Origin: Anaerobaca lacustris
Lineage (GTDB): Bacteria > Planctomycetota > Phycisphaerae > Sedimentisphaerales > Anaerobacaceae
Direction of reading: 5' to 3'
Length of the DNA stretch: 64,000 nucleotides
Assembly (NCBI RefSeq): GCF_030012215.1
Contig: NZ_JASCXX010000004.1
Location: 62,001-126,000 of the forward strand
The position numbers were made by a program, and so were the translations under genes. Below are positions 1 through 64,000 of the stretch, in pieces. The stretch's first letter is position 1. Each line of letters starts with the position of its first letter. The notes under the pieces were generated by a model. That model did no database searches. It saw only the letters and a program-made list of their open reading frames with translations, and was not told the DNA's origin.

Positions 1-541
1 TCAGCGTCAGCAGCTTCTGGATCGGTTCGGGGTCCGTGCGCATCGCCATGAGGAACTCGGTCGTGCCCATCAAAAAGGTCGCAATATTCAGCGGGCCTCG
101 CGCCACGGCGAACCGAATGCGGTGGCCCGCTTCCTCGATCTGCGGTTGCAGGAGCTTGAGCCGTCGCAACACGAAGGGCAGCAGGCCATCGGTCTTTGGG
201 TCGGGCTTCTCGATGTTCGCGATATCGTCGATGGAGCGAATGATCTTGTCTGCATAGGGCAGCGCGTTCTCTTCCCAGCGGCACTTGGTTCCGAACGCCG
301 ACGGCTCGGTGCACATGCCGTACTCCGACCAGAAGCCGGGGAGGAACAGGACGTCGGGAAAGGTCCGAATCGCCTTGAGGTTCGCATCAAGCCACACACG
401 ATCGCTGCTGTAATAGTCCAGAACGGTCTGTCCCGCCCAGCCGGGTAGCCACGGGCTGTCGATGATGAAGCCGACCGGAAGCGGATCGACCACGTCACCC
501 GCCAGAACCGCCAACAACTTCTCCCACTGCTCGTTCGTCAT
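1..541 (-). CDS. Uroporphyrinogen decarboxylase (URO-D) family protein, partial
   Basis: The C-terminal part lies beyond the window edge; 180 codons are visible. The start ATG at 541 opens MTNEQWEKLLAVLAGD, and the stretch FLPGFWSEYGMCTEPSAFG is typical of the URO-D-like (MtaA/CmuA) family, where a TIM barrel acts either in heme synthesis or, in most environmental homologues, in corrinoid-dependent methyl transfer. It is the last visible gene of a leftward operon, 24 bases after an oxidoreductase gene, so a catabolic methyltransferase-like role (for example demethylation of a methylated sugar) is more plausible than heme synthesis. That role is inferred from context only. The family call is fairly secure; the substrate is unknown. 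Confidence 0.75.
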   Translation of the reverse strand, partial: MTNEQWEKLLAVLAGDVVDPLPVGFIIDSPWLPGWAGQTVLDYYSSDRVWLDANLKAIRTFPDVLFLPGFWSEYGMCTEPSAFGTKCRWEENALPYADKIIRSIDDIANIEKPDPKTDGLLPFVLRRLKLLQPQIEEAGHRIRFAVARGPLNIATFLMGTTEFLMAMRTDPEPIQKLLTL

Positions 542-565
542 CGTCTCAGGTGTCCCAAAGAAATC

Positions 566-1741
566 TCAGAATCGTTTGACCTCGACCTCCCCCCCGGCCC
601 GCTCGGCCGAGACGTAGGCGCTGTAGGTTGTCGCAATGCAGTCGGCCGCCAGAGAACTGTCGCTTTCGACGGGCTCGCCATAGGCGGCGGTGCGGTAGAA
701 CGCCTCGATCTCCTGCGGGTAGCCCGTGAACCAATCCTCGTCGGGCGAGGGGTTCGACCAGCCCTGCTTGGTGCCGATCTTCTCGACGACGTAGATGTCC
801 TTGAAATTCGCTTCCGCCGGGTTGTAGGCCTGCATCGCTGTGTTCGGATTGATGTTGCAGACCGACCGGTGGTTGTTGGCCGCGACCTCCAGCCAGTTGT
901 GGATGCCGCCGAGGATGATGTCCGACGCGAAAATCGTCGCGAGCGTATCGTCCTCGAAGACCACGTGCATCACCGAGAAATCGTCGATATCGAAATAGTC
1001 GCAGCGGATGTGTCCCTCGTCGCGGAAGTTTGGCAGGCGGGTCAGTGCGTGGGTGCGCGCGGTGACGGACTTGGGCCGGATCGGCTTGCCGTCGCGGGCC
1101 TTGCCCTCGACGCGCTTGAGATAGAGCGCCGCGGTCAGCGGATGACAGCCCTTGCCGATCATGACGCCGCCGCCGGAGTACTTCCAATAGGCATAGGTGC
1201 GGGCGTGCGAGCCGGAATGGGCCTCTTCGCCGTGAATCCAGAGGATCTGGGCGCCGGTCTTCTCGATGATCTCCCGCTCCTTCTGGATCGAGGGGGCATA
1301 GACCCAATTCTCGGCGTAGAGAATCCTGCCCTTGCTCCTGGCCTCCGCCTTGAGCATGCGTTCGACGCTGGCCAGCGCGCTCTTCCTCGCGGCCGTCTTG
1401 GAGAAGGCCTCGCCGTTGAAATCCTCCGAGCCGTCGCCGAAGAAGCCGGTCAGCGGTTTCTCCACGATCACGAACTTGTCGCGCTGGAGCGCTGCAATCG
1501 CAACGGGCTCGTGCGCCGAGGCCGTCGTACAGCAATGGACGACATCCACGTCGTCCAGGAGGGCTTCAAGACTGCCATAGGCGGCGATGTCGCGCTGCTT
1601 GGCATAGGCTTCGCCTCCTTCGAGCGCGTAGACCCCCTTGACCTCGACGTTGGTACCATAGACTTTTCGGATCGCTTCGAAGTGAAACGAGGCCGAGAAC
1701 CCGGCGCCGACGATGCCGGCGCGAACGGTCTTCTTGTTCAT
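566..1741 (-). CDS. Gfo/Idh/MocA family oxidoreductase
   Basis: 391 residues. The N-terminus has a Rossmann nucleotide-binding loop (AGIVGAGFSASFH), followed by the family EKP motif in VEKPLTGFFG and a C-terminal alpha/beta substrate domain. The family uses NAD(P) to oxidise or reduce sugars, inositols or glycosides. There is no signal peptide, so it is cytoplasmic. The start at 1741 has a strong AAGGAGAG ribosome site. An insertion around residues 95-130 (GSEDFNGEAFSK) makes it slightly longer than average. It lies 45 bases after the DUF6807 gene and 24 bases before the URO-D-like gene, in the same leftward operon. Substrate unknown. Confidence 0.9.
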   Translation of the reverse strand: MNKKTVRAGIVGAGFSASFHFEAIRKVYGTNVEVKGVYALEGGEAYAKQRDIAAYGSLEALLDDVDVVHCCTTASAHEPVAIAALQRDKFVIVEKPLTGFFGDGSEDFNGEAFSKTAARKSALASVERMLKAEARSKGRILYAENWVYAPSIQKEREIIEKTGAQILWIHGEEAHSGSHARTYAYWKYSGGGVMIGKGCHPLTAALYLKRVEGKARDGKPIRPKSVTARTHALTRLPNFRDEGHIRCDYFDIDDFSVMHVVFEDDTLATIFASDIILGGIHNWLEVAANNHRSVCNINPNTAMQAYNPAEANFKDIYVVEKIGTKQGWSNPSPDEDWFTGYPQEIEAFYRTAAYGEPVESDSSLAADCIATTYSAYVSAERAGGEVEVKRF

Positions 1742-1786
1742 GCAACTCTCCTTTTCATGGGCGCCGTGTTCATTCGTGACCGATCG

Positions 1787-2716
1787 TCAGCGGTTGACAG
1801 ACGCCGCGTACTCGGCAAACAACATCGCGATCCCGGCCTCCCTGGCATCGCCATCATGTACAACGACACGATAGCGCAGCGTCAAGGGCTGGCCCTTGGG
1901 GATCTCGGTATACTCGCCTTCGGGCCAGTACATGGGCGTGGGCGAGAAGAATCCATAGTCTCGTGTGAACCATCGGGATGGATACCAGCGATTGGTCGGG
2001 TCCTGGAAGATGGCCAGGCCTTCAGCGATCTCTTCGCGGGTGCCGCTGTAGTCGCACCAGGGCGAGGCAACGCCGAACGTGCCCTTCTCGCCGCTGTCGC
2101 CCTGGGCGTTAACCAGGATCCCGCCGGAATCGACGCTCAACTCCGGCACCATGCGGGCGGCAAAGAGCGAATGGTTCGTCCTGCCGATCCGAATATCGAC
2201 CAGCGGATCGAGCGTGATCTCAAAATCGATGAACCGCAGGTCCGACCTCGGCGCCGAAACCGTGATGGTGCGACGGTCGCGGATGACTGGGTCCTGGCCG
2301 GGCCGGCGCCAGAGGCATTCATCCACGAACGTCACAGACAGCCCCTCGGCTACGGCAACCTTCGGGCCCTGCGAAACGATCTGGCCGCGCTCGTTCGCGT
2401 CCTGCCAGTAGTTGCCGCCGTTGACCTGATCGCATCCGAAGAACAGCGAGTGATGGTGCGGCCACGGCCACGAGGTCTCGGTCGTCACCGATTTGCCCGA
2501 GGTCGGGCCGTTGACCGGCCAGAAGTATGGGTACTTCTGCAGCGAGCCGTACTTGTAGCACGTGAAGCGCTTGCCGTCCACGTCCACGACGACGCGCATG
2601 CGGTCCGCTTCGAGCCGGGCGGTAACTTGCGGAGCCTTCGCTCCGTCAGCGGCCAGAGGCGCCGCCATGACGGCAAGCAAACACGCTGCCACCAGGACTC
2701 CGCGCGATCGATTCAT
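1787..2716 (-). CDS. DUF6807 (PmoA-like) secreted protein
   Basis: 309 residues. The chosen ATG at 2716 has GGGAGA upstream and begins with a clear signal peptide (MNRSRGVLVAACLLAVMAA, cleavage near ADG). The mature part carries the family hallmarks RPYFWPVNGP-like (YPYFWPVNGPTSGKS), the HHHSLFF-type motif in WPWPHHHSLFFGCDQV, and a C-terminal YWPEGEYTEIPKGQ. Proteins of this family are often labelled methane oxygenase PmoA by homology, but that name is misleading; they are common in planctomycete sugar-utilisation loci and their activity is not established. It is the second gene of the leftward operon, 41 bases after a Tat-exported oxidoreductase, so a role with an exported sugar substrate is likely. 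Confidence 0.8.
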   Translation of the reverse strand: MNRSRGVLVAACLLAVMAAPLAADGAKAPQVTARLEADRMRVVVDVDGKRFTCYKYGSLQKYPYFWPVNGPTSGKSVTTETSWPWPHHHSLFFGCDQVNGGNYWQDANERGQIVSQGPKVAVAEGLSVTFVDECLWRRPGQDPVIRDRRTITVSAPRSDLRFIDFEITLDPLVDIRIGRTNHSLFAARMVPELSVDSGGILVNAQGDSGEKGTFGVASPWCDYSGTREEIAEGLAIFQDPTNRWYPSRWFTRDYGFFSPTPMYWPEGEYTEIPKGQPLTLRYRVVVHDGDAREAGIAMLFAEYAASVNR

Positions 2717-2757
2717 AGCATTCTCCCGTCCCATTGCGTGACGATCCCATCGACTCA

Positions 2758-4104
2758 TCAAAGAAGCCACGGACTGCGCTGCGTGCGAGCCATCATGCGG
2801 TTCGCCTCGTCATCGTTTGTAAACCGCTCGGTCGCCGGGTCCCATCGCAGCTTGCGCCCCAGACGCATCGCGATGTCCCCCAGCAGGCAGACCGCACACG
2901 AGCGGTGCGCCACCTCAACCGGAGCGATCGTCTCGGCCCGCGATCTGACGCACTCATAGAAATTGGCCTTGTGATGGTTGCTCACGTAGAGCTTCGTCTC
3001 CTCCGGTCCGATGGTCTCTTCCAGCAGCGATCTGGGGTTCGCATCGATGAACCCTCGCCGGACGTAGACCCAGCCGTCGCTGCCCTCGAAGACCACGCCC
3101 TGCTGGTTCTCCTCGTTGTCGGCGCAGATGACCTTGACCCCGTTGGCGTAGGTGTACTCGATGTGGAACCGGCCGTGCACGTCCCACAGGCCGTCTGCGG
3201 GGAACTCGGCCCGTCCTTCGATCTCGACCGGCCCGGTGTGCTCGGTTCCCATGCCCCACTGGGCGATGTCGTTGTGATGACTGCCCCATCCGGTTATCAT
3301 GCCGGCGCTGTAGTCGCTGATGCGCAGCCAGCCCGGTCGGTCGCTGATCTTCTCGGGATGGACGCGCTTCTCGGTATACGGCGCCCACGGGGCCGGCCCG
3401 AGCCACATGTCGTAATCGAGCCACTCGGGCACGGGCATGACCGGCTGCGGCTCGCAACCGGGATCGATTCCAAAACCAACCTTGATCGTGTGCAGCTTGC
3501 CGACACGGCCGTTGCGGACCAGCTCGCACGCCTTGCGGAACCGGGTATCGGACCGCTGCTGACTTCCGATCTGGAAGATCCGTCCGCACCGCTGGACGGT
3601 ATCGCTCACCACCCGCCCCTCCTCTAGCGTCAGAGACAGGGGCTTCTGCAGGAAGATGTCCTTGCCCGCCCGGGCCGCCTCGATCGTGGGGATGGCGTGC
3701 CAGTGGTCCGGCGTGGCGATCTGCACCGCGTCGATGTCGTCGCGGGCCAGCAGCTCGCGAAAGTCCGCGTAGGCGGCGCAGCCCTGCTGCTGATATCGCG
3801 CCTCGACGAGTGTCTTGGCATTCTCGACCCGGCGGGAATCCACATCGCAGACCGCCACGACCTGCACCCCGGCGATCCCGAGGGCCTCCCGCATATCGTC
3901 TGTGCCCATGCGTCCGACGCCGATGCAGCCGACCGCGATCCGCTCGCTCGGAGCGGAGGCGCCGAAGAGGCGGCGAGGGACGATCGTCGGCAGCGCCAGG
4001 CTGGCGCCCAGAATGGCCGAACCCCTGAGGAAGCCTCGCCTCGACAGACTCGGATGGCTGTGCGGGGCATGGTCTTGGGCGTGTTCGGGCATGTCATTCT
4101 TCAT
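2758..4104 (-). CDS. Tat-exported Gfo/Idh/MocA oxidoreductase
   Basis: 448 residues, with a Tat signal (SLSRRGFLRGSAILGASLAL, residues 20-39) that predicts periplasmic export of a folded, cofactor-loaded enzyme. The Rossmann loop reads VGCIGVGRMG. The usual EKP motif is QKP here (FLQKPLSLT), which is common in exported members. The C-terminal domain contains GWGSHHNDIAQWGMG, typical of this subgroup. The start at 4104 has a GAGGAG site, and a TTGACA-17-TAAGCT promoter lies just upstream, so this is the first gene of the leftward operon. Likely an NAD-dependent glycoside oxidoreductase; substrate unknown. Confidence 0.9.
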   Translation of the reverse strand: MKNDMPEHAQDHAPHSHPSLSRRGFLRGSAILGASLALPTIVPRRLFGASAPSERIAVGCIGVGRMGTDDMREALGIAGVQVVAVCDVDSRRVENAKTLVEARYQQQGCAAYADFRELLARDDIDAVQIATPDHWHAIPTIEAARAGKDIFLQKPLSLTLEEGRVVSDTVQRCGRIFQIGSQQRSDTRFRKACELVRNGRVGKLHTIKVGFGIDPGCEPQPVMPVPEWLDYDMWLGPAPWAPYTEKRVHPEKISDRPGWLRISDYSAGMITGWGSHHNDIAQWGMGTEHTGPVEIEGRAEFPADGLWDVHGRFHIEYTYANGVKVICADNEENQQGVVFEGSDGWVYVRRGFIDANPRSLLEETIGPEETKLYVSNHHKANFYECVRSRAETIAPVEVAHRSCAVCLLGDIAMRLGRKLRWDPATERFTNDDEANRMMARTQRSPWLL

Positions 4105-4152
4105 GATAAGCTCCTCGAAATGAGCCGGGCCGCATCGGTCAAAAGACGTCCG

Positions 4153-4181
4153 AGCTTACCATGAGGCAGCCCCCCTGTCAA
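4153..4181 (-). promoter_or_regulatory. Sigma70-type promoter of the leftward sugar operon
   Basis: On the minus strand TTGACA (4181-4176), a 17-base spacer and TAAGCT (4158-4153). It lies about 48 bases upstream of the Tat-oxidoreductase start at 4104 and is well placed to drive the operon 4104->1. Sequence match only. Confidence 0.6.
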
Positions 4182-4340
4182 CGCCGCCTTGCAGGTCGTG
4201 CATCCTCGCACGTCGCCCCACGGCAAGGGAGTTTTTCCCCTGAATCTCCGTCGCCGTTTGTGGTATGATATCGGCGGTTCGGGCCATGCCGTGTCCCGCT
4301 CCGGTCAGTGAAGATGCCGCCTTTTTTGGAGAGTATGTCG

Positions 4341-5186
4341 ATGAAGTCCACATGCAGCAGAAGAGAACTCCTGCAAATCGCATCGGTAGGAGCGGCCGCC
4401 TCGCTGGCGGGGGTCCCTGGTTTACAGGCCCGTACCGCTCAAGCCGCCGCCAAGAAGCCGAAATTCCATCTGGGCATGGCCTCATATACCCTTCGCAAGT
4501 TCGACCTGGACCAGGCCCTGAAGATGACCAGGCGGGTCGGCCTGACGCACATCGCGTTGAAGGACTTCCATCTGGCGATGGACAGCAGCCCCGAACAGAT
4601 CCGGGAGGTCGCCGCGAAGGCCAAAGACGCGGGTCTTACGCTCTACGGCTGCGGCGTGGTCTACATGCGGAACGAGGCCCAGGTCCACCAGGCGTTCGAC
4701 TATGCGAAGACCGCCGGCATGAAGACCATCATCGGCGTGCCCAACCACGACCTGCTGCCGCTCGTGAATCGAAAGGTCAGGGAATACGATATCAAGGTCG
4801 CCATCCACAATCACGGCCCCGGCGACAAGGTGTATCCGCTGCCCGCGACCGCCTATGAGAGGGTCAAAGACCTCGACAAACGAATCGGCCTGTGCAACGA
4901 CATCGGCCACACCATGCGCTCGGGTGTGGACCCGTCGGAGTCGGCCCGCAAGTATGCCGACCGGCTTCTGGACGTTCACATCAAGGACGTCACGGCGGCC
5001 GAGGCCAAGGGAAGCACCTGCGAAATCGGTCGCGGCGTGATCGATGTCCCGAAATTCATCCGCACACTGGTCGAGATCGACTACGCCGGAATCGTCTCTT
5101 TCGAATACGAGAAGGACGAGAACGATCCGATGCCGGGTCTGGCCGAGTCGGTGGGTTACGTTCGCGGAGTCATGGCCTCGATCTGA
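4341..5186 (+). CDS. Tat-exported sugar phosphate isomerase/epimerase (TIM barrel)
   Basis: 281 residues. The chosen ATG at 4341 has GGAGAG seven bases upstream and opens a Tat-like signal (CSRRELLQIASVGAAASLAG); a longer frame from a GTG at 4308 has no ribosome site. The mature part is an AP-endonuclease-2-like TIM barrel: LGMASYTLRKFDLDQAL at the start, IHNHGPGD as a probable metal-binding strand, then DIGHTMR and LDVHIKDV. Family members epimerise or isomerise keto-sugars, usually with a divalent metal. It diverges from the leftward Gfo/Idh/MocA operon and is a natural partner for it. The substrate cannot be read. Confidence 0.85.
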   Translation: MKSTCSRRELLQIASVGAAASLAGVPGLQARTAQAAAKKPKFHLGMASYTLRKFDLDQALKMTRRVGLTHIALKDFHLAMDSSPEQIREVAAKAKDAGLTLYGCGVVYMRNEAQVHQAFDYAKTAGMKTIIGVPNHDLLPLVNRKVREYDIKVAIHNHGPGDKVYPLPATAYERVKDLDKRIGLCNDIGHTMRSGVDPSESARKYADRLLDVHIKDVTAAEAKGSTCEIGRGVIDVPKFIRTLVEIDYAGIVSFEYEKDENDPMPGLAESVGYVRGVMASI

Positions 5187-5253
5187 CGACGCTGGCAGTC
5201 CGATTCCACGGACACGACCTCGGACGCGATGGGATCACAGGAGGTGACCCTTC

Positions 5254-6696
5254 ATGCCATACAACATACGGATCGTCAGCACGTATCCGCCGCGTCGATG
5301 CGGAATCGGCACCTTCTCGCGCGATCTGGCGACGGCGCTGGCGCATTTCACGGCCGAGGTCGGCCACATCCGCATCGCCGCCATCGACAACGGACATGGG
5401 CCTTACGACATCCCCGTCGATCTGGTCATCGACCAGTACCGACCCAAGTCCTGGCACGATACGATCGTTCACATCTGCACGCGAGCGGCCGAGGCCCGCA
5501 ACCCGACCGTGGTGATCCTGCAACATGAATTCGGACTCGACCCCGACGCCAAGGGAAACGATGCGCAGGGCGCCAACTTCGTCGAGATGGCCAAGGCCTT
5601 TCGTGATCGGGGACTGGACACGCTGGTGTATCTCCATACCGTCCTCGACGAGCCGGACGCCCACCAGAGGCGGATCATCCAGGACCTGGCCAAATACAGC
5701 GACGGCCTGATCGTCACCACCGAAAGCGCGATCCAGATTCTCGAGTCCACGACCTATGGGATCGCCCACGAGAAGCTCAAGCACATCGATCACGGCATTC
5801 GCATGCAGAACCCCTCCCAGTTCAACCGCCTGTCGATCAAGCAGGAATATGGACTGGAGGACCGCTTTCTGATCACCACATTGGGGCTACTCTCCCCGGA
5901 CAAGGGCGTGCAGTACGGAATCCGCGCCTATGGCCGCTTCCTCCACGAGTCATGTACCGACGCGCAGCGAAAGCAGATGGTCTACCTCATCGCAGGCCAG
6001 TCTCATCCGGAATTCGTCAAGGCCGAAGGCGGTGAACTGCACCGGCAGTTCGTAGCGACGATCGAGAAGGCCCTGGACGAAGCACAGGTGACGTGGTGCC
6101 GGACCAAGGAACTGGGCAGCGCCGGTTTCGCGGACTACGACGTCATCTTTCTCGACTCCTTCCTCGACGAGAACACGCTGCTGCGGCTCTACGGCGCCAC
6201 GAACGTCATGCTGCTGCCCTATCTGAACACGCAGCAGATTTCCAGCGGCATCCTGGCCGACACGCTGGGTTCGGGCCGCATCGCGGTGACGACGAAGTTC
6301 CGCTACGCCAGGGAGCTGATCCACTCGAACAAGAAGTGTCCCGAAGGCCTGATCATCGGCCGCTACTCACGAGGCATCCTTGTCGATCCGGGCGAACCGG
6401 CCGTCGAGCAGATCGCCCAGGCGCTCGACTACCTGGTGTTCAGCGAAAAGAAGCGATTCATGATGGAACGCCAAGCCCATCAGAGAGGCTATCAGATGCG
6501 ATGGAACAACAGCGCCTGGGCCCTGCTGCAATACGTCGACTTCATCAAGGACCAGAAAGAGATCGTCACCGGTCGAGGCCTCAAGTTCACCCGCGAGAAG
6601 CCGTCGAAGCTGGACGTGCACAAGTACCGACGCATTCACGTAACGACCACCGTGGACGCCATCACACAGGAACTCAAGACCGGCAAGCCGTCGTAA
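5254..6696 (+). CDS. GT4-type glycosyltransferase
   Basis: 480 residues, start supported by GGAGGTGA. The N-terminal Rossmann domain begins IRIVSTYPPRRCGIGTFSRD (acceptor side) and contains LQHEFGLD. The C-terminal GT-B donor domain includes TLGLLSPDKGVQYGIRAYG and LPYLNTQQISSGILADTLGS; the usual EX7E glutamate region is Q-rich here, as in a known GT4 subgroup. No membrane segments are seen, so it is cytoplasmic and probably transfers a sugar from a nucleotide-sugar donor. It sits 67 bases after the TIM-barrel gene on the same strand but need not share its pathway. Donor and acceptor unknown. Confidence 0.85.
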   Translation: MPYNIRIVSTYPPRRCGIGTFSRDLATALAHFTAEVGHIRIAAIDNGHGPYDIPVDLVIDQYRPKSWHDTIVHICTRAAEARNPTVVILQHEFGLDPDAKGNDAQGANFVEMAKAFRDRGLDTLVYLHTVLDEPDAHQRRIIQDLAKYSDGLIVTTESAIQILESTTYGIAHEKLKHIDHGIRMQNPSQFNRLSIKQEYGLEDRFLITTLGLLSPDKGVQYGIRAYGRFLHESCTDAQRKQMVYLIAGQSHPEFVKAEGGELHRQFVATIEKALDEAQVTWCRTKELGSAGFADYDVIFLDSFLDENTLLRLYGATNVMLLPYLNTQQISSGILADTLGSGRIAVTTKFRYARELIHSNKKCPEGLIIGRYSRGILVDPGEPAVEQIAQALDYLVFSEKKRFMMERQAHQRGYQMRWNNSAWALLQYVDFIKDQKEIVTGRGLKFTREKPSKLDVHKYRRIHVTTTVDAITQELKTGKPS

Positions 6697-6765
6697 GGCA
6701 AGAGCCATCCCCAAGCCTCGCTCGAGGCTGCCACACGAGCAACGGGCTGGTTTCGCGAACTTGTC

Positions 6766-7800
6766 TTACAGCTTGACGAGCTTCCCTGTGCGGGCCGATT
6801 CGTAAACCGCGAGAATCACCGCGACCGCCTTTCGGGCCTCGGGGCCGTCGATCCAGAACTCCTCGCCGCTTTCGAGCGCATCAAGGAACGCTCTGAAATT
6901 TCTCGTGTGATTCTCATAACTGATCGCCGCCGGATCGGAGACCCCGCCGCCCCCATCGATCTTCATGAACTGCTTGCGGACCTCGATATCGTCCGGCTGC
7001 TTGTCGGCGAACTCCCACAGTGTGATGCTGTTCTCGACGTTGATCGCGGTACCCTTGGTCCCGGTGATCTCGAAGCGACGGTACTGGCCCGGAAACGACG
7101 ACGTCGTCCCGTAGATGATGCCCAGCGCGCCGGTCGAGTAACGAAGGACCGCCGTCGCCGTGTCCTCGGCCTCCATTTTGTGGCCGAGCGTCGCGGTAAA
7201 CGCCTGCACTGACTCGATGGGCGGCATCAGATCGCACAGCATGTCGATCATGTGGATCGACTGGTTCATCAGCGCCCCGCCGCCGTCGAGCTTCCAGGTC
7301 CCATGCCAGGAATCCTTGTAATACTCGTCGGTCCGCCACCAGGGGACATAGACGCCCGCGTAGGTGATGGTTCCGAACCGCCCCGATTGGATCGCGTCGC
7401 GCAGTGGAAGCATGAGATTGTTGAAGCGATAGGGGAAGATCCCACCGAGACGCGTCCCGGCCTTCTCATGGGCCGCAACCATTGCGTCGATACGATCCAG
7501 CGTGATCTCCAGTGGCTTCTCGCACAGCACGTGCTTGCCCGCCTGCGCCGCTGCGATCGTCGGCTCCATGTGCAGACCGCTCGGTGTCGCGATGGTGACG
7601 ATGTCCACGTCCTCGCTCTTGACCATGTCGTCATAGTTGTCGAACGCCTTGGCGCCGTACTTGTCCGCCAGCGCCTTGGCCCGGTCGAAGACCTTGTCGC
7701 AACAGGCGGTGAACTTCGCATTCGGAATGTCGCCGATGGCCCTGGCATGAAAATCGGCGATCAAGCCCGATCCCACGATCCCAAAATTCCATGTCTTCAT
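6766..7800 (-). CDS. Gfo/Idh/MocA family oxidoreductase
   Basis: 344 residues, no signal peptide. Rossmann loop NFGIVGSGLIADFHARA, a CDK acidic turn after beta-2, the EKP motif in LCEKPLEITLDRI, then the C-terminal domain with GGGALMNQSIHMIDML, the strand that usually supplies the catalytic or substrate-binding histidines. The overall pattern is that of myo-inositol / glucose-fructose type dehydrogenases. It is the third gene of the leftward cassette (enolase superfamily -> TIM barrel -> this gene), 24 bases after the TIM-barrel gene, so it probably acts on the same carbohydrate. Convergent with the GT4 gene. Confidence 0.9.
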   Translation of the reverse strand: MKTWNFGIVGSGLIADFHARAIGDIPNAKFTACCDKVFDRAKALADKYGAKAFDNYDDMVKSEDVDIVTIATPSGLHMEPTIAAAQAGKHVLCEKPLEITLDRIDAMVAAHEKAGTRLGGIFPYRFNNLMLPLRDAIQSGRFGTITYAGVYVPWWRTDEYYKDSWHGTWKLDGGGALMNQSIHMIDMLCDLMPPIESVQAFTATLGHKMEAEDTATAVLRYSTGALGIIYGTTSSFPGQYRRFEITGTKGTAINVENSITLWEFADKQPDDIEVRKQFMKIDGGGGVSDPAAISYENHTRNFRAFLDALESGEEFWIDGPEARKAVAVILAVYESARTGKLVKL

Positions 7801-7824
7801 CGAAATCTCCTCTGGTGCAAGGAA

Positions 7825-8661
7825 TCAGTCACACGCCAGACCCACTTGGTCGGCCAGCTTGCGGACGGCGGCGATGGCCTTGGCGAACAGCTCCGGCCCG
7901 GTCGAGCCGCCGAACTGCCCACCCGTCTTGAGGTGAGGCTCCATCGTCATGCAGCCGTCGTAGTTCATCGCCACCAGCTCGGCGAGCAGCTCCTTGATCT
8001 GCCCGTCGCCCTGCCCCGGCAGACTACCGACGTCGGGCGCGCCGAGCTTCCAGTCCTTGATGTGAATGTGCACCACGTAGGGCTTCATCACGGGCCAGCA
8101 GACCTCGACGTTGTTGGTGATCTTCTCGCCCCAGACGAAATTGGCGGGGTCGTAAGCCAGCCGCAGCCGGTCGGACCCGACGGCCTCGACCAGATCGGCG
8201 CAGTTCTCGGCGGTGTGGCCGTAGATATGGGCCTCGTTCTCATGCACCATCGTCACGTCGGTGCCTTCGACCACCTGTACCTTGGCCGCCATGCGCTCCA
8301 GCACCTGATCGCGATAGTCGTCGATGTTCTTGCCCTCGGGCGCGTAGTAACTGAACATCCGAATGAACGGCGTCTCGAAGAACTGCGCCAGATCGACGGC
8401 ATGCTTGAACTTGTCGAGGTGCGGCTCGAATGGCTCATCCAGGCGAACTTTGCCGATCGGCGAGCCGATCGCGCTGACCTTCAGCCCGCGATCGCAGATC
8501 ATCTTGCGGGCCTCGTCCAGCTCCGACCGGTTCAGGTCCATGATGTTCTTGCGATTGACGAACCGCGGCTCGATATAGCCGACCCGCTCTTTCGCCAGGA
8601 ACTCTACCTGCGAACGGAAATCTTCCGTCACTTCATCAGCAAAGGCACTCAGTTTGGCCAT
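7825..8661 (-). CDS. Sugar phosphate isomerase/epimerase (TIM barrel)
   Basis: 278 residues, cytoplasmic. AP-endonuclease-2-like TIM barrel beginning KLSAFADEVTEDFRSQVEFL. Candidate metal ligands are in HENEAHIYG (Glu/His), LAYDPANFVW (Asp), VHIHIKDW (His) and the late MTMEPHLK (Glu), matching the E-D/H-H-E order of the family. It sits between the enolase-superfamily gene (37 bases upstream) and a Gfo/Idh/MocA gene (24 bases downstream), a typical keto-sugar handling trio. Family certain; substrate unknown. Confidence 0.88.
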   Translation of the reverse strand: MAKLSAFADEVTEDFRSQVEFLAKERVGYIEPRFVNRKNIMDLNRSELDEARKMICDRGLKVSAIGSPIGKVRLDEPFEPHLDKFKHAVDLAQFFETPFIRMFSYYAPEGKNIDDYRDQVLERMAAKVQVVEGTDVTMVHENEAHIYGHTAENCADLVEAVGSDRLRLAYDPANFVWGEKITNNVEVCWPVMKPYVVHIHIKDWKLGAPDVGSLPGQGDGQIKELLAELVAMNYDGCMTMEPHLKTGGQFGGSTGPELFAKAIAAVRKLADQVGLACD

Positions 8662-8697
8662 GTTCAGCTACTCCCACATTCGTTTCAGAGACTTCTG

Positions 8698-10101
8698 TCA
8701 CTTCGAATAACTCGCGGCCTTCTCAGGTAGTTGGCGATCGATCTCGTCGAGCCGATAGCCGAATCCCGGTCCGCTCAGCGTAGACAGGTCCACCTGCCCA
8801 TCGCGTCGGCAATACAGGCCCGGATGGACGGCCTCCTCCGGCGCTGAGGCGGCCGGGTAGAACTGCATCGCGTTGGTCTCGACCCCCATAATCGTGCCGG
8901 CGTGGGCCGCCAGCCGGCAATGGGGCACCTGGGCCAGCATCGGGTTGGTCAGGTCCTGGACCATGAGCGTCATGCCATGGGCCTTGGCCCAGCACAAACT
9001 CAACAGCGCCCCGGTCTGGGTCTTGCACGTCTTGAGCGCCACGCCCGTCCAGCCCAGTTCGCGACCGAGTCGGATCAATCGCCAGTCGTGGGCGCTTTCG
9101 TCCATGAACAGGGGCTTGCGGGCCGCGACACTGTGCACGTCGATCCGGTTCGCCTCCAGATCATACGGGAACGGCTGCTCGACGTAGAGAATCATCTGAT
9201 AGATGTGCGGCTGCTCCCACAGAAGCCTGTCCAGAATCGCGTCGACGTAGTCCGGGTCGGTCACGGTGCAGTTGAAATCGCTCGTCAGCCAGATCGCTCC
9301 GTTCTCGATGGCGATCTCCCCGACGCGGACCAGCCGGTCGAAGTCCCACTCGGCGTCGTCGCCGCGAAGCTTCACCTTCAGACACATCAGGCCGTCCCGC
9401 TGGATCCAGTCGGCCAGCAGCACTGGATAGCCGTCGTCGGGCTCGGCACCAGTCAGTTCGGAGGCGTCGAGCAAATCCTTGCCACCGACCAGGTGCCAGG
9501 CGGGTAGAACTAAAGGCGGATCGGCAACCAGGAAGTCCGCCGGATATTGCCCCGCGAACGACACCTTGCTGCCTGCCGCCGGCTCCAGGAAATGGGCCAG
9601 ATCGACGTTCATGAACTCGGCATTGTAGGTCGTGTAGATGTCGCGAGCGAGGAGCCTGCCGTAAGCGTCGTGCAGGGCGATATCGAAGGCCGAGCAACAG
9701 ACCAGGGCCGCCAGCCAGGGCATCGGCTCGGCGCCGGCCCCCCGCTCGGCGTTGAACCGCTCGAGCAGTCCGTCGAGAATGGATTCGATGAAGGTGTGGC
9801 CGAGTTCGAGGGGGTGCCCCTCGGCGGAGAGATGGGCCCAGGCCTCCGCCAGGATCGTGCAGAACCGCTGCATGGCGTCACAGCGTTCCTGGTAGCCCAA
9901 GCGGCTGGGCCAGACCCACTGCACGCTCAAGGGCGTCTCGCCCCAGCCTTCGGCCCGCCGACCCTTCCGGTCCGTCACACCCATGCAGACCCGCGCACAG
10001 ATCACCGAGGTCAGCGTCTCGGGCCCGAACTTCAGCGGCACCCGCGTCTGCACGGGGAGGAAATACAGGTCCGTAGAGACGGTGCGGATGTCGGTCTGCA
10101 T
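8698..10101 (-). CDS. Enolase-superfamily (mandelate racemase / muconate lactonizing type) protein
   Basis: 467 residues from the ATG at 10101, which has AGAGGTG just upstream; the open frame extends further upstream but that part has no ribosome site and is not family-like. Barrel motifs are in order: the general-base K-x-K in CLKVKLRG, metal ligands in LTSDFNCTVTD (Asp), LYVEQPFPYD (Glu) and FMDESAHDW (Asp/Glu), and a second lysine region GVALKTCKTQTGA. The set supports an intact acid-sugar dehydratase, epimerase or cycloisomerase. It starts the leftward cassette with a TIM-barrel protein and a Gfo/Idh/MocA enzyme, which favours acid-sugar breakdown; the exact reaction is unknown. Confidence 0.82.
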   Translation of the reverse strand: MQTDIRTVSTDLYFLPVQTRVPLKFGPETLTSVICARVCMGVTDRKGRRAEGWGETPLSVQWVWPSRLGYQERCDAMQRFCTILAEAWAHLSAEGHPLELGHTFIESILDGLLERFNAERGAGAEPMPWLAALVCCSAFDIALHDAYGRLLARDIYTTYNAEFMNVDLAHFLEPAAGSKVSFAGQYPADFLVADPPLVLPAWHLVGGKDLLDASELTGAEPDDGYPVLLADWIQRDGLMCLKVKLRGDDAEWDFDRLVRVGEIAIENGAIWLTSDFNCTVTDPDYVDAILDRLLWEQPHIYQMILYVEQPFPYDLEANRIDVHSVAARKPLFMDESAHDWRLIRLGRELGWTGVALKTCKTQTGALLSLCWAKAHGMTLMVQDLTNPMLAQVPHCRLAAHAGTIMGVETNAMQFYPAASAPEEAVHPGLYCRRDGQVDLSTLSGPGFGYRLDEIDRQLPEKAASYSK

Positions 10102-10160
10102 ATCACCTCTTTCACCTGACAGGACAGCCCTTGCGATCGCCCCGGTGGCGTAAGAAAAGG

Positions 10161-10187
10161 TGTATAGGCCCAGCGCGACCCTGTCAA
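10161..10187 (-). promoter_or_regulatory. Candidate promoter of the enolase-family cassette
   Basis: Minus strand TTGACA (10187-10182) and TATACA (10166-10161) with a 15-base spacer, slightly short; read with a 17-base spacer the -10 would be TACACC. About 60 bases upstream of the start at 10101. It shares the intergenic space with a divergent promoter. Confidence 0.45.
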
Positions 10188-10288
10188 CCCAAACTTGGGC
10201 TCCGCCGCCGCGTGGGGACGAGGCAGGCCGCGCCTCTGCCGGTGCGTAGCGGGCGGAAACCACGCCTGAGACTGCCGTTTTTTGGCGC

Positions 10289-10316
10289 TTGCGTCGCCTG
10301 CCGGAACCCCTATAAT
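10289..10316 (+). promoter_or_regulatory. Candidate promoter of the rightward oxidoreductase cassette
   Basis: TTGCGT (10289-10294), a 16-base spacer and a perfect TATAAT (10311-10316). It lies about 110 bases before the ATG at 10428, giving a leader of roughly 100 bases. Confidence 0.55.
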
Positions 10317-10427
10317 CAACGGAGTTTTGTCTATGGGAGACACCATTTTGTGGGGTACATGAAGTTTGGCAGACAGACTCGCCCAACACACTTCGTCCAC
10401 GGCACAGTTGAATTGAAAGGAGTAGGT

Positions 10428-11600
10428 ATGGCAATCAACCGCAAGTTGAGAATGGGTTTGGTTGGCGGAGGCCCAGGAGCATTCATCGGCGAGGTGCATC
10501 GCAAAGCCTCCCGTCTGGACGGGGAAATCGAGCTGGTGGCCGGAGCGTTCGACATTGACCCCAAGAAGTCACAACAGATGGGCAAGCAGCTCTATCTCGA
10601 CCCCAAGCGCGTCTACAACACGTACCAGGACATGCTCAAGGCCGAGTCGGCCCTGCCGGAAGGCGACCGGATAGACTTCGTTGCCGTGACGACGCCGAAC
10701 AATTGGCACTTCCCCATCGCGCGCGACGCGCTCAAGGCCGGATTTCACGTGATGTGCGAGAAGCCGATGACCCTGACCAGCAAGGAGGCCAAGGAACTGC
10801 AAACACTGGTCGAAAAGAAGGGCCTGGTCTTCGGACTGATGCACAACTACACGGGCTACCCCATGGTCAAGCTCGCACGTGACATGGTCAAGAAGAACGA
10901 CGTCGGCAAGATCCGCAAGGTCGTGGTCCAGTACCCGCAGGGCTGGCTCGCCACGGCGCTGGAGAAGACCGGACAGATGCAGGCGAGCTGGCGGACCGAC
11001 CCGAAGCAGAGCGGCGCCGGCGGCTGCGTCGGTGACATCGGAACGCACGCGGCGAACCTGGCCGAGTACATCACGGGCCTGAAGATCACGGACATCTGCG
11101 CCGAGCTGACGACGTTCGTGCCGGGCCGGGCGCTCGACGACGACTGCAACTGCCTGCTCAAGCTCGAGGGCGGCGCCAAGGGCGTGCTGCACGCCAGCCA
11201 GATCGCCCACGGCGAAGAGAACAACCTGGCCATCTGGGTCCACGGCGAAAAGGCGAGCCTCGAATGGCACCAGGAGCATCCGAACTATCTGTACGTCCGT
11301 CGGCCAAGCAAGCCGGAAGAGGTCTGGAAACGCGGCAACGACTACGTCGCCGGCTACAGCGCCGCGGCCGCCCGCAACAGCCGCATCCCCTCCGGCCACC
11401 CGGAAGCCTTCCTCGAAGCCTTCGCCAACAACTACACCAACTTCGCCGAGACCGTCAAGAGCGCCATCGAAGGCAAGAAGCCCGACCCGCTGGCCACGGA
11501 CTTCCCAGGCGTCAACGAAGGCGTGCGCGGTATGCTCTTCATCGAGACCGTCGTCGCCAGCAGCAAGAGCAAACAGAAGTGGACCCCCGTGAAGAAGTAG
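10428..11600 (+). CDS. Gfo/Idh/MocA family oxidoreductase
   Basis: 390 residues from the ATG at 10428 with AAAGGAG upstream; the frame is open further upstream but crosses the promoter, so the longer start is rejected. Rossmann loop MGLVGGGPGAFIGEVHRKA, EKP motif in MCEKPMTLTSKEA, then GGCVGDIGTHAANLAEYITG in the C-terminal domain, with the histidine seen in sugar-oxidising members. There is no signal peptide. The GPGAFIGxVHR pattern is shared with a widespread subgroup often next to hydroxypyruvate-isomerase-like proteins, as here. First gene of a rightward trio. Likely NAD-dependent oxidation of a sugar or glycoside. Confidence 0.9.
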   Translation: MAINRKLRMGLVGGGPGAFIGEVHRKASRLDGEIELVAGAFDIDPKKSQQMGKQLYLDPKRVYNTYQDMLKAESALPEGDRIDFVAVTTPNNWHFPIARDALKAGFHVMCEKPMTLTSKEAKELQTLVEKKGLVFGLMHNYTGYPMVKLARDMVKKNDVGKIRKVVVQYPQGWLATALEKTGQMQASWRTDPKQSGAGGCVGDIGTHAANLAEYITGLKITDICAELTTFVPGRALDDDCNCLLKLEGGAKGVLHASQIAHGEENNLAIWVHGEKASLEWHQEHPNYLYVRRPSKPEEVWKRGNDYVAGYSAAAARNSRIPSGHPEAFLEAFANNYTNFAETVKSAIEGKKPDPLATDFPGVNEGVRGMLFIETVVASSKSKQKWTPVKK

Positions 11601-11630
11601 CACCGCAAGCGATCTGCCTTGAGCCGACAC

Positions 11631-11670
11631 CATCGTTCGACGCATCCGACTCCGGGTGCGTCGAACGATG
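11631..11670. repeat. Perfect 14-bp inverted repeat (hairpin) between two cassette genes
   Basis: Left arm CATCGTTCGACGCA (11631-11644), 12-base loop, right arm TGCGTCGAACGATG (11657-11670). It sits about 30 bases after the oxidoreductase stop and 90 bases before the next start. There is no T-run after it, so it is not a standard intrinsic terminator; it may stabilise or process the mRNA, or be an operator. Confidence 0.8.
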
Positions 11671-11760
11671 ATCGCTCCGGGCCCAGTCATACCCCCGCGA
11701 ATCGTGTTTGAGTTCGCGGAGGAGGGGCGTATTCCAATCGCAGCAATTAGGAGCATCACC

Positions 11761-12687
11761 ATGGATCATCAACATTCCGTGTCACGCCGTCGCTTCCTCG
11801 GGACCGCCGCCGTGGCGGCGATGACGGCCTCCACCTTGTCTTCCGGGGCCAAGGCCCAGACGAACAAGAAGTTCAAACTCAAGTATGCCCCCAGCCTCGG
11901 TGCGTTCCAGGAGCACGCCGGCAAGGACCCGATCGACCAGCTCAAGTTCATGGCCGACGAGGGGTTCAGCGCCATGTTCGACAACGGCCTGATGGGCCGG
12001 CCGGCGGAACTCCAGGAGAAGATCGCCGCCGAAATGGACCGTCTCGGCATGATGATGGGACCGTACGTCATGTACGCCGAGTTCGGCAAAGCCACATTCG
12101 TCACGCAGGACAAGGAATTCCAGGACTACATCGTCGGCCGCACGAAGGAGGCCGTCGAGGTGGCCAAGCGAACCAATTCCAAGTGGACCCTGATCGCCCC
12201 CGGCTGCATCAGCCAGCGAATGGAGACGGACTACCAGACGGCCAACCTGATCGACAACCTGCGGCGCTGTGTCGAGATCGCCGAGCCGGCCGGTGTCGTG
12301 ATCGTCCTCGAACCGCTGAACTGGTGGGCCAACCACCCGGGCCTGTTCCTCCAGAAGATCCCCCAGACCTACATGGTCTGCCGGGCCGTTAACAGCCCGT
12401 CGTGCAAGATCGTCAACGATCTCTACCATCAGCAGATCTCCGAGGGCAACCTCATTCCGAACATCGACATGGCCTGGAGCGAGATCGCCGCCTTCCATCT
12501 GGGCGACAACCCCGGACGGCGCGAGCCCGGCACCGGCGAGATCAACTACAAGAACATCTTCCGACACATCTACCGCAAGGGATACCAAGGCGTCCTGTGT
12601 ATGGAGCACGGCAGGAGCAAAGGGGGCAAGGAAGGCGAACGAGCCGTGATCGACGCCTATCGAACCTGCGACGACTTCGAGGTCTGA
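11761..12687 (+). CDS. Tat-exported hydroxypyruvate isomerase-like TIM-barrel protein
   Basis: 308 residues. The ATG at 11761 has TTAGGAG upstream and opens a Tat signal (SVSRRRFLGTAAVAAMTAS); longer in-frame starts upstream lack a ribosome site. The body is a COG3622 / AP-endonuclease-2 TIM barrel: KYAPSLGAFQEHAGKDPIDQ, VIVLEPLNWW (metal Glu), KIVNDLYHQQISEGN (Asp/His), FHLGDNPGRREPGTGEI (His), and a late CMEHGRS (Glu). GDNPGRxEPGTGEI is the hydroxypyruvate isomerase signature. Export suggests a periplasmic keto-sugar substrate rather than hydroxypyruvate itself. Between two Gfo/Idh/MocA genes. Confidence 0.87.
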   Translation: MDHQHSVSRRRFLGTAAVAAMTASTLSSGAKAQTNKKFKLKYAPSLGAFQEHAGKDPIDQLKFMADEGFSAMFDNGLMGRPAELQEKIAAEMDRLGMMMGPYVMYAEFGKATFVTQDKEFQDYIVGRTKEAVEVAKRTNSKWTLIAPGCISQRMETDYQTANLIDNLRRCVEIAEPAGVVIVLEPLNWWANHPGLFLQKIPQTYMVCRAVNSPSCKIVNDLYHQQISEGNLIPNIDMAWSEIAAFHLGDNPGRREPGTGEINYKNIFRHIYRKGYQGVLCMEHGRSKGGKEGERAVIDAYRTCDDFEV

Positions 12688-12741
12688 TCCTCGGCCAGGC
12701 GCAGCGGAGGCAGCAGTAACGTTGTGCGAAAGGAACATCCT

Positions 12742-14025
12742 ATGAGTCAGAGTCTCACCAACGACATAAGGAATCTCTCGCGCCGGCGTTTCATCACGAG
12801 TTCGGCCGCGGGGATGGCGGCCGTTCTGGCCGGCAAGAGCGTGCTGTTCGCCGCTCAGGCGAAGCGAAAGTTCCGCGTCGCCCTGATCGGCTGCGGCGGA
12901 CGCGGCAACGGGGCCTTGGAGAACTGCTTCGAGGCGGCCGAAATCCTCGGCGTGGAGCTGGAGGTCGTCGCGACCCACGATTGGTTCAAGAACCGAGCCG
13001 TGGCCACCGGCAAGAAGTACAACGTGCCGGAATCACGATGCTTCGATGGCGCCAACGGCTACAAGAACTTGCTCGACACCAACGCCGAGATCGTTCTGAT
13101 GGCTGCCTCACCGAACTTCCGGCCGGTGCATTTCGACGCCGCGGTTCGCGCCGGCAAGCACGTGTTCATGGAGAAGCCGGTCGCCGTCGACCCGCCCGGC
13201 GGTCGCAAGGTCATCGCGGCCGGCGAGATCGCCAGGCAGAAGGGGCTGGCCGTCGTAGCCGGCACGCAGCGCCGACACCAAGCGGCCTACCAGCGAATCC
13301 AACACGCCGTCGAGCGCGGCGCCATCGGCGAGATCGCCAGCGGCGCAGTCTGGTGGTGCGGCGGCGCTCTCTGGTACAAGACCAGAGACCCCAACGAGAG
13401 CGACGCCGACTACATGATCCGCAACTGGGTCAGCTTCACCGAAATGTCGGGCGATCACATCGTCGAGCAACACGTCCACAACCTCGACGTCGCCAACTGG
13501 TACACCGGGCGCACGCCCACCTCGGCCCTCGGGTTCGGCGGCCGCGCCCGCCGTAAAACCGGCAATCAGTTCGATTTCTTCAGCATCGATTTCGACTACG
13601 GCGACGGCTGCCGCATCCACAGCATGTGCCGCCAGATCAACGGCACCGACGGCGGCGTCCGCGAGTTCTTCCGGGGCACACAGGGCGAAACCTGGGGCAG
13701 CGGAGGACTCAAGGCGGCCAAGGAGATCGCCGTTCCCGAATTCCCCGACCGCAACCCCTACGTCCAGGAGCATGTCAATCTGCTCCAGAGCATCATGGCC
13801 GGCAACCCCATCAACGAGGCGCACAACGTCGCGACCTCAACACTGACGGCCATCATGGGCCGCATCGCGGCGTACACCGGCAAGCTGGTTCGCTGGAGGG
13901 ACGTCGTGGACAATGAGAGTTCGCCGTACTACAACCTCACCCTGAAACCGACCGCTGAGGACTTCGAGACGGGCGAGGTGGTTGCACCGCCAGACGACAT
14001 TGCAGCCGTTCCAGGCAGGGCTTGA
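12742..14025 (+). CDS. Tat-exported Gfo/Idh/MocA oxidoreductase
   Basis: 427 residues from the ATG at 12742 (AAAGGA seven bases upstream); a GTG at 12724 is an alternative. The Tat signal is NLSRRRFITSSAAGMAAVLA. Rossmann loop VALIGCGGRGNGALENC, EKP motif in FMEKPVAVDPPGG, and the QHVHNLDVANWYTG segment that is usual in exported planctomycete members. It closes the rightward trio and is followed by a strong terminator. A periplasmic enzyme working with the preceding exported TIM-barrel protein is the simplest reading; substrate unknown. Confidence 0.9.
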   Translation: MSQSLTNDIRNLSRRRFITSSAAGMAAVLAGKSVLFAAQAKRKFRVALIGCGGRGNGALENCFEAAEILGVELEVVATHDWFKNRAVATGKKYNVPESRCFDGANGYKNLLDTNAEIVLMAASPNFRPVHFDAAVRAGKHVFMEKPVAVDPPGGRKVIAAGEIARQKGLAVVAGTQRRHQAAYQRIQHAVERGAIGEIASGAVWWCGGALWYKTRDPNESDADYMIRNWVSFTEMSGDHIVEQHVHNLDVANWYTGRTPTSALGFGGRARRKTGNQFDFFSIDFDYGDGCRIHSMCRQINGTDGGVREFFRGTQGETWGSGGLKAAKEIAVPEFPDRNPYVQEHVNLLQSIMAGNPINEAHNVATSTLTAIMGRIAAYTGKLVRWRDVVDNESSPYYNLTLKPTAEDFETGEVVAPPDDIAAVPGRA

Positions 14026-14074
14026 TCGAATCGCAATCGGTCCGATCGTCTGTCCTATCCGAGAATACAAATGA

Positions 14075-14112
14075 AAAGAAGTCGCGTCCTTCCGGGGCGC
14101 GACTTCTTTGTT
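14075..14112. terminator. Bidirectional intrinsic terminator
   Basis: Perfect 12-bp stem AAAGAAGTCGCG (14075-14086) / CGCGACTTCTTT (14098-14109) with an 11-base loop. It gives a T-rich tail on the plus strand and, from the A-rich left flank, on the minus strand too. It lies between the convergent genes ending at 14025 and 14157. Confidence 0.85.
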
Positions 14113-14156
14113 ATGGCAATAGGGATACAGCTTGAGGCGATTCGTCTCAACCGCGT

Positions 14157-15386
14157 CTAATCGAGTGGGATGACCTCCGAGAACTCCACGAATGCGCGGG
14201 CCGTGGCCTGGTGCGGCTGAATCTCTCCAACCAGACCGACCTTTCGACCGATCAGGCCGCTTAAATCCTTACCGATCGCAGCCCCCGTCGGAGCAACATA
14301 GCAGATCGTTCGCCCCGATTCATCGAGAATGCGATAGCGCTGGGCCTGACCCACAGGCTGTGCATAGACGCTCGTCGTCTCCAGCTTTCCGATAACGGCG
14401 AATTTGCCCAGATCGTCAATCTGAGCCAGCCGAATATCTCTTGCCTCGCTGATCTTCTCGTCGACCTTCTCACGCTCCTTGCGCTGCATCGCCATTTCCC
14501 TGGCGACGGTACCCGCCAATTCGAATCGCTCCACCTGCTTGAGCGTGAAATCCGCATAACGCGTCGCCCGCCCACCGATGGGATTCGCCGCCAACTCGCG
14601 AAGCTTCTCTTTCAACTCGGAGTAGTCCTGCTCGGTCATCGGCTTGTTGCGCTCTTCCTTGATGAGCTTGCTCAGGGCATAGTAGGCGTCGAGCAGGTCC
14701 GATTCCGTCTGCAATTCCTGAGCCGTCAGCGGCGTCTCGACCGGCGTGTTCGGATCCACGACCATCTCGACGAGCGAGGTCTCCATCGGCGACCTCACCG
14801 ACTGAAGGTACTGGCTGTGAACCCAGAGAAATGCCCCCTCGGGCGGCGCGATCTTATAGTAGTCGTCCTTTTCTTCGCTGAGCAGCTTGACCATCTGGCC
14901 CCGGCTGAGAATCACCTGCCTGCTCGTCGAATGGATGGGTTCGACGTAGTCCGATCCCGCATACACCCCCACCTTGTCGCCCGTGATGATGCCCTGCGTC
15001 GGGTTTTCCATATTGATGCTGACGTATTGTATCGCCACCCACGAGAAACACCCGGGCGGCGGAACGATGCACGACCAGCCCTGCTGCACTTTGACGACCT
15101 GAACGCGGTCGCCCTTGTAGAGCTTGCCGCAGTGGTAGTAATTCGTGCCCGGACCCGAGCGAAGGTGCACATCGTTGCCGGTCACCTCGGCAACGAACGG
15201 CGCACCGGCATCCGGAGCAGTCCTCACCACCTCGGCCCCCTCGTCAACCTCTGGGAGATTCATGTCCTGCTGGGCCCACAACGCCCCTGGCAGCGTCACC
15301 AACGCAACCGACAACAGAGCGAATCGCAGAGACCCTCCAAATGCTATTCGCACCGCACGTCTCGAAGATTTCATGCGAGCTTGCAT
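14157..15386 (-). CDS. Secreted protein with bacterial SH3 domain
   Basis: 409 residues from the ATG at 15386, preceded by AGGAGG with nine bases of spacing. After a basic n-region there is a hydrophobic signal segment (FALLSVALVTLPGALWAQ, cleavage near AQQ). Residues about 65-125 form an SH3b domain (VHLRSGPGTNYYHCGKLYKG), and a second divergent SH3b follows (GVYAGSDYVEPIHSTSRQV). The middle is helical and charged (about 215-320), and the C-terminus resembles an OB/SH3-like beta domain ending AFVEFSEVIPLD. SH3b domains bind peptidoglycan or other cell-wall ligands, so an envelope role is likely. Not in an obvious operon. Confidence 0.75.
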   Translation of the reverse strand: MQARMKSSRRAVRIAFGGSLRFALLSVALVTLPGALWAQQDMNLPEVDEGAEVVRTAPDAGAPFVAEVTGNDVHLRSGPGTNYYHCGKLYKGDRVQVVKVQQGWSCIVPPPGCFSWVAIQYVSINMENPTQGIITGDKVGVYAGSDYVEPIHSTSRQVILSRGQMVKLLSEEKDDYYKIAPPEGAFLWVHSQYLQSVRSPMETSLVEMVVDPNTPVETPLTAQELQTESDLLDAYYALSKLIKEERNKPMTEQDYSELKEKLRELAANPIGGRATRYADFTLKQVERFELAGTVAREMAMQRKEREKVDEKISEARDIRLAQIDDLGKFAVIGKLETTSVYAQPVGQAQRYRILDESGRTICYVAPTGAAIGKDLSGLIGRKVGLVGEIQPHQATARAFVEFSEVIPLD

Positions 15387-15537
15387 CCTAATTTGCCTCC
15401 TATTCAGGTGTTCCCATCGATGCATCAGAAACGGCCCGCTGGCAGGTCGATCCTTCAGGTGTGAAACTACCGGCTCTGGGCGGTCTTGTCAAGAGTCAAG
15501 TCGGCCCATCGCCACGCGGGGCAAAAAAGTCGGGCCG

Positions 15538-16716
15538 TCAGCTCTCCAGCTTGGCCAGTTCGTCCCGGCACATCTGGATCTGGGTCGGGTCGGAGAGCCT
15601 CTCGGCAGCCCGTTGCAGGTGCTTGACGGCGTCTTGCGGCCTATGTAGATAGCGGCAGTACAATATGCCGAGCATCAGCTCCACCTGCCCGGCGTGCTCG
15701 TAGCTGCCGTAGTGGGCCAGAAACTGGCCGTAGGCCCGGGCCGCCTCGGAGGCCCGCTGGTCACTGGCCAACTGGTTGGCCACGTCGAGCAGATGTTGGC
15801 GGGGCAACACCTGATCGCTGTCGACGTTCATCAATTGGATATAGAGATCGGCCGCTGCGGCCAGATTGCGCTCGTCGAATCGCCGGCTGATCGCACTGCG
15901 CAGGTCGCGCACGTCGGCGTCCCGCTGCTTCTCGGCAAAGGCCTTTGGACCATCCCCGGCCTCAACGGAACGCCCTCTTCCGGTGCCGGAGAACGGATCG
16001 TAGCCGTCGGCGACGACATCGCGATATCGACGACGGCGATTCCATCGCTTGATCATGGCCCACAGGTCGAGTTGGTTCGTGCTGACCAGCCGCGTCGCCA
16101 GCATCAGGAGCGTTACGCCGATGCCGAACGCATAGCCGGCCAGGTGGGCGTCGTAGGCGATGCTGCTGCGGCCTCGGGCCAGGATGTTGTCCAGGAAGAT
16201 CATCTTCAGGGCGATGAAATACATCGCCGGAACCTGGATCGTTCCGATGAAGAAGAACCAGTAGATGATCGTCAGCAGCGACTGGGGAAACAGAACCAGA
16301 TAGGCCCCCGTCACGGCGGCGACGGCGCCGCTGGCCCCCAGCGTGGGCACCGGCGCAGCGGCATGCAACAAGGCATGGCCCAGCCCGCTGAAGACCGCGC
16401 CGCAGATATAGAAGACGGCATAGGCCAGATTACCCAGCTTGTCATTGACGTTCTTGCCAAACAGATAGAGGAAGAACATATTGAACAGGATGTGCCAGAA
16501 ATCATGGTGCAGGAAGGCGTAGGTCACAAACGTCCACCAGGGCGAGATTCTTGGCACCAGCATGAAGTCGCTGACCCAGGGCCGAAAGGCAAGCTGTCCC
16601 GTTTGTGGATGAATCGTGAATTGCAGAAGGAAGATCACGATGTTGACCGCGATCAGCACGTAGTTGGCATACGGCGTGCGTCGTGGCTCGATGTTCACCC
16701 GAATTGGCAGCAGCAT
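15538..16716 (-). CDS. Rhomboid-family intramembrane serine protease with C-terminal TPR-like tail
   Basis: 392 residues. Residues 15-215 contain about six membrane helices with the rhomboid core: HHDFWHILFNMF (oxyanion-side Asn/His), the catalytic Ser129 in LGASGAVAA, and His191 in YDAHLAGYAFG. The family cleaves transmembrane substrates inside the bilayer. After a basic linker (WNRRRRYRD) the last 150 residues are helical and repeat-like (LYIQLMNVDSDQVLPRQHLL, ARAYGQFLAHYGSYEHAGQ), consistent with TPR-type protein binding. This cytosolic tail may select substrates or partners. No operon partner; divergent from the peptidase at 17076. Confidence 0.9.
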   Translation of the reverse strand: MLLPIRVNIEPRRTPYANYVLIAVNIVIFLLQFTIHPQTGQLAFRPWVSDFMLVPRISPWWTFVTYAFLHHDFWHILFNMFFLYLFGKNVNDKLGNLAYAVFYICGAVFSGLGHALLHAAAPVPTLGASGAVAAVTGAYLVLFPQSLLTIIYWFFFIGTIQVPAMYFIALKMIFLDNILARGRSSIAYDAHLAGYAFGIGVTLLMLATRLVSTNQLDLWAMIKRWNRRRRYRDVVADGYDPFSGTGRGRSVEAGDGPKAFAEKQRDADVRDLRSAISRRFDERNLAAAADLYIQLMNVDSDQVLPRQHLLDVANQLASDQRASEAARAYGQFLAHYGSYEHAGQVELMLGILYCRYLHRPQDAVKHLQRAAERLSDPTQIQMCRDELAKLES

Positions 16717-16801
16717 AAGAGAGACAACTTCACAGAAGATTAGGGAATCTTATCGGAACAGGCAGCCATTCTAATGGCTCCGACCGGATCGAGCAAGGCA
16801 G

Positions 16802-16827
16802 AAAAAAAGGACGGCTTGTGCCGTCCT
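16802..16827 (-). terminator. Intrinsic terminator
   Basis: 8-bp perfect stem AGGACGGC / GCCGTCCT (16808-16815 / 16820-16827) with a TTGT loop on the plus strand. On the minus strand it is followed by a run of seven T (16808-16802). No protein gene ends just before it, which is why a small RNA is proposed. Confidence 0.85.
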
Positions 16828-16927
16828 CCTCGTGGAAATGAATCTTGAAGAAAAGTCTGTTCCCTCTCCTGGAAACCCTCGCAGCCCACTCGCCCCAGGC
16901 GCCCTCTTCCGCATACATCCCGCTTCT
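16802..16927 (-). ncRNA. Candidate small RNA (promoter to terminator, no coding frame)
   Basis: On the minus strand a TTGGCC-17-TATACT promoter is followed, about 115 bases later, by a strong terminator and a T-run. No convincing coding frame lies between them (the open frames run straight through the terminator). The expected transcript is about 120-125 bases and G-rich. I could not match it to tmRNA, RNase P, SRP or 6S RNA by eye. Function unknown; it may also be an independent leader fragment. Confidence 0.4.
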
Positions 16928-16933
16928 GACCAA

Positions 16934-16962
16934 AGTATAGGGATTGCCGCAGACCGGGCCAA
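16934..16962 (-). promoter_or_regulatory. Candidate promoter of the small RNA
   Basis: Minus strand TTGGCC (16962-16957), 17-base spacer, TATACT (16939-16934). The expected start is near 16927. It points to the terminator at 16827-16802. Apart from this, the 16717-17075 gap shows only a GGGCGG/CCGCCC hairpin near 17018-17033. Confidence 0.5.
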
Positions 16963-17075
16963 ATGGGGGGACGAAAAATCTTCCCTCCACGGCAGTTTCC
17001 TGATAGTTATGCCTTTCGGGCGGCCGACCGCCCACCCGCCAGGGTTGAAGGGTATGGAGAATCGCCGGAGAACCC

Positions 17076-18146
17076 ATGAAGATCGAACCGAATCGACAAC
17101 GCGTAAAGGACATTCGCCGCCGCCTTCGCGAAGAAGGGATCGACTGCCTGATCCTGACCAAGGCCGTGGACGTCACCTATGTGACCGCCTTCGGCGGCGA
17201 AGACAGTTGGGCGGCGATCACGTCGAATGCGGTGTACCTCGTCACGGACAGCCGCTACATCGAACAAGCCGCCAAGGAGTGCGTCCGAACGACGCTCGTG
17301 CAGCGCAAAGGCCCGATAACGGAGGCGGCCGCTCAACTGATCGCGAAGCTCAAAGGCGTGCGGACCGTGGCCATCGACACATCCGTCTCCGTGGCGGCGT
17401 TTGAGGCCCTGAAGAAGGGCTTGACCGCCCGGCTCAAGAGCGTCAGCGGGATCACCGAAGGGCTCCGCTGCGTCAAGGACGCCACGGAACTCGCCAGGAT
17501 CAAGAAGGCCGCGGCGCTGTCGGCCAAGGCGCTGGCGAAGGCGACGACGTTCTTCAAGCCGGGAATCTGCGAAAGCGAGCTGGCCGGCATCGTCGATCTG
17601 GAAATCCGCCGGCTGGGGTGCAAACCGGGATTCGAGACGATCGTCGCCTTCGGCCCCAACGCCTCCCGACCGCACCATCAACCCGGCCCAAGGAAGCTGA
17701 GGAAGACGGAAACCATCCTGATCGACTTCGGCGCCCGATTCGGCGGGTACACCGCCGACATCACGCGCTGCTTCGTCCTGGGCAGGCCCAGCGCCGCATA
17801 CCGGCGAGCCTATGAAGTGACTGCCCGGTCGCAGGCCGCCGCGATCGCCGCCGCCAGAGCAGGAGCCAGGCTCCGCGACGTGGACGAGGCTGCCCGGAAG
17901 GTCATACGTGACAGCGGCCTGCCCGTCTATGGCTACGGCACCGGACACGGCATCGGACTCGAAATCCACGAGGACCCGTTCCTTCGGCCGGAGTCCAAAG
18001 GGACATTGCAGGCCGGGCAGATCCTCACCATCGAGCCCGGCGTCTACATCCCCGGCAAGCTGGGCGTCCGCATCGAAGACGACATCCTGATCACCGAAAA
18101 CGGCTGCAAAATCCTCACCGGCGCCTGCCCGCACCTTCAGTTCTAA
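17076..18146 (+). CDS. Xaa-Pro aminopeptidase (M24B metallopeptidase)
   Basis: 356 residues, start with CCGGAG upstream. The N-terminal creatinase-like domain (1-130) is followed by the pita-bread catalytic domain. All five metal ligands are visible: Asp217 in LIDFGARFGG, Asp228 in YTADITRCF, His291 in GTGHGIGLEIHE, Glu320 in LTIEPGVY and Glu334 in VRIEDDILIT. It removes N-terminal residues that precede proline, or acts on Xaa-Pro dipeptides, in the cytoplasm. Length fits the PepP/YpdF-like short form. Housekeeping peptide turnover; upstream of it is the divergent rhomboid gene, and efp is not adjacent. Confidence 0.92.
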   Translation: MKIEPNRQRVKDIRRRLREEGIDCLILTKAVDVTYVTAFGGEDSWAAITSNAVYLVTDSRYIEQAAKECVRTTLVQRKGPITEAAAQLIAKLKGVRTVAIDTSVSVAAFEALKKGLTARLKSVSGITEGLRCVKDATELARIKKAAALSAKALAKATTFFKPGICESELAGIVDLEIRRLGCKPGFETIVAFGPNASRPHHQPGPRKLRKTETILIDFGARFGGYTADITRCFVLGRPSAAYRRAYEVTARSQAAAIAAARAGARLRDVDEAARKVIRDSGLPVYGYGTGHGIGLEIHEDPFLRPESKGTLQAGQILTIEPGVYIPGKLGVRIEDDILITENGCKILTGACPHLQF

Positions 18147-18161
18147 TCGACCGGGCCGGCG

Positions 18162-19529
18162 CTACTTCGGCAGACCCTTCTTCTGGACGGGCTTCTGGCC
18201 GTCGGGCTTGGGGACGAACATGTCGTTGGCCCTCAGGCCGCAGCGACGCGCGATCATCAGGCTGTACGCCAGCTCGCCCAGGTCGTCATTGCCGCCGTTG
18301 TTGGTCCCGAACGAGAACTTGGCGCCTGCCGCCTTGGCCTTGCGAACGAATCGCTCGCTCGGAAGGCGATACCGCGCGTTGACCTCGATGGCCACGTCGT
18401 TTCTGACCGCCGCGCCGATCACCTTGTCCATCCGCTCGTCGGTCCAGAGCGCATCGTACTCGTCGGCGATCACCGCCGGCAGGAAGGTCGGATTGACGTA
18501 GATGTCGATCGGCTCGTTCGCCAGAATCCCCACCGTCCGCTCGACCAGGGTGTCCATAAAGACCTGCTTGTCGCCGATCTCGACCTCGCTGGGGATCCAC
18601 AGACGCATCCGTTTGCCTGCGTCGTTCGTCCATGTCATCGAGTCGGTAAAGACGTAGTCGAACTTGGCGATCGTCTGGGGCGAGAACATCGTCACCCATT
18701 CGCGTCCCTCCGCCTGCATCGCCCGGTACACCGGCCGGCCTTCGAGCTGCTTGAGAAACGGCTCCAAAGCGGCATCGTTGGTCGTGGGGAAGCCCACGCC
18801 GCAGTTCTCCGCGATGCCGAACTTGACGCCCCGCCGCTGCGACAGCGCGATCGCCTCATCCAGTGTCAGGCCGCCCTTCAAGTGCACGTGATAGTCCACG
18901 ATGGGAAAATCGAGCACGGGCAGCGGCTTGACGTAGATGTTCCGGTAGCGGACCGTGCTGCCCGGGTCGTGACCCTGCAGCGCGAACGTGCCGCCCCGGA
19001 GCTGGCGATCCGTCGCCGTCCAGTCCACCACCTTCTTGCCGTCGACGAACACGGTGACATGGTTGCCCTGCACGATAATGTGCTGCGTGAACCAGACCTT
19101 GTCCTCGGCCACGGCGGTCCGCACATCCTGAATGCCGTACAGGCTGCCGGTCTTCCTCGGGTCGGCGGCGAAGCTGTTGTTGACCTGGACTTCGAACCCC
19201 CGCCGGGGCCAGTCCGTCTCCTGATACCGCGTGTGGAAGTAGACGCCGCCGTTGGCGCCCGACTCGGTCATCACATCGACCTTCAGCTCGAAGTCGGTGA
19301 ACTGCGCGTCCTCGACCGGCCCGGTATAGAACAGGTGGCTCCGCGCCCCGTGCGCGACGATCGCCCCGTCCTGCACCATGAACGTCCCGACGTTCTCGCT
19401 GGCCTTCCAGCCGTCGAGCGTCCTGCCGTCGAACAGACACAGCCACGCCGCATCCCCCACCTGTCCCGCCGCCGGCCCCGCCAGGGCCGCCACAACCATC
19501 ATCCACGCCACCAAAGCTGTCTTACCCAT
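18162..19529 (-). CDS. DUF1080 (3-keto-disaccharide hydrolase-like) domain fused to a PHP-like domain, secreted
   Basis: 455 residues from the ATG at 19529 (AGGAGGT five bases upstream); the longer frame lacks a site. Signal peptide MGKTALVAWMMVVAALAGPA. Residues about 25-215 are a DUF1080 jelly-roll (CLFDGRTLDGWKASEN, GGVYFHTRYQETDWPRRGFE), a fold shared with 3-keto-glycoside hydrolases and concanavalin-like lectins. Residues about 218-440 begin FPIVDYHVHLKGGLTLDEA and continue FGIAENCG, IEVNARYRLPSERFVRKA and KFSFGTNNGG, which looks like a PHP/amidohydrolase barrel with HxH. Such a fusion could hydrolyse an oxidised glycoside made by the nearby oxidoreductases. The activity is inferred, not shown. 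Confidence 0.8.
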   Translation of the reverse strand: MGKTALVAWMMVVAALAGPAAGQVGDAAWLCLFDGRTLDGWKASENVGTFMVQDGAIVAHGARSHLFYTGPVEDAQFTDFELKVDVMTESGANGGVYFHTRYQETDWPRRGFEVQVNNSFAADPRKTGSLYGIQDVRTAVAEDKVWFTQHIIVQGNHVTVFVDGKKVVDWTATDRQLRGGTFALQGHDPGSTVRYRNIYVKPLPVLDFPIVDYHVHLKGGLTLDEAIALSQRRGVKFGIAENCGVGFPTTNDAALEPFLKQLEGRPVYRAMQAEGREWVTMFSPQTIAKFDYVFTDSMTWTNDAGKRMRLWIPSEVEIGDKQVFMDTLVERTVGILANEPIDIYVNPTFLPAVIADEYDALWTDERMDKVIGAAVRNDVAIEVNARYRLPSERFVRKAKAAGAKFSFGTNNGGNDDLGELAYSLMIARRCGLRANDMFVPKPDGQKPVQKKGLPK

Positions 19530-19883
19530 CAAAGACCTCCTGCAAACTGCCGCCTGTACTTTCCCGAAGACGCCCCCAAAGGCCCGACGCCGCACCAAGC
19601 CCCCATCAAACCCGATCCCCCACCAAAACGCAACCCCCTCCAGCTCCGGTAGGGGCGAGGCATGCCTCGCACGCCATGCCAGGCAATGGCAAGTCGTTTT
19701 GGCCTGGCCGTGATTCCCACCACAGCCCGACCCCACGAGCTACGGGCCAGATCGCGATTTCCCCGCCTCGCCGGTCTTTTTCGGACTTGGCCCTAAACGA
19801 ACGGCCCCCATCGTGCCGATAGAATCAGTAGGCCGCATGGTCCGCCTGATTCAGCGAGGGACAGGAACAAGGAGTCCGGTTCA
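19530..19883. other. Intergenic stretch with a palindrome
   Basis: No convincing gene. It contains a perfect 16-base palindrome GCGAGGCATGCCTCGC (19655-19670) inside a longer repeat-like segment of the kind often scattered in such genomes. A promoter for the leftward gene at 19529 is not evident. Confidence 0.5.
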
Positions 19884-20075
19884 ATGGCATTACCCGTGGA
19901 AGTCGGCAGGCTCATCGAGACCTTCAAGCGGAACGCGATTCAGCATCAAATCGACGCGACCGATGCGCAGATCGAGCGGCCGGCGTACGAGCTATATGGC
20001 CTGACCGACGAAGAAATCCGCATCGTCGAGGAAGGGGAAGCATGTAACACATTCGCCCATCTTGCTGTGCGATGA
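19884..20075 (+). pseudogene. Remnant of a restriction-modification methylase C-terminus (copy 1)
   Basis: 63 codons. The segment IDATDAQIERPAYELYGLTD followed by EEIRIVEE matches the conserved C-terminal tail of Eco57I/TaqI-like DNA methylase-specificity proteins, normally at the end of a protein of several hundred residues. Nothing of the catalytic part is present, and RLV has become RPA, so this is a fragment. A 93-base segment (19941-20033) is about 87% identical to 21490-21582 (12 mismatches by hand). The two copies flank the HEPN-like gene. The small frame may be transcribed but is unlikely to be functional. Confidence 0.6.
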
Positions 20076-20192
20076 GCTATAATATGAACCATCGACGGAC
20101 TCATACGCGCGAACGCTGAAAGGACATCACGTGACTATCAATAGAATCTGGATGATAGAAATTGTCACTAGCATTTTGTGGAAATAGTGGGC

Positions 20193-21431
20193 ATGAGGAC
20201 ACTAGATCATTGGGAAGGGCGTTTGTCCGCGCTGCCGACCACCATCGACTGTGCGGAAATGCGTGTCATAGGCAACGACTATCGCCAGCCTGCTTTCGTT
20301 GGTCCTGGCCATATCGATATTAGAAGCGCGGCCGATATCGACTTCACGATGCACGCAACAGCCGCAAATGATGTGGATGCTATCCGCCAACTGGGCCGAG
20401 CACGCGAGAATCCATATGAGATCCGTGACCAGTTCATCCTCGTTATGACGGACTATCAAGGAATTGAGTGGAACTGTGGGTGGACACGACCAGAGCCGCA
20501 AACAATCTCTAATCGCGGTTGGCTATTAAAAGGCAGAATCAACTCTTTAGTAACTCGTGCCACGGGGGATTGGGTATCGGACAAATCAAGCATAGAACTT
20601 GTGTTTCAACCAAAGTTCTGGCTGCCAATGAGCAAGTCGGTGCTAACTGTGACGAGTATAGATGATGTCGAAATCGAACGGGAATACAGTGATGGGCAAC
20701 AAACCGTCCAGGTGCTTGATTCTGAAATCAAGTTCTTCACTACACCTTCGAGTGATGCGCTTTGGTTGACAGCCGAGACAAGTACCAAGCTCATACACCC
20801 GTATGCGGAGAACTGGGTTTGTGAACCCCTCCGTATTCTGCTTGGCCAACGCATTTACCCTCGCCTTGTCGCGCGTAATTTCGGCGACCGGACTGCACAT
20901 GTATGGCTCCGCCCCTCGCTTGGGGAATACCCCGACTTGGGTGTCGCCTCGCTTCTCGGAGATGACCATGCTGGCCTGAGAAAGGACTTCTGGAAACTCT
21001 ATGCCAGCTTGCTTCAAATGATTGCAGAGGATAAAACTGCCGATGGGCATCCGAACTTTGAACCACACGCTATCACACGCTTCTATGATGAGATCATTCG
21101 TGCCACTCAGGGATCGAGGTGGGTTCTATGTATGACTCTCTCGAGCGTCGCGGAGGGCCTCGTGCGATTGCTAATCCCCTGCAATCCAAGGGCCAAGATC
21201 GACAACCATCTGAAGGCTCTCGTGTGTCAGAAGATACTGAGACGCGAAAACCAGGTAGCTTGGACAAGAGTGCGCCACGAAGTTATGCATGGGCACCTTG
21301 TGTCACCCTGGGGTACCGAAGAAGAGGATAAACAACTCAGCCAACTCATTGATCTCATACGGCGATTGACACGCAAACTCATCGAACCCTATGTTGGTGA
21401 GGAGAGCCGAGGGACAGACCGCGTTTTATGA
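20193..21431 (+). CDS. HEPN-like (ApeA-type?) candidate anti-phage or abortive-infection protein
   Basis: 412 residues from the ATG at 20193; a GTG at 20178 is in frame and neither start has a clear ribosome site. The gene is visibly AT-richer than its neighbours, suggesting recent transfer. The N-terminal 200 residues look beta-rich (FVGPGHIDIRSAADIDFTMH, YQGIEWNCGWTRPEP). The C-terminal 140 are helical and contain an R-x4-H motif in TRVRHEVMHGHLV, the RNase motif of HEPN domains, near the end as in ApeA-like proteins. Flanked by two methylase-tail remnants. A ribonuclease defence role is inferred; the family is not confirmed. Confidence 0.6.
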   Translation: MRTLDHWEGRLSALPTTIDCAEMRVIGNDYRQPAFVGPGHIDIRSAADIDFTMHATAANDVDAIRQLGRARENPYEIRDQFILVMTDYQGIEWNCGWTRPEPQTISNRGWLLKGRINSLVTRATGDWVSDKSSIELVFQPKFWLPMSKSVLTVTSIDDVEIEREYSDGQQTVQVLDSEIKFFTTPSSDALWLTAETSTKLIHPYAENWVCEPLRILLGQRIYPRLVARNFGDRTAHVWLRPSLGEYPDLGVASLLGDDHAGLRKDFWKLYASLLQMIAEDKTADGHPNFEPHAITRFYDEIIRATQGSRWVLCMTLSSVAEGLVRLLIPCNPRAKIDNHLKALVCQKILRRENQVAWTRVRHEVMHGHLVSPWGTEEEDKQLSQLIDLIRRLTRKLIEPYVGEESRGTDRVL

Positions 21432-21591
21432 GGGCGTTGCCGGAGACGACGGCATGGGTGCTTCGCGTCCGTGGCTTGCGGATTCGACTCAGCGTCAGAT
21501 CGACGCGACGGATGCGGAGATCGACCGGCTGGTGTACGCGCTGTACGGCCTGACCGACGACGAAATCCGCATCGTCGAGGAGGCGACGTAG
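21391..21591 (+). pseudogene. Remnant of a restriction-modification methylase C-terminus (copy 2)
   Basis: 66 codons overlapping the end of the HEPN-like gene in another frame. The stretch RQIDATDAEIDRLVYALYGL and DDEIRIVEEAT is again the tail of an Eco57I/TaqI-like methylase and keeps the canonical DRLVY. The repeat unit is 21490-21582. It ends at a normal stop, as the intact protein would, but the upstream body is missing. Together with copy 1 it suggests that the HEPN-like gene entered or was duplicated into a former restriction-modification locus. Confidence 0.6.
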
Positions 21592-21692
21592 GGCGAACGT
21601 CCTCGTTCGCCTTGGGGGTGTCGTGGGGGACGCACGACCTGCGAAGCCAAACCCCAGGGGGCCAGAGGACGAATCCCGTTCTATGGCAGGCG

Positions 21693-21911
21693 CTACCGGG
21701 CTTGGGCGTGGCTGAAGGCCGGGGAATGCTGCTGGATCTTGCGCATGGCCTGACGGTCGTAGATCTTTTCGCCGCAGGCCGGACATTCATAAGACTCCAG
21801 TGACCGAACGGTGTACGGCCAGCCTTCATACTCCCCCGACCAGTCTCGACACACCTTCACGACCTCCGTGCTCCCGCACGAGGGACAGACAGTGATTTGC
21901 AGCGTGTCCAT
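21693..21911 (-). CDS. YgiT-type zinc finger protein (antitoxin-like)
   Basis: 72 residues. Two CxxC knuckles are present: CPSCGSTEVV near the N-terminus and CPACGEKIYD after a 30-residue linker (GEYEGWPYTVRSLESYE). This is the zinc-binding fold of the N-terminal domain of MqsA/YgiT antitoxins. No HTH domain follows, so it is the short form. It starts 5 bases after the DUF5615 stop, so it is the third gene of a leftward operon DUF433-DUF5615-YgiT. Short YgiT proteins usually pair with a RelE/BrnT-like toxin; that partner is not seen here, and the DUF5615 protein may fill that place. Confidence 0.75.
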   Translation of the reverse strand: MDTLQITVCPSCGSTEVVKVCRDWSGEYEGWPYTVRSLESYECPACGEKIYDRQAMRKIQQHSPAFSHAQAR

Positions 21912-21916
21912 GGCTT

Positions 21917-22285
21917 CTACGGCCGCCCTGACAGGCGTCTAATACGGTGTCGGGACTCTTCGACGACGACAATCGCGCCTTGTTCCAGCGCTTTGTGTGA
22001 ATCCTTCAGAACCGTGTTCAATCGATCCATCACGTGCGACGCGCGGGTGTCGTGCAGGCGGAACAACACCACACCGACGGGCTTGCCGCCGGAGAGGGCG
22101 ACGATCTCGCCAAAGTCGAGGTCGAAGGTGAGAATGATCCTGTTCTCAGAGGCCGCCTTTGCGAATATGGCGCCGCTCGCCATACGCTGGAGTCCTTCCT
22201 CGCGCAGGTGGATTGCATCGTGTCCATTGGCGCGTAGCCATTCGACAATCCGCAAGGCGACTCCCATATCCGCAAGAAATCGCAT
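21917..22285 (-). CDS. DUF5615 PIN-like protein (putative toxin)
   Basis: 122 residues from the ATG at 22285. It begins MRFLADMGVALRIVEWLRAN and continues HDAIHLREEGL, IILTFDLDFGEI and GVVLFRLHD, the Mut7-C/PIN-like core of DUF5615. The conserved acidic residues (Asp6, and the TFDLDFG pair) are those expected of a PIN-fold nuclease. The longer open frame upstream covers the antitoxin gene and is rejected. It lies 8 bases after the DUF433 gene, its usual partner antitoxin, so this is a toxin-antitoxin-like pair. RNA cleavage is inferred from the fold. Confidence 0.82.
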   Translation of the reverse strand: MRFLADMGVALRIVEWLRANGHDAIHLREEGLQRMASGAIFAKAASENRIILTFDLDFGEIVALSGGKPVGVVLFRLHDTRASHVMDRLNTVLKDSHKALEQGAIVVVEESRHRIRRLSGRP

Positions 22286-22293
22286 GGTTCTCC

Positions 22294-22506
22294 CTATGCG
22301 GTATGCACTTCCTCCTGGGTCAGCCAGGCGGCGTAGGCCAGGGCCTGATGGATGTCTTCCGCTTCCAGATCCGGGTAGTCGGCCAGGATTTCCTTCTGGG
22401 TCGCACCATGAGCAACCTGGCCCACAATCACCGACACGGGGATGCGCATGCCACGAATGCAGGCCCGGCCACCCATGATCTGCATTTCGAATGTGATGCG
22501 GTCCAG
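22294..22506 (-). CDS. DUF433 antitoxin-like protein with non-canonical start
   Basis: About 70 residues, LDRITFEMQIMGGRACIRGM then PVSVIVGQVAHGATQKEILA, the DUF433 HTH-like fold. Homologues start just before LDRI, but here the codons are ACG (22509) and CTG (22506), with a perfect AGGAGG 12-15 bases upstream and no ATG, GTG or TTG at that place. Either CTG/ACG is used, or the start has mutated. It is the first gene of the leftward DUF433-DUF5615-YgiT operon. A frame reading further upstream has no family-like sequence. If not translated, the downstream toxin would lack its antitoxin. Confidence 0.72.
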   Translation of the reverse strand: MDRITFEMQIMGGRACIRGMRIPVSVIVGQVAHGATQKEILADYPDLEAEDIHQALAYAAWLTQEEVHTA

Positions 22507-22611
22507 CGTTCCGATAGGACGCCTCCTGAAAACAAGACATCCTATTCTAACATGCACGGGTGGCGGTGGCAAGCGACGCTTGGCGATGGGAGACGCCCGA
22601 AGTGAGCGCAT

Positions 22612-22667
22612 AAAAATAAGGAGACGAGGGCGACAAGGAGTGCAACTGGTTGTAGGCCCGTCTCCTT
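22612..22667 (-). terminator. Terminator after ligA-ribD
   Basis: Long stem: AAGGAGAC..GGGC (22618-22631) pairs with GCCC-GTCTCCTT (22656-22667) with a two-base bulge. On the minus strand it is followed by ATTTTTA. About 155 bases beyond the ribD stop; it separates this operon from the toxin-antitoxin genes. The rest of the 22507-22821 gap shows no gene. Confidence 0.7.
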
Positions 22668-22821
22668 GTTGCGATGTGCCGTATCGCACATACCGCGGTT
22701 TGTGCTTTCGAGACCAACTGATCTCCGTATGCACCCGCAACATCCATAGTATACGACGAAGCGGCCGCCAGGTCAAATGATTTCTCTCGCGGCGCGCCCT
22801 TTTTCCAGTCGGGCGAGGCGA

Positions 22822-23937
22822 TTACCCCGTCAGGCATCCGGAGATTCGCACGTCTTCGGCGAAGGCCTTGACCTCGACGCTTGCAAGACCGATCTCGTCT
22901 GCGAGCGAGGCCATCGGCCCGGCGAGATCGACCGCGCCCTGCGGCCCGAGGATCTTCGGTGCCACGTACGCGCAGACCTCATCGGCCAGGCCTTGTTTGA
23001 GGAACGACGCGAGGACTGTCGGTCCGCCTTCGACGAGCACCTGCTGAACGCCTCGCCGACCGAGTTCATCGAGCAGCAGCGGCAGATCGCAGGCTTCGGA
23101 CGAGCCATCGCAGGCGAGCAGCTCGACACCGCGCTTGGCGATGCGCTCGGCGTGTCTGGCGTTCGCGTCGAGGGCTGCCTGACGCGTGCAGATCAGGATG
23201 GGGCTCGCCTTGGGCGTGCGCAGCAGGCGCGACTTCAGCGGGATCTTCAGCGTGCTGTCGAGCACGATGCGCAGAGGCTTCTTGCCTTTGCTCGGTCGCG
23301 GCGTCAGCATGCAATCGTCCGCAAGGACCGTGTTGATGCCGACGAGGATCGCGCCGACGCGGCGGCGCAGCTTGTGGGCGTCCTTGCGGCTCAGCTCGTT
23401 CGAGATCCAGCGCCGCTCGGGGCCCTGCTGGGCGTACGCGAGCCTGCCGTCGAGGCTCTGGGCCCATTTCAACACGACCCAGCACTTGCCGGTGGTGGTG
23501 TGCTTGAAGAACGGCGCGTTGAGCTGCCTGGCCTGCTCCTCGCAGAGGCCGACCTCGACGTCGATGCCCGCCTGGCGCAGTCGTTCGACGCCTTTGCCGG
23601 AAGCGTGCGGGGAGGGATCGAGGGTCGCGACGACGACGCGGGCCAGCCCGGCCGTGATGATCGCCTCGGTGCAGGGCCCGGTCTTGCCCTCATGGCAACA
23701 GGGCTCCAGCGTGACGTACATCGTCGCCCCTTCGGGCTTGACGCTCAGGTTCCGGCAATCGTCGATCGCATTGACCTCCGCGTGGGGGCCGCCGAACTTC
23801 TTGTGGTAGCCCTTGCCGACGAGCTGGCCGGCCTTGACGATGAAGCAGCCGACCGCCGGATTGGGCTCGACCGAGCCGATTCCTTTCTCTGCCAGCTTCA
23901 GCGCCGACATCATGAATTTCTCATCCTGTCCATTCAC
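22822..23937 (-). CDS. ribD: Bifunctional riboflavin biosynthesis deaminase/reductase RibD
   Basis: 371 residues, GTG start at 23937, one base after the ligA stop; the first ATG in frame is eight codons in. The N-terminal deaminase domain (1-145) has the zinc site His52-Ala-Glu54 in GPHAEVNAIDD and Cys80/Cys89 in TLEPCCHEGKTGPCTEA. The C-terminal reductase domain (150-371) has KWAQSLDGRLA, RRRVGAILVGINTVLADDC and VLVEGGPTVL, where NADPH and substrate bind. It converts diaminohydroxyphosphoribosylaminopyrimidine to the ribitylamino-uracil phosphate, steps 2-3 of riboflavin synthesis. No other rib gene is near; coupling to ligA is positional only. Confidence 0.95.
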   Translation of the reverse strand: MNGQDEKFMMSALKLAEKGIGSVEPNPAVGCFIVKAGQLVGKGYHKKFGGPHAEVNAIDDCRNLSVKPEGATMYVTLEPCCHEGKTGPCTEAIITAGLARVVVATLDPSPHASGKGVERLRQAGIDVEVGLCEEQARQLNAPFFKHTTTGKCWVVLKWAQSLDGRLAYAQQGPERRWISNELSRKDAHKLRRRVGAILVGINTVLADDCMLTPRPSKGKKPLRIVLDSTLKIPLKSRLLRTPKASPILICTRQAALDANARHAERIAKRGVELLACDGSSEACDLPLLLDELGRRGVQQVLVEGGPTVLASFLKQGLADEVCAYVAPKILGPQGAVDLAGPMASLADEIGLASVEVKAFAEDVRISGCLTG

Positions 23938-23938
23938 G

Positions 23939-26295
<2,357 letters not shown>

Positions 26296-26778
26296 TCACC
26301 GCGACGGCGCCGTTCCACCGAATTGGCCGGTGGCCGGATCGTAGATGAACGTGCCGCGCGTACGCGACGTGATGTACACATATCGGCCGTTGATGCGAAG
26401 AATCGCTTCAACCGTCTGCTTGTCAAGAACACGGGCGGCGCCGGACAGCAGCAGCGCGCTGTGCATGTCCCTGCCGAGCTCGATGATCAGGTCGTCGGGG
26501 AAGCCGATCCGACGCATGATGCGCACGATGTCGTCCGAGCTGAGATCGGCCACTTCCTGGTTGCTCTGCGGCACAATCTGAATCCCCCGCACCTGACGCG
26601 ACGGCTGTGCCTGCGAGGGCTCGGCCGTCCGACTGGGCGCACTGCGCCGGCTCCCGGAGCCGAGTTCGGACCATTCGGCCGGCTCCGCCCGACATCCCGC
26701 CACCACCGCAAGCACCGCCGAGGCCAGCAGTGCCGCGATGGCCACCGTACCTGCTATCTTCTGTCGTCTCATCCGCAC
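26296..26778 (-). CDS. Small lipoprotein of unknown family, last gene of the secretin locus
   Basis: About 160 residues from a GTG at 26778 (AAGGAG ten bases upstream); an ATG at 26772, and one at 26805 just after the secretin stop, are alternatives. A lipoprotein signal is clear: KIAGTVAIAALLASAVLAVV followed by AGC, with a lipobox cysteine. A serine/proline-rich linker follows, then a compact domain (SSDDIVRIMRRIGFPDDLII, RTRGTFIYDPATG). The family is not recognised. Its position directly after a secretin gene suggests a pilotin-like partner that helps the secretin reach or insert in the outer membrane; that is inference. Confidence 0.65.
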   Translation of the reverse strand: MRMRRQKIAGTVAIAALLASAVLAVVAGCRAEPAEWSELGSGSRRSAPSRTAEPSQAQPSRQVRGIQIVPQSNQEVADLSSDDIVRIMRRIGFPDDLIIELGRDMHSALLLSGAARVLDKQTVEAILRINGRYVYITSRTRGTFIYDPATGQFGGTAPSR

Positions 26779-26806
26779 GGCTTCTGCGCTCCTTGGCTCA
26801 CGCATG

Positions 26807-29800
26807 TCATCTCAGGCGTGTTATACTATCGCGAATGTCGGCGTCGGAAAGGCCGCTCCTCGGCGCCTGGCCCGACGCCCCTGTACCGAGAGGCAGCGGC
26901 TGTATCTGCGGCGACGACGCACGAACGGTCGTGCCGTCGGGCACCAGATGCGCCGTCACGAATACGGCGATCTCCTTCGATACCTGCGTGCCGTCCGTGT
27001 TCTTGAACAGCCCGCCCAACAGCGGCAGGTTGCTCAGGCCAGGCACGCGCTTATCGGTCTTTCGCGAGCGGCTCTCGGTCAATCCGGCCAGCGCGACGGT
27101 ACCACCGTCCTTGACGGTGACAACGTTCCTGGCAGTGCGCCGGGTCACCACCGGAAGCTGGGTACTGGAGCCACTCGGGATGCTGTCACTGACCTCTGTG
27201 GCCATCTCCAGCGTGATGTCGTTGTTGTCGCCAATCCGCGGCATGATGCTCAATTTCGTCCCGGATTCGATCATCACCATCTCAGACTGCATATAGAACG
27301 TACCCAGGTTGGCCGTCTGCGGCGTCAGGATGTAGTACTCCTCTGTCAGGACGCCGAGTTCCGACATCCGCCCGTCCTGTGCCAGGACCTGCGGATTCGA
27401 GACCACATCCGCCTGGCCGTTCTGCTGGAGCAGGTTCAACGCCATCAACAGGGAGTTCGTGAAGGTCCCATCGGGCGTGTACCCCATCTGGATACCCCAG
27501 GGCCAACTGCCCCCGCCGTTATCGAGGTCGAACGACGTGCCGAAGGCACCCATACTGATCTGCGGCCAACCCCACTCGACGCCGACATTGAGCAGATCGT
27601 TGCGTTCCATCACGACCACGCGGGCATCGAGCAACACGTGTCGTGGTTTGAGATCCAATCGCTTGATCTCGTTGACGATCCGCCGGGCCAGGTCCGGAGG
27701 CGCCGTGACCGACACAACGCGGCTGTTCGGATCGTTGCTGACCCGGACGTAGCTGGTGAAGGCGGACGACAGAAGTTCGGTGACACGCACCGGGACACGG
27801 TAGTTGAGGAACACGTTGTGCGTCTCACTGATCTCCGCAAACGCATCGCTGCCCACGCCGCGATCGGCCACCAGGTAGTAATCCGGCGTCCTCTGGACGA
27901 CGAACGGCGATCCGGCCAGGATGATGCGAAGGGCCGTATCCAGGTCCACTTCGTGCAGGTCGGCGAAGACCTCGCCAAACACATTCGGGTCCGGAACGAT
28001 CGTCACACCCGCCGTCATGGCAACCGTCTGCAACACGGTACGCAGGTCATCGCCCTGGAAGGTGTTGGTGATCGGCATATAGACAAGATACGTATCCCCG
28101 ACGGCCTTGAACTTGTACGATGTCTGTTCCAGAGTCCGCTGCAATGCCAAGGGCACCTGAGCGGGCGTCAGAAGGCTGATGTCGAAATCGATGGAGATCG
28201 GGGTCGGCTTGACCGTCGCATCGACCGCGATCTTCACGCCCGTCTGCTCGTAGATGCGCGTCAGAACGTCCAGCACGGTATACCCTGCCGTGGCAGGAGC
28301 CAGCAGACGACCGGGCTGCGACGGCGTCCGAGTCGGCGGTTGCGACTGCACCGTAGGCAGTTCATCCTCCAATCCCGGCTGAGCATCGGGCCCGTCACTC
28401 AACGTCCGGAGGGCCTGGTTCTCCTGCAACAACCTCTCGATCTCCGTCATCAGGCGCCGTCGCTCGGGGTCCGTCTCGGTGTCCGGTGTCGTGGACATCG
28501 AAGGCGGCTGTTCCACAGGAGTTCGAGCCGGCGGTGTCACATCCGCGGGCCGCTGCGCCGGTGGCGTTGTCCGCGCCGGCGCCGTCCTGTCGATGTTCTC
28601 CGTCACGTTGAGGTACGAAATGCTGGCCGGATCGAACTCAAACCCTTCCTTCGCGAAGACCAGGTCGCCGGTCCAGCCGTAAGGCACCTGAATCGTGTAC
28701 TTGCCCTCGAGGTTCGTGATAGCGGTGGTGCCGCCAGGATCGGCGGTGATGGTCACGCCCTCAATCGGCTCGGTCCCATCGAAGACAATGCTGTCGATGA
28801 TCGTCATCATCCTCACCCTGCCGGTGAAACTGACGTTGGGCACGTTCTGCGCCACCGTCTCCAACATCCGGTTGGCCGGGGTAAAGGTGTACCCATCTCT
28901 CGTCGGCGTGATCCGTCCCCGCCAGCCGTAGTCGACCGACAACTGGTATTCGCCGTTGCCGTCGGTGATGGCGGTCCCGCCGTTGTTGTCGGCGACGACG
29001 TTCACGTTTGCCACCGGACCGGTCTCAGACATGACCTTTCCGGAAACCGTCAACTGAATGGCGCTGGCCTGGAAGTCCTGGCTCATCTGAGAGATGAGCA
29101 ATTCCTCATAGGACCGGCTGCCGGGCTCAAACGTATATCCCGGCCTCCTCGGGGTCACCGTGCCCTTCCACTTGTGCGGCACGATGGCGCTGTACGATCC
29201 GTCCGCTCCGGTCACGGGTCGATTCGGCAAACCGTCCATCATGACGTTTGCCAGCCCGACGTTGCCGGAGATCGTGTACGTGATGGGGGTGCCCTTGAAG
29301 TTCTGGTTCGTCCGATCGGCCGTGATGGAACTGAACATCAAATTGCCCGGATCGAAAGACCAACCCTCCTTCACGGGGGTAACCGTGCCGGACCAGGCGT
29401 ACTCGACCTTGACCGTGTAGAAGCCGGTGGCGTCACTGGTCGGGTCGCCCGGCAGCCCTTCGAGCTTGACGCCGCCGGTGCCGGTGTTGCCGGAGATGGT
29501 CAGTTGAACGATCTCCGCACTGTAGTTTTCGTTTTCGCGGTCGACCACCACCTTGGTATAGGCCTTGCTGGCCGGTTTGAAGGTGTATCCCGCCCGCACC
29601 GGCGTGACCTTGCCGTCCCAGCCGTAAGGGACGCTGACCGCATAGGAACCATCCATGTCCGTCATGGGATTATCAGGCAGCCCTTCCAGCGTCACACCCG
29701 GCAGACCGACCGAGCCGCTGATGCGGAACATGGACACATGCGCGGTGTAGTTCTCGTTGGTCCGTGGCTCGAGAACATCGCTGTAGTCCTTGCTGGACGG

Positions 29801-30517
29801 GGTGAACGTGTGTCCATCCTTCGTGGGAGTGACCGTTCCCGACCAGCCGTAGGGGACCTCGACTCGATAGGTACCGCCGCCGGCCGTGACCGGATTGCCG
29901 GGCAGGCCTTTCATCGTCACGCCTTCGGCGCCGGCCGAGCCGGAGATGGTGAACCGAACCTCCTTCGCCACGTAGGTCTCGCTGCGGAGATCCCTCTCAA
30001 CCGGGGCGTACACCTTGGAACCAGGCTCGAATTGGTAGCCGATCTTCTCGGGGATCACCATTCCGCTCCAGCCGTACTCGACCGTCGTGCTGAAACGCCC
30101 GGATGCATCGGTGACCGGGTTGTCGGGGAAGCCATTCATGGTCACGCCCGGCTGACCCACCGAACCGGAGACAGTGAACTTCATCAGGTCCGCCGAATAG
30201 TTCTCATTGCTCTGATCCGCCTTGACGTTCTGATAGCTCTTCTGTTTGGGCTCGAACGTATACCCCGTCTTGACCGGCTGGACGGTTCCGCTCCAGTTAT
30301 AGTTCACCTCAGCGGTGTAAACACCGTTTTCATCGGACGTTGGCTCCCCAGGCAGCCCCTGCATCGTGACCCCCGGCAGCCCCACGTTGCCCGAGATGGT
30401 GAACGTCTTCATCCTGGCCACGGTCCCTTGACTGTACGTCGCCGGCGTGAACCACGACATCACGCAGAGGAACATCACCCCGCCCGATAAAATCTTACCG
30501 ATATGTTGCCTTGCCAT
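26807..30517 (-). CDS. Secretin with eight N-terminal Ig/CNA-like modules
   Basis: 1236 residues. A signal peptide (GGVMFLCVMSWFTPATYS) is followed by eight modules of about 75 residues with the pattern FTISGxVGxPGVTMxGLP, YGWSGTVTP, GYTFxPxSKxY, like CarboxypepD-reg/CNA-B beta-sandwich repeats (residues about 37-645). A proline-rich linker with a short coiled coil (RRLMTEIERLLQENQALR) leads to secretin N-domains and the secretin core: VVSNPQVLAQDGR, VVTRRTARNVVTVKDGGTVA, LAGLTESRSRKTDKRVPGLS and LPLLGGLFKN, close to GspD/PilQ. Secretins form outer-membrane rings. No ATPase or inner-membrane platform gene is nearby, and repeats at this end of a secretin are unusual. Confidence 0.88.
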   Translation of the reverse strand: MARQHIGKILSGGVMFLCVMSWFTPATYSQGTVARMKTFTISGNVGLPGVTMQGLPGEPTSDENGVYTAEVNYNWSGTVQPVKTGYTFEPKQKSYQNVKADQSNENYSADLMKFTVSGSVGQPGVTMNGFPDNPVTDASGRFSTTVEYGWSGMVIPEKIGYQFEPGSKVYAPVERDLRSETYVAKEVRFTISGSAGAEGVTMKGLPGNPVTAGGGTYRVEVPYGWSGTVTPTKDGHTFTPSSKDYSDVLEPRTNENYTAHVSMFRISGSVGLPGVTLEGLPDNPMTDMDGSYAVSVPYGWDGKVTPVRAGYTFKPASKAYTKVVVDRENENYSAEIVQLTISGNTGTGGVKLEGLPGDPTSDATGFYTVKVEYAWSGTVTPVKEGWSFDPGNLMFSSITADRTNQNFKGTPITYTISGNVGLANVMMDGLPNRPVTGADGSYSAIVPHKWKGTVTPRRPGYTFEPGSRSYEELLISQMSQDFQASAIQLTVSGKVMSETGPVANVNVVADNNGGTAITDGNGEYQLSVDYGWRGRITPTRDGYTFTPANRMLETVAQNVPNVSFTGRVRMMTIIDSIVFDGTEPIEGVTITADPGGTTAITNLEGKYTIQVPYGWTGDLVFAKEGFEFDPASISYLNVTENIDRTAPARTTPPAQRPADVTPPARTPVEQPPSMSTTPDTETDPERRRLMTEIERLLQENQALRTLSDGPDAQPGLEDELPTVQSQPPTRTPSQPGRLLAPATAGYTVLDVLTRIYEQTGVKIAVDATVKPTPISIDFDISLLTPAQVPLALQRTLEQTSYKFKAVGDTYLVYMPITNTFQGDDLRTVLQTVAMTAGVTIVPDPNVFGEVFADLHEVDLDTALRIILAGSPFVVQRTPDYYLVADRGVGSDAFAEISETHNVFLNYRVPVRVTELLSSAFTSYVRVSNDPNSRVVSVTAPPDLARRIVNEIKRLDLKPRHVLLDARVVVMERNDLLNVGVEWGWPQISMGAFGTSFDLDNGGGSWPWGIQMGYTPDGTFTNSLLMALNLLQQNGQADVVSNPQVLAQDGRMSELGVLTEEYYILTPQTANLGTFYMQSEMVMIESGTKLSIMPRIGDNNDITLEMATEVSDSIPSGSSTQLPVVTRRTARNVVTVKDGGTVALAGLTESRSRKTDKRVPGLSNLPLLGGLFKNTDGTQVSKEIAVFVTAHLVPDGTTVRASSPQIQPLPLGTGASGQAPRSGLSDADIRDSITRLR
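28580..30409 (-). repeat. Tandem array encoding eight Ig/CNA-like modules
   Basis: Aligned positions at the start of the first seven modules fall at 30395, 30170, 29945, 29720, 29495, 29270 and 29045, exactly 225 bases (75 codons) apart. An eighth, more divergent module follows after a 246-base step. The protein motif is kept but DNA differs between copies, so this is an old, selected array, not a recent slippage product. Confidence 0.88.
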
Positions 30518-30623
30518 AGGTCAACGTCCCTTTCTGTAGCCGCATATCCGCCATCCCACGGCTTTCCCACATCTATCGGCAATCCTGCGCCCTGGTTTAA
30601 GCAAGAACCGCCCCCGCGGCATG

Positions 30624-32465
30624 CTACAACTGAATCTGGATCGGGCCCCCGACATCGTCGAGTGACACGCCCTCAACCACTTTTCTTCCACCCTCATCCT
30701 TAATGCGGATGGCTGCTTGACGTTGAGCGGATGCCCCCCCGGCGTATTGCAGTACGGCCGTCAGATAGTACGTCTTGTCCGGCGGAACCGAGGCCACATC
30801 CAAAACCGCTGTGAACTCGCGCCTCTCCAGAGGCAGCATACTGGCCCTCTGATTGGCGGTCCCACTGCTCATCTGGAGATTCCGCCATGTTGCCCCCGTC
30901 GTGCCGGCGGCGGCCATCTCGGTCAGGTAGAGACGGCAGCGGGGCAGCACGTGCACGTTGCCGATGTTCGAGAACGCAGCGGTGACGATATACCGTGCCG
31001 GCCCCGATTCGACGTACCTCAACTGGTCGTCTTTGACACGAGGGGCCCCTTGGACTCCCTGCGTGTTCAGATAGATCAGACCCTCCGTGCTGCCCGCGAC
31101 CTGCCCGCTGTCATACGTGGCATTCAGTCGGAGCGTCGCATAGTAGTGCGGCAGAGGGTTGGCCAGATTCGTCGGCATACTGGAGACGATTCTCAGGTTC
31201 TGCCGGCCGTACCCCCGCAATGTGAACTGCGTCGGTTGGACCGTCACCCAATCCACGCACCCGAAGTCCTGACCCCTGATGCTGTTGCCTTGTTCATCCA
31301 CGAAGGCCCGAACGGTCATGTGGTCCGGCAGCAGCAGCGCTGCGTCGACCGTCACCGGGTCTTCGGACGCGTTGGCGACCTGCATGGTGGTCATCCGCGT
31401 GGCTCCGGGCATGACGTCAAGAGGCACGTCTCTCGGGTCCAGATCGAGCGCCGCATCCAACACGAATGGCCTGGAGCCTGCGTCGCCCGAGAACTCGATC
31501 TCTCGTCGGATCGTGCCGGCCACGCGCCGGTTGACGTAGAGCGCCCCCTCGACCCTGTATTTGCCCGACGGCAACTGCCGCCCAATGTCCTGCTGAAGAT
31601 TGACCTTGACGCCGGGAAGGACGCCCGCGTCGGGGTATTCGATCTCCGCGATCCTCTGCCAGTGCCCCCCTCTCTCACCATAGACGCGGGTGACTCCGAC
31701 CACTCGCACATAGGTCCGCCCAACATTGTCGATCGTCAGGCTGACCAGAGTCGCCGATGGATCGAAATCACTGGCCTCTCGAAATGTCAGATCGGCGTTG
31801 ATCAGCTTGATGTCATCGCGCACCGCACGGCCCTGTGCAGTGATGATCACCGGAACCAGGAACTGAAGGACCACAGGTGTTTGCACTCCCGTGTCCTCGT
31901 CGACCACGGTCATTCTGGTCTGGGCGACCAGGGCGGCAGCATAGTCACCCTGCACGCCGGGGGGCACCTGGACCCAGAGATTCATCGTCTTGCGCTCAAG
32001 AGGCCGCAAATCCACGGAATCCACGTCCAGGCGGAGCCACCCGGCACAACTGCGGATTTTCGACACGTCCACCCGAACCGGCTGATCGTCGGTGCCGGCA
32101 TTGACCCATCGCGCGCCGTTCGGGTCGGCGATCACCTGGGCATCCGGCTCGATCGTCTGCCATATCCCCAGCGAATCCTGGGTCAGGTCCAGCAACCGCA
32201 GATCGATGGTCGCCGGGGTGGTCGTGCTCTGGTTCTCAATGGCGAACGAGGTCACCGTCCGCTTGTTCGGATACGTCGCCAGGTTGACCCGCATCGGCTG
32301 GACCATGAACTGCCCAAGAGCCGAACCGCATGTGACCAGGACCAGCGACAAGATCCCCATGAGCCGGGCCGGCGACCATGCGCCGGCACGACGCACAGGC
32401 CGTGCCTGATGCCCTGAGGGGTGCAAATCCATTCGCGTCGATCGCTTGTCACGTGCACTTGCCAT
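30624..32465 (-). CDS. Secreted chaperone-like (PapD/CsuC-type?) beta-sandwich protein
   Basis: 613 residues from the ATG at 32465; the frame is open for 84 more codons upstream, but those cover the promoter and leader. A basic n-region is followed by a signal segment LMGILSLVLVTCGSALGQ. The mature start, FMVQPMRVNLATYPNKRTVT then FAIENQST, is the pattern of periplasmic pilus chaperones (PapD/CsuC). A second copy-like domain begins DVPLDVMPGATRMTTMQVAN. At over 600 residues it is much longer than classic chaperones (about 240), so it may be a scaffold or a double chaperone. It is 106 bases before the secretin. Function inferred from fold-like pattern and position. Confidence 0.65.
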   Translation of the reverse strand: MASARDKRSTRMDLHPSGHQARPVRRAGAWSPARLMGILSLVLVTCGSALGQFMVQPMRVNLATYPNKRTVTSFAIENQSTTTPATIDLRLLDLTQDSLGIWQTIEPDAQVIADPNGARWVNAGTDDQPVRVDVSKIRSCAGWLRLDVDSVDLRPLERKTMNLWVQVPPGVQGDYAAALVAQTRMTVVDEDTGVQTPVVLQFLVPVIITAQGRAVRDDIKLINADLTFREASDFDPSATLVSLTIDNVGRTYVRVVGVTRVYGERGGHWQRIAEIEYPDAGVLPGVKVNLQQDIGRQLPSGKYRVEGALYVNRRVAGTIRREIEFSGDAGSRPFVLDAALDLDPRDVPLDVMPGATRMTTMQVANASEDPVTVDAALLLPDHMTVRAFVDEQGNSIRGQDFGCVDWVTVQPTQFTLRGYGRQNLRIVSSMPTNLANPLPHYYATLRLNATYDSGQVAGSTEGLIYLNTQGVQGAPRVKDDQLRYVESGPARYIVTAAFSNIGNVHVLPRCRLYLTEMAAAGTTGATWRNLQMSSGTANQRASMLPLERREFTAVLDVASVPPDKTYYLTAVLQYAGGASAQRQAAIRIKDEGGRKVVEGVSLDDVGGPIQIQL

Positions 32466-32688
32466 ACTGCATCTCTCACAAGTTGTCTCTCTTGCCGATC
32501 TCGGACGCATGGTCCGTGCCCTGATCCCGGACCAATTACGCTGTTTTTCACCTTTTCGGCATTCCAAACAAGGCACTTGCCCCGTTTCTTGTGATTTCCC
32601 CATGAACCACCCCCAAATCAACCATGCCGCCCCGCAATGGGAACCTGCCTTCCCGGTACCCAAAAATGCCCTGGATTTCACACTGCCC

Positions 32689-32717
32689 AGACTACCAAAA
32701 TCCCCTTTGTTTGTCAA
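32689..32717 (-). promoter_or_regulatory. Promoter of the chaperone-like/secretin genes
   Basis: Minus strand TTGACA (32717-32712), 17-base spacer, TAGTCT (32694-32689). Leader of about 215 bases to the start at 32465. The leader is unusually long and G-rich; no known riboswitch recognised. Confidence 0.6.
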
Positions 32718-32937
32718 TACCCAATTTGCCTATAGCCCCTTTTTTGCTGTAGTTAGAACGCATTGGGCCCCCCTCTGGCAAGTCGCTCTGAGCCGGCCAG
32801 TCACGGCTTCGGCCCTGCAAGGCCCCGGAAGCTCGCACTTATGGGAACTTCCCACGGACGAGCAACAGATCGAGCCGGCCGTTCCCCCCGAAAAAAGCCA
32901 GCAGAACAATGCCGGCAACCCCCACATGCGGAAAATA

Positions 32938-32978
32938 GAAAAAGGGGAGAGATGGACGCATTCATCCAACCCTCCCCT
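32938..32978 (-). terminator. Intrinsic terminator after the 162-residue secreted protein gene
   Basis: Minus strand GGGGAG..CTCCCC stem (32977-32972 / 32949-32944), extended by GGATG/CATCC, followed by five T. About 95 bases past the stop at 33069. It means the small secreted protein can be made separately from, and more than, the secretin. Confidence 0.75.
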
Positions 32979-33068
32979 CTTCATTCATCTCTCGGCAACG
33001 CCAACCGCGACGCCCAATCCGGCTTTCACCAAAGCACGCGCCTCTGTCGGCATATCTACCGAGTCAGA

Positions 33069-33557
33069 CTACGGCAGACCCTGAGGGGCAACCTTCAGCG
33101 TAACGGTCGCAACCTGCACGTCCTTGGTGCCACCAAGGAAACCGCCGGTGCCCAGCTCAACGTCTTTGGCCACTGCCTTGACGGTGACGGTGCCACCACC
33201 AGCCGACAACGTGTTCGGGGTCACGCTGGACTCGAGACCACCCGCCCAGCTCCCGACCTTCGAGATCGAGGTGCTCAGCTGCATATCGAAGTTGCACTGG
33301 ATCGCGACGTCGGTCTGACCTTCGTAGCGGTGCTTGCCAGCGCCGGCCGCACTTGTCTGCGCCAGCTTGATCTTCAGCTTGTCCTGATCCTTGATGAGGA
33401 CCCAATACCCGATGTCCATCAGGACCGGGATCTTCGTGATGTCTTGCGTTGCCCACACGGTCGGCCAGTTGGTCAGCTTGATCTCGCCAGCCGGGGCCAT
33501 CGAGGCAAGCAGAGCAACCAACGCCACTGCAAGAAGACTTTTCTTCAACATCTTCAC
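33069..33557 (-). CDS. Small secreted beta-rich protein, candidate fibre subunit
   Basis: 162 residues with a clear signal peptide (MLKKSLLAVALVALLASMAP, cleavage at AGE); start supported by GAAAGGAAG. The mature protein is strand-rich and low in helix: IKLTNWPTVWATQDITKIPV, QCNFDMQLSTSI, GGGTVTVKAVAKDV and a last strand VQVATVTLKVAP. That layout, an Ig-like domain ending in an alternating strand, is seen in major fimbrial subunits. It has its own terminator and lies between a second such protein and the chaperone-like gene. No family assigned; a structural subunit role is inferred. Confidence 0.62.
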   Translation of the reverse strand: MKMLKKSLLAVALVALLASMAPAGEIKLTNWPTVWATQDITKIPVLMDIGYWVLIKDQDKLKIKLAQTSAAGAGKHRYEGQTDVAIQCNFDMQLSTSISKVGSWAGGLESSVTPNTLSAGGGTVTVKAVAKDVELGTGGFLGGTKDVQVATVTLKVAPQGLP

Positions 33558-34012
33558 TTCCTTTCTAACTTAACCCTCGCTCCGAAATGGCCGGTCCGGC
33601 CCAGTGGAGCTAAACCCAGAAAATCCGGCTAGGCACCACAAACACCTAAGCCACATTCAGCAGCAGGCAACGCTCATTCACTGACCAGTTCGGATCTGCC
33701 CGCTCCTTGTCCGAAAGGCCGTGGCCCAGAGTTCAAATTCGACCTGCGATTTTCATTCCCACTTGGCATTTGACATCATTCGGCCGCCATGAGGGGGCCA
33801 ACCTCTCTTGACGGCTCGCAAGCGGCCACACGCCTGCGAGATGTCATTGCGTCATCACCGTACCTCCTTTCTCCCCCATCCCAAGTAGAGGGGGCCTCTA
33901 TTGGGGATAGCACCTTTCCATAGGTCCTGGGCAATGTACTATTTTGCCGATGAACACTTTGTTTGCCCGACGGAATTACTCACGCACTCTTGAGCCATTA
34001 CACACTCTTTGG
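33558..34012 (-). promoter_or_regulatory. Long leader/intergenic region with hairpin and mini-ORF
   Basis: 455 bases without a gene. Seen on the minus strand: a 14-bp imperfect hairpin (about 33881-33911, two mismatches) after the 153-residue gene, without a T-run; then a perfect AGGAGG (33868-33863) followed by ATG ACG CAA stop (33855-33844). No -35/-10 pair stands out. The region is long enough to act as a regulatory leader for the subunit gene at 33557. Confidence 0.4.
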
Positions 34013-34474
34013 TCAGGATCCCGGCATCACCGTGATAACCAAGGCGCCACCGTAACGGCCCTGTGGATACCGCTCTGCGCCTTTGACCTTCACCAGAAGG
34101 TTGAGCCCCACGTCCTCGCCAGCCAACGACGTTGGTCTCGGCGAATGGGCCACGGCTACCCGGCCCTTCTCAATGGGAACCTCCTGTCCGTTGACCGCCA
34201 CCGACAGATCCGCTGCCGATATCACTGCCTTGCCCTTCTCATGGCGGAAACTCTCGAACGTAGCCGCAACATGATACGGACAATTCGCCACGACCCGCGC
34301 CCACAACTGAACCTGAAATGACCGCGGCGCAGGTCCCCACACCGTTCCCAACTTCGCCGGCGCACCCTGAAACGACACACTCACAAAGGGCGACGCCATG
34401 TTCATCGCGGAGGCAGCGTCCGAAACCGCCAGACACGCCGCGAAGACCACAAAAGTCTTTGCCAGATTTCTCAT
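34013..34474 (-). CDS. Small secreted beta-rich protein, candidate second fibre subunit
   Basis: 153 residues, GGGGGGTGA ribosome site, signal peptide AKTFVVFAACLAVSDAASA. The mature part has NCPYHVAATFESFRHEKGKA in the middle and ends QGRYGGALVITVMPGS, reminiscent of spore-coat-U / CsuA-like pilins, where a Cys and a G-x-Y-x(G/D)-x-V-T-V last strand are typical. It is the first gene of the leftward set, downstream of two good promoters. An adaptor, tip or minor subunit is likely. No family claimed with certainty. Confidence 0.6.
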   Translation of the reverse strand: MRNLAKTFVVFAACLAVSDAASAMNMASPFVSVSFQGAPAKLGTVWGPAPRSFQVQLWARVVANCPYHVAATFESFRHEKGKAVISAADLSVAVNGQEVPIEKGRVAVAHSPRPTSLAGEDVGLNLLVKVKGAERYPQGRYGGALVITVMPGS

Positions 34475-34810
34475 TTTGTCACCCCCCTGTACTCAGCACA
34501 CGCCACCGACTCCGGCCTGCGCAATTGTCCCCTGGCAACACCTATCAAGAACTACTCGCTCAGTTGTCTGAGAGCTACCTCCGTCCCGCCCAAGGCCCTC
34601 CGTCTGCCGACAGACAAGACCTAACGTGCGCGACCGTGTGAGAGCTGAAAAGTGCCGAAAAAGGACGAGCCAGCCAAGCGTCTGCCCCTCGCCCCCCTCA
34701 CTTTCTCACTCTCCTTACCCTTCCTGACAAGCGTGCCGAAGCCGTCCATCCGCTCAAATCAGAACCAACAACAAAGCAATTGACATGCACGGCATCAGCC
34801 TATCTATCCC

Positions 34811-34839
34811 AAAGTACCACTTTTCAGTGTTGATGTCAA
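34811..34839 (-). promoter_or_regulatory. Promoter P2 of the fibre-like locus
   Basis: Minus strand TTGACA (34839-34834), 17-base spacer, TACTTT (34816-34811). About 335 bases upstream of the start at 34474. Confidence 0.55.
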
Positions 34840-34897
34840 GTATATTTTTCTCCCAAGCCCCACTTGACACATCTCCTGTAAGCTTCTCATGCTACTC

Positions 34898-34926
34898 AGT
34901 TTACCCATCTCCACCTCCAATGTCAA
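34898..34926 (-). promoter_or_regulatory. Promoter P1 of the fibre-like locus
   Basis: Minus strand TTGACA (34926-34921), 17-base spacer, TAAACT (34903-34898). In tandem with P2, in an AT-rich segment that stands out from the surrounding GC-rich DNA. Confidence 0.6.
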
Positions 34927-35579
34927 CCAAATAACAAGGCATTTTACGAGACTTGCGAAAACTTCCGGACCACTGAGGCCGTGCTCTCCGACTCCTGGCG
35001 GCCCGTGGCACCTAGGCAACAGACCGATAATGGGACGGTCTTCAAGGTTGCCCAGACCGGCACGGTTCACACCGCCGGACCGCCCGGGTCGAGCCACGGA
35101 TCGACGCTTCCCGGTAAGCCGGGCCCTCCGACTGTCCCGCCAAGCGTACAAACACCCTTCCAAGTAGTAGGACTTGGTTACGGCGATATCGGAACGCATA
35201 TGTCGCCAGCAGGCGAACAGCGGTTGCACAGGGGCCGTCTGCGCCGCGAGAATATCTGGAGGGGCGATAATCCGCTTGCGTATACCTGTGACACAAATTA
35301 CACTCTTCCCACGGCTCGGTCCCGCCGCGGGACCGGCTGAATACGCGATCATTGAGGTCAATCAAGCCATGTGTGAGAGCGGCAGCAGCAGCCTGACCGT
35401 CACGGAACCATCGGGCGACGACCCTGGACCGTGTCGCAGCAGAGCGGCCCAACTGCGCGGAACGAGCCTGACGGCGGGAGGTGAGATGGCCTAACCCCAC
35501 CTTCGCCCCCCCCGGCTGCCCCCTGGGCCTGTCCGTTCCGCCTTTGCGGCCCTGCCCCTGGACAGGAAGGAAGGCAGCC
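34927..35579. other. Non-coding region upstream of mgtE
   Basis: No gene found; the open frames here have no family-like sequence. A CGGTCCC/GGGACCG hairpin lies at 35317-35335. At 35477-35494 a strong GGGAGGTGAG is followed by ATG GCC TAA, a two-codon mini-ORF about 90 bases before mgtE. The Mg-sensing M-box core was looked for and not found. The remainder (34475-34810) is the leader of the fibre-like locus. Confidence 0.5.
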
Positions 35580-36959
35580 ATGACCAACCCGATCCTTGCG
35601 CCCGAACTGCTGGAATTGATCGACAACGGCGATCACGCCAAGCTTCGTGAAGTAGTGGATACGGTTCACCCGGCTGAGACCGCCGATTTTGTCGCGGCGC
35701 TTGACGACACCGATGTCTGGCGGTTTCTCTCCGTCGTCCCACAGCAACAGGCGGCCGAGATCTTCTCCCACTTCGACCTGGAACGGCAGGTGGAGCTGGC
35801 TGGCGGGGCCAATCGCCGGGCAATGGCCCGGATGCTGGAGGAACTGCCGCACGATGACCGGGCCGACCTCGTCCGGCGGCTCGACCCCCAGGTCACCGAG
35901 CAGATCCTTCCCTTGGTCGCCAAGGCCGAGCGAGAGGACATCCGCAAGCTTGCCAGCTATGCCGAGGGCACCGCCGGGGCCCTGATGAGCAGCGACTACG
36001 CCACCCTGCGTCCCGACATGACCGTGGCCCAAGCCCTGGAACAGGTTCGCCTCCAGGCCCCGAGCAGGGAAACCATCTATTATATCTACGTCGTGGACGA
36101 GAATCACCGGCTGATCGGCCTGGTCTCTCTGAAGGACCTGATTCTCGCCAAGCCCGGCCAGACGATCCGCGACATCATGCACGAGGACGTGATCAGCACC
36201 GACGTCAACGACGACCAGGAGCCCGTGGCCCATAAGATCGAAAAGTACGACCTGCTGGCCATTCCCGTCGTCAATGGGGACGGCAAGCTCGTGGGCATCA
36301 TCACGCATGACGACGTGCTGGACGTGATTCGCCAGGAGCAGCAGGAGGACGTCGAGAAGCTCATGGCCATCGGCGGTCGCCACCTGGCAGGCGAATACCT
36401 GCGTACGCCGGCCTGGACGCATTTCAGGAACCGCGTCACCTGGGTCGTCATCCTGGCCATTCTCGGACTGGTTTCCGGCTTGATCGTCCAGAACTTCGAG
36501 GGCCTGCTGCTGCAGTTCGCCATTCTGGCCGCCTTCATGCCCATGCTGGCCGACACCGGCGGCAATACGGGCAGCCAGTCAGCCACGCTGGTCGTTCGAG
36601 CCCTGGCGATGGAGGAGGTTCGACCCAAGGACATGCTGCGCGTGATCCTGAAGGAGTTGCGGGTATCGATCCTCCTGGCTGTGGTCCTTGCGCTAGTGGC
36701 ATTCGGCCGGGTGATGGCCTTCGGCGGCGGATCGACAATGCCCGAGGGCGCCTCGCTCGCGTGGGTCGGTATGGCGATCTCCATCGCCCTGGGATTCCAG
36801 GTGATCTCGGCAACGCTCATCGGCGCGATCCTGCCGCTGGGAGCCGCGAAGATGAAGCTGGACCCCGCCGTGGTCGCCAGCCCGGCGCTGACCACCATCG
36901 TGGACATCACCGGCCTGCTGCTGTTTTTCGGCACCGCCAAGCTGCTGCTGGGCGTCTGA
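35580..36959 (+). CDS. mgtE: Magnesium transporter MgtE
   Basis: 459 residues from the ATG at 35580 with AAGGAAGG upstream; the frame is open further upstream but that part is not family-like. Domains: N-terminal superhelical Mg-sensing domain (about 1-130, ETADFVAALDDTDVWRFLSV), a CBS pair (about 135-255, with SSDYATLRPDMTV and GIITHDDVLDVI), and five membrane helices from about 280, including the pore signature MLADTGGNTGSQSATL. It imports Mg2+ as a dimer gated by Mg bound to the N and CBS domains. Full length. It probably responds to Mg directly; the 5' mini-ORF may add translational control. Confidence 0.95.
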   Translation: MTNPILAPELLELIDNGDHAKLREVVDTVHPAETADFVAALDDTDVWRFLSVVPQQQAAEIFSHFDLERQVELAGGANRRAMARMLEELPHDDRADLVRRLDPQVTEQILPLVAKAEREDIRKLASYAEGTAGALMSSDYATLRPDMTVAQALEQVRLQAPSRETIYYIYVVDENHRLIGLVSLKDLILAKPGQTIRDIMHEDVISTDVNDDQEPVAHKIEKYDLLAIPVVNGDGKLVGIITHDDVLDVIRQEQQEDVEKLMAIGGRHLAGEYLRTPAWTHFRNRVTWVVILAILGLVSGLIVQNFEGLLLQFAILAAFMPMLADTGGNTGSQSATLVVRALAMEEVRPKDMLRVILKELRVSILLAVVLALVAFGRVMAFGGGSTMPEGASLAWVGMAISIALGFQVISATLIGAILPLGAAKMKLDPAVVASPALTTIVDITGLLLFFGTAKLLLGV

Positions 36960-37028
36960 GCGATCCACGCGGTTCGCTCGCCTGCGTCCAATCACAGATT
37001 CTCTCCGCTTGGGTCGACTGGAGACGGG

Positions 37029-37277
37029 TCAGAAAGATGCGATCAGGTGCAAACCGGCGATCACCAGCGTCACTTCCACGAGAGCTACGAACAGACGTTC
37101 AGGGGTGCGATTGACAATCCGCTTGCCGATGTACGCATCGACCAGCAGCGCGACTCCCAGCAACAGTCCGATGCCCACCGTGTCGGCGCCCATCACGTTT
37201 GCTGCGCCGGCGACGAGAGCCGGACCTGTCACGCCGAAGCCATTCCATAGCTCACAACCGCCACCCAAGGAGGGCAC
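37029..37277 (-). pseudogene. C-terminal fragment of a TauE/SafE-family permease
   Basis: About 80 codons. The last 50 residues (LLLGVALLVDAYIGKRIVNR then PERLFVALVEVTLVIAGLHL) match the final two membrane helices of TauE/SafE sulfite/sulfur-compound exporters, which are normally about 250 residues. The rest of the protein is absent upstream, and the N-terminal part of this frame is not helix-like. Most likely a decayed remnant, next to the tRNA gene. The rest of the 36960-37372 gap shows nothing else. Confidence 0.55.
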
Positions 37278-37372
37278 AGGACGCGATCGGAATCAACGCG
37301 ACTCTGAGACCAGATGCGTGGGGCTTGCTCCGCGATGACCGGCCATCCGCTCCGGACCGTCTCTCCCAGAAT

Positions 37373-37445
37373 CTCCCCGAGTAGGACTCGAACCTACGAC
37401 CTAGCGGTTAACAGCCGCTCGCTCTACCGATTGAGCTATCGGGGA
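37373..37445 (-). tRNA. tRNA-Asn (GTT)
   Basis: Cloverleaf on the minus strand: acceptor TCCCCGA / TCGGGGA, D-arm GCTC..GAGC, anticodon stem AGCGG / CCGCT around CTGTTAA (anticodon GTT), T-arm GTAGG-TTCGAGT-CCTAC, discriminator G. CCA is not encoded. Next to a TauE/SafE remnant. Confidence 0.95.
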
Positions 37446-37486
37446 AAAACACCCAGGCCGGGGACAGCCTCCACGGCCTTAGGCAG

Positions 37487-37515
37487 ATTATCGTCGAATC
37501 GCGTAGCGATTTCAA
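37487..37515 (-). promoter_or_regulatory. Promoter of tRNA-Asn
   Basis: Minus strand TTGAAA (37515-37510), 17-base spacer, GATAAT (37492-37487), about 40 bases upstream of the tRNA 5' end. Confidence 0.6.
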
Positions 37516-37772
37516 GATGTTTGTCAAGATTTCTGTCGGGCGGCCGATAGGAAAACCAGGGCTGCGCTGGACAAGCGCCCTGTCATGGGGTAGTTTACCC
37601 CGTTTGCGTATCTTTCGCCCGGCGGTTCGCCGCGTCGCGAATGCGTCCAGCACGCATCCTAAGGCCGGTGCCGGCCGAAACGGAGAACCAGGGAACATGA
37701 GGTACCTGTAGCGCATCATAGTCTTTTATTGGAACAACTCGGAATCATTCGTTTCATAGGTTAAACAATCGC
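37516..37772. other. Intergenic stretch upstream of the kinase gene
   Basis: No gene seen. The last 70 bases before the kinase start are AT-rich and may hold its promoter, but no convincing -35/-10 pair was found. Confidence 0.4.
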
Positions 37773-38648
37773 ATGGCCAGAGACCTACTCAGCGTGGGGG
37801 AGTTCACCATCATCCGACGGATCGGCAATGGGGCTCGCAGTACGATCTACCTGGCAACCGACGAGGAAGACGGCACCCTGGTTGCCCTGAAGCGCGTTAT
37901 TATCGAACGGCCGGAAGACCACCGCGTGATCGAACAGACGGAGATGGAATACAAGGTCGCCCGCGAGATCGACCACCCCTACATCCGCAAATGCTACAAA
38001 CTCCAGAAGATTCGAAGCATGTTCAAGGTCCGAGAACTGATTCTGAGCATGGAGCATTTCGAGGGCAAAACCCTGGAGGACACCACGACCCTGAGCCTGG
38101 GTGACGTACTGCTGGTCTTTCGGATGGTCGCCACGGGCCTCAACGCCATGCACCAGCGGGGGTTCGTGCACTGCGACATCAAGCCGAACAACATCCTGAT
38201 CAACAAGAGCGGGTCGATCAAGATCATCGACCTGGGCCAGAGCTGCCGGATCGGGACGATCAAGTCGCGCATCCAGGGCACGCCGGACTACATCGCCCCC
38301 GAGCAGGTCAAACGCAAGAACCTGACCCCCAAGACCGACATCTTCAACCTCGGCGCCACGATGTACTGGGCCCTGACGGGCAAGAACGTCCCCACGCTGA
38401 TCCCCAAGAAGCAGCAAACCGTCGGCCTGTATGAGCCCACCAAGTGCCTGGCGCCGCACGAACTCAAGTCGCAACTGCCGGTCGGGCTGTCCATGCTCGT
38501 GATGGACTGCGTCAAGAACGACCCGGCCGAACGCCCGTCAAACATGGTGGACATCATCTCCGGGCTGGACTCGATGATCCACAGCATTTTCGGCGGCAAG
38601 ATCAAAGCGAACCGAAATGCCTCAAACAACCATCGATCTGCTCAATAA
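37773..38648 (+). CDS. Serine/threonine protein kinase (cytoplasmic, single domain)
   Basis: 291 residues, all catalytic domain. Gly loop IGNGARSTIYLA, Lys40 in LVALKRV, Glu65 in REIDHPY region, catalytic loop HCDIKPNNIL (Asp135, Asn140; HRD is HCD), DLG in place of DFG (Asp153), and activation-segment end GTPDYIAPEQ. Key residues are intact, so it should be active. There is no membrane segment. The 3' end overlaps the phosphatase gene by 32 bases, so the two are translationally linked. A kinase with its own phosphatase suggests a reversible phospho-switch. Target unknown. Weak ribosome site. Confidence 0.92.
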   Translation: MARDLLSVGEFTIIRRIGNGARSTIYLATDEEDGTLVALKRVIIERPEDHRVIEQTEMEYKVAREIDHPYIRKCYKLQKIRSMFKVRELILSMEHFEGKTLEDTTTLSLGDVLLVFRMVATGLNAMHQRGFVHCDIKPNNILINKSGSIKIIDLGQSCRIGTIKSRIQGTPDYIAPEQVKRKNLTPKTDIFNLGATMYWALTGKNVPTLIPKKQQTVGLYEPTKCLAPHELKSQLPVGLSMLVMDCVKNDPAERPSNMVDIISGLDSMIHSIFGGKIKANRNASNNHRSAQ

Positions 38649-39465
38649 GGGGATCGCGGCCAACCAAGCCGACCGATTCCGCCGGGGCAACCTCGTTCGC
38701 CTGCCGAGGGAGGGTTCGGTGGTGATCGGCGGAGATATCCACGGACACCGGCGCAACTTCGAACGCCTGATCGCCTACGCCGACCTGGCCCACCACCCCG
38801 ACCGCCATATCGTGCTCCAGGAGATCATCCACGGCGGCCCGGAAGACGACACCGGCGGCTGCCTCTCCTACCAATTGCTGTTCGACGCCGTCCGTTTCAA
38901 ACTGGACTGGCCCGACCGCGTGCACATCGTCATGGGCAACCACGACACCGCGTGCATCAGCAGCAGCGAAGTGATGAAGAACGGCAAGGAGATGAACCGG
39001 GCGATGGGCTCGGCCCTGGATCGAGAGTTCCGGAACGCCAGCAGCGAGGTCAAGCAGGCGATCCGTCAGTTTCTGTTTTCTCAGCCCTTAGCGGTGCGAT
39101 GTGAGAACCGCATGTGGATCTCACACTCGCTTCCTGCGGATCGTTTCGTAGAGACGTTCGATGCGGGGGTGTTTGATCGGGAGTTGAGACCCTCTGACTG
39201 CGAGAAGCCCGGCCCTGCCTACCTGTTGACCTGGGGCCGGCGTCACAGCCAGGCGGCGCTCGACCGGCTGGCGCAGCAACTCGACGTGGACGTCTTCGTC
39301 CTGGGCCACCAGGCCCAGACCCACGGCTGGTGCCAGGCGGGCGAGAACCTCATCATCCTCGCCTGCGATCACAACCACGGCTGCTTCGTCGAGGTCGATC
39401 TGACCCGGGCCTGGACCGCCTCTGAACTGGCCGAACGCGTCGTGCCTCTGGCCTCCATTCACTGA
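38617..39465 (+). CDS. Calcineurin-like metallophosphoesterase (PPP-type)
   Basis: 282 residues. Motifs: GGDIHGHRRNFERL (Asp40, His42), then LQEIIHGGPEDD in the place where PPP enzymes have GDxVDRG (His72 kept, the Asp/Arg pair changed), GNHDTA (Asn108, His109), ISHSLP, and LGHQAQTHG (late His). These would hold a two-metal centre. The altered second motif is odd and could change substrate choice. The gene overlaps the kinase by 32 bases in another frame. It is probably the phosphatase that reverses that kinase, but a nucleotide substrate cannot be excluded. Confidence 0.85.
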   Translation: MPQTTIDLLNKGIAANQADRFRRGNLVRLPREGSVVIGGDIHGHRRNFERLIAYADLAHHPDRHIVLQEIIHGGPEDDTGGCLSYQLLFDAVRFKLDWPDRVHIVMGNHDTACISSSEVMKNGKEMNRAMGSALDREFRNASSEVKQAIRQFLFSQPLAVRCENRMWISHSLPADRFVETFDAGVFDRELRPSDCEKPGPAYLLTWGRRHSQAALDRLAQQLDVDVFVLGHQAQTHGWCQAGENLIILACDHNHGCFVEVDLTRAWTASELAERVVPLASIH

Positions 39466-39611
39466 CGCCGGACCGCCGCGAAGGATTTGGGCCCGGAGAA
39501 AAGGCTGGCATCCGCCGGTGAATTGGCCTATTGTAGCCCCGCGGCGACCGTTCACGACGAGCAACGGATCGCAGCCGCACCATTTACTGTTCTAAAGATG
39601 ACCGATTCGTG

Positions 39612-40823
39612 ATGAATTGGTACTACTACATAGCCTGGCTTGTGGTCGGCGCTCAGTTGCTCTTCACGTACAACGCCGCACGCAACTATCGGTATGCGCT
39701 GGCGAAACACGACAAGAAAGGCGACGCAACGTACAAACCCCGGATCGCGTTGATCGTCCCGTGCAAAGGGCTCGACCCGCATTTCGACGCCAACGTTCGC
39801 TCCCTTCTGTGCCAGGAACACGCCAATTACCGCGCCTTCTTCGTCGTCCAGGAGCGCTCCGATCCCGCGTGCGCCGAGTTGTGCCGGATACGGGATGAAC
39901 TGGCCACCCGTCCGGGGACGCCCCGCATGGAGGTATGGGTCGCCGGCCCGTCGGCCGCATGCAGCCAGAAGATCCACAACCTTCTCTATGCGATCGATCG
40001 CCTTGAAGACGACATTGAGATTCTGGCCTTCGCCGACTCCGACGTCTGCGTGCGCAGCGACTGGCTCGTGCGCCTGGTCCGGCCTCTGCGAAAACCCAGA
40101 CGCGGCGCCACCACCGGCTATCGGCTATTCGTCCCGATCCAGAACAACCTGGCCACGCTGGGCCTGTCCGCCATCAACGCGAGCATCGCCCAGATGTTGG
40201 GCAACACTCGGTTCAATCATACCTGGGGCGGCTCGATGGCGGTTCGTTTCGCGGATTTTCGCCGCCTCGGGCTTGCCGAGACCTGGAAGCACACCCTCAG
40301 TGACGACCTGTCGCTTAGTGTGGCCGTCAAAAAAGCGGGGATGATCGTGGCGTTCGTGCCCGCCTGCCTCGTGGCCTCCTACGAATCGACGACCTGGCCA
40401 CGACTGTATGAGTTCTGCCGACGCCAGTTCCTGATCACCCGCGTATACGCCCCGCTGACGTGGGCCATTGGGTTTCTGAGCAGCCTTGGGTCGGTTCTGG
40501 GGCTCTGGGGCACAGCGGCAATGGCCGTCTATGCCGCGGTCGTCGATGCCGAGCACGCGCGGTTCTTCGCACTGGTCCCCGCCGTCTTCGTCGCGGGCCA
40601 GCTTCTCAGGGGCATACTGCGTCAGTTGATGATGGTCCGGCTGCTGAGGGACCAAGTCTCCCGCCTCCGGCCCGCGATCCTGGCTGATGTCCTGGGCTTC
40701 TGGTTCTGGTCGCTTCTGCTGCTGGCTTTTATCGTCTCGTCAGCCTTCGGACGCACCATCCGATGGCGAGGCATCCGCTATCGGCTGATTGGCCCGACCC
40801 AAACGCAGATCCTGTCAGAATGA
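39612..40823 (+). CDS. GT2-family (ceramide-glucosyltransferase / HpnI-like) membrane glycosyltransferase
   Basis: 403 residues. Membrane helix at the start (YYYIAWLVVGAQLLFTY), then a GT-A domain: ALIVPCKGLDPHF, the D-x-D-like AFADSDVCVRSDW, LSDDLSLSVAV (catalytic Asp) and RRQFLITRVY (the (Q/R)xxRW-like motif). Three or four helices follow, such as WAIGFLSSLGSVLGLWGTAA. This layout is that of GT21 ceramide glucosyltransferases and HpnI. It likely transfers a sugar to a lipid on the membrane. No lipid-synthesis gene is adjacent. GTG at 39609 is an alternative start. Confidence 0.88.
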   Translation: MNWYYYIAWLVVGAQLLFTYNAARNYRYALAKHDKKGDATYKPRIALIVPCKGLDPHFDANVRSLLCQEHANYRAFFVVQERSDPACAELCRIRDELATRPGTPRMEVWVAGPSAACSQKIHNLLYAIDRLEDDIEILAFADSDVCVRSDWLVRLVRPLRKPRRGATTGYRLFVPIQNNLATLGLSAINASIAQMLGNTRFNHTWGGSMAVRFADFRRLGLAETWKHTLSDDLSLSVAVKKAGMIVAFVPACLVASYESTTWPRLYEFCRRQFLITRVYAPLTWAIGFLSSLGSVLGLWGTAAMAVYAAVVDAEHARFFALVPAVFVAGQLLRGILRQLMMVRLLRDQVSRLRPAILADVLGFWFWSLLLLAFIVSSAFGRTIRWRGIRYRLIGPTQTQILSE

Positions 40824-40885
40824 TCCGGCCGTCCGGGGTCGTGCCGACGGATCGCCCTCCCTCCAATGCCGTCTTCCGGATCGAT

Positions 40886-40969
40886 TCAACTGGCCAGGAT
40901 CATGCCCATGACGCACAGCGCAGCGGAGAACAACATCGCTGCAAGATTGTCGTTGTCGGGGGGTTCCAT
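40886..40969 (-). CDS. Possible 27-residue membrane peptide
   Basis: A short frame on the minus strand: MEPPDNDNLAAMLFSAALCV then MGMILAS. It has GGGGTGA just before the ATG, acidic residues at the N-terminus and a hydrophobic stretch long enough for one membrane helix. It lies in a 349-base gap between the GT2 gene and the LamG protein, beyond the latter's terminator. Evidence is only this layout; it may be chance. Confidence 0.25.
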   Translation of the reverse strand: MEPPDNDNLAAMLFSAALCVMGMILAS

Positions 40970-41077
40970 TCTTCACCCCACTGCAAGAGGATTGTCTTTC
41001 CGACTTGTACGTGGCGCACAGGATGGTGGTTCTTTGGAAACCTGTTGCAGTGGGCGACAGACCTGCCCGAAGGGATG

Positions 41078-41112
41078 CAGAAAGGGACGCCGGTCGTTCG
41101 ACCCGGCGTCCC
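41078..41112 (-). terminator. Terminator after the 1300-residue surface protein
   Basis: Perfect 10-bp stem GGGACGCCGG / CCGGCGTCCC (41084-41093 / 41103-41112), followed on the minus strand by a short TTTCT. About 60 bases beyond the stop. Confidence 0.7.
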
Positions 41113-41172
41113 TCACGCTGTTGTTGACCGATGCCGTACCCGGGCAATCCCGGCTACAGACATCGAGCGGGC

Positions 41173-44100
41173 TTACTTCTTTGGATCCTCTGTGGGCCAG
41201 TCTCCGGGGATGAGGATCTCGCCGATCAGTTCGCCGTCAGTCTCATCCTGACTCCAGTCGGTGAAGAGCATGAACGACAGATCCTGCTTCGCTCCGGTCT
41301 GGTCGTACAGTTCGGTCCACTCCCAGACGGCAGTCGCCGCCGTCGGACTCAGTTGCCCGGCCACGGCACCGCTGTTTCGGCCGGCGCCGATCATCGCCAG
41401 AACGTCCTCGGCGCTGAGGGCAACACCGAAGATGCGGACATCGTCGAGCCGTCCATTGAAGAACTCCGCCGTCTCGTCGCCTCGCACACCGATGGTCAGC
41501 GCCGTTTGGGTCGGTGCGACATAGCCGGTGGACTGGGTGGCGGTCCCTGCGAGCACACCGTCAATGTAGAGCCTCATCTGGCGTGTCGAGGCATCGTATG
41601 TTGCAGTCAGCAGGTACCACTGGTTGGCGTTCAGGCTTCGCGTCGATTGGGCGGTGGTGAGGCCGACGCGGAAGTGGAACCGGCCGTTCGCGTCGATCCA
41701 CAGTCCGAAGCGATTGCCGGCGGTGCTGGCGCGGTCGTATTCCATGATCGCCTGCCACCGGCCTCGAACCTCGCGGGTATTGACCCAGGTCGAGACAGAG
41801 AACGAGCCGGGAGCGAAGTCCAGACCTCTGGGCTTGCTGACGCGAACGTATGCGCCGCGGCCGTCGAGGTCGATGGCCCCGCCGATCTGACCTTCCGCCG
41901 GCCGCCAGACGGGATTGCCCACGAGCATCCCGTCGTTGCCGTTGCCCGAGCTGTCGGCGGCAAGAGCGCCGGCGGATTCATCGAGCTTCCAGTGGGCCAG
42001 CGATCGGGCGCCGGACAAGGTCCAGGCCGTATGCGGATGGTTCGTCCAGCCCCAAGCGTACTCGGTCGACCGGAGGTCTTCGTAGACCGCTGCGATGCTC
42101 AGCCAGTAGATGTCGCGCGGGTTCTTCTGCACGAACCATGCGTCACGCGGCAGTTGCAGCGTGTAGCGGTAAACCGGCTCGAAGCCACGCATGTCGGTTT
42201 GATCGGCTTCCGGGTGCTTGTCGAAACCGACCATCACCTCGTCAAAGTCCTTGGAGGTATACTCCCAGATCTTCTCTCCCGGATAGCTGTATGTGGTCGG
42301 GTCGCCCGGCGTTGGATCCGGCGCGTCCGACCAGATCGCCAGTGAGAAGTAGTCGGGCTGTCGCGGCGGCGTCATCTGACTGCAATCGCAGGGCTGGTAC
42401 CCATAGCCGATGTACGAGCCCCACCAGACGATTCCCGTCACCGGTGCCGCGCTGGTGCATTGCCAATCGTCGGCGACCAGTCGCCGGTACGTCAGGCCGG
42501 CACCGGACTGCTCGGTTCGGATTGCGAACGCCAGATCGAATGGCTGCAACGCCAGCGTATGCCCCCTCGGATAACGTAGTTGCTGCCAGGTGCCGTGGTA
42601 GGGCTCCTGCGCCTGCACCCAGACCGCCGAGTCGTTCCATTGGTCGGCCGAGGCCTTCCACCCGAAACGCGTCGCCGGGCTGCCGGCCTTTTGCAGCACA
42701 TACGCCTGGGCACAAAGCCAGTAGACGGTCGGCCGGCTCGGCGATCCGGTCTGCTCGAACGCTTCCCGTCGATCGATCGGGAAATCGTATCGGTAGACCG
42801 TCAGATGGCTGGCAGGTTCGTATGCCAGGTTGCACGGGCTGTAGAAACCCTGAGCCCTGGCATCGATGGAGCGCACGGTGAACTCGTCGGCGGCAAACTC
42901 CCTGGTCCAGAGGACCTTGCCGGGCATGCTGTAGCGGACAGCGCCGTCGCCGGCAGGGACGTCCTCGCGGATCGTCAGCGTGAATACGACGTTGCTCGCG
43001 CTGCCGCTGGGCAGAATGTCGTTGTACCACGAACCCCACAGCGTGATGCCGGTAATCGGACCGGTCGTCGTGCACTCGAAGTCGTCGGCGGCGATCTGGG
43101 CGGCCCAGGTCACGGGGAGATCCCTGGTGATATCGACGTCGATTCCCGTGCCCGCCATGTCAGGGTCCTGGACCCACTTGTCCAGCGCCATCGGCCCGCT
43201 GGTCGCCAGCGACTCCTCATCCTCGTAGTGCTTCCAGTTGCGCAGCCCGGTGAACGACTGCTCCCACTTGATGTAGTCGGGGTCGGTGTTCAACTCGAAC
43301 GCCATGTCGTAGGCGTTGAGACGCTCGCAGACGAGGGAGTTGGCGATCGGCTGAACGACAGCCGCATCGACGGTCATCCCCTGCCGCAGGTCGTCCGTGC
43401 GGAGGCTGAAGGTGACCGCCGCATCCATCCACGATTCGCCGCGGCTCATCCAGCCCCAGGGATAATCCGGCGCAGGCGACCCGGTGTACACGGCTGTGAT
43501 GCTTACCCAGAAGATGCTGTCGTGCGTGTGGTTCTCGACGTAGTCGCCTTGGCGGAAATGCTCACGGGCGTCCAGATCGACGTGGTACCGGAAGCACGTG
43601 TCGGAAGGTCGGTTGGGGAACTCGCCAAAGCCGGCCAGCTCTTCGGCGACGCGCCCGGCCTCGGCATCGACCAGCCAGAGCAGTCGGCCGGGCCGGCTGA
43701 ACGGATACCGGCTGTCGGCCGGAACGTTGCTCCAGAACCCGATGCGCCACGACTGCGGCCTCGTGCGAGGCGCTTCGACGCCATCCCAGTTCTGGTACGA
43801 GCCCCACCAGTGAACCGACGTCACCGGCATCTGGCCGAAGCAGCGGAAGTCGTCGGCCACGATCTTCCACGAACCCTGCGCGACATCCAGTGGCTTGCTC
43901 GCATAGGAGGGCTCGCCCCACCCACAGTAGATCGGTATCCCGGAGACGGGGTCCCACTCCAACGCCGGCTGCGACCATTTCAGATGCTCAATCGGAGGCG
44001 TGCTCGGAAGGACCGACTCCTCGATGCGGACCATGTAGTCCTCGACCTCGCCGTCGGGCGCCGGGCCCGTGACGCGCAGACCGCGCATCGTACTGAAGCG

Positions 44101-45075
44101 GAACCGCACGAACGTCGCACCCGAGGCTGCTTTGGCCGGCACGTCCAGTGTAAGCGTGTTGACGCCTGCAACCAGGGGCACATCGACAAACACGTGCTCG
44201 CCGGCGTCGTCCCAGTCGCCGTCGGCGTTCCAGTCGATCCATGCGTTCAGCGCGCCGGCCACCGACGCGGTCACCTCGACCGTCGCCGACTCACCGAGAA
44301 CCAGATTCGAGAAGACGACACCGTCTTCATCACTGAGGCCATGAAGATCATCTCCGCTGGCAGTGGCGTTGGGCTGGCCGTCCGGCTCGGCGTCGATAAG
44401 GCGACCCAGATGGATCCCCGGAACGACGGCATGACGGGCGCCATCGTTCTTCAGCAGCGTCGGATACGTCGGATCGGGCGCATCGCCGAACTCGTACTCG
44501 TCCGCGGGGACCTCGTCCGACACACACTCATGGCTGATGCGTCCCTGGATTCTCACGTTCTCGCCCCGGACGTCGATCGAGATCCAGGTCGGACAGAACT
44601 CGGAGATCTCGAAGGGTGCATGGATGGAGATCGAATCGCGAATCTCCATCCGCGCCACCAGTTCCGCGCGTCGGATCACCTGCCGTTCATGGTCGAGCCC
44701 TCGAAGATCACGAGGCAGAGGCGGAGCCTCGGCGTCCGACGGCCAATTGGCCGTCGTCCAGTTCAACGCCACTTCCATGTAGCTTCGGGTTGAAGACGTC
44801 GGGTCGAGAATGACGACATTCAAATCCACCGACACCATCTTGGTGCCCCGGGGATTGTGCGGACCGTTGTAGAACCATTGGGCCCACCAGTCGGTGTTGG
44901 GATAGTAGTACCAGGCCCCCCGTTCGTATCCGGTGCCCTGGCCGGCGATCATCTGTCCGGCTCGGTCAAACTCCACTGTGAACTGATCGGTCGCGGCCCC
45001 GGAAATCCCAACACCCAGCATCCAGATCGATGCGGCGATCGCAACCCGTGCGAACGTTGCTTTCAGTCCGCTCAT
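41173..45075 (-). CDS. Large secreted protein with GEVED, three repeated beta domains and LamG
   Basis: 1300 residues from the ATG at 45075 (GGGAGGA upstream); the longer frame is not family-like. Signal peptide IAASIWMLGVGISGAATDQ. About residues 200-345 form a GEVED domain (YEFGDAPDPTYPTLLKNDGA, DEDGVVF, DGEVEDYMVRI). Three related blocks follow, each opening with a VADDF(R/E)C..PVT.(V/I).WWGS pattern (FRCFGQMPVTSVHWWGSYQN; FECTTTGPITGITLWGSWYN; WQCTSAAPVTGIVWWGSYIG). A LamG domain lies near the C-terminus (LAHWKLDESAGALAADSSGN, RLDDVRIFGVALS). It is probably a surface glycan- or protein-binding molecule. No catalytic site is seen, nor a sorting tail. Confidence 0.88.
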   Translation of the reverse strand: MSGLKATFARVAIAASIWMLGVGISGAATDQFTVEFDRAGQMIAGQGTGYERGAWYYYPNTDWWAQWFYNGPHNPRGTKMVSVDLNVVILDPTSSTRSYMEVALNWTTANWPSDAEAPPLPRDLRGLDHERQVIRRAELVARMEIRDSISIHAPFEISEFCPTWISIDVRGENVRIQGRISHECVSDEVPADEYEFGDAPDPTYPTLLKNDGARHAVVPGIHLGRLIDAEPDGQPNATASGDDLHGLSDEDGVVFSNLVLGESATVEVTASVAGALNAWIDWNADGDWDDAGEHVFVDVPLVAGVNTLTLDVPAKAASGATFVRFRFSTMRGLRVTGPAPDGEVEDYMVRIEESVLPSTPPIEHLKWSQPALEWDPVSGIPIYCGWGEPSYASKPLDVAQGSWKIVADDFRCFGQMPVTSVHWWGSYQNWDGVEAPRTRPQSWRIGFWSNVPADSRYPFSRPGRLLWLVDAEAGRVAEELAGFGEFPNRPSDTCFRYHVDLDAREHFRQGDYVENHTHDSIFWVSITAVYTGSPAPDYPWGWMSRGESWMDAAVTFSLRTDDLRQGMTVDAAVVQPIANSLVCERLNAYDMAFELNTDPDYIKWEQSFTGLRNWKHYEDEESLATSGPMALDKWVQDPDMAGTGIDVDITRDLPVTWAAQIAADDFECTTTGPITGITLWGSWYNDILPSGSASNVVFTLTIREDVPAGDGAVRYSMPGKVLWTREFAADEFTVRSIDARAQGFYSPCNLAYEPASHLTVYRYDFPIDRREAFEQTGSPSRPTVYWLCAQAYVLQKAGSPATRFGWKASADQWNDSAVWVQAQEPYHGTWQQLRYPRGHTLALQPFDLAFAIRTEQSGAGLTYRRLVADDWQCTSAAPVTGIVWWGSYIGYGYQPCDCSQMTPPRQPDYFSLAIWSDAPDPTPGDPTTYSYPGEKIWEYTSKDFDEVMVGFDKHPEADQTDMRGFEPVYRYTLQLPRDAWFVQKNPRDIYWLSIAAVYEDLRSTEYAWGWTNHPHTAWTLSGARSLAHWKLDESAGALAADSSGNGNDGMLVGNPVWRPAEGQIGGAIDLDGRGAYVRVSKPRGLDFAPGSFSVSTWVNTREVRGRWQAIMEYDRASTAGNRFGLWIDANGRFHFRVGLTTAQSTRSLNANQWYLLTATYDASTRQMRLYIDGVLAGTATQSTGYVAPTQTALTIGVRGDETAEFFNGRLDDVRIFGVALSAEDVLAMIGAGRNSGAVAGQLSPTAATAVWEWTELYDQTGAKQDLSFMLFTDWSQDETDGELIGEILIPGDWPTEDPKK

Positions 45076-45384
45076 GACGTGTTCCTCCCAAAAGACGACC
45101 CCGCGCGGCACCCGCACAATCGCTCCCGATCCCCATCGGGGGACGGGTTCGACTGCACTTCGGCGGCGCACCTGTAACCTATAGTTCCACTCCTGCATCG
45201 ACTCGTAACGGTTTTTCCTCAAGCAGAAAGTGGACGAGGCGAGTGAAAAAGCCTCGGTTCGTCGGTGGCAGCCGTTCCCCAGGGGGTCCGAAGGTCTGAA
45301 ACCGGCGTGGCATCGCCTTAGGCAAATCGTTATAAGACCTGGGCATGGGTACACCAGGGCTCACGGCGAAGAGTCAGAACCAAG
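45076..45384. other. Intergenic stretch, nothing recognised
   Basis: Upstream of the large surface protein. A few AT-rich blocks (near 45165-45185 and 45325-45335) could be promoter elements, but none forms a clear pair. No gene. Confidence 0.4.
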
Positions 45385-45747
45385 TCATGTTGTGATCTCG
45401 ATGGGGTTGCCGTCCGGGTCGGCTACGGTGCTTTCGTAGTAGCCGTCGCCCGTGCGGCGGGGGTTCGAGAGGATCTCGCAACCGCCGGCCCGCAGGCGGT
45501 CGGTCAGGCGATCGACCTCGGCCTCGGAGCCGACGGAAATGGCCAGGTGGGCGTATCCCTGCGGCGGCCCGCTGCTCTCAGCCTTGCAGCCAACCGACGG
45601 CATCTGCATGATCTCCAGGCGGGCGCCCGATGCGAACGAGAGGAAACAGGATTCGAATTGCCGGGCTGAATTGACATACCTGGGCCCGGCCTTCGCGCCG
45701 AAATGCCTCTGATAGAACTCCTTGAGCCTCTCGATGTGCTGCGTCCA
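45385..45747 (-). pseudogene. VOC (glyoxalase/bleomycin-resistance) protein lacking its N-terminus
   Basis: About 120 codons: HIERLKEFYQRHFGAKAGPR, SFASGARLEIMQMP, GYAHLAISVGSEAEVDRL and a normal end STVADPDGNPIEITT. It matches one half-dimer of the VOC fold, with metal residues His and Glu in AHLAIS and PIEIT. The expected first strand and start codon (about MKITHxALW) are missing; the frame instead runs back into the deacylase gene. The simplest reading is a small deletion that joined the two genes, leaving this one without a start. It could be expressed only by an unusual start. A sequencing error is possible. Confidence 0.6.
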
Positions 45748-46210
45748 GTTGAACGGGGGTGATCTTGATGGCCCGAGCCATATCCTTTGGATCGATGCGA
45801 ACGAGCATACCCCGGCGGCCTGCGTTGATATAGATCTGCGGCAAGTCGAGGATACTCTGTTCGGCATAGACCGGCATGGCCCGCCGCGTGCCAAAGGGGC
45901 TGGTCCCGCCGACCATGTAGCCGCTGTGCCGATCCGCCACCTTCGGCTCGCACGGGGCCACCGACTTGACGCCCAGCACGCGGGCCAACTGCTTCGTGGA
46001 CACCTCGCGATCCCCGTGCATCAGCACGATCAGCGGGTCCTTGGCGTCCGTCTCCATGACCAGAGTCTTGATCACCGCGTGCTCGTCAACACCCAATTCG
46101 CGAGACGAGACTCGCGTGCCGCCCCTCTCCTCGTAGGCATACGCAAAGACCTCAAACGGGATGTCGTGCTGCAACAGGCAGCGAATCGCGTTGGTCTTGG
46201 GATAGTCCAT
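45578..46210 (-). CDS. YbaK/EbsC-type aminoacyl-tRNA deacylase with aberrant C-terminal extension
   Basis: 210 codons, ATG at 46210 with GAGGTG upstream. Residues 1-155 are a YbaK/EbsC domain: KTNAIRCLLQHDIPFEVFAY, VIKTLVMETD, GYMVGGTSPFGTRR (the G-x-x-S/T-P loop) and LPQIYINAGRRGMLVRIDPK. It hydrolyses mischarged tRNA such as Cys-tRNA(Pro). Homologues end near IKITPVQL; here the frame continues for 55 residues through the VOC gene in the wrong frame. The tail is therefore junk from a junction at about 45745, and the enzyme core is probably intact. It lies 15 bases after the GH43 gene. Confidence 0.82.
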   Translation of the reverse strand: MDYPKTNAIRCLLQHDIPFEVFAYAYEERGGTRVSSRELGVDEHAVIKTLVMETDAKDPLIVLMHGDREVSTKQLARVLGVKSVAPCEPKVADRHSGYMVGGTSPFGTRRAMPVYAEQSILDLPQIYINAGRRGMLVRIDPKDMARAIKITPVQLDAAHREAQGVLSEAFRREGRAQVCQFSPAIRILFPLVRIGRPPGDHADAVGWLQG

Positions 46211-46225
46211 GGCACCTCGACCGAG

Positions 46226-47230
46226 TCATTCCGACGGCGCGGAGATCGGTACGCCCTCAGAGACCGGATAGCCGAAGCACGGGTTGCCCTCGATGTCCCA
46301 GGTGAACCGCTGCATGCGGGTGTTGCGGTCCCAGCCCGAGCCTCGGCGTTTCGCGGCGTGGTAGACGATCCAGTCCTCCGTGCCGTCGGGGCTGCGGACG
46401 AACGAGGCGTGGCCCGGACTGAAAACGGTCGCGGTCGAGCCGAACACCGGGGCGTTCTTCTTCTGCCACGAGGCAGGGTCCAGCGGATCGTCGCCGACCA
46501 GTTTCAGTTGCCCCAGGCAGTAATTATCGGTCCAGCTCCCGCTGGCCGAATAGATGACGAACACGTCGCCGTCGCGTTCAAGCACCTGCGGCCCCTCGTT
46601 GACCAGGGGCTTGCCGATCTGCTCCCAGTCGTATTCGGGCTGCGAGATCAGCGATCGCGGTCCTTCGATCGAAAGCGGGTCTTTCATGCGTGCGATGTAG
46701 AGGTTCTGTGCGACGTTCGTATCGCCTTCCCAGCCCGACCAGATGAAGTAGAGCTGCCCGGCGTGCTGCATCACCGTCCCGTCGATCGCCCATTTGTCCG
46801 ATGGATCGGCGATCTTGCCCCGGATGGTGTAGTCGCCGGCCGGATCGTCGGTCTCCGCCTCCAGGACGTACATCCGATGGTTCTCGTTCTTCCCGTCGTC
46901 GGCGGCGACGTAGATGTACCACCGGCCTTCCAGCCGATGCAACTCCGGCGCCCAGAGCTCGCGGGAATAGGGCATTCCCGGTGCCGGCCGCCAGACCTGA
47001 CGGCCTTCGAACTGGACCGCCTCCTCAATCCGCGAAGCGCTGTTGACCCAGATGGCGCCGCGATGCGAATAACAGTAGTGATACAGACCGTCGGATTGAA
47101 TGACCCAGGGATCGTGTCCGTCGGGCGCGACGGGATTGGTGGTGGTGCGTTCGGCGGGCGACGCATACAGAGGGATCTGGAAGGTCAGAACGAAGGTCAA
47201 ACCCACCGTCAACAAACGGAGACGCCGCAT
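46226..47230 (-). CDS. Glycoside hydrolase family 43 (arabinanase/xylosidase-like), secreted
   Basis: 334 residues, GGGAGGAG ribosome site, signal peptide LRLLTVGLTFVLTFQIPLYA. Five-bladed propeller with the family triad: Asp40 in APDGHDPWVIQ (base), Asp150 in KWAIDGTVMQ (pKa modulator) and Glu212 in VNEGPQVLERD (acid). Also SRELWAPELHRLEGRWYIYV, typical of the family. It probably removes arabinose or xylose from hemicellulose or pectin outside the cell. First of a short leftward run (GH43, deacylase, VOC remnant), though the latter look unrelated. Confidence 0.9.
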   Translation of the reverse strand: MRRLRLLTVGLTFVLTFQIPLYASPAERTTTNPVAPDGHDPWVIQSDGLYHYCYSHRGAIWVNSASRIEEAVQFEGRQVWRPAPGMPYSRELWAPELHRLEGRWYIYVAADDGKNENHRMYVLEAETDDPAGDYTIRGKIADPSDKWAIDGTVMQHAGQLYFIWSGWEGDTNVAQNLYIARMKDPLSIEGPRSLISQPEYDWEQIGKPLVNEGPQVLERDGDVFVIYSASGSWTDNYCLGQLKLVGDDPLDPASWQKKNAPVFGSTATVFSPGHASFVRSPDGTEDWIVYHAAKRRGSGWDRNTRMQRFTWDIEGNPCFGYPVSEGVPISAPSE

Positions 47231-47304
47231 GGTGCCATACTCCTCCCGTCAGATCATGATGCCCGGATACTCACACGCCGGCAGGACGTCCGGCCGCGAC
47301 GCCA

Positions 47305-47748
47305 TTACAGCATGCACCGGGCTCCGGAGGCAAATGGAATCTTCTCGGACGTCCCGCTTACCAGCGACGGACTGAGATAGACCCGCCCATCGGTGGCGGC
47401 CTCGATCGCCTCGATCAGATCGGTGAGCATCTCGTCCTTGAGGACATAGGCACAGGCTCCCGCCGCGAGCATGGCCTTGACGTATACGCTGGAGCGATGC
47501 GTCGAGAGGCCGATGATTCGCATGTCGGGATGTTCGGCCACAATCCGACGGGTCGCGCCGATCCCATCGAGACGGGGCATCTCAACATCCATGACCACAA
47601 CATCAGGCTGGCATTCGCTCGCCAGTTGAACCGCCGCGAAACCATCGGCGGCCTCTGCGACAACCTCCATCTCGGACATCCCATCAAACATACACACCAG
47701 CGCCTGCCGCATGCCAACATGATCGTCCACAATTAGAATTCGCATCAT
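47305..47748 (-). CDS. Stand-alone receiver-domain response regulator
   Basis: 147 residues from the ATG at 47748 (AGAGG upstream). Receiver domain of the NarL subgroup: ILIVDDHVGMRQAL (acidic pocket Asp9/Asp10), phospho-acceptor Asp54 in VVMDVEMPRLDG, LSTHRS and KDEM (Lys104). It has VYLSPSLVSG at the end, where NarL-type proteins continue into an HTH domain, but stops 20 residues later (FASGARCML) with no HTH. Either a natural single-domain regulator or a truncated one. There is no kinase nearby. Upstream of it lies the symporter operon. Confidence 0.85.
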   Translation of the reverse strand: MMRILIVDDHVGMRQALVCMFDGMSEMEVVAEAADGFAAVQLASECQPDVVVMDVEMPRLDGIGATRRIVAEHPDMRIIGLSTHRSSVYVKAMLAAGACAYVLKDEMLTDLIEAIEAATDGRVYLSPSLVSGTSEKIPFASGARCML

Positions 47749-47914
47749 GAGGTCCTCTGTTCCTGCGTGAGCGTGTCCGTCTGTCGGAAGTTCTCCGCAA
47801 CGATGTGCGACATCGTTTTGTATCGGCAAAACGGCCCAACAACCGCATCAGGAATTCCCTCAAAGAGGCATGGCGGATACCCTGATAGAACCCCACTGGA
47901 ACGGGCCGAGACGG

Positions 47915-48073
47915 TCAATCGGAGGCACGACGCTGTTGCTCTCTGGCTTTGGAGAGGTCCTTGAACAGCGAGCGGATATCGAAGAAGCCCCCGATCGTCA
48001 CGATCACAGCCAGGGCGGTGAAAACGCCCAAACTCAGGAAGAAGAAGAACGTCCAGATTCTTTCCCAGTCCAT
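47915..48073 (-). CDS. 52-residue membrane protein coupled to a sodium symporter
   Basis: MDWERIWTFFFFLSLGVFTA begins the protein, then LAVIVTIGGFFDIRSLFKD and a basic end (KAREQQRRASD). One membrane helix, positively charged tail. The ATG is one base after the TGA of the SSS symporter (TGAAATGG), a coupled arrangement, so it is very likely a real small gene. Similar small single-helix proteins sit behind SSS transporters in several phyla. It is probably a small accessory subunit. It was too short for usual gene length limits. Confidence 0.72.
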   Translation of the reverse strand: MDWERIWTFFFFLSLGVFTALAVIVTIGGFFDIRSLFKDLSKAREQQRRASD

Positions 48074-48074
48074 T

Positions 48075-49664
48075 TCATGACTCCTCACGCTCGGCGTGGT
48101 AACGGTTCAGCGTTCGATCTGGAAACAGCAGCGAGCCGACGACCATCAGCACAATCGCCAGGCCCAGGACGAGCAGGCCGATCACGGCGCTTGAAATGTC
48201 ACCCTCGATGCCGAATCGTGTCTTGATCGGCGCCAGCATCGGGGCGCATAGTTCCTGGACCTTCGAGAGCCCCAGCAGCGCCAGGAACCCGGTGAGAAGC
48301 GCCAGGTAGGCCCCCGCCCGGCTGGCTCGTTTCCAGTACAGCCCGAACGCCAGCAGCGTGAAGCCGCCGATGGAATAAATGGCTCCGGAGATCGCCATAT
48401 AGTCCCACAGATCCTGCTTGAGCGGATACCAGAGACCCCAGACCAGAATGAAAATGCCGATAGCGACGATGAAGACCCGCGTCAACAGAAGGCGGGCCTT
48501 CGACGAAAGGTCTTTCCTGAACCAGGGAGCGACTACGTCTTGCGTCAGCACCGAGCTCCAGCACAGAAGATAGCTGTCGTGCGTGGACATGAACGCGGCC
48601 AGCATCCCGGCCGTGATGATGCCGATGATCCCCGTCGGTAGGATCTGGCTCAGATAGAACGGCATCGCCCGCAGCGACAGGTCGGAATCCGCCTTGCCCT
48701 CGGCCGAGAGGAACACGGCTCGCAGCGATGGGGTATTGGCGATGAATACCAAGGCGCAAATCCCGAAAAAGTAGGGAATCAGAAATCGAATCAAAAAGCC
48801 CACCGACGACAGGGTGTACATCTTGCGAACGGTGGCGGTGTCTTTGGCCGAGCAAGCGCGGATCACGGCCGTCTGCCAGACGGCGCAACTGACCAGGCCC
48901 ATGAAGAACATCCACAAAACGTACGACCAGCCAAAACCGGCCTCGTGGAATGGATTGAAGCCGCTCTCGCCCATCTCCATCGTCACCGTATCGACGATGT
49001 TGGTCCAGCCGAGATATCGGATCGACAGGATGCTGGCGAACACCAGCCCGAACGCCAGCACCACGAACTGGATGTAGTCGAGGATGACCACCGAAACCAT
49101 GCCGCCCAGCGTCGTATACAGCAGCACCATGCACAGCAGTACGGTCATGACGATCTTCAGATGGACCTCGGAGGCCATTCCGGTGATGCCCATGACGAAC
49201 AGCGAGCCGGCCTTGAGGAACAGGCCCATGTTCAGAATGCCGGAGAACGCCAGGATGATCCCCCCGAGGATGCGGACATCCCTGCCGAAACGCCTCTCGT
49301 AGAACTCCGGGATCGTCATCACGTTCAGGCGGCGCAACGGGACCACGATGAAGCCGGACAGGCCCACGAAGAGCGTAACGATAGCCGCGGCGAAGGCGAT
49401 GTGAAAGGCGGCGAACCCGCCCGTAAAGCCTTTCTGTGACGAGTACATGACCGTCACCAGGCCCAGCTCCGTCCCGATCATCGTGGCGATGGCCAGGAAG
49501 GTCTTGAGTCCTCGGCCGGCCACCATGAAGTCCGTGGCGCTGGCGACATACTTTCGGATGTAGACGCCGATACTGACGACGGCGACCAGATATCCTATGA
49601 CAATGCACCAGTCAAGAACCGTGAAATTCGTGCCGAAACCAAGCTTGGCGAAGTCCGTTCCCAT
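48075..49664 (-). CDS. Sodium:solute symporter (SSS family)
   Basis: 529 residues, GGGAG upstream of the ATG. About 13-14 membrane helices. The LeuT-type core begins DWCIVIGYLVAVVSIGVYIR, with SATDFMVAGRGLKTFLAIAT, the discontinuous TM1 region, and GFTGGFAAFHIAFAAAI; MTIPEFYERRFGRDVRILGG is the family signature. Imports a solute with Na+. It is fifth in the leftward operon that starts at the GH109-like gene, so it probably takes up the sugar released or modified by the oxidoreductase/isomerase set. 2 bases before the small membrane protein. Confidence 0.92.
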   Translation of the reverse strand: MGTDFAKLGFGTNFTVLDWCIVIGYLVAVVSIGVYIRKYVASATDFMVAGRGLKTFLAIATMIGTELGLVTVMYSSQKGFTGGFAAFHIAFAAAIVTLFVGLSGFIVVPLRRLNVMTIPEFYERRFGRDVRILGGIILAFSGILNMGLFLKAGSLFVMGITGMASEVHLKIVMTVLLCMVLLYTTLGGMVSVVILDYIQFVVLAFGLVFASILSIRYLGWTNIVDTVTMEMGESGFNPFHEAGFGWSYVLWMFFMGLVSCAVWQTAVIRACSAKDTATVRKMYTLSSVGFLIRFLIPYFFGICALVFIANTPSLRAVFLSAEGKADSDLSLRAMPFYLSQILPTGIIGIITAGMLAAFMSTHDSYLLCWSSVLTQDVVAPWFRKDLSSKARLLLTRVFIVAIGIFILVWGLWYPLKQDLWDYMAISGAIYSIGGFTLLAFGLYWKRASRAGAYLALLTGFLALLGLSKVQELCAPMLAPIKTRFGIEGDISSAVIGLLVLGLAIVLMVVGSLLFPDRTLNRYHAEREES

Positions 49665-49734
49665 CGCGTCTCCCGTCCATCGTCACTCAACGAGATATCC
49701 CATCCCCGCGAGGGGGATTTCCCGCAAGGCAGAC

Positions 49735-51540
49735 CTATTCCATCCGGAGGCGGCTCCAGACCTTGATCAGCAGGCCGGCGGCGACAACAGCGACGACCGT
49801 CAGGATGACCGCCGGGGCGTAGTTGGCGTAGATCCAGGAGCCAATGGCAAACAGCGAGGCATACACAACGATGCAGCCGAGGACCATGCAGAGAATCCCT
49901 CGCGGCACGTCCCAGGCCAACGGATCGGACTCCGTCGCATCCGCCTGGAAGGCGGCATCGCGTACGACGGCGGCCCACCCCGGTCCCCCGGGCCGCACCA
50001 ACCGGTAGAAGTCCACCAGCGTTCGGCGCTCGGTGGGCCGGGTCAGGAACGTCACCAGCAGCCAGGCGGCTGTCGTGATCGCCACCCCGAGCACGAGTGT
50101 CTGCCAGCTCTCCAGCACGGGCAGCCCCAAGCGACCGTGCGCGAACTGGAACCAGCAGGCCACCAGGAAGGACACGACCATCGCGGTGATCTCGCTCCAG
50201 GCGTTGATCCGCCACCAGAACCAGCGAAGGATGAAGATCAGGCCCGTTCCGGCCCCAACCTGAAGCAGAATCTGGAACGCCTGCACCGCGTTCTCCAGCG
50301 CCAACGCCAGAACGGCGGCGGCCACCATCATCAGGACGGTCGAAATCCGACCGACGCGAACCTGCGCCTTCTCGGAAGCCTGCGGATTGACGAACCGCTT
50401 GTAGAAATCGTTGACGACGTAGGACGAACCCCAGTTCAGATGCGTCGAGATCGTGGACATGTAGGCCGCGATCAGCGAGGCCAGCACCACGCCGAGCAAG
50501 CCGGGCGGCAGGAACGTCAGCATCGCCGGGTAGGCCAGATCGTGCCTGACAATGCTGGGATCGACGTTGGGAAACGCCTGACGCAGCGAATCGAGAGTCG
50601 GAAAGACGACCAGCGAAGCCAGCGCCACGATGATCCACGGCCAGGGCCGCAGGGCATAGTGGGCGACATTGAAAAAGAACGTCGCGCCGACCGCGTGCTT
50701 CTCGTTCTTGGCCGCCAACATGCGTTGGGCAATGTAGCCCCCCCCACCGGGCTCGGCGCCGGGATACCAGACGCTCCACCACTGCACCGCCAGCGGAATC
50801 ATGAAGACCGACACGAGCAAGTTCCTGCTCTCCTGTGTGCTGAAATCGAACGGTGGCAGGATAGAGAGCTTGCCCTGCACCGCCGCATGATCGAGCAGGT
50901 TGGCCAATCCGCCGACCGCTTCGTGGCGCACCGCGACGACAGCGGCCGCGACCGCGCCGGCCATCGCGATGATGAACAGCAGGAAGTCCGTCAGCAACAC
51001 GCCTCGTAGCCCCCCCAGCGCGCTGAAAACCACCGTCACCACCGCCGCAATCGCAATGGTCTGCATCGGCGAGAGGTTCAGCATGACGCCGCCGATCTTG
51101 ATGGCCGCCAGCGAGACCATCGCCATCACCATGATGTTGAAAAAGACCCCGAGGTAGAGCGAACGAAAGCCGCGCAGGAAGGCGGCGCTGCGCCCGCTGT
51201 AGCGGATCTCGTAGAACTCGATGTCGGTCAGGACCTTCGAGCGGCGCCAGAGCTTGGCATAGACAAAGACGGTCAGCATGCCCGTCAGCAGAAAGGCCCA
51301 CCACGCCCAGTTGCCCGCGACGCCGTTCTGACGGACCAGGTCCGTCACAAGATTGGGCGTATCGGTGGAGAATGTGGTGGCGACCATGCTCATTCCCAAC
51401 AGCCACCAAGGCATGTCGCGGCCGGAGAGGAAGAACTCCGAGGAACTCTTTCCGGCCTGTCGGGCCACCGCCAGACCGACGATCAAAGACACAGCAAAGA
51501 ACGCGAAGATACAGGCCCAGTCGATTGGCGCCAGGAGCAT
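49735..51540 (-). CDS. Sodium:solute symporter (SSS family)
   Basis: 601 residues, larger than the downstream SSS protein. The core opens IDWACIFAFFAVSLIVGLAV and has SSSEFFLSGRDMPWWLLGMS and the signature LTDIEFYEIRYSGRSAAFLR; 14 or so helices, with an extra long loop near residues 500-545. The two SSS genes in one operon may import different sugars or one may be a sensor. 29 bases after the Gfo/Idh/MocA gene and 70 bases before the next symporter. Confidence 0.92.
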   Translation of the reverse strand: MLLAPIDWACIFAFFAVSLIVGLAVARQAGKSSSEFFLSGRDMPWWLLGMSMVATTFSTDTPNLVTDLVRQNGVAGNWAWWAFLLTGMLTVFVYAKLWRRSKVLTDIEFYEIRYSGRSAAFLRGFRSLYLGVFFNIMVMAMVSLAAIKIGGVMLNLSPMQTIAIAAVVTVVFSALGGLRGVLLTDFLLFIIAMAGAVAAAVVAVRHEAVGGLANLLDHAAVQGKLSILPPFDFSTQESRNLLVSVFMIPLAVQWWSVWYPGAEPGGGGYIAQRMLAAKNEKHAVGATFFFNVAHYALRPWPWIIVALASLVVFPTLDSLRQAFPNVDPSIVRHDLAYPAMLTFLPPGLLGVVLASLIAAYMSTISTHLNWGSSYVVNDFYKRFVNPQASEKAQVRVGRISTVLMMVAAAVLALALENAVQAFQILLQVGAGTGLIFILRWFWWRINAWSEITAMVVSFLVACWFQFAHGRLGLPVLESWQTLVLGVAITTAAWLLVTFLTRPTERRTLVDFYRLVRPGGPGWAAVVRDAAFQADATESDPLAWDVPRGILCMVLGCIVVYASLFAIGSWIYANYAPAVILTVVAVVAAGLLIKVWSRLRME

Positions 51541-51569
51541 ACGATGTCCCTTACTTGGCAGGATTGCGT

Positions 51570-52586
51570 TTAGATCGTGACGCTACGGCCCGTCGCGGCC
51601 GACTCCTTTTCCGCCAGTACGAGCCGAAGCGAATCGACCGACTGGGCCGGCGTGATGATCTCGGGGACGCTCTCGCCCCGCACGGCCTGGACGAAGTGCT
51701 CGATCTCGTTGGAGTAGCCATCGCCCGGAGCGATCTCGGGCATGAAGGCCTCCCCGCCGGCCGGGGCCACCTTGAACGCCGGCCGGCGCGTACAGTCGTA
51801 GCTGATCGTGGCCTTTTCGAGCACGATGTTGAAGCTCATCTCGAACCCGAAGCCGCCCGTCATGGCCCAGCCGCCTTCGGCCGTCACGACGCAATCGCTG
51901 TCGTAGACGTACTGGGTCACGATATGATCGAACTGGCCCGCCGGCCCGCTCGCAGACCGGCTGAAAACCGCCTTCGGCATCCCGAAGACGTACTGCACGT
52001 AATCGGAGTCGTGGATGTGCAGATCCAGCGCCGCCGAGCCGCTCTTGGCCGGGTCCATCAGCCAGTTGTCCCACGACCACGTCGGCGTCAGGCTCAGCCG
52101 CTGGAACGTTGCCGCCAGCACCTTGCCGTATTCGCCTGAGTCGATGATCTGTTTGGTCTTGGCGTACTCGGGCCAGAAGCGGATGCAGTGGCCGACCTGG
52201 AGACGCTTGCCGCTCTTCTTGGCGGCGGCGACGATCTGCTCGCCGTCGGCGACGCTCATCGCCAGGGGCTTCTCGCACAGAATGTTGACGCCCGCGTTCA
52301 GTGCCTTGACCGCGTAGTCCTTGTGCAGATAGGTCGGCAGGGTCACGGAAAGGATGTCGAGGTTCGCCTCGGCCAGCATCTTGTCGAAGTCGTCGTACAG
52401 GCCGACCCCGGTGAAATCCAGCGGTGCCTCGGCGCCCTGGATGTTTCCGGCGGTGCCGCCAGTGTCGCGAAACTTGGCCTTGTCGGTGTCGCAGATTGCC
52501 ACAACCTGCACGCCGGCCAGCGCCCGGTAGCAGCGAAAGTGCATCTTGCCCATGAAACCCAAACCGATGATGCCCACTCTGGTCAT
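51570..52586 (-). CDS. Gfo/Idh/MocA family oxidoreductase
   Basis: 338 residues, no signal peptide. Rossmann loop VGIIGLGFMGKMHFRCYR, acidic CDTDKAKF after beta-2, EKP motif in LCEKPLAMSVADGE, and SAALDLHIHDSDYVQYVFG in the C-terminal domain. Typical myo-inositol/scyllo-inositol or sugar dehydrogenase shape. Third gene of the leftward operon, 27 bases after the TIM-barrel gene and 29 before the symporter. Likely cytoplasmic NAD-linked oxidation or reduction of the imported sugar; substrate unknown. Confidence 0.9.
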   Translation of the reverse strand: MTRVGIIGLGFMGKMHFRCYRALAGVQVVAICDTDKAKFRDTGGTAGNIQGAEAPLDFTGVGLYDDFDKMLAEANLDILSVTLPTYLHKDYAVKALNAGVNILCEKPLAMSVADGEQIVAAAKKSGKRLQVGHCIRFWPEYAKTKQIIDSGEYGKVLAATFQRLSLTPTWSWDNWLMDPAKSGSAALDLHIHDSDYVQYVFGMPKAVFSRSASGPAGQFDHIVTQYVYDSDCVVTAEGGWAMTGGFGFEMSFNIVLEKATISYDCTRRPAFKVAPAGGEAFMPEIAPGDGYSNEIEHFVQAVRGESVPEIITPAQSVDSLRLVLAEKESAATGRSVTI

Positions 52587-52613
52587 CGCGCTGTCCCCTT
52601 CGATTGGAATGGT

Positions 52614-53450
52614 CTACTTGAAGATCTTCTTCATCGCGGCGGCCGTCTTCTGCGGGCGCCCCGGCTGGTACGGGAGCATCTCGGCGGTAACGTAACCGTC
52701 ATAGCCGATCTCTTCCAGCGCCGCCTTGACCGCCTCGAAATCCACGTCGCCTTCCAGCAGATCGACGAACCCGTCGGCGGTGCCGACCGACTTCCTGAAG
52801 TCCTTGACGTGGACGCGGGCGATGCGCCGGCCCAGGATTCGGATCCACTGGTCGGGATAGCCGGTCAACAGGACATTGCCCACGTCGAAATACGACCCGA
52901 CCGCCTTCGACTGGAAGCTGTCGATGAAATCGCGCATCTCCAACGGACTGAGCAGGAACTTGTTCCAGACGTTCTCGATGGCGAGCGTAACGCCGAGCTT
53001 CTCGGCCGTCGGAACCAGTTGCAGGACAGCAGCCTTCGCACGTTCGTAGCAGACGTCGTACGGCACGACGGGGCTGTGTTCGAGGAAGAAGACATCCACA
53101 GCGCCCGGCACGAACAGATAGGCGTCGGTCCCGAGCCACCTGGTCACCTGGAGCGCCTTCTTCGTGAAGTCGATGATCCGGGCGCGAACCGCCGGATCGT
53201 CGTCCGACGGGGAACTGCCCCAGCTCTCGCCGCTGGCGACGCCGGCGATTTCGATGCCCAACTCTTTGGCTTTGGCGACGATCTGTTCGCATTGGGCCTG
53301 GGTCGTTCCGTGCGTGAGCGCCCCCTGGCTGCCAATACACAACTCGATCGCATCAAAGCCCAGATCCTTGGCCTGGGCCATCGCATCGGCCACAGGCAAC
53401 GTCGCTTCCAGACCGCCTTCGAACATCCAATAGCTCGCACTGATCTTCAT
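52614..53450 (-). CDS. Sugar phosphate isomerase/epimerase (TIM barrel)
   Basis: 278 residues from the ATG at 53450 (AAAGGTG upstream; a GTG two codons earlier is possible). AP-endonuclease-2 type barrel: MKISASYWMFEGGLEATLPV, LAIENVWNKFLLSP (metal Glu), GSYFDVGNVLLTGYP (Asp), ARVHVKDFRK (His) and YVTAEMLPYQ (Glu). The full E-D-H-E set is present, so it should be active. Second gene in the leftward operon, 42 bases after the GH109-like gene. It may epimerise the keto-intermediate. Confidence 0.9.
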   Translation of the reverse strand: MKISASYWMFEGGLEATLPVADAMAQAKDLGFDAIELCIGSQGALTHGTTQAQCEQIVAKAKELGIEIAGVASGESWGSSPSDDDPAVRARIIDFTKKALQVTRWLGTDAYLFVPGAVDVFFLEHSPVVPYDVCYERAKAAVLQLVPTAEKLGVTLAIENVWNKFLLSPLEMRDFIDSFQSKAVGSYFDVGNVLLTGYPDQWIRILGRRIARVHVKDFRKSVGTADGFVDLLEGDVDFEAVKAALEEIGYDGYVTAEMLPYQPGRPQKTAAAMKKIFK

Positions 53451-53492
53451 CGGCACACCTTTCGTCCATCCGTCACGGTTCGAGATCGCTCG

Positions 53493-54854
53493 TCAGCCCG
53501 CAAACTCCATGACGTGGAGCCGCCGCGGGTTCTTCCATTGCCCGCGTGTAAAATCGGGGAAATCGACCGGCCGTCCGTTCCTGGCGACGGACTGTTGCGA
53601 CAGGCCCACCACCGCCGACCATGCGGCGGCATCGTAGACGTCCATATCCATCGGCCGCCCCACTCGAAGGGCTTCGATCAGCCGGTAATCCTCGATGAAG
53701 TCCATGCCGCCATGACCGGCGCCGGCGGCCCGCTCCTGCATCGCCTTCCACAGCGGGTGATCGTACTCGTTGTACTTGCTCAACTCTTCCCAGCCGTGGC
53801 CCGGGCTCTTGCCCTCGATGTGGATCTTCTCTTCCGGGTACTTGCGGACGAGCCCCTTGGCGCCCTGGACGAGAATGTCGCGGCTGTAGGGCCGGGGCAG
53901 GTTCGTGTCATGCTTGACGATGATGGTCTTGCCCAGCTTGGTGCGGATGATGCTCGTGTTCACGTCGCCGAGCTTATACGTCTCCTGGCGTTTGGGATCG
54001 TCGGGCGCCAAGTGGGCGGCAGCGAATTCATACAGGCCGCGCGAATTGCTGCTGACCGAGACGAGGTAGTCGAAGGCATCGCCCCGGTTGACGTCCATGC
54101 ACTGAGCGATCGGTCCCAGGCCGTGCGTCGGGTACAGATTGGCGTCGTGCATGATGGACCATTGGCGGCGCCAGAGCCCTTCACCTCCGTCGGAGAACTT
54201 CAGCGCCCGCAGGTCGTGCAAATAGCCGCACTCGCCGTGAAGCAGTTCGCCGAACAGACCCTGTTTGACCATATTGAGAATCTGCATCTCCGCGCGGTCG
54301 TAGCAACAATTCTCCATCATGACACAGTGTCGCTGGGTCTTCTCGGCGGTTTCGACCAGTTCCCAGCACTCCTCGATGGAGAATGCCGCATTGACCTCGG
54401 TCGCCGCGTGCTTGCCGTTCTTCATGGCTGCCACGCAGACCGGCGTGTGCCACTCCCAGGGTGTGGCCGTGTAAACCAGATCCAGGTCTTCGGTCTCGCA
54501 GAGCCGCTGGAAGTCCCAGTCGCCCCGCGTGTAGCCGGTCGGTTTGGGGAACCCGGCGTCCTGCACCCACTTCTGGACCCGCTCGACCCTCTCCGGCACG
54601 ATGTCGCAGACGGCGGTGATCTGACAGCCTTCGATCTTCAGCAGGTTGCGCACGTGCGCCGAGCCCATGCCGCCGACGCCGACGTAGGCGACCTTGACGT
54701 TCTCTATGGGCGGGACCTTGAACTCGATCAGGCTGGCCCGGCCACCCCGAGAAATGCCCGTGCTGGCGCACGAAGAAACCAGTGTCGCGAGGGAGGCCCC
54801 GATTCCCGCTGCCCCGGCCGTTCTGATGAAATCCCTGCGGTTCAGATCGCTCAT
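53493..54854 (-). CDS. GH109-like (Gfo/Idh/MocA-fold) Tat-exported glycosidase
   Basis: 453 residues from the ATG at 54854 (GGGAGGT upstream); a longer frame is not family-like. Tat signal LNRRDFIRTAGAAGIGASLA. NAD-binding loop VAYVGVGGMGSAHVRNL; the EKP motif is replaced (ATEVNAAFSIEECWEL), as in GH109. Family-specific segments are PWEWHTPVCVAAMKNGKHAA, HCVMMENCCYDRAEM, HGECGYLHDLR and GAGHGGMDFIEDYR. Known GH109 enzymes use NAD redox chemistry to split alpha-GalNAc. It heads the six-gene leftward operon with TIM barrel, oxidoreductase and symporters. Substrate is not certain; a GalNAc-like sugar is possible. Confidence 0.86.
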   Translation of the reverse strand: MSDLNRRDFIRTAGAAGIGASLATLVSSCASTGISRGGRASLIEFKVPPIENVKVAYVGVGGMGSAHVRNLLKIEGCQITAVCDIVPERVERVQKWVQDAGFPKPTGYTRGDWDFQRLCETEDLDLVYTATPWEWHTPVCVAAMKNGKHAATEVNAAFSIEECWELVETAEKTQRHCVMMENCCYDRAEMQILNMVKQGLFGELLHGECGYLHDLRALKFSDGGEGLWRRQWSIMHDANLYPTHGLGPIAQCMDVNRGDAFDYLVSVSSNSRGLYEFAAAHLAPDDPKRQETYKLGDVNTSIIRTKLGKTIIVKHDTNLPRPYSRDILVQGAKGLVRKYPEEKIHIEGKSPGHGWEELSKYNEYDHPLWKAMQERAAGAGHGGMDFIEDYRLIEALRVGRPMDMDVYDAAAWSAVVGLSQQSVARNGRPVDFPDFTRGQWKNPRRLHVMEFAG

Positions 54855-54984
54855 GTCAAGACCTCCCAAAAATCCTTCTGAAATCGAACTGTGCAATCCA
54901 GGCCACGATTCTACCGCTGCCGCGTCCGGGATGCCAGAACCGCAACCGACATAATGACAGAAACCTGCCGGCGGCGATTGCAGG

Positions 54985-55013
54985 TTGCTGACCGGCTGGT
55001 CGAACGGTATAAT
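54985..55013 (+). promoter_or_regulatory. Promoter of the fusion kinase gene
   Basis: TTGCTG (54985-54990), 17-base spacer, perfect TATAAT (55008-55013), about 36 bases before the GTG at 55049. Confidence 0.65.
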
Positions 55014-55048
55014 CGCATCCAGATAGTCCCCGCGGGGTATCGGGAGAC

Positions 55049-58000
55049 GTGACAAACGTGACGGGTTGCCTATCACAGCGGGATGTCGTGGTGTTTCTCG
55101 AAGGATCGGCATCGCCCGAGCGACTGACGTTCTGGCGGCGTCATCTTCGAGTGTGTGATGTGTGCGCCGTGATGGTGGCGCGACATCGCGCGGGGATCGG
55201 GTCCGTCCCGGTGCAAGCAAGCGGCGACCGTCGCGGTTCCACGGACGCCGGGCTGCACCCCACGAGCGTTGGCCTGGAACCGAACCTTCAACTTGGCGAC
55301 TTCCGGCTCGAACGCCGGCTCGGCTGCGGGGGCATGGGTGTGGTGTATCAGGCTCTCCAGATCTCGTTGAATCGGCGCGTCGCCCTCAAGGTGCTCCCCT
55401 CCGGCCTGCTAAGCAACGCTTCGGCCATCGAGCGGTTCCATCGCGAAGCGCGGGCGGCCGCCAGGCTGCGCCATCCCAATATCGTCACGATCTATGCCGA
55501 GGGGATCGAACAGGGCGTTTGTTACTTCGCCATGGAGATGATCGAAGGCACGAGCCTCGACGAGATCATCGGTGAGCTGCGCAGCACCGGTGCACCGAAC
55601 AGCGCACCCGGTGAGAAAGGAGGCGAGCGAGTCCATGCGACGGCCTGCGCGCTGCGAGACTGCCGCTCGCATCGGGAATATTTCGACACGGTGGCGCGCC
55701 TCGTCGCCGAGGTCGCCGATGCGCTGGCCTACGCACATCACGAAGGTGTCATCCACAGGGACGTCAAGCCGTCCAACCTGATTCTCGCCACCAGTGGCCG
55801 GCTCGTTCTTCTGGATTTCGGGATCGCCCGCGTCTGCCAGGAACAGGACATGACCGCCACCGGATCGTTCGTGGGGACGCCTCGGTATATGAGCCCCGAA
55901 CAGGTCCGCAGCGACACCTGCGGCCCGGACCAGCGATCCGACATCTATGCCCTGGGGGCAACGCTCTATGAGCTCCTCGCGCTTCAGCCGCTCTTCGACG
56001 GACAGAACCGCGAACAAGTGGTCGGCCAGATCCTCGACACCGAACCGCTTCGACCCAGACAGATCGATCCGCGCATCCCTGTCGATCTCGAGACCATCTG
56101 CGGCAAGGCGATCGAGAAGGAGCCGACCAGGCGATACCAGACGGCCGCCGACCTCGGCGAAGACCTGCGGCGCTATCTGGCCGGCCACGTGATCCAGGCG
56201 CGGCCGCCGGAAACGATGGATCGGCTGGTCAAACTGGTCCGACGACGAAAGATCGCCGCAATCCTGTCCTTGTGCCTGCTCGTCGCGACGACGACGGCCG
56301 CGACGATCGCCTGGAAACACTACAGCACCCGCTGGGCCCAGCAGGACGCCATGGCCCAGATCGATCGCCTGATCCAGGAGGAGGCCCACTTCGCCGCCTT
56401 CGTCATCGCGGAGAAGGCGGCGCGCTACATTCCCGACGATCCGCTGCTGGCCAACCGCTGGCCCTTGATGTCCCGCGAGTATTCGATCTCCACCCAGCCG
56501 GCCGGCGCGAAGGTGTACATCCGAGATTACTTCGCCGCTCGCGGCGGTTGGCGATACATCGGGACCACCCCCTTGAAGTACGCGAGAATCCCGTTTGGAA
56601 CGAACTGCTGGAAGATCGAGAAGAACGGATTCGTACCGGTCGAGAGCGTCCAGTCCAACGACCCGCCCGTGCTTGCCCGCGAGCCATCAGACCTTGATCC
56701 CGCCCACGTGAGCTTCATCCTGCACGAAGTACGTCGCCACCCGGCCAACATGGTCTGGATCGGCCCTTGCGATCTTGACGGGTGGCGTCTGTACCCCGGC
56801 CAGCGGAAGATTGCGTCGGCCCCGGCGTTTCTGATCGACAAGTACGAGGTCACCAACCGGCAGTTCCGCGAATTCGTCGATCGAGGCGGCTACGAGAACC
56901 CCGAACTGTGGGAGCACCCGTTCGTCCGGGACGGCCAGGTCGTTGCCTGGACGCAGGGTATCGAGCATTTCCGCGACCAGACCGGTCGGCCGGGTCCGGC
57001 CACGTGGCGCAATGGAACGTATCCGGCCCGAGAGGCCGACTTCCCCGTCGGTGGCGTGAGCTGGTATGAGGCGGCCGCATACGCGCGATTCCGAGACAAG
57101 CACCTGCCGACGATTCACCATTGGACCTGGGCGGCGCACGCCGACGACAATCCCTCGCGGATCACGCGCCTGAGCAACTTCGGCGATGTCCCGGCTCCCG
57201 TCGGACGCTACAAAGGGATGGGGCGCTTCGGGCTCTACGACGCGGCCGGCAACGTACGAGAATGGTGCTTCAACGCTATCGCCGGCAATGAAGAGCTTCG
57301 ATGCAACCTCGGCGGCGCAATGGGCGAATACGATTACCTGTTCCTCAAGGGGACCGTACGGTCGGCGTGGGACCGCGACGGCGCCAACGGGTTCCGATGC
57401 GTGAAGTACCTTGGAGACAAAGATACCGTGCCGGAGGCCGCCTTTGCCCCGGTGGAGCGCAGGAGTCGTGATGTCTCGCAACTCGCACCCGTCTCCGATG
57501 AGGTCCTCCGATCGTATATTGAAACGTGGTACGACTACGATCGAATCGAACTGCACGCCAGGATCGAGTCGGTGGACGACGCAGACGGACACCGGGAGCA
57601 ACGCTTTCGGCGCGAGCGAATCACGTTCGATGCGGCCTATCCGGACGAGCGTGTGATCGCCTATCTACACCTTCCCACAACGGGCAGGGCCCCCTACCAG
57701 GTCGTGATATGGCATCCGGGGGATGGAGCCCGGACGGGCGGGTGGGACGAAACCGCCTATACCCACGAACTGACCTGCATCATCGAGAGCGGCCGGGCCG
57801 TGGTGGTGCCCTTCTACAAGGGGATGTACGAGCGACGATTCGAAAGAGACGCATATCCCCCGGGGGGAATCCAGAGCAGGAACCTGTACGTTCAGAGGGT
57901 TCAGGACCTGCGGCGAACCGTCGATTATCTCGAAACGCGAGACGATGTCGACAAGGACAGAATCGCCTATGTCGGCCTGAGCTGGGGTGGGCAGGTGGGC

Positions 58001-58327
58001 CCCGTGATGATCGCGACAGAGTCTCGCATCAGGACTGGGATTCTGCTTCTCGGCGGGATCGGCACGTACAACAGGCATCCGGCCTGCGACCCGGTCAATT
58101 TCGCCCCACACGTGAAGGTTCCCATGCTGATGCTCAACACGCGCGACGACTCGATCTTCCCGTATGAGACGGCCCAGAGGCCGCTGTTCCAGCTTCTGGG
58201 CACACCGGCGGCGGACAAGAGACACGTGCTGTTTCCCGGTGCGCACAGCGTTCCACAGGAATACCGCAAACAGTACCACCGAGAGATCGTCGAGTGGCTC
58301 GACCGGCGTTTGGGACCGACGAAGTGA
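55049..58327 (+). CDS. Receptor-like fusion: zinc finger, Ser/Thr kinase, TM, PEGA, SUMF1/FGE-sulfatase and alpha/beta hydrolase
   Basis: 1092 residues (GTG start; a GTG three codons later is better spaced from GGGAG). Order: an anti-sigma-like H-x3-C-x2-C knuckle (RRHLRVCDVC, His32, Cys36/39); kinase about 83-385 with Lys114 in VALKVLP, HRDVKPSN (Asp238) and DFGIAR (Asp256); one membrane helix about 402-421; PEGA-like YSISTQPAGAKVYIRDYFAA; formylglycine/SUMF1-type domain about 570-790 (IDKYEVTNRQFREFV, GFRCVKY); and a dienelactone-hydrolase-like domain from about 830 with Ser978 in VGLSWGGQ, Asp1033/1034 and His1066. Catalytic residues look intact. The outside domains could sense or modify a ligand, and the kinase would signal to the ECF factor directly downstream. 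Confidence 0.9.
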   Translation: MTNVTGCLSQRDVVVFLEGSASPERLTFWRRHLRVCDVCAVMVARHRAGIGSVPVQASGDRRGSTDAGLHPTSVGLEPNLQLGDFRLERRLGCGGMGVVYQALQISLNRRVALKVLPSGLLSNASAIERFHREARAAARLRHPNIVTIYAEGIEQGVCYFAMEMIEGTSLDEIIGELRSTGAPNSAPGEKGGERVHATACALRDCRSHREYFDTVARLVAEVADALAYAHHEGVIHRDVKPSNLILATSGRLVLLDFGIARVCQEQDMTATGSFVGTPRYMSPEQVRSDTCGPDQRSDIYALGATLYELLALQPLFDGQNREQVVGQILDTEPLRPRQIDPRIPVDLETICGKAIEKEPTRRYQTAADLGEDLRRYLAGHVIQARPPETMDRLVKLVRRRKIAAILSLCLLVATTTAATIAWKHYSTRWAQQDAMAQIDRLIQEEAHFAAFVIAEKAARYIPDDPLLANRWPLMSREYSISTQPAGAKVYIRDYFAARGGWRYIGTTPLKYARIPFGTNCWKIEKNGFVPVESVQSNDPPVLAREPSDLDPAHVSFILHEVRRHPANMVWIGPCDLDGWRLYPGQRKIASAPAFLIDKYEVTNRQFREFVDRGGYENPELWEHPFVRDGQVVAWTQGIEHFRDQTGRPGPATWRNGTYPAREADFPVGGVSWYEAAAYARFRDKHLPTIHHWTWAAHADDNPSRITRLSNFGDVPAPVGRYKGMGRFGLYDAAGNVREWCFNAIAGNEELRCNLGGAMGEYDYLFLKGTVRSAWDRDGANGFRCVKYLGDKDTVPEAAFAPVERRSRDVSQLAPVSDEVLRSYIETWYDYDRIELHARIESVDDADGHREQRFRRERITFDAAYPDERVIAYLHLPTTGRAPYQVVIWHPGDGARTGGWDETAYTHELTCIIESGRAVVVPFYKGMYERRFERDAYPPGGIQSRNLYVQRVQDLRRTVDYLETRDDVDKDRIAYVGLSWGGQVGPVMIATESRIRTGILLLGGIGTYNRHPACDPVNFAPHVKVPMLMLNTRDDSIFPYETAQRPLFQLLGTPAADKRHVLFPGAHSVPQEYRKQYHREIVEWLDRRLGPTK

Positions 58328-58328
58328 C

Positions 58329-59234
58329 ATGAATGATCCTGGCCAGACAGATCAGAGTACGCTGGAAGCCATCCGTCGCGGGGACGGACAGGCATGGGCC
58401 CGGCTCATCGACGAATACCAGGGCCGTCTGCTGCGCTTCGCCCTGACGCGCGTCTCGCAGCCGGCCGACGCCGAAGACGTCGTCCAGGAGACCTTCACCT
58501 CCTTTGTCAGGGCCATCGACAGAATCCGGTTGAAGGTCAGCATCGAGACCTATCTGTTCGGCATCCTGCGCAACGAGATCGTCAATCGCTTTCGCAGCCA
58601 GGCGGCCGGAACGATCTGCCTGATCCAGGACATCTACCAAACGCGGGGCGACACCGACGCGGGCAATCCGCTCGACCAGGTCGCCGCCGGCGACCCAGGC
58701 GTCAGTTGGTGCCTCTGCCGCGACGAACAGGAGCAATTGCAGCGAGACGTCCTCGCACAGGCCCTGAGGCAATTCGTGGCCGACTTCAAGGAAGCGGGCA
58801 AGCTCCGCGATCTGAAGATCGCCGAACTGCTGTTCTACTGCAAGGTGCCCAACCAGGACGTCGCCGGTCTGCTCGCCCTCGACGACGGGCTCGTCAGGGT
58901 GGTCAAGCACCGTTGTCTCAAGCGAATCCGCGATTACTGCCTCAAGCTCTGCCCGCCGACCGACCAATCCTTCTGCTGCTCGCAGGATCTTCTGACCGAG
59001 ACGTGGGAATCGCATCGGCTCAGTTGTCCCAAACGCAGCACGCTGGGCGCGTTTCTGCTCGAAATGCTGGAAGCCGAGTGGTTCGATTACGTCGATTTCC
59101 ATCTGGCCACCGTTGGATGTCGCTTCTGCCGCGCCAGCTTCAAAGACCTCAAGGAACAGCGCAACGGCCCCGAACAGGATGAATTCCGCCGACGCCTCGT
59201 AACCAGCACCGTCGGCTTCCTGTCGCAACCCTGA
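58329..59234 (+). CDS. ECF-type RNA polymerase sigma factor
   Basis: 301 residues; ATG one base after the kinase TGA, so they are coupled. Sigma2 region: ARLIDEYQGRLLRFALTRVS then DAEDVVQETFTSFVRAIDRI and YLFGILRNEIVNRFRS. Sigma4 is weaker (KVPNQDVAGLLALDDGLVRV, VKHRCLKRIRDYC). A C-terminal extension of about 100 residues ends with HLATVGCRFCRASF, a zinc-knuckle-like His/Cys set similar to that at the kinase N-terminus. ECF factors with fused extensions and kinase partners are a planctomycete trait; regulation by phosphorylation is likely. Confidence 0.88.
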   Translation: MNDPGQTDQSTLEAIRRGDGQAWARLIDEYQGRLLRFALTRVSQPADAEDVVQETFTSFVRAIDRIRLKVSIETYLFGILRNEIVNRFRSQAAGTICLIQDIYQTRGDTDAGNPLDQVAAGDPGVSWCLCRDEQEQLQRDVLAQALRQFVADFKEAGKLRDLKIAELLFYCKVPNQDVAGLLALDDGLVRVVKHRCLKRIRDYCLKLCPPTDQSFCCSQDLLTETWESHRLSCPKRSTLGAFLLEMLEAEWFDYVDFHLATVGCRFCRASFKDLKEQRNGPEQDEFRRRLVTSTVGFLSQP

Positions 59235-59328
59235 CGGCGCCCACCATCACAGGGTTGCCCGGTGCGCAGCATTGCCACGCTACCGATGGACGAACTCGGA
59301 GTGCGGGACTCGCTCAGGATCGTGGGGC

Positions 59329-60465
59329 TCAGGGTTGGTCTTCGGCGGCCGGCGCCGTGCGTTGCGGCGGATCGGGCAGAACCGGCGGCGCCGTGCGGTT
59401 CTCGCCTTGCGCTCCGTAGCTGAAATTGAACCGCGTCGGGATGACGCCGGCACTGGCCGCGGTGCCCAGGAGCCGATCATGTTCGGCCTGCAACCCGGCA
59501 AGGTCTCCGCCCTCGATCGCCCGTCGGATTGTCGCCTGCGGTGCCCCCAGCAGCCGACCCACACACTTGTCTTCCGTGTCGATCAGCACGCTGATGAGAT
59601 AGTTGCGCGACACATCCCTGAGCCGACCGAGATTCTGGCCCTTGATGTAGCGCTGGATGGCAAAGGAGTAGAGGTGTGCGAATCGCCTGGCCAACTGGTC
59701 GCTGCCGCCGTTGCCTCCGCCCACGATCTTGTCGGTCAGCAGCCTCAGGACGGCGCCGTCCATCAATTCGTAGTTGACGGACCAGTCGGCGTAACTGCGA
59801 ACGCGGACCTCGGTGATCCGCATCAGCAGCGCGGTGGCTTGGCCGGTATCGAACCGCCCGGCAAACCGGGCTATCTGCAGGAGCACCTCCGGGCCGCTGC
59901 TGTCGACCACCTGATCGCATGCGGTCATGACGCGCGTCGCCAACTGAGCCGCGCCTTGGCCTTGACCGATCTTCGTCCACAGTTCCGGATCGGTCGATGC
60001 GCGGACCGCCCAGTAGCGGACCGCACTGTTGCCGTGTGGAATCTCCTGGATCGCCAACTCGATCAGACGAGGGTCTTTGAGGCTGTCGATGAGGATCAGA
60101 AGGTTCGTAACGACCTTGAACAGGGTGGTTTCATCTCGGATGTCCGCGCGGGCATGCTCCATGCCCTCGGCGATATGCCGGTAGCACGACTCGGAGTACT
60201 GTTGGGCGTACTGGGCCTGCGTGCTCTGATGGCTGACGACGAGGGCGCGGGTCTTGGAAACCTCCGTGAAGTCAATGGTCCGGACCAGGGTGGCAACCGC
60301 GTCGCGGATGAACTGGTCGATGATCTGGAAATCCTGCTGGGTCAGGGCATCCTTCTTCATGACGTCTTCAATACGACGAGCATCCAGTGCCGCCTTGGAA
60401 ATCCCAAGAACGGCCAGAACAAGGCCGCAGACGAGCAGGACAAAGACCGCGCGTTTCAACTTCAT
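59329..60465 (-). CDS. Secreted or membrane-anchored protein of unknown function
   Basis: 378 residues from the ATG at 60465; a TTG nine codons earlier is weaker. One N-terminal helix (AVFVLLVCGLVLAVLGIS) acts as signal or anchor. The rest is helical with HEAT-like units (TTLFKVVTNLLILIDSLKDP; LIELAIQEIPHGNSAVRYWA; LLQIARFAGRFDTGQATALL), ending in a proline-rich tail (APPVLPDPPQRTAPA). HEAT-like repeats bind proteins. No family name recognised. It converges on the ECF sigma gene, so it is not part of that operon, and it diverges from metK. Confidence 0.6.
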   Translation of the reverse strand: MKLKRAVFVLLVCGLVLAVLGISKAALDARRIEDVMKKDALTQQDFQIIDQFIRDAVATLVRTIDFTEVSKTRALVVSHQSTQAQYAQQYSESCYRHIAEGMEHARADIRDETTLFKVVTNLLILIDSLKDPRLIELAIQEIPHGNSAVRYWAVRASTDPELWTKIGQGQGAAQLATRVMTACDQVVDSSGPEVLLQIARFAGRFDTGQATALLMRITEVRVRSYADWSVNYELMDGAVLRLLTDKIVGGGNGGSDQLARRFAHLYSFAIQRYIKGQNLGRLRDVSRNYLISVLIDTEDKCVGRLLGAPQATIRRAIEGGDLAGLQAEHDRLLGTAASAGVIPTRFNFSYGAQGENRTAPPVLPDPPQRTAPAAEDQP

Positions 60466-60729
60466 CTCGTTAGAATCCCTTTCAGTAGACAACCCGTATT
60501 TTATCCAGCTTAACGCCTGCAGGGGCCTTTGTCAAGCGAAATCGAGCTTCCTCGCCAATCCGAAGGCCCCCGCCGCTCCATCGGACTTCGACAAGGATCG
60601 CACCCGGCCCTTATCGGACGCACGCAGCACCGGCCCCGATCCGAATCAGCCGTTCGCCCGTCCGGAGGCGAGCGGAGGCTGCTGACCGGCCAGGTGTCGG
60701 CACGATTCTCCCGTGATGCACTTTTTTGG
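60466..60729. other. Intergenic stretch between divergent genes
   Basis: Holds the start region of the leftward unknown gene and, towards 60730, the metK promoter. No gene seen, and no clear leftward promoter. Confidence 0.4.
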
Positions 60730-60757
60730 TTGACGGGAGGACCGGCAGGTCTATTAT
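60730..60757 (+). promoter_or_regulatory. metK promoter and structured leader
   Basis: TTGACG (60730-60735), 16-base spacer, TATTAT (60752-60757). Start expected near 60764, leaving a leader of about 120 bases that has a GGCCA/TGGCC inverted repeat (about 60819-60834) and an AAGGA site at its end. SAM-I, SAM-II and SAM/SAH riboswitch cores were not recognised in it. Confidence 0.6.
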
Positions 60758-60884
60758 GAGGACGCATTTCTGTCTGAGATGCTGCTTACCGGGTGACTCC
60801 TGTCTCGGCCAATCGAGGGCAGTAGAGGGTGGCCTCTTCGGCTTCGGTTCTATCAACGGGGAACGGATATAAGGTGCTAAGGAC

Positions 60885-62090
60885 ATGGCAAGACAATCGA
60901 ATGTGAGCAATCCGAATTGCGACATGCAGAACTACCTGTTCACCAGCGAATCGGTGACGATGGGCCACCCGGACAAGGTCGCCGACTGTATCTCCGACGC
61001 GATCCTCGACGCCATGCTGGCCCAGGACCCGCAGAGCCGCGTCGCCTGTGAGACGCTGGTGAAGGCGGATCTGGTCGTGGTGGCCGGGGAGATCACCTCG
61101 AAGGCCACCGTGGACATCGCACAGGTTGTCCGCGACACGATCAAGGAAATCGGCTACGACGATCCTGAGGTGGGCTTCCACTACGACAACTGCGCCGTCA
61201 TGGTAGCCGTCGGGCAGCAGAGCCCGGATATCTCCCAGGGCGTCACCGAGGGAGCAGGCCTGCACAAGGAGCAGGGCGCCGGCGATCAGGGCCTGATGTT
61301 CGGCTATGCCCGCAAGGAGACGCCCGCCCTGATGCCCATGCCCATTCAACTGGCCCACAAGCTGACGATCCAGCTCGAGAAGATGCGCCGCACCCGGAAG
61401 CTGCCCTGGCTGCGTCCGGACGGCAAGAGCCAGGTCACGATCGAATACGAGGACGGCAAGCCCAAGCGAATCCACACGGTCGTCGTCTCGACGCAGCACA
61501 CCGCCGACATCAGCCACCGCAAGCTGCGGAACGAGATCGTCGACAAGGTCATTAAGCCGGTGTTGCCTGCGCGGCTGATCGACAAGAAGACCAAGTTCCA
61601 CGTCAATCCCACGGGCAAGTTCGTCGTCGGCGGCCCGAAGGCCGACTGCGGGCTGACCGGACGCAAGATCATCGTGGACACCTACGGCGGCTGGGGCCGT
61701 CACGGGGGCGGCGCCTTCAGCGGCAAGGACCCGACCAAGGTGGACCGGACCGCCAGCTATATGGCCCGGTACGTCGCCAAGAACATCGTCGCGGCCGGTC
61801 TGGCCGATGCGTGCGAGGTCCAGTTGTCGTACGCCATCGGCGTGGCCGATCCGATCTCAGTCCTGATCAACACCGAAGGCACGGCCAAGATCAGCGAGAC
61901 GAAGATCAGCGAGATCGTCAAGGACCTCTTCCCGCTGACACCCAAGGGGATGGTCAGCCATCTGAAGCTGACGCGCCCAATCTTCGCGGCCACCGCCCAC
62001 GGCGGGCATTTCGGCCGCGAGCTGCCTGAGTTCACCTGGGAGAAGACCGATATGGTCGAGGCCCTGCAGAAGGCCGCCCGGAAGAGGTAG
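60885..62090 (+). CDS. metK: S-adenosylmethionine synthetase MetK
   Basis: 401 residues with AAGGA upstream. Signature motifs are intact: [17 protein letters not shown] (ATP/Mg site), [17 protein letters not shown] (family signature 1), [20 protein letters not shown] (signature 2) and [20 protein letters not shown], plus HGGHFGRE near the end. It makes SAM from methionine and ATP as a tetramer in the cytoplasm. About normal length. Own promoter and strong terminator, so a single-gene unit. Possible feedback by its leader. Confidence 0.97.
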
Positions 62091-62118
62091 ACGGGCACAC
62101 GGTCCATCACACATCACG

Positions 62119-62143
62119 AGCCCGGCCACAAGCCGGGCTTTTT
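62119..62143 (+). terminator. Intrinsic terminator after metK
   Basis: AGCCCGGC - CACAA - GCCGGGCT (62119-62126 / 62132-62139) then TTTTT. Perfect 8-bp stem, 28 bases after the metK stop. Confidence 0.92.
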
Positions 62144-62165
62144 CGTGCGCCCCATCGTTCAAGGC

Positions 62166-62208
62166 ACAAAAAGGCGTGGGCCCACGCCACATGGCTGCGG
62201 GCCCACGC
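62166..62208 (-). terminator. Terminator after the partial LamG protein gene
   Basis: 10-bp arms GCGTGGGCCC (62174-62183) and GGGCCCACGC (62199-62208). On the minus strand it is followed by CCTTTTTG. It closes the LamG gene ending at 62242. Confidence 0.85.
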
Positions 62209-62241
62209 ATACTGCCTTCTTCGTCGCCGATGGCGATTGTG

Positions 62242-64000
62242 CTACTGACCAGCCAGATACCGGATCTCAAACGGTGACAACACGCGATCATAGAAACGAA
62301 TCTCATCGAGCGCGCCGTTGAACGGATTGCCCCCGTCGCGAACGGAGGCCCCGAACACCATAGCCGCTGTCGGGTCCGACCCGAACGAGAAGGCGGCCTC
62401 GGCGCCCAACTGCCCGGCCATGTAGACCTTCCCGACGGCCCCGTCGAACGTCACCGCCACGTGGTACCATTCCCCGATCGGCAGCGCCGCCGTCGGAATG
62501 TCGGCGATGCCTTCCCTCTGGAAGCGAACGATGCCGGTGTCGATGTTGGCTTCGATCTGCCACATCATCTCGGCAGCCGACCAGCCCGGATCCCTCTTGC
62601 CGATCAGGCCCTGATACTGGCCGCTGAGACCGTCCCAGTTTGCCCACAGCGAAACCGAGAGCTGACCCGTCGCGGCTGAGGGATTCAGCGTACCCAAATC
62701 GACGTACTGAGCACCGGTTCCATCGAAGTGCAGACCCGAGCCGACCTGTCCGGGCACATAAACGGGATCCCCGACGGCGATGCCGTGGTGCCCGTTGCCG
62801 GAGCCGTCCTCGACGTCGCCCTCCAGGGCGTAGTACGCCACCAGACCGCTGTTGCCCGGATCGACGACGCCGGGGCGCCCAACGCCGATCTCATCGACGT
62901 AGATCCGCCCGGAGCCTCCGGCCACCGGATTGGTCCGATTGCCCACGCCGATGTACATCATCTCGACGTTGTTCATGGCCACGCCGCCGAATGAGCTGAA
63001 CGGAATCTCCCACGTCTGCCACTGCGTAATCACCGTCGCCTCCGGATCGGGATGGGTCACCACGGCCGTCCGGCCGGCGCGATCCTCCAAGGCCACGTAC
63101 ACCGGTGCCGGGGCGTTGCCCGGCGTCTCGTCTGTGGCCGCCGCATTGCCTCGGAAGTGCACCACAAGGGTATCAGCCCCGCTGACGGTCCAGTTGGCCC
63201 CGCCGAAGTCCCGCTCGGCCTCGGAATAGTAGGGAGCGGTCGCGTTGTCGTATTCCAGCGGCATGGCCTGGGAGCCGGCGAAGACGATCCTTCTCTCGGC
63301 AAACGGTGTTTCAAGATAGCCGACGGTCGAGCCGGTGTTGTTCTCCCAGCCGTCGATCCAGGTCTGGAAGATGGCCGTGCCGGCGTCGATGTCGTCGTTG
63401 TAGGCCTCGAAATTCTCAACGGTGATGTACTCTTTCGTCGAGAAGCTCCAGATCGGTCCGGCCCAGACACTCGGCTCGGCCGCTTCGTTGACCTCGTCGA
63501 TCTTCCAGTAGTAGATCTGTCCGAGGTCCAGCCCGCTGACCGCATGCCGGCTTGCGCTCGCCGTTGCGACGAGGGCCTCACCCGATGCCACAGCCGCCCG
63601 GTCGGCGCTGAAGTAGACTTCGTGCACCGCCGCCTCGCGGCCACCACGCCAATCGAGGACCACGTCCAGCTCTACGCCGCTCTGACCGTTGGCGGGCTCA
63701 GGCTCTCTCGCCATCACAGGTTTGTAGAGGAACCGGACCTCACTGAGACCGAACTGGGGCATCCTTCCACCCCAATTGCTGTTGGCCGTCAGTCGGATGT
63801 ACTTGGCGGCCACGCCGTCGAAGCCAATGGTGGTGTTGTGGACGTAGGTGGCAGTGGCAGTGGCCTGAGCGAATTCGTGATCGCCGAGGGCCGTCCACTC
63901 AACGCCATCGACCGAGTATTCGATGGTGACGTCTTTGAGACCGAAGCCCAGGATCAGCTCAAACTGTACGTTGTAGTTCCAAACCCACATTTCGTGGAGC
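62242..64000 (-). CDS. Large secreted beta-rich protein with discoidin-like and LamG domains, partial
   Basis: The N-terminus lies past the window edge; 586 codons are visible (the frame reads LHEMWVWNYNVQFELILG at the edge). Order: an F5/8-type C (discoidin-like) segment (VTIEYSVDGVEWTALGDHEF, YIRLTANSNWGG), a fibronectin-like segment (HEVYFSADRAAVASGEALVA, YYWKIDEVNEA), a beta-sandwich starting ITVENFEAYNDDIDAGTAIF, and a C-terminal LamG (GLVAYYALEGDVEDGSGNGH, LDEIRFYDRVLSPFEIRYLA). These are glycan-binding folds. It likely binds or helps break down polysaccharide on the surface. No catalytic motif is visible in this part. Confidence 0.85.
   Translation of the reverse strand, partial: LHEMWVWNYNVQFELILGFGLKDVTIEYSVDGVEWTALGDHEFAQATATATYVHNTTIGFDGVAAKYIRLTANSNWGGRMPQFGLSEVRFLYKPVMAREPEPANGQSGVELDVVLDWRGGREAAVHEVYFSADRAAVASGEALVATASASRHAVSGLDLGQIYYWKIDEVNEAAEPSVWAGPIWSFSTKEYITVENFEAYNDDIDAGTAIFQTWIDGWENNTGSTVGYLETPFAERRIVFAGSQAMPLEYDNATAPYYSEAERDFGGANWTVSGADTLVVHFRGNAAATDETPGNAPAPVYVALEDRAGRTAVVTHPDPEATVITQWQTWEIPFSSFGGVAMNNVEMMYIGVGNRTNPVAGGSGRIYVDEIGVGRPGVVDPGNSGLVAYYALEGDVEDGSGNGHHGIAVGDPVYVPGQVGSGLHFDGTGAQYVDLGTLNPSAATGQLSVSLWANWDGLSGQYQGLIGKRDPGWSAAEMMWQIEANIDTGIVRFQREGIADIPTAALPIGEWYHVAVTFDGAVGKVYMAGQLGAEAAFSFGSDPTAAMVFGASVRDGGNPFNGALDEIRFYDRVLSPFEIRYLAGQ

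Follow-up and report, generated by a model that had tools for sequence, protein, structure and literature searches.

Secretins usually work with ATPase-driven inner-membrane machines, namely those of type II secretion, type III secretion, the type IV pilus and phage. One or two N-terminal beta-sandwich domains, known as B1 and B2, are found in most secretins of type IV pili (PMC4471445). For the WxL-WxLIP clusters of Gram-positive bacteria, insertion of a WxLIP hairpin into WxL has been predicted (PMC10599100). The stretch of DNA analysed here (the window, 64 kb, C4:62001-126000) encodes a five-gene operon at which a secretin is accompanied by two small beta-proteins, a large chaperone-like protein and a lipoprotein, and this operon, found in one Planctomycetota lineage, suggests a previously undescribed way to export or assemble surface fibres. 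Its features, numbered from the first base of the window, are the following.

26296 to 26805, minus strand: lipoprotein of 169 aa, pilotin-like by position (lipobox alignment, synteny)
26807 to 30517, minus strand: secretin with an eight-module N-terminal array, ATG start, 1236 aa (Secretin PF00263 at 5.3e-33; orthologs)
26942 to 27433, minus strand: secretin ring domain, residues 1029-1192, with the VPGLSNLPLLGGLFKN motif (PF00263 profile positions 1-168 of 169)
27644 to 28072, minus strand: N0/STN-like and N1/Secretin_N-like domains, residues ~816-958 (Pfam STN and Secretin_N; PilQ structures)
28580 to 30403, minus strand: eight-module array, residues ~39-646, of carboxypeptidase-regulatory-like beta-sandwiches (CarbopepD_reg_2, CooC_C; starts 1 to 7 spaced by 225 bp, exactly or nearly so)
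30624 to 32717, minus strand: predicted large WxLIP/PapD-like periplasmic chaperone, ORF of up to 697 aa with an uncertain start and a mature N-terminus near base 32312 (AlphaFold and fold search)
33069 to 33557, minus strand: small Sec-exported beta-sandwich protein, putatively pilin-like, 162 aa (AlphaFold, Foldseek; paralogs)
34013 to 34474, minus strand: small Sec-exported protein of 153 aa, pilin-like by sequence pattern only (alignments; ANCPYH motif, C-terminal PAGRYxGALVITVMP)

The secretin ORF lies exactly where the first-pass annotation had placed it, and its product comprises, in this order, a signal peptide, eight beta-sandwich modules, a linker, N0/N1-like domains and the Secretin domain. 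The C-terminal part had been described as a GspD/PilQ-type core, with the reservation that profile searches might show it not to be a secretin; it is a true one, as PF00263 was matched in the Pfam search over 168 of 169 profile positions with 114.4 bits against a cut-off of 27.5 (E 5.3e-33), and the profile search of the own genome placed the ring domain at C4:88942-89433. GspD and PilQ were the top profile matches of the core, yet the curated NCBIfam cut-offs were not reached for GspD (TIGR02517; 140.4 of 351 bits), PilQ (TIGR02515; 114 of 284) or SctC (92.8 of 238). STN (853-883) and Secretin_N (904-958) were found at the right place and in the right order, both below the curated Pfam cut-offs, and the PilQ structures 4av2 and 4ar0 align to the protein from residue 815/816 onwards. 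A second N0-like copy at residues 738-812 reached a z of just 2.9 against shuffles and is not claimed. The long plus-strand ORF that overlaps the secretin (26738-30490) was taken to result from base composition, homology being found solely on the minus strand.

The modules start at residues 39, 114, 189, 264, 339, 414 and 489, which bears out the seven starts 225 bases apart that had been counted by hand, with six exact steps; an eighth module, starting at about residue 570-581, completes the array. Self-identity of the protein was 0.35, 0.33 and 0.29 at lags of 75, 150 and 225 aa, over a background of 0.07 ± 0.03, and the 75-aa period is thus far above chance. The modules are indeed beta-sandwiches, but the Ig/CNA-like label given to them earlier did not hold: CNA-B and SdrD were absent from the Pfam matches, and CarbopepD_reg_2 (1.9e-9) and CooC_C (1.6e-7) fit instead, making the modules carboxypeptidase-regulatory-like. 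Since Tandem Repeats Finder reported nothing for the array and the modules share only 51-63% of their bases (base identity 0.51-0.63), a recent tandem duplication of DNA was rejected as its origin. The array is old and fixed: exactly 8 modules were counted in every intact chaperone-linked ortholog examined, over more than 10 genera. Modules 1, 7 and 8 are position-specific and modules 2 to 6 are for the most part interchangeable, with 45% of the best matches falling on the diagonal, so that the view of all module positions as fixed orthologs holds in part only. Because the N0/N1 domains follow the array in the chain, secretin topology would place the array in the periplasm, in line with what had been supposed at first; the further suggestion made there, that it could reach the peptidoglycan or hold substrates, is speculative. 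The earlier statement that no described secretin has such an array needs narrowing, because most type IV pilus secretins already possess one or two N-terminal beta-sandwich domains (B1/B2; PMC4471445); the novelty is in the number of modules, their family and their fixed count.

The lipoprotein gene begins 1 bp after the secretin gene, and the Gly-Cys lipobox of its product is invariant in an alignment of 13 homologs. From lipobox and position we infer a pilotin-type partner of the secretin. For the small protein encoded at 33069-33557, whose gene is duplicated in two related loci, AlphaFold predicted a folded domain mostly at a pLDDT of about 90, preceded by an N-terminal extension (24-52) devoid of strands. 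Its top Foldseek matches were the PapG pilin domain (1.2e-3) and then the CS20, CfaB and CS17 pilins; the comparison with VIA gave a Z of 6.4, a level that can mean just a common Ig-like arrangement; an unrelated peptidase fibril scores higher (6.9). The predicted fold may be called pilin-like with moderate to weak confidence. PDB and Pfam sequence searches with both small proteins returned nothing useful, the 34013-34474 protein having no match in either, and the sequence matches to 2jna, 2a3m and recA were dismissed as signal-peptide or chance similarity. The WxL profile was absent from the Pfam matches of both proteins, a distant WxL domain being possible, and the absence of WxL structures from the fold matches of the 33069-33557 protein excludes nothing. 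Type IV pilins were discarded as an identity for these neighbours, whose Sec signal peptides look ordinary by eye, with a prepilin motif nowhere to be seen, and whose folds are beta-sandwiches.

The AlphaFold model of the chaperone (pLDDT 84.6) matches E. faecium WxLIP over residues 1-281 with Z scores of 18.0 and 17.9, the former with EfmWxLIP1 over 233 residues, while pilus chaperones match parts of both halves of the protein at lower scores: CsuC (Z 12.5), SfaE (12.5) and FimC (12.2) over residues 1-269, YadV (12.4) over 287-533 and Caf1M (12.3) over 216-534. When the chaperone profile was searched against PDB sequences, WxLIP was the sole match (E 0.017), and Pfam WxLIP_PGBD was detected in one simple-form chaperone (see below) at 2.3e-5, just below the curated cut-off. 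The model argues strongly for a WxLIP fold (DUF916-DUF3324), with a lesser resemblance to PapD/CsuC-type pilus chaperones, and predicts that a PapD/WxLIP-like unit of two domains occurs twice in the protein. Its C-terminus consists of beta-strands and a polar tail (GGPIQIQL), and no long terminal helix of the kind that forms the transmembrane helix of WxLIP is present in the model. Long multi-Ig ciliary proteins, Foldseek's top matches for the whole chaperone, superposed with a large rmsd, and domain-level matches were preferred. The best match, WxLIP, belongs to the surface of Gram-positive bacteria, where its partner is put on display rather than exported as a pilus; this counts against the pathway proposed below.

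The five genes occur together in 15 loci besides the window, even where the ligA, ribD, mgtE and kinase flanks are not conserved, and pilin-like subunits with a WxLIP/PapD-like chaperone stand beside the secretin in every complete ortholog locus. A simple form of the system, composed of subunits, a half-size chaperone and an array-less secretin, has the chaperone adjoining the secretin in 22 loci of nine Planctomycetota families. Its small proteins comprise three paralogs, and in one of these the N-terminal strand segment is missing, which a tip subunit would be expected to show; they end in G-x-Y...T/W strands, which resemble WxL domains. Profile comparison aligned the chaperones of the two forms at 99% probability and gave no significant match between their small subunits, with 34% as the highest probability. 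Chaperone-linked secretins, arrayed and array-less, form one side of a branch that separates them from the genome's other 11 secretins, with support of 100/98 and 98/98 in two trees; the second alignment leaves out three rows, and the grouping was identical. For the arrayed secretins as one clade excluding the array-less G120 copy, the AU test gave p = 0.155. A consensus promoter and terminator scan found fewer sites than in shuffles. Because array-less secretins occur in equivalent operons, the array is a lineage-specific add-on that the basic system can do without. The locus itself is well supported, and the operon, which had been overlooked at first, is the larger finding and the main clue.

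Near the secretin operon there are no genes for an ATPase, an inner-membrane platform or an usher. There is no T2SSE ATPase within the window, the nearest on the contig being at C4:206007, 80 kb outside. Profile searches for the usher (PF00577), which a very divergent usher could escape, found it neither in the own genome (0/1) nor in the other carrier genomes (0/24), with E. coli as a positive control, and PapD_N had no match in 20 genomes. Genome-wide, 19 T2SSE-like matches and about 12 secretins were counted. It is worth adding that these many T2SSE genes could act in trans, another observation that counts against the pathway.

We consider it an even proposition that the operon serves a chaperone-secretin export of surface proteins, probably fibres, with the secretin in the usher's place as outer-membrane exit or assembly platform and the arrays as periplasmic arms of fixed length. 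The small subunits (34013-34474 and 33069-33557) would leave the cytoplasm through Sec; in the periplasm the large chaperone (30624-32717) would cap them, and they would cross or assemble at the outer membrane via the secretin ring (26807-30517), assisted by the pilotin-type outer-membrane lipoprotein (26296-26805). As genes for an ATPase, a platform and an usher are absent from the vicinity, assembly would be powered by folding or strand exchange, like that of chaperone-usher pili. Each secretin protomer would bear an eight-module arm, roughly 25-35 nm long if extended, as is general for Ig-type domains. The probable task of such an arm is to space, anchor or dock the ring with respect to peptidoglycan, the inner membrane or chaperone-subunit complexes. 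From the genes and predicted structures we infer donor-strand fibre assembly, export through this secretin and a spacer role for the array. A more tentative proposal, to which we give somewhat less than even weight, is a separate Planctomycetota export pathway, in which WxLIP/PapD-like chaperones would cap pilin-like subunits, a dedicated secretin rather than an usher would assemble and export them, and one lineage would have gained the strict eight-module periplasmic arm on each protomer as a ruler or docking tower. Perhaps the array is instead a binder of peptidoglycan or matrix or a mere ornament, maybe a mobile binding domain, a possible though less favoured role that is compatible with chaperone-secretin export. 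In fact, related arrays exist without an ordinary secretin, in L072 (7 modules and an unrelated C-terminus) and in L068 and L071 (a shortened secretin); yet exactly eight modules across more than 10 genera, with modules 1, 7 and 8 position-specific, would be unusual for an ornament and suggest a constraint on length or position.

Two further readings concern the locus as a whole. A WxL/WxLIP-like display, where the chaperone-like protein holds the small beta-proteins as a static envelope complex, a coat of the cell wall or outer membrane, and the secretin merely lets them out to the surface, no polymer being made, is rather unlikely, even though no other structure matches the chaperone nearly as well as WxLIP (Z 18, with ~12 for pilus chaperones) and the G-x-Y...T/W endings of the simple-form proteins are WxL-like. 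In WxL clusters, too, WxLIP occurs together with two WxL proteins, one small and one larger (PMC10599100). However, the chaperone has two chaperone-like units and shows no transmembrane helix at its C-terminus as WxLIP does, pilins and not WxL came first among the matches of the folded small protein, and a polymer is the better fit for three paralogous subunits that differ in their N-terminal strand. Still less probable is that the gene supplies one more secretin to an ordinary type II secretion or type IV pilus machine, with ATPase and platform genes at another place in the genome and neighbours that are cargo or unrelated envelope proteins; GspD and PilQ as best profile matches of the core, as well as the T2SSE-like matches and secretins in the genome, agree with it, whereas the scores far below the GspD, PilQ and SctC cut-offs, the grouping of chaperone-linked secretins apart from the other secretins, the 15 further loci at which no ATPase travels along with the five genes, and the Sec signal peptides without prepilin motif all speak against it.

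If chaperone-secretin export is true, a secretin with a pilus-type chaperone and pilin-like subunits, and with neither ATPase nor usher, joins two systems held separate. No description of such a system was found in the open-access papers that were searched. The surface structures of Planctomycetota are poorly understood and the locus gives concrete candidate genes; moreover, the strict eight-module arm offers one of the few testable cases in which length in the periplasm is constrained.

Compared with PilQ and GspD, the secretin has a homologous C-terminal secretin domain and N1-like and N0/STN-like domains, and it shares with PilQ the N-terminal beta-sandwich domains, one or two in that protein (PMC4471445). 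Unlike them, it has eight carboxypeptidase-regulatory-like modules in place of B1/B2, falls short of the two curated cut-offs (114 and 140 bits against 284 and 351), and is linked to a chaperone and beta-sandwich subunits, with no ATPase or platform genes alongside. With chaperone-usher pili, be they archaic (Csu), alternative (CS1/CFA-I) or classical (Pap/Fim), the locus shares small Sec-exported subunits of predicted beta-sandwich fold, one paralog devoid of the N-terminal strand segment in the simple form, a predicted periplasmic Ig-type chaperone fold (Z ~12) and an operon without an energy source. It differs from them in that a secretin takes the outer-membrane position, the usher PF00577 not being found in 1 + 24 genomes, and in that the chaperone has WxLIP as its closer relative in structure and is of double size in the arrayed form, with no PapD_N match in 20 genomes; if true, this would mean that chaperone-assisted strand-complementation assembly can do without an usher. 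Like the Gram-positive WxL-WxLIP clusters (PMC10599100), it combines small beta-proteins with a WxLIP-like protein, the N-terminal 280 residues of the chaperone superposing best on EfmWxLIP1, but its host is diderm, its partners are a secretin and a lipoprotein, and neither a C-terminal transmembrane helix nor a recognised WxL domain was seen. If the proposed pathway is true, it would also connect the WxL-WxLIP surface system of Gram-positive bacteria to the pilus chaperones of Gram-negative ones.

The array-bearing secretin stands in an operon of five genes:

34013–34474, minus strand: small protein of 153 aa, upstream of the secretin
33069–33557, minus strand: small protein of 162 aa, upstream of the secretin
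30624–32717, minus strand: chaperone-like protein of at most 697 aa, upstream of the secretin
26807–30517, minus strand: ORF of the array-bearing secretin, 1236 residues
26296–26805, one base past the secretin gene: lipoprotein of 169 aa with an invariant Gly-Cys lipobox

The true chaperone start probably lies closer to the signal peptide than the 697-aa ORF start does, with the mature Gln at base 32312. From N to C terminus, the secretin comprises a Sec signal peptide, eight beta-sandwich modules, a Pro/Thr-rich linker including a short heptad-like stretch, N0/N1-like domains and a secretin domain. The first-pass annotation had described such modules ahead of a secretin core, with seven starts 225 bases apart. 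Indeed, these fall at residues 39, 114, 189, 264, 339, 414 and 489 (six 225-bp steps, all exact), the eighth module is more widely spaced, and a profile check found the secretin domain at full length. The period is not due to chance, since protein self-identity reaches 0.35 at a 75-residue lag, where the background is 0.07. Identity between modules is 0.51–0.63 in DNA, where Tandem Repeats Finder (TRF) reported no tandem array, and the modules are old at this level. Their consensus is FTISGsvGxxGVtMxGLPGnpVTDxnGxYsaxVpYGWsGTVTPxKeGYtFxPxskxYxxVtxdqxNQdYtA; module 7, the best Pfam stretch, matches CarbopepD_reg_2 and CooC_C.

The complete five-gene set recurs in 15 loci besides the window, some of which do not share the flanking ligA, ribD, mgtE and kinase genes; two loci have a duplicated 162-aa gene. 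Full-length arrayed secretins were found elsewhere in the genus and also in further genera of its family, the named carriers being Phycisphaerae or Sedimentisphaerales MAGs. At the sequence level, the locus, its conservation and its domain architecture are established. Modules 1, 7 and 8 are each recognisable across genera, and the count is exactly eight in all intact chaperone-linked orthologs although modules 2–6 are largely interchangeable in sequence, which suggests selection on length. Genome G027 carries two proteins with eight modules and a shortened secretin outside any chaperone operon (L068:4540-7335 and L071:9140-12592), possibly a free-standing derivative. In genome G023, sigma-factor-like genes precede a protein of seven modules with a Gly/Met-rich tail and no secretin match (L072:5995-8856).

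Array-less secretins of about 450–650 residues adjoin the same kind of chaperone, mostly half-size (profile match to the arrayed-form chaperone 99%), in 22 loci spread over nine families in two or more classes of Planctomycetota; genome G033 carries both forms. Most of these loci include two or three small beta-proteins, mutual paralogs, of which two out of three bear an N-terminal strand-like segment (CDITVTVDxIIEW) that the third lacks, a pattern that strand-exchange fibres with shaft and tip subunits would be expected to show. Genome G120 (L177) has an operon of the arrayed type, including the lipoprotein and a doubled chaperone, but its secretin is array-less; the array is therefore either an add-on that the system can do without or a feature that this operon has lost. 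The G120 secretin branches within the arrayed group or next to it (AU p 0.155). In the trees, a branch (98/98) separates all chaperone-linked secretins from the other 11 of the own genome.

The own genome holds about twelve secretin genes (L017–L027) with very different N-terminal builds, several having T2SSE ATPases nearby; no T2SSE ATPase was found within the window. On contig C2, a 1635-residue protein (L028:6639-11546, plus strand) joins an M56 membrane metallopeptidase, BlaR1-like by eye, to several degenerate secretin-domain stretches (four matches). Longer relatives (1801–2416 aa; G002, G003, G004, G036) include stretches 40–48% identical to the 26807–30517 secretin. Elsewhere in the window, small overlapping ORFs at 21917–22776 (minus) resemble by eye a DUF433/DUF5615 toxin-antitoxin pair, and a 1393-aa protein at 41173–45354 (minus), with DUF7901 repeats, GEVED and Laminin_G_3 domains, is likely a large surface protein.

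The chaperone structure was predicted from 11 sequences (pLDDT 84.6). Over residues 1–280 the model superposes best on E. faecium WxLIP (Z 18.0), far over other matches, and the same protein was the only match of the chaperone profile among PDB sequences. The pilus chaperones CsuC, SfaE, FimC and CfaA match residues 1–273 (Z about 12), while YadV, Caf1M and a PapD entry match residues 216–535, and coverage of both parts suggests two chaperone-like units. The model of the 162-aa protein, from 12 sequences, shows an N-terminal extension outside the fold and a domain from residue 52 onward mostly near pLDDT 90. For this model Foldseek ranks chaperone-usher pilins first: the PapG pilin domain (1.2e-3), CS20, CfaB and CS17. 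Together with Z 6.4 against the PapG domain (VIA-align), this is suggestive, not conclusive, of a pilin-like protein, as values at this level may mean only a common Ig-like arrangement. Prediction supports the chaperone fold and, less firmly, the subunit fold.

Our best reading, which we hold with about as much belief as doubt, is a pathway in which a chaperone and a secretin together serve export and assembly. Subunits would be held and joined by strand complementation and pass through the 26807–30517 secretin, the 26296–26805 lipoprotein would act as pilotin, and the array would form a periplasmic arm. Eight Ig-type modules, if extended, would reach some 25–35 nm, about the width of the periplasm.

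The protein is a genuine secretin, but it scores under the GspD, PilQ and SctC cut-offs. The proposed novelty of its array stands in part: type IV pilus secretins already have N-terminal beta-sandwich domains, one or two per chain (PMC4471445), whereas here there are eight modules of another family in fixed number. In the literature searched, we found neither such an array nor a secretin partnered with a chaperone and pilin-like proteins. No PapD_N match was obtained in 20 genomes, and no usher in the own genome or in 24 further carriers, whereas the E. coli control was positive for the usher. The likeness to WxL-WxLIP clusters is limited to the chaperone. The anatomy is like that of chaperone-usher assembly, yet that family's defining feature, the usher, was not found in these genomes; demonstration of the proposed chaperone-secretin mechanism would make this a categorically new system.
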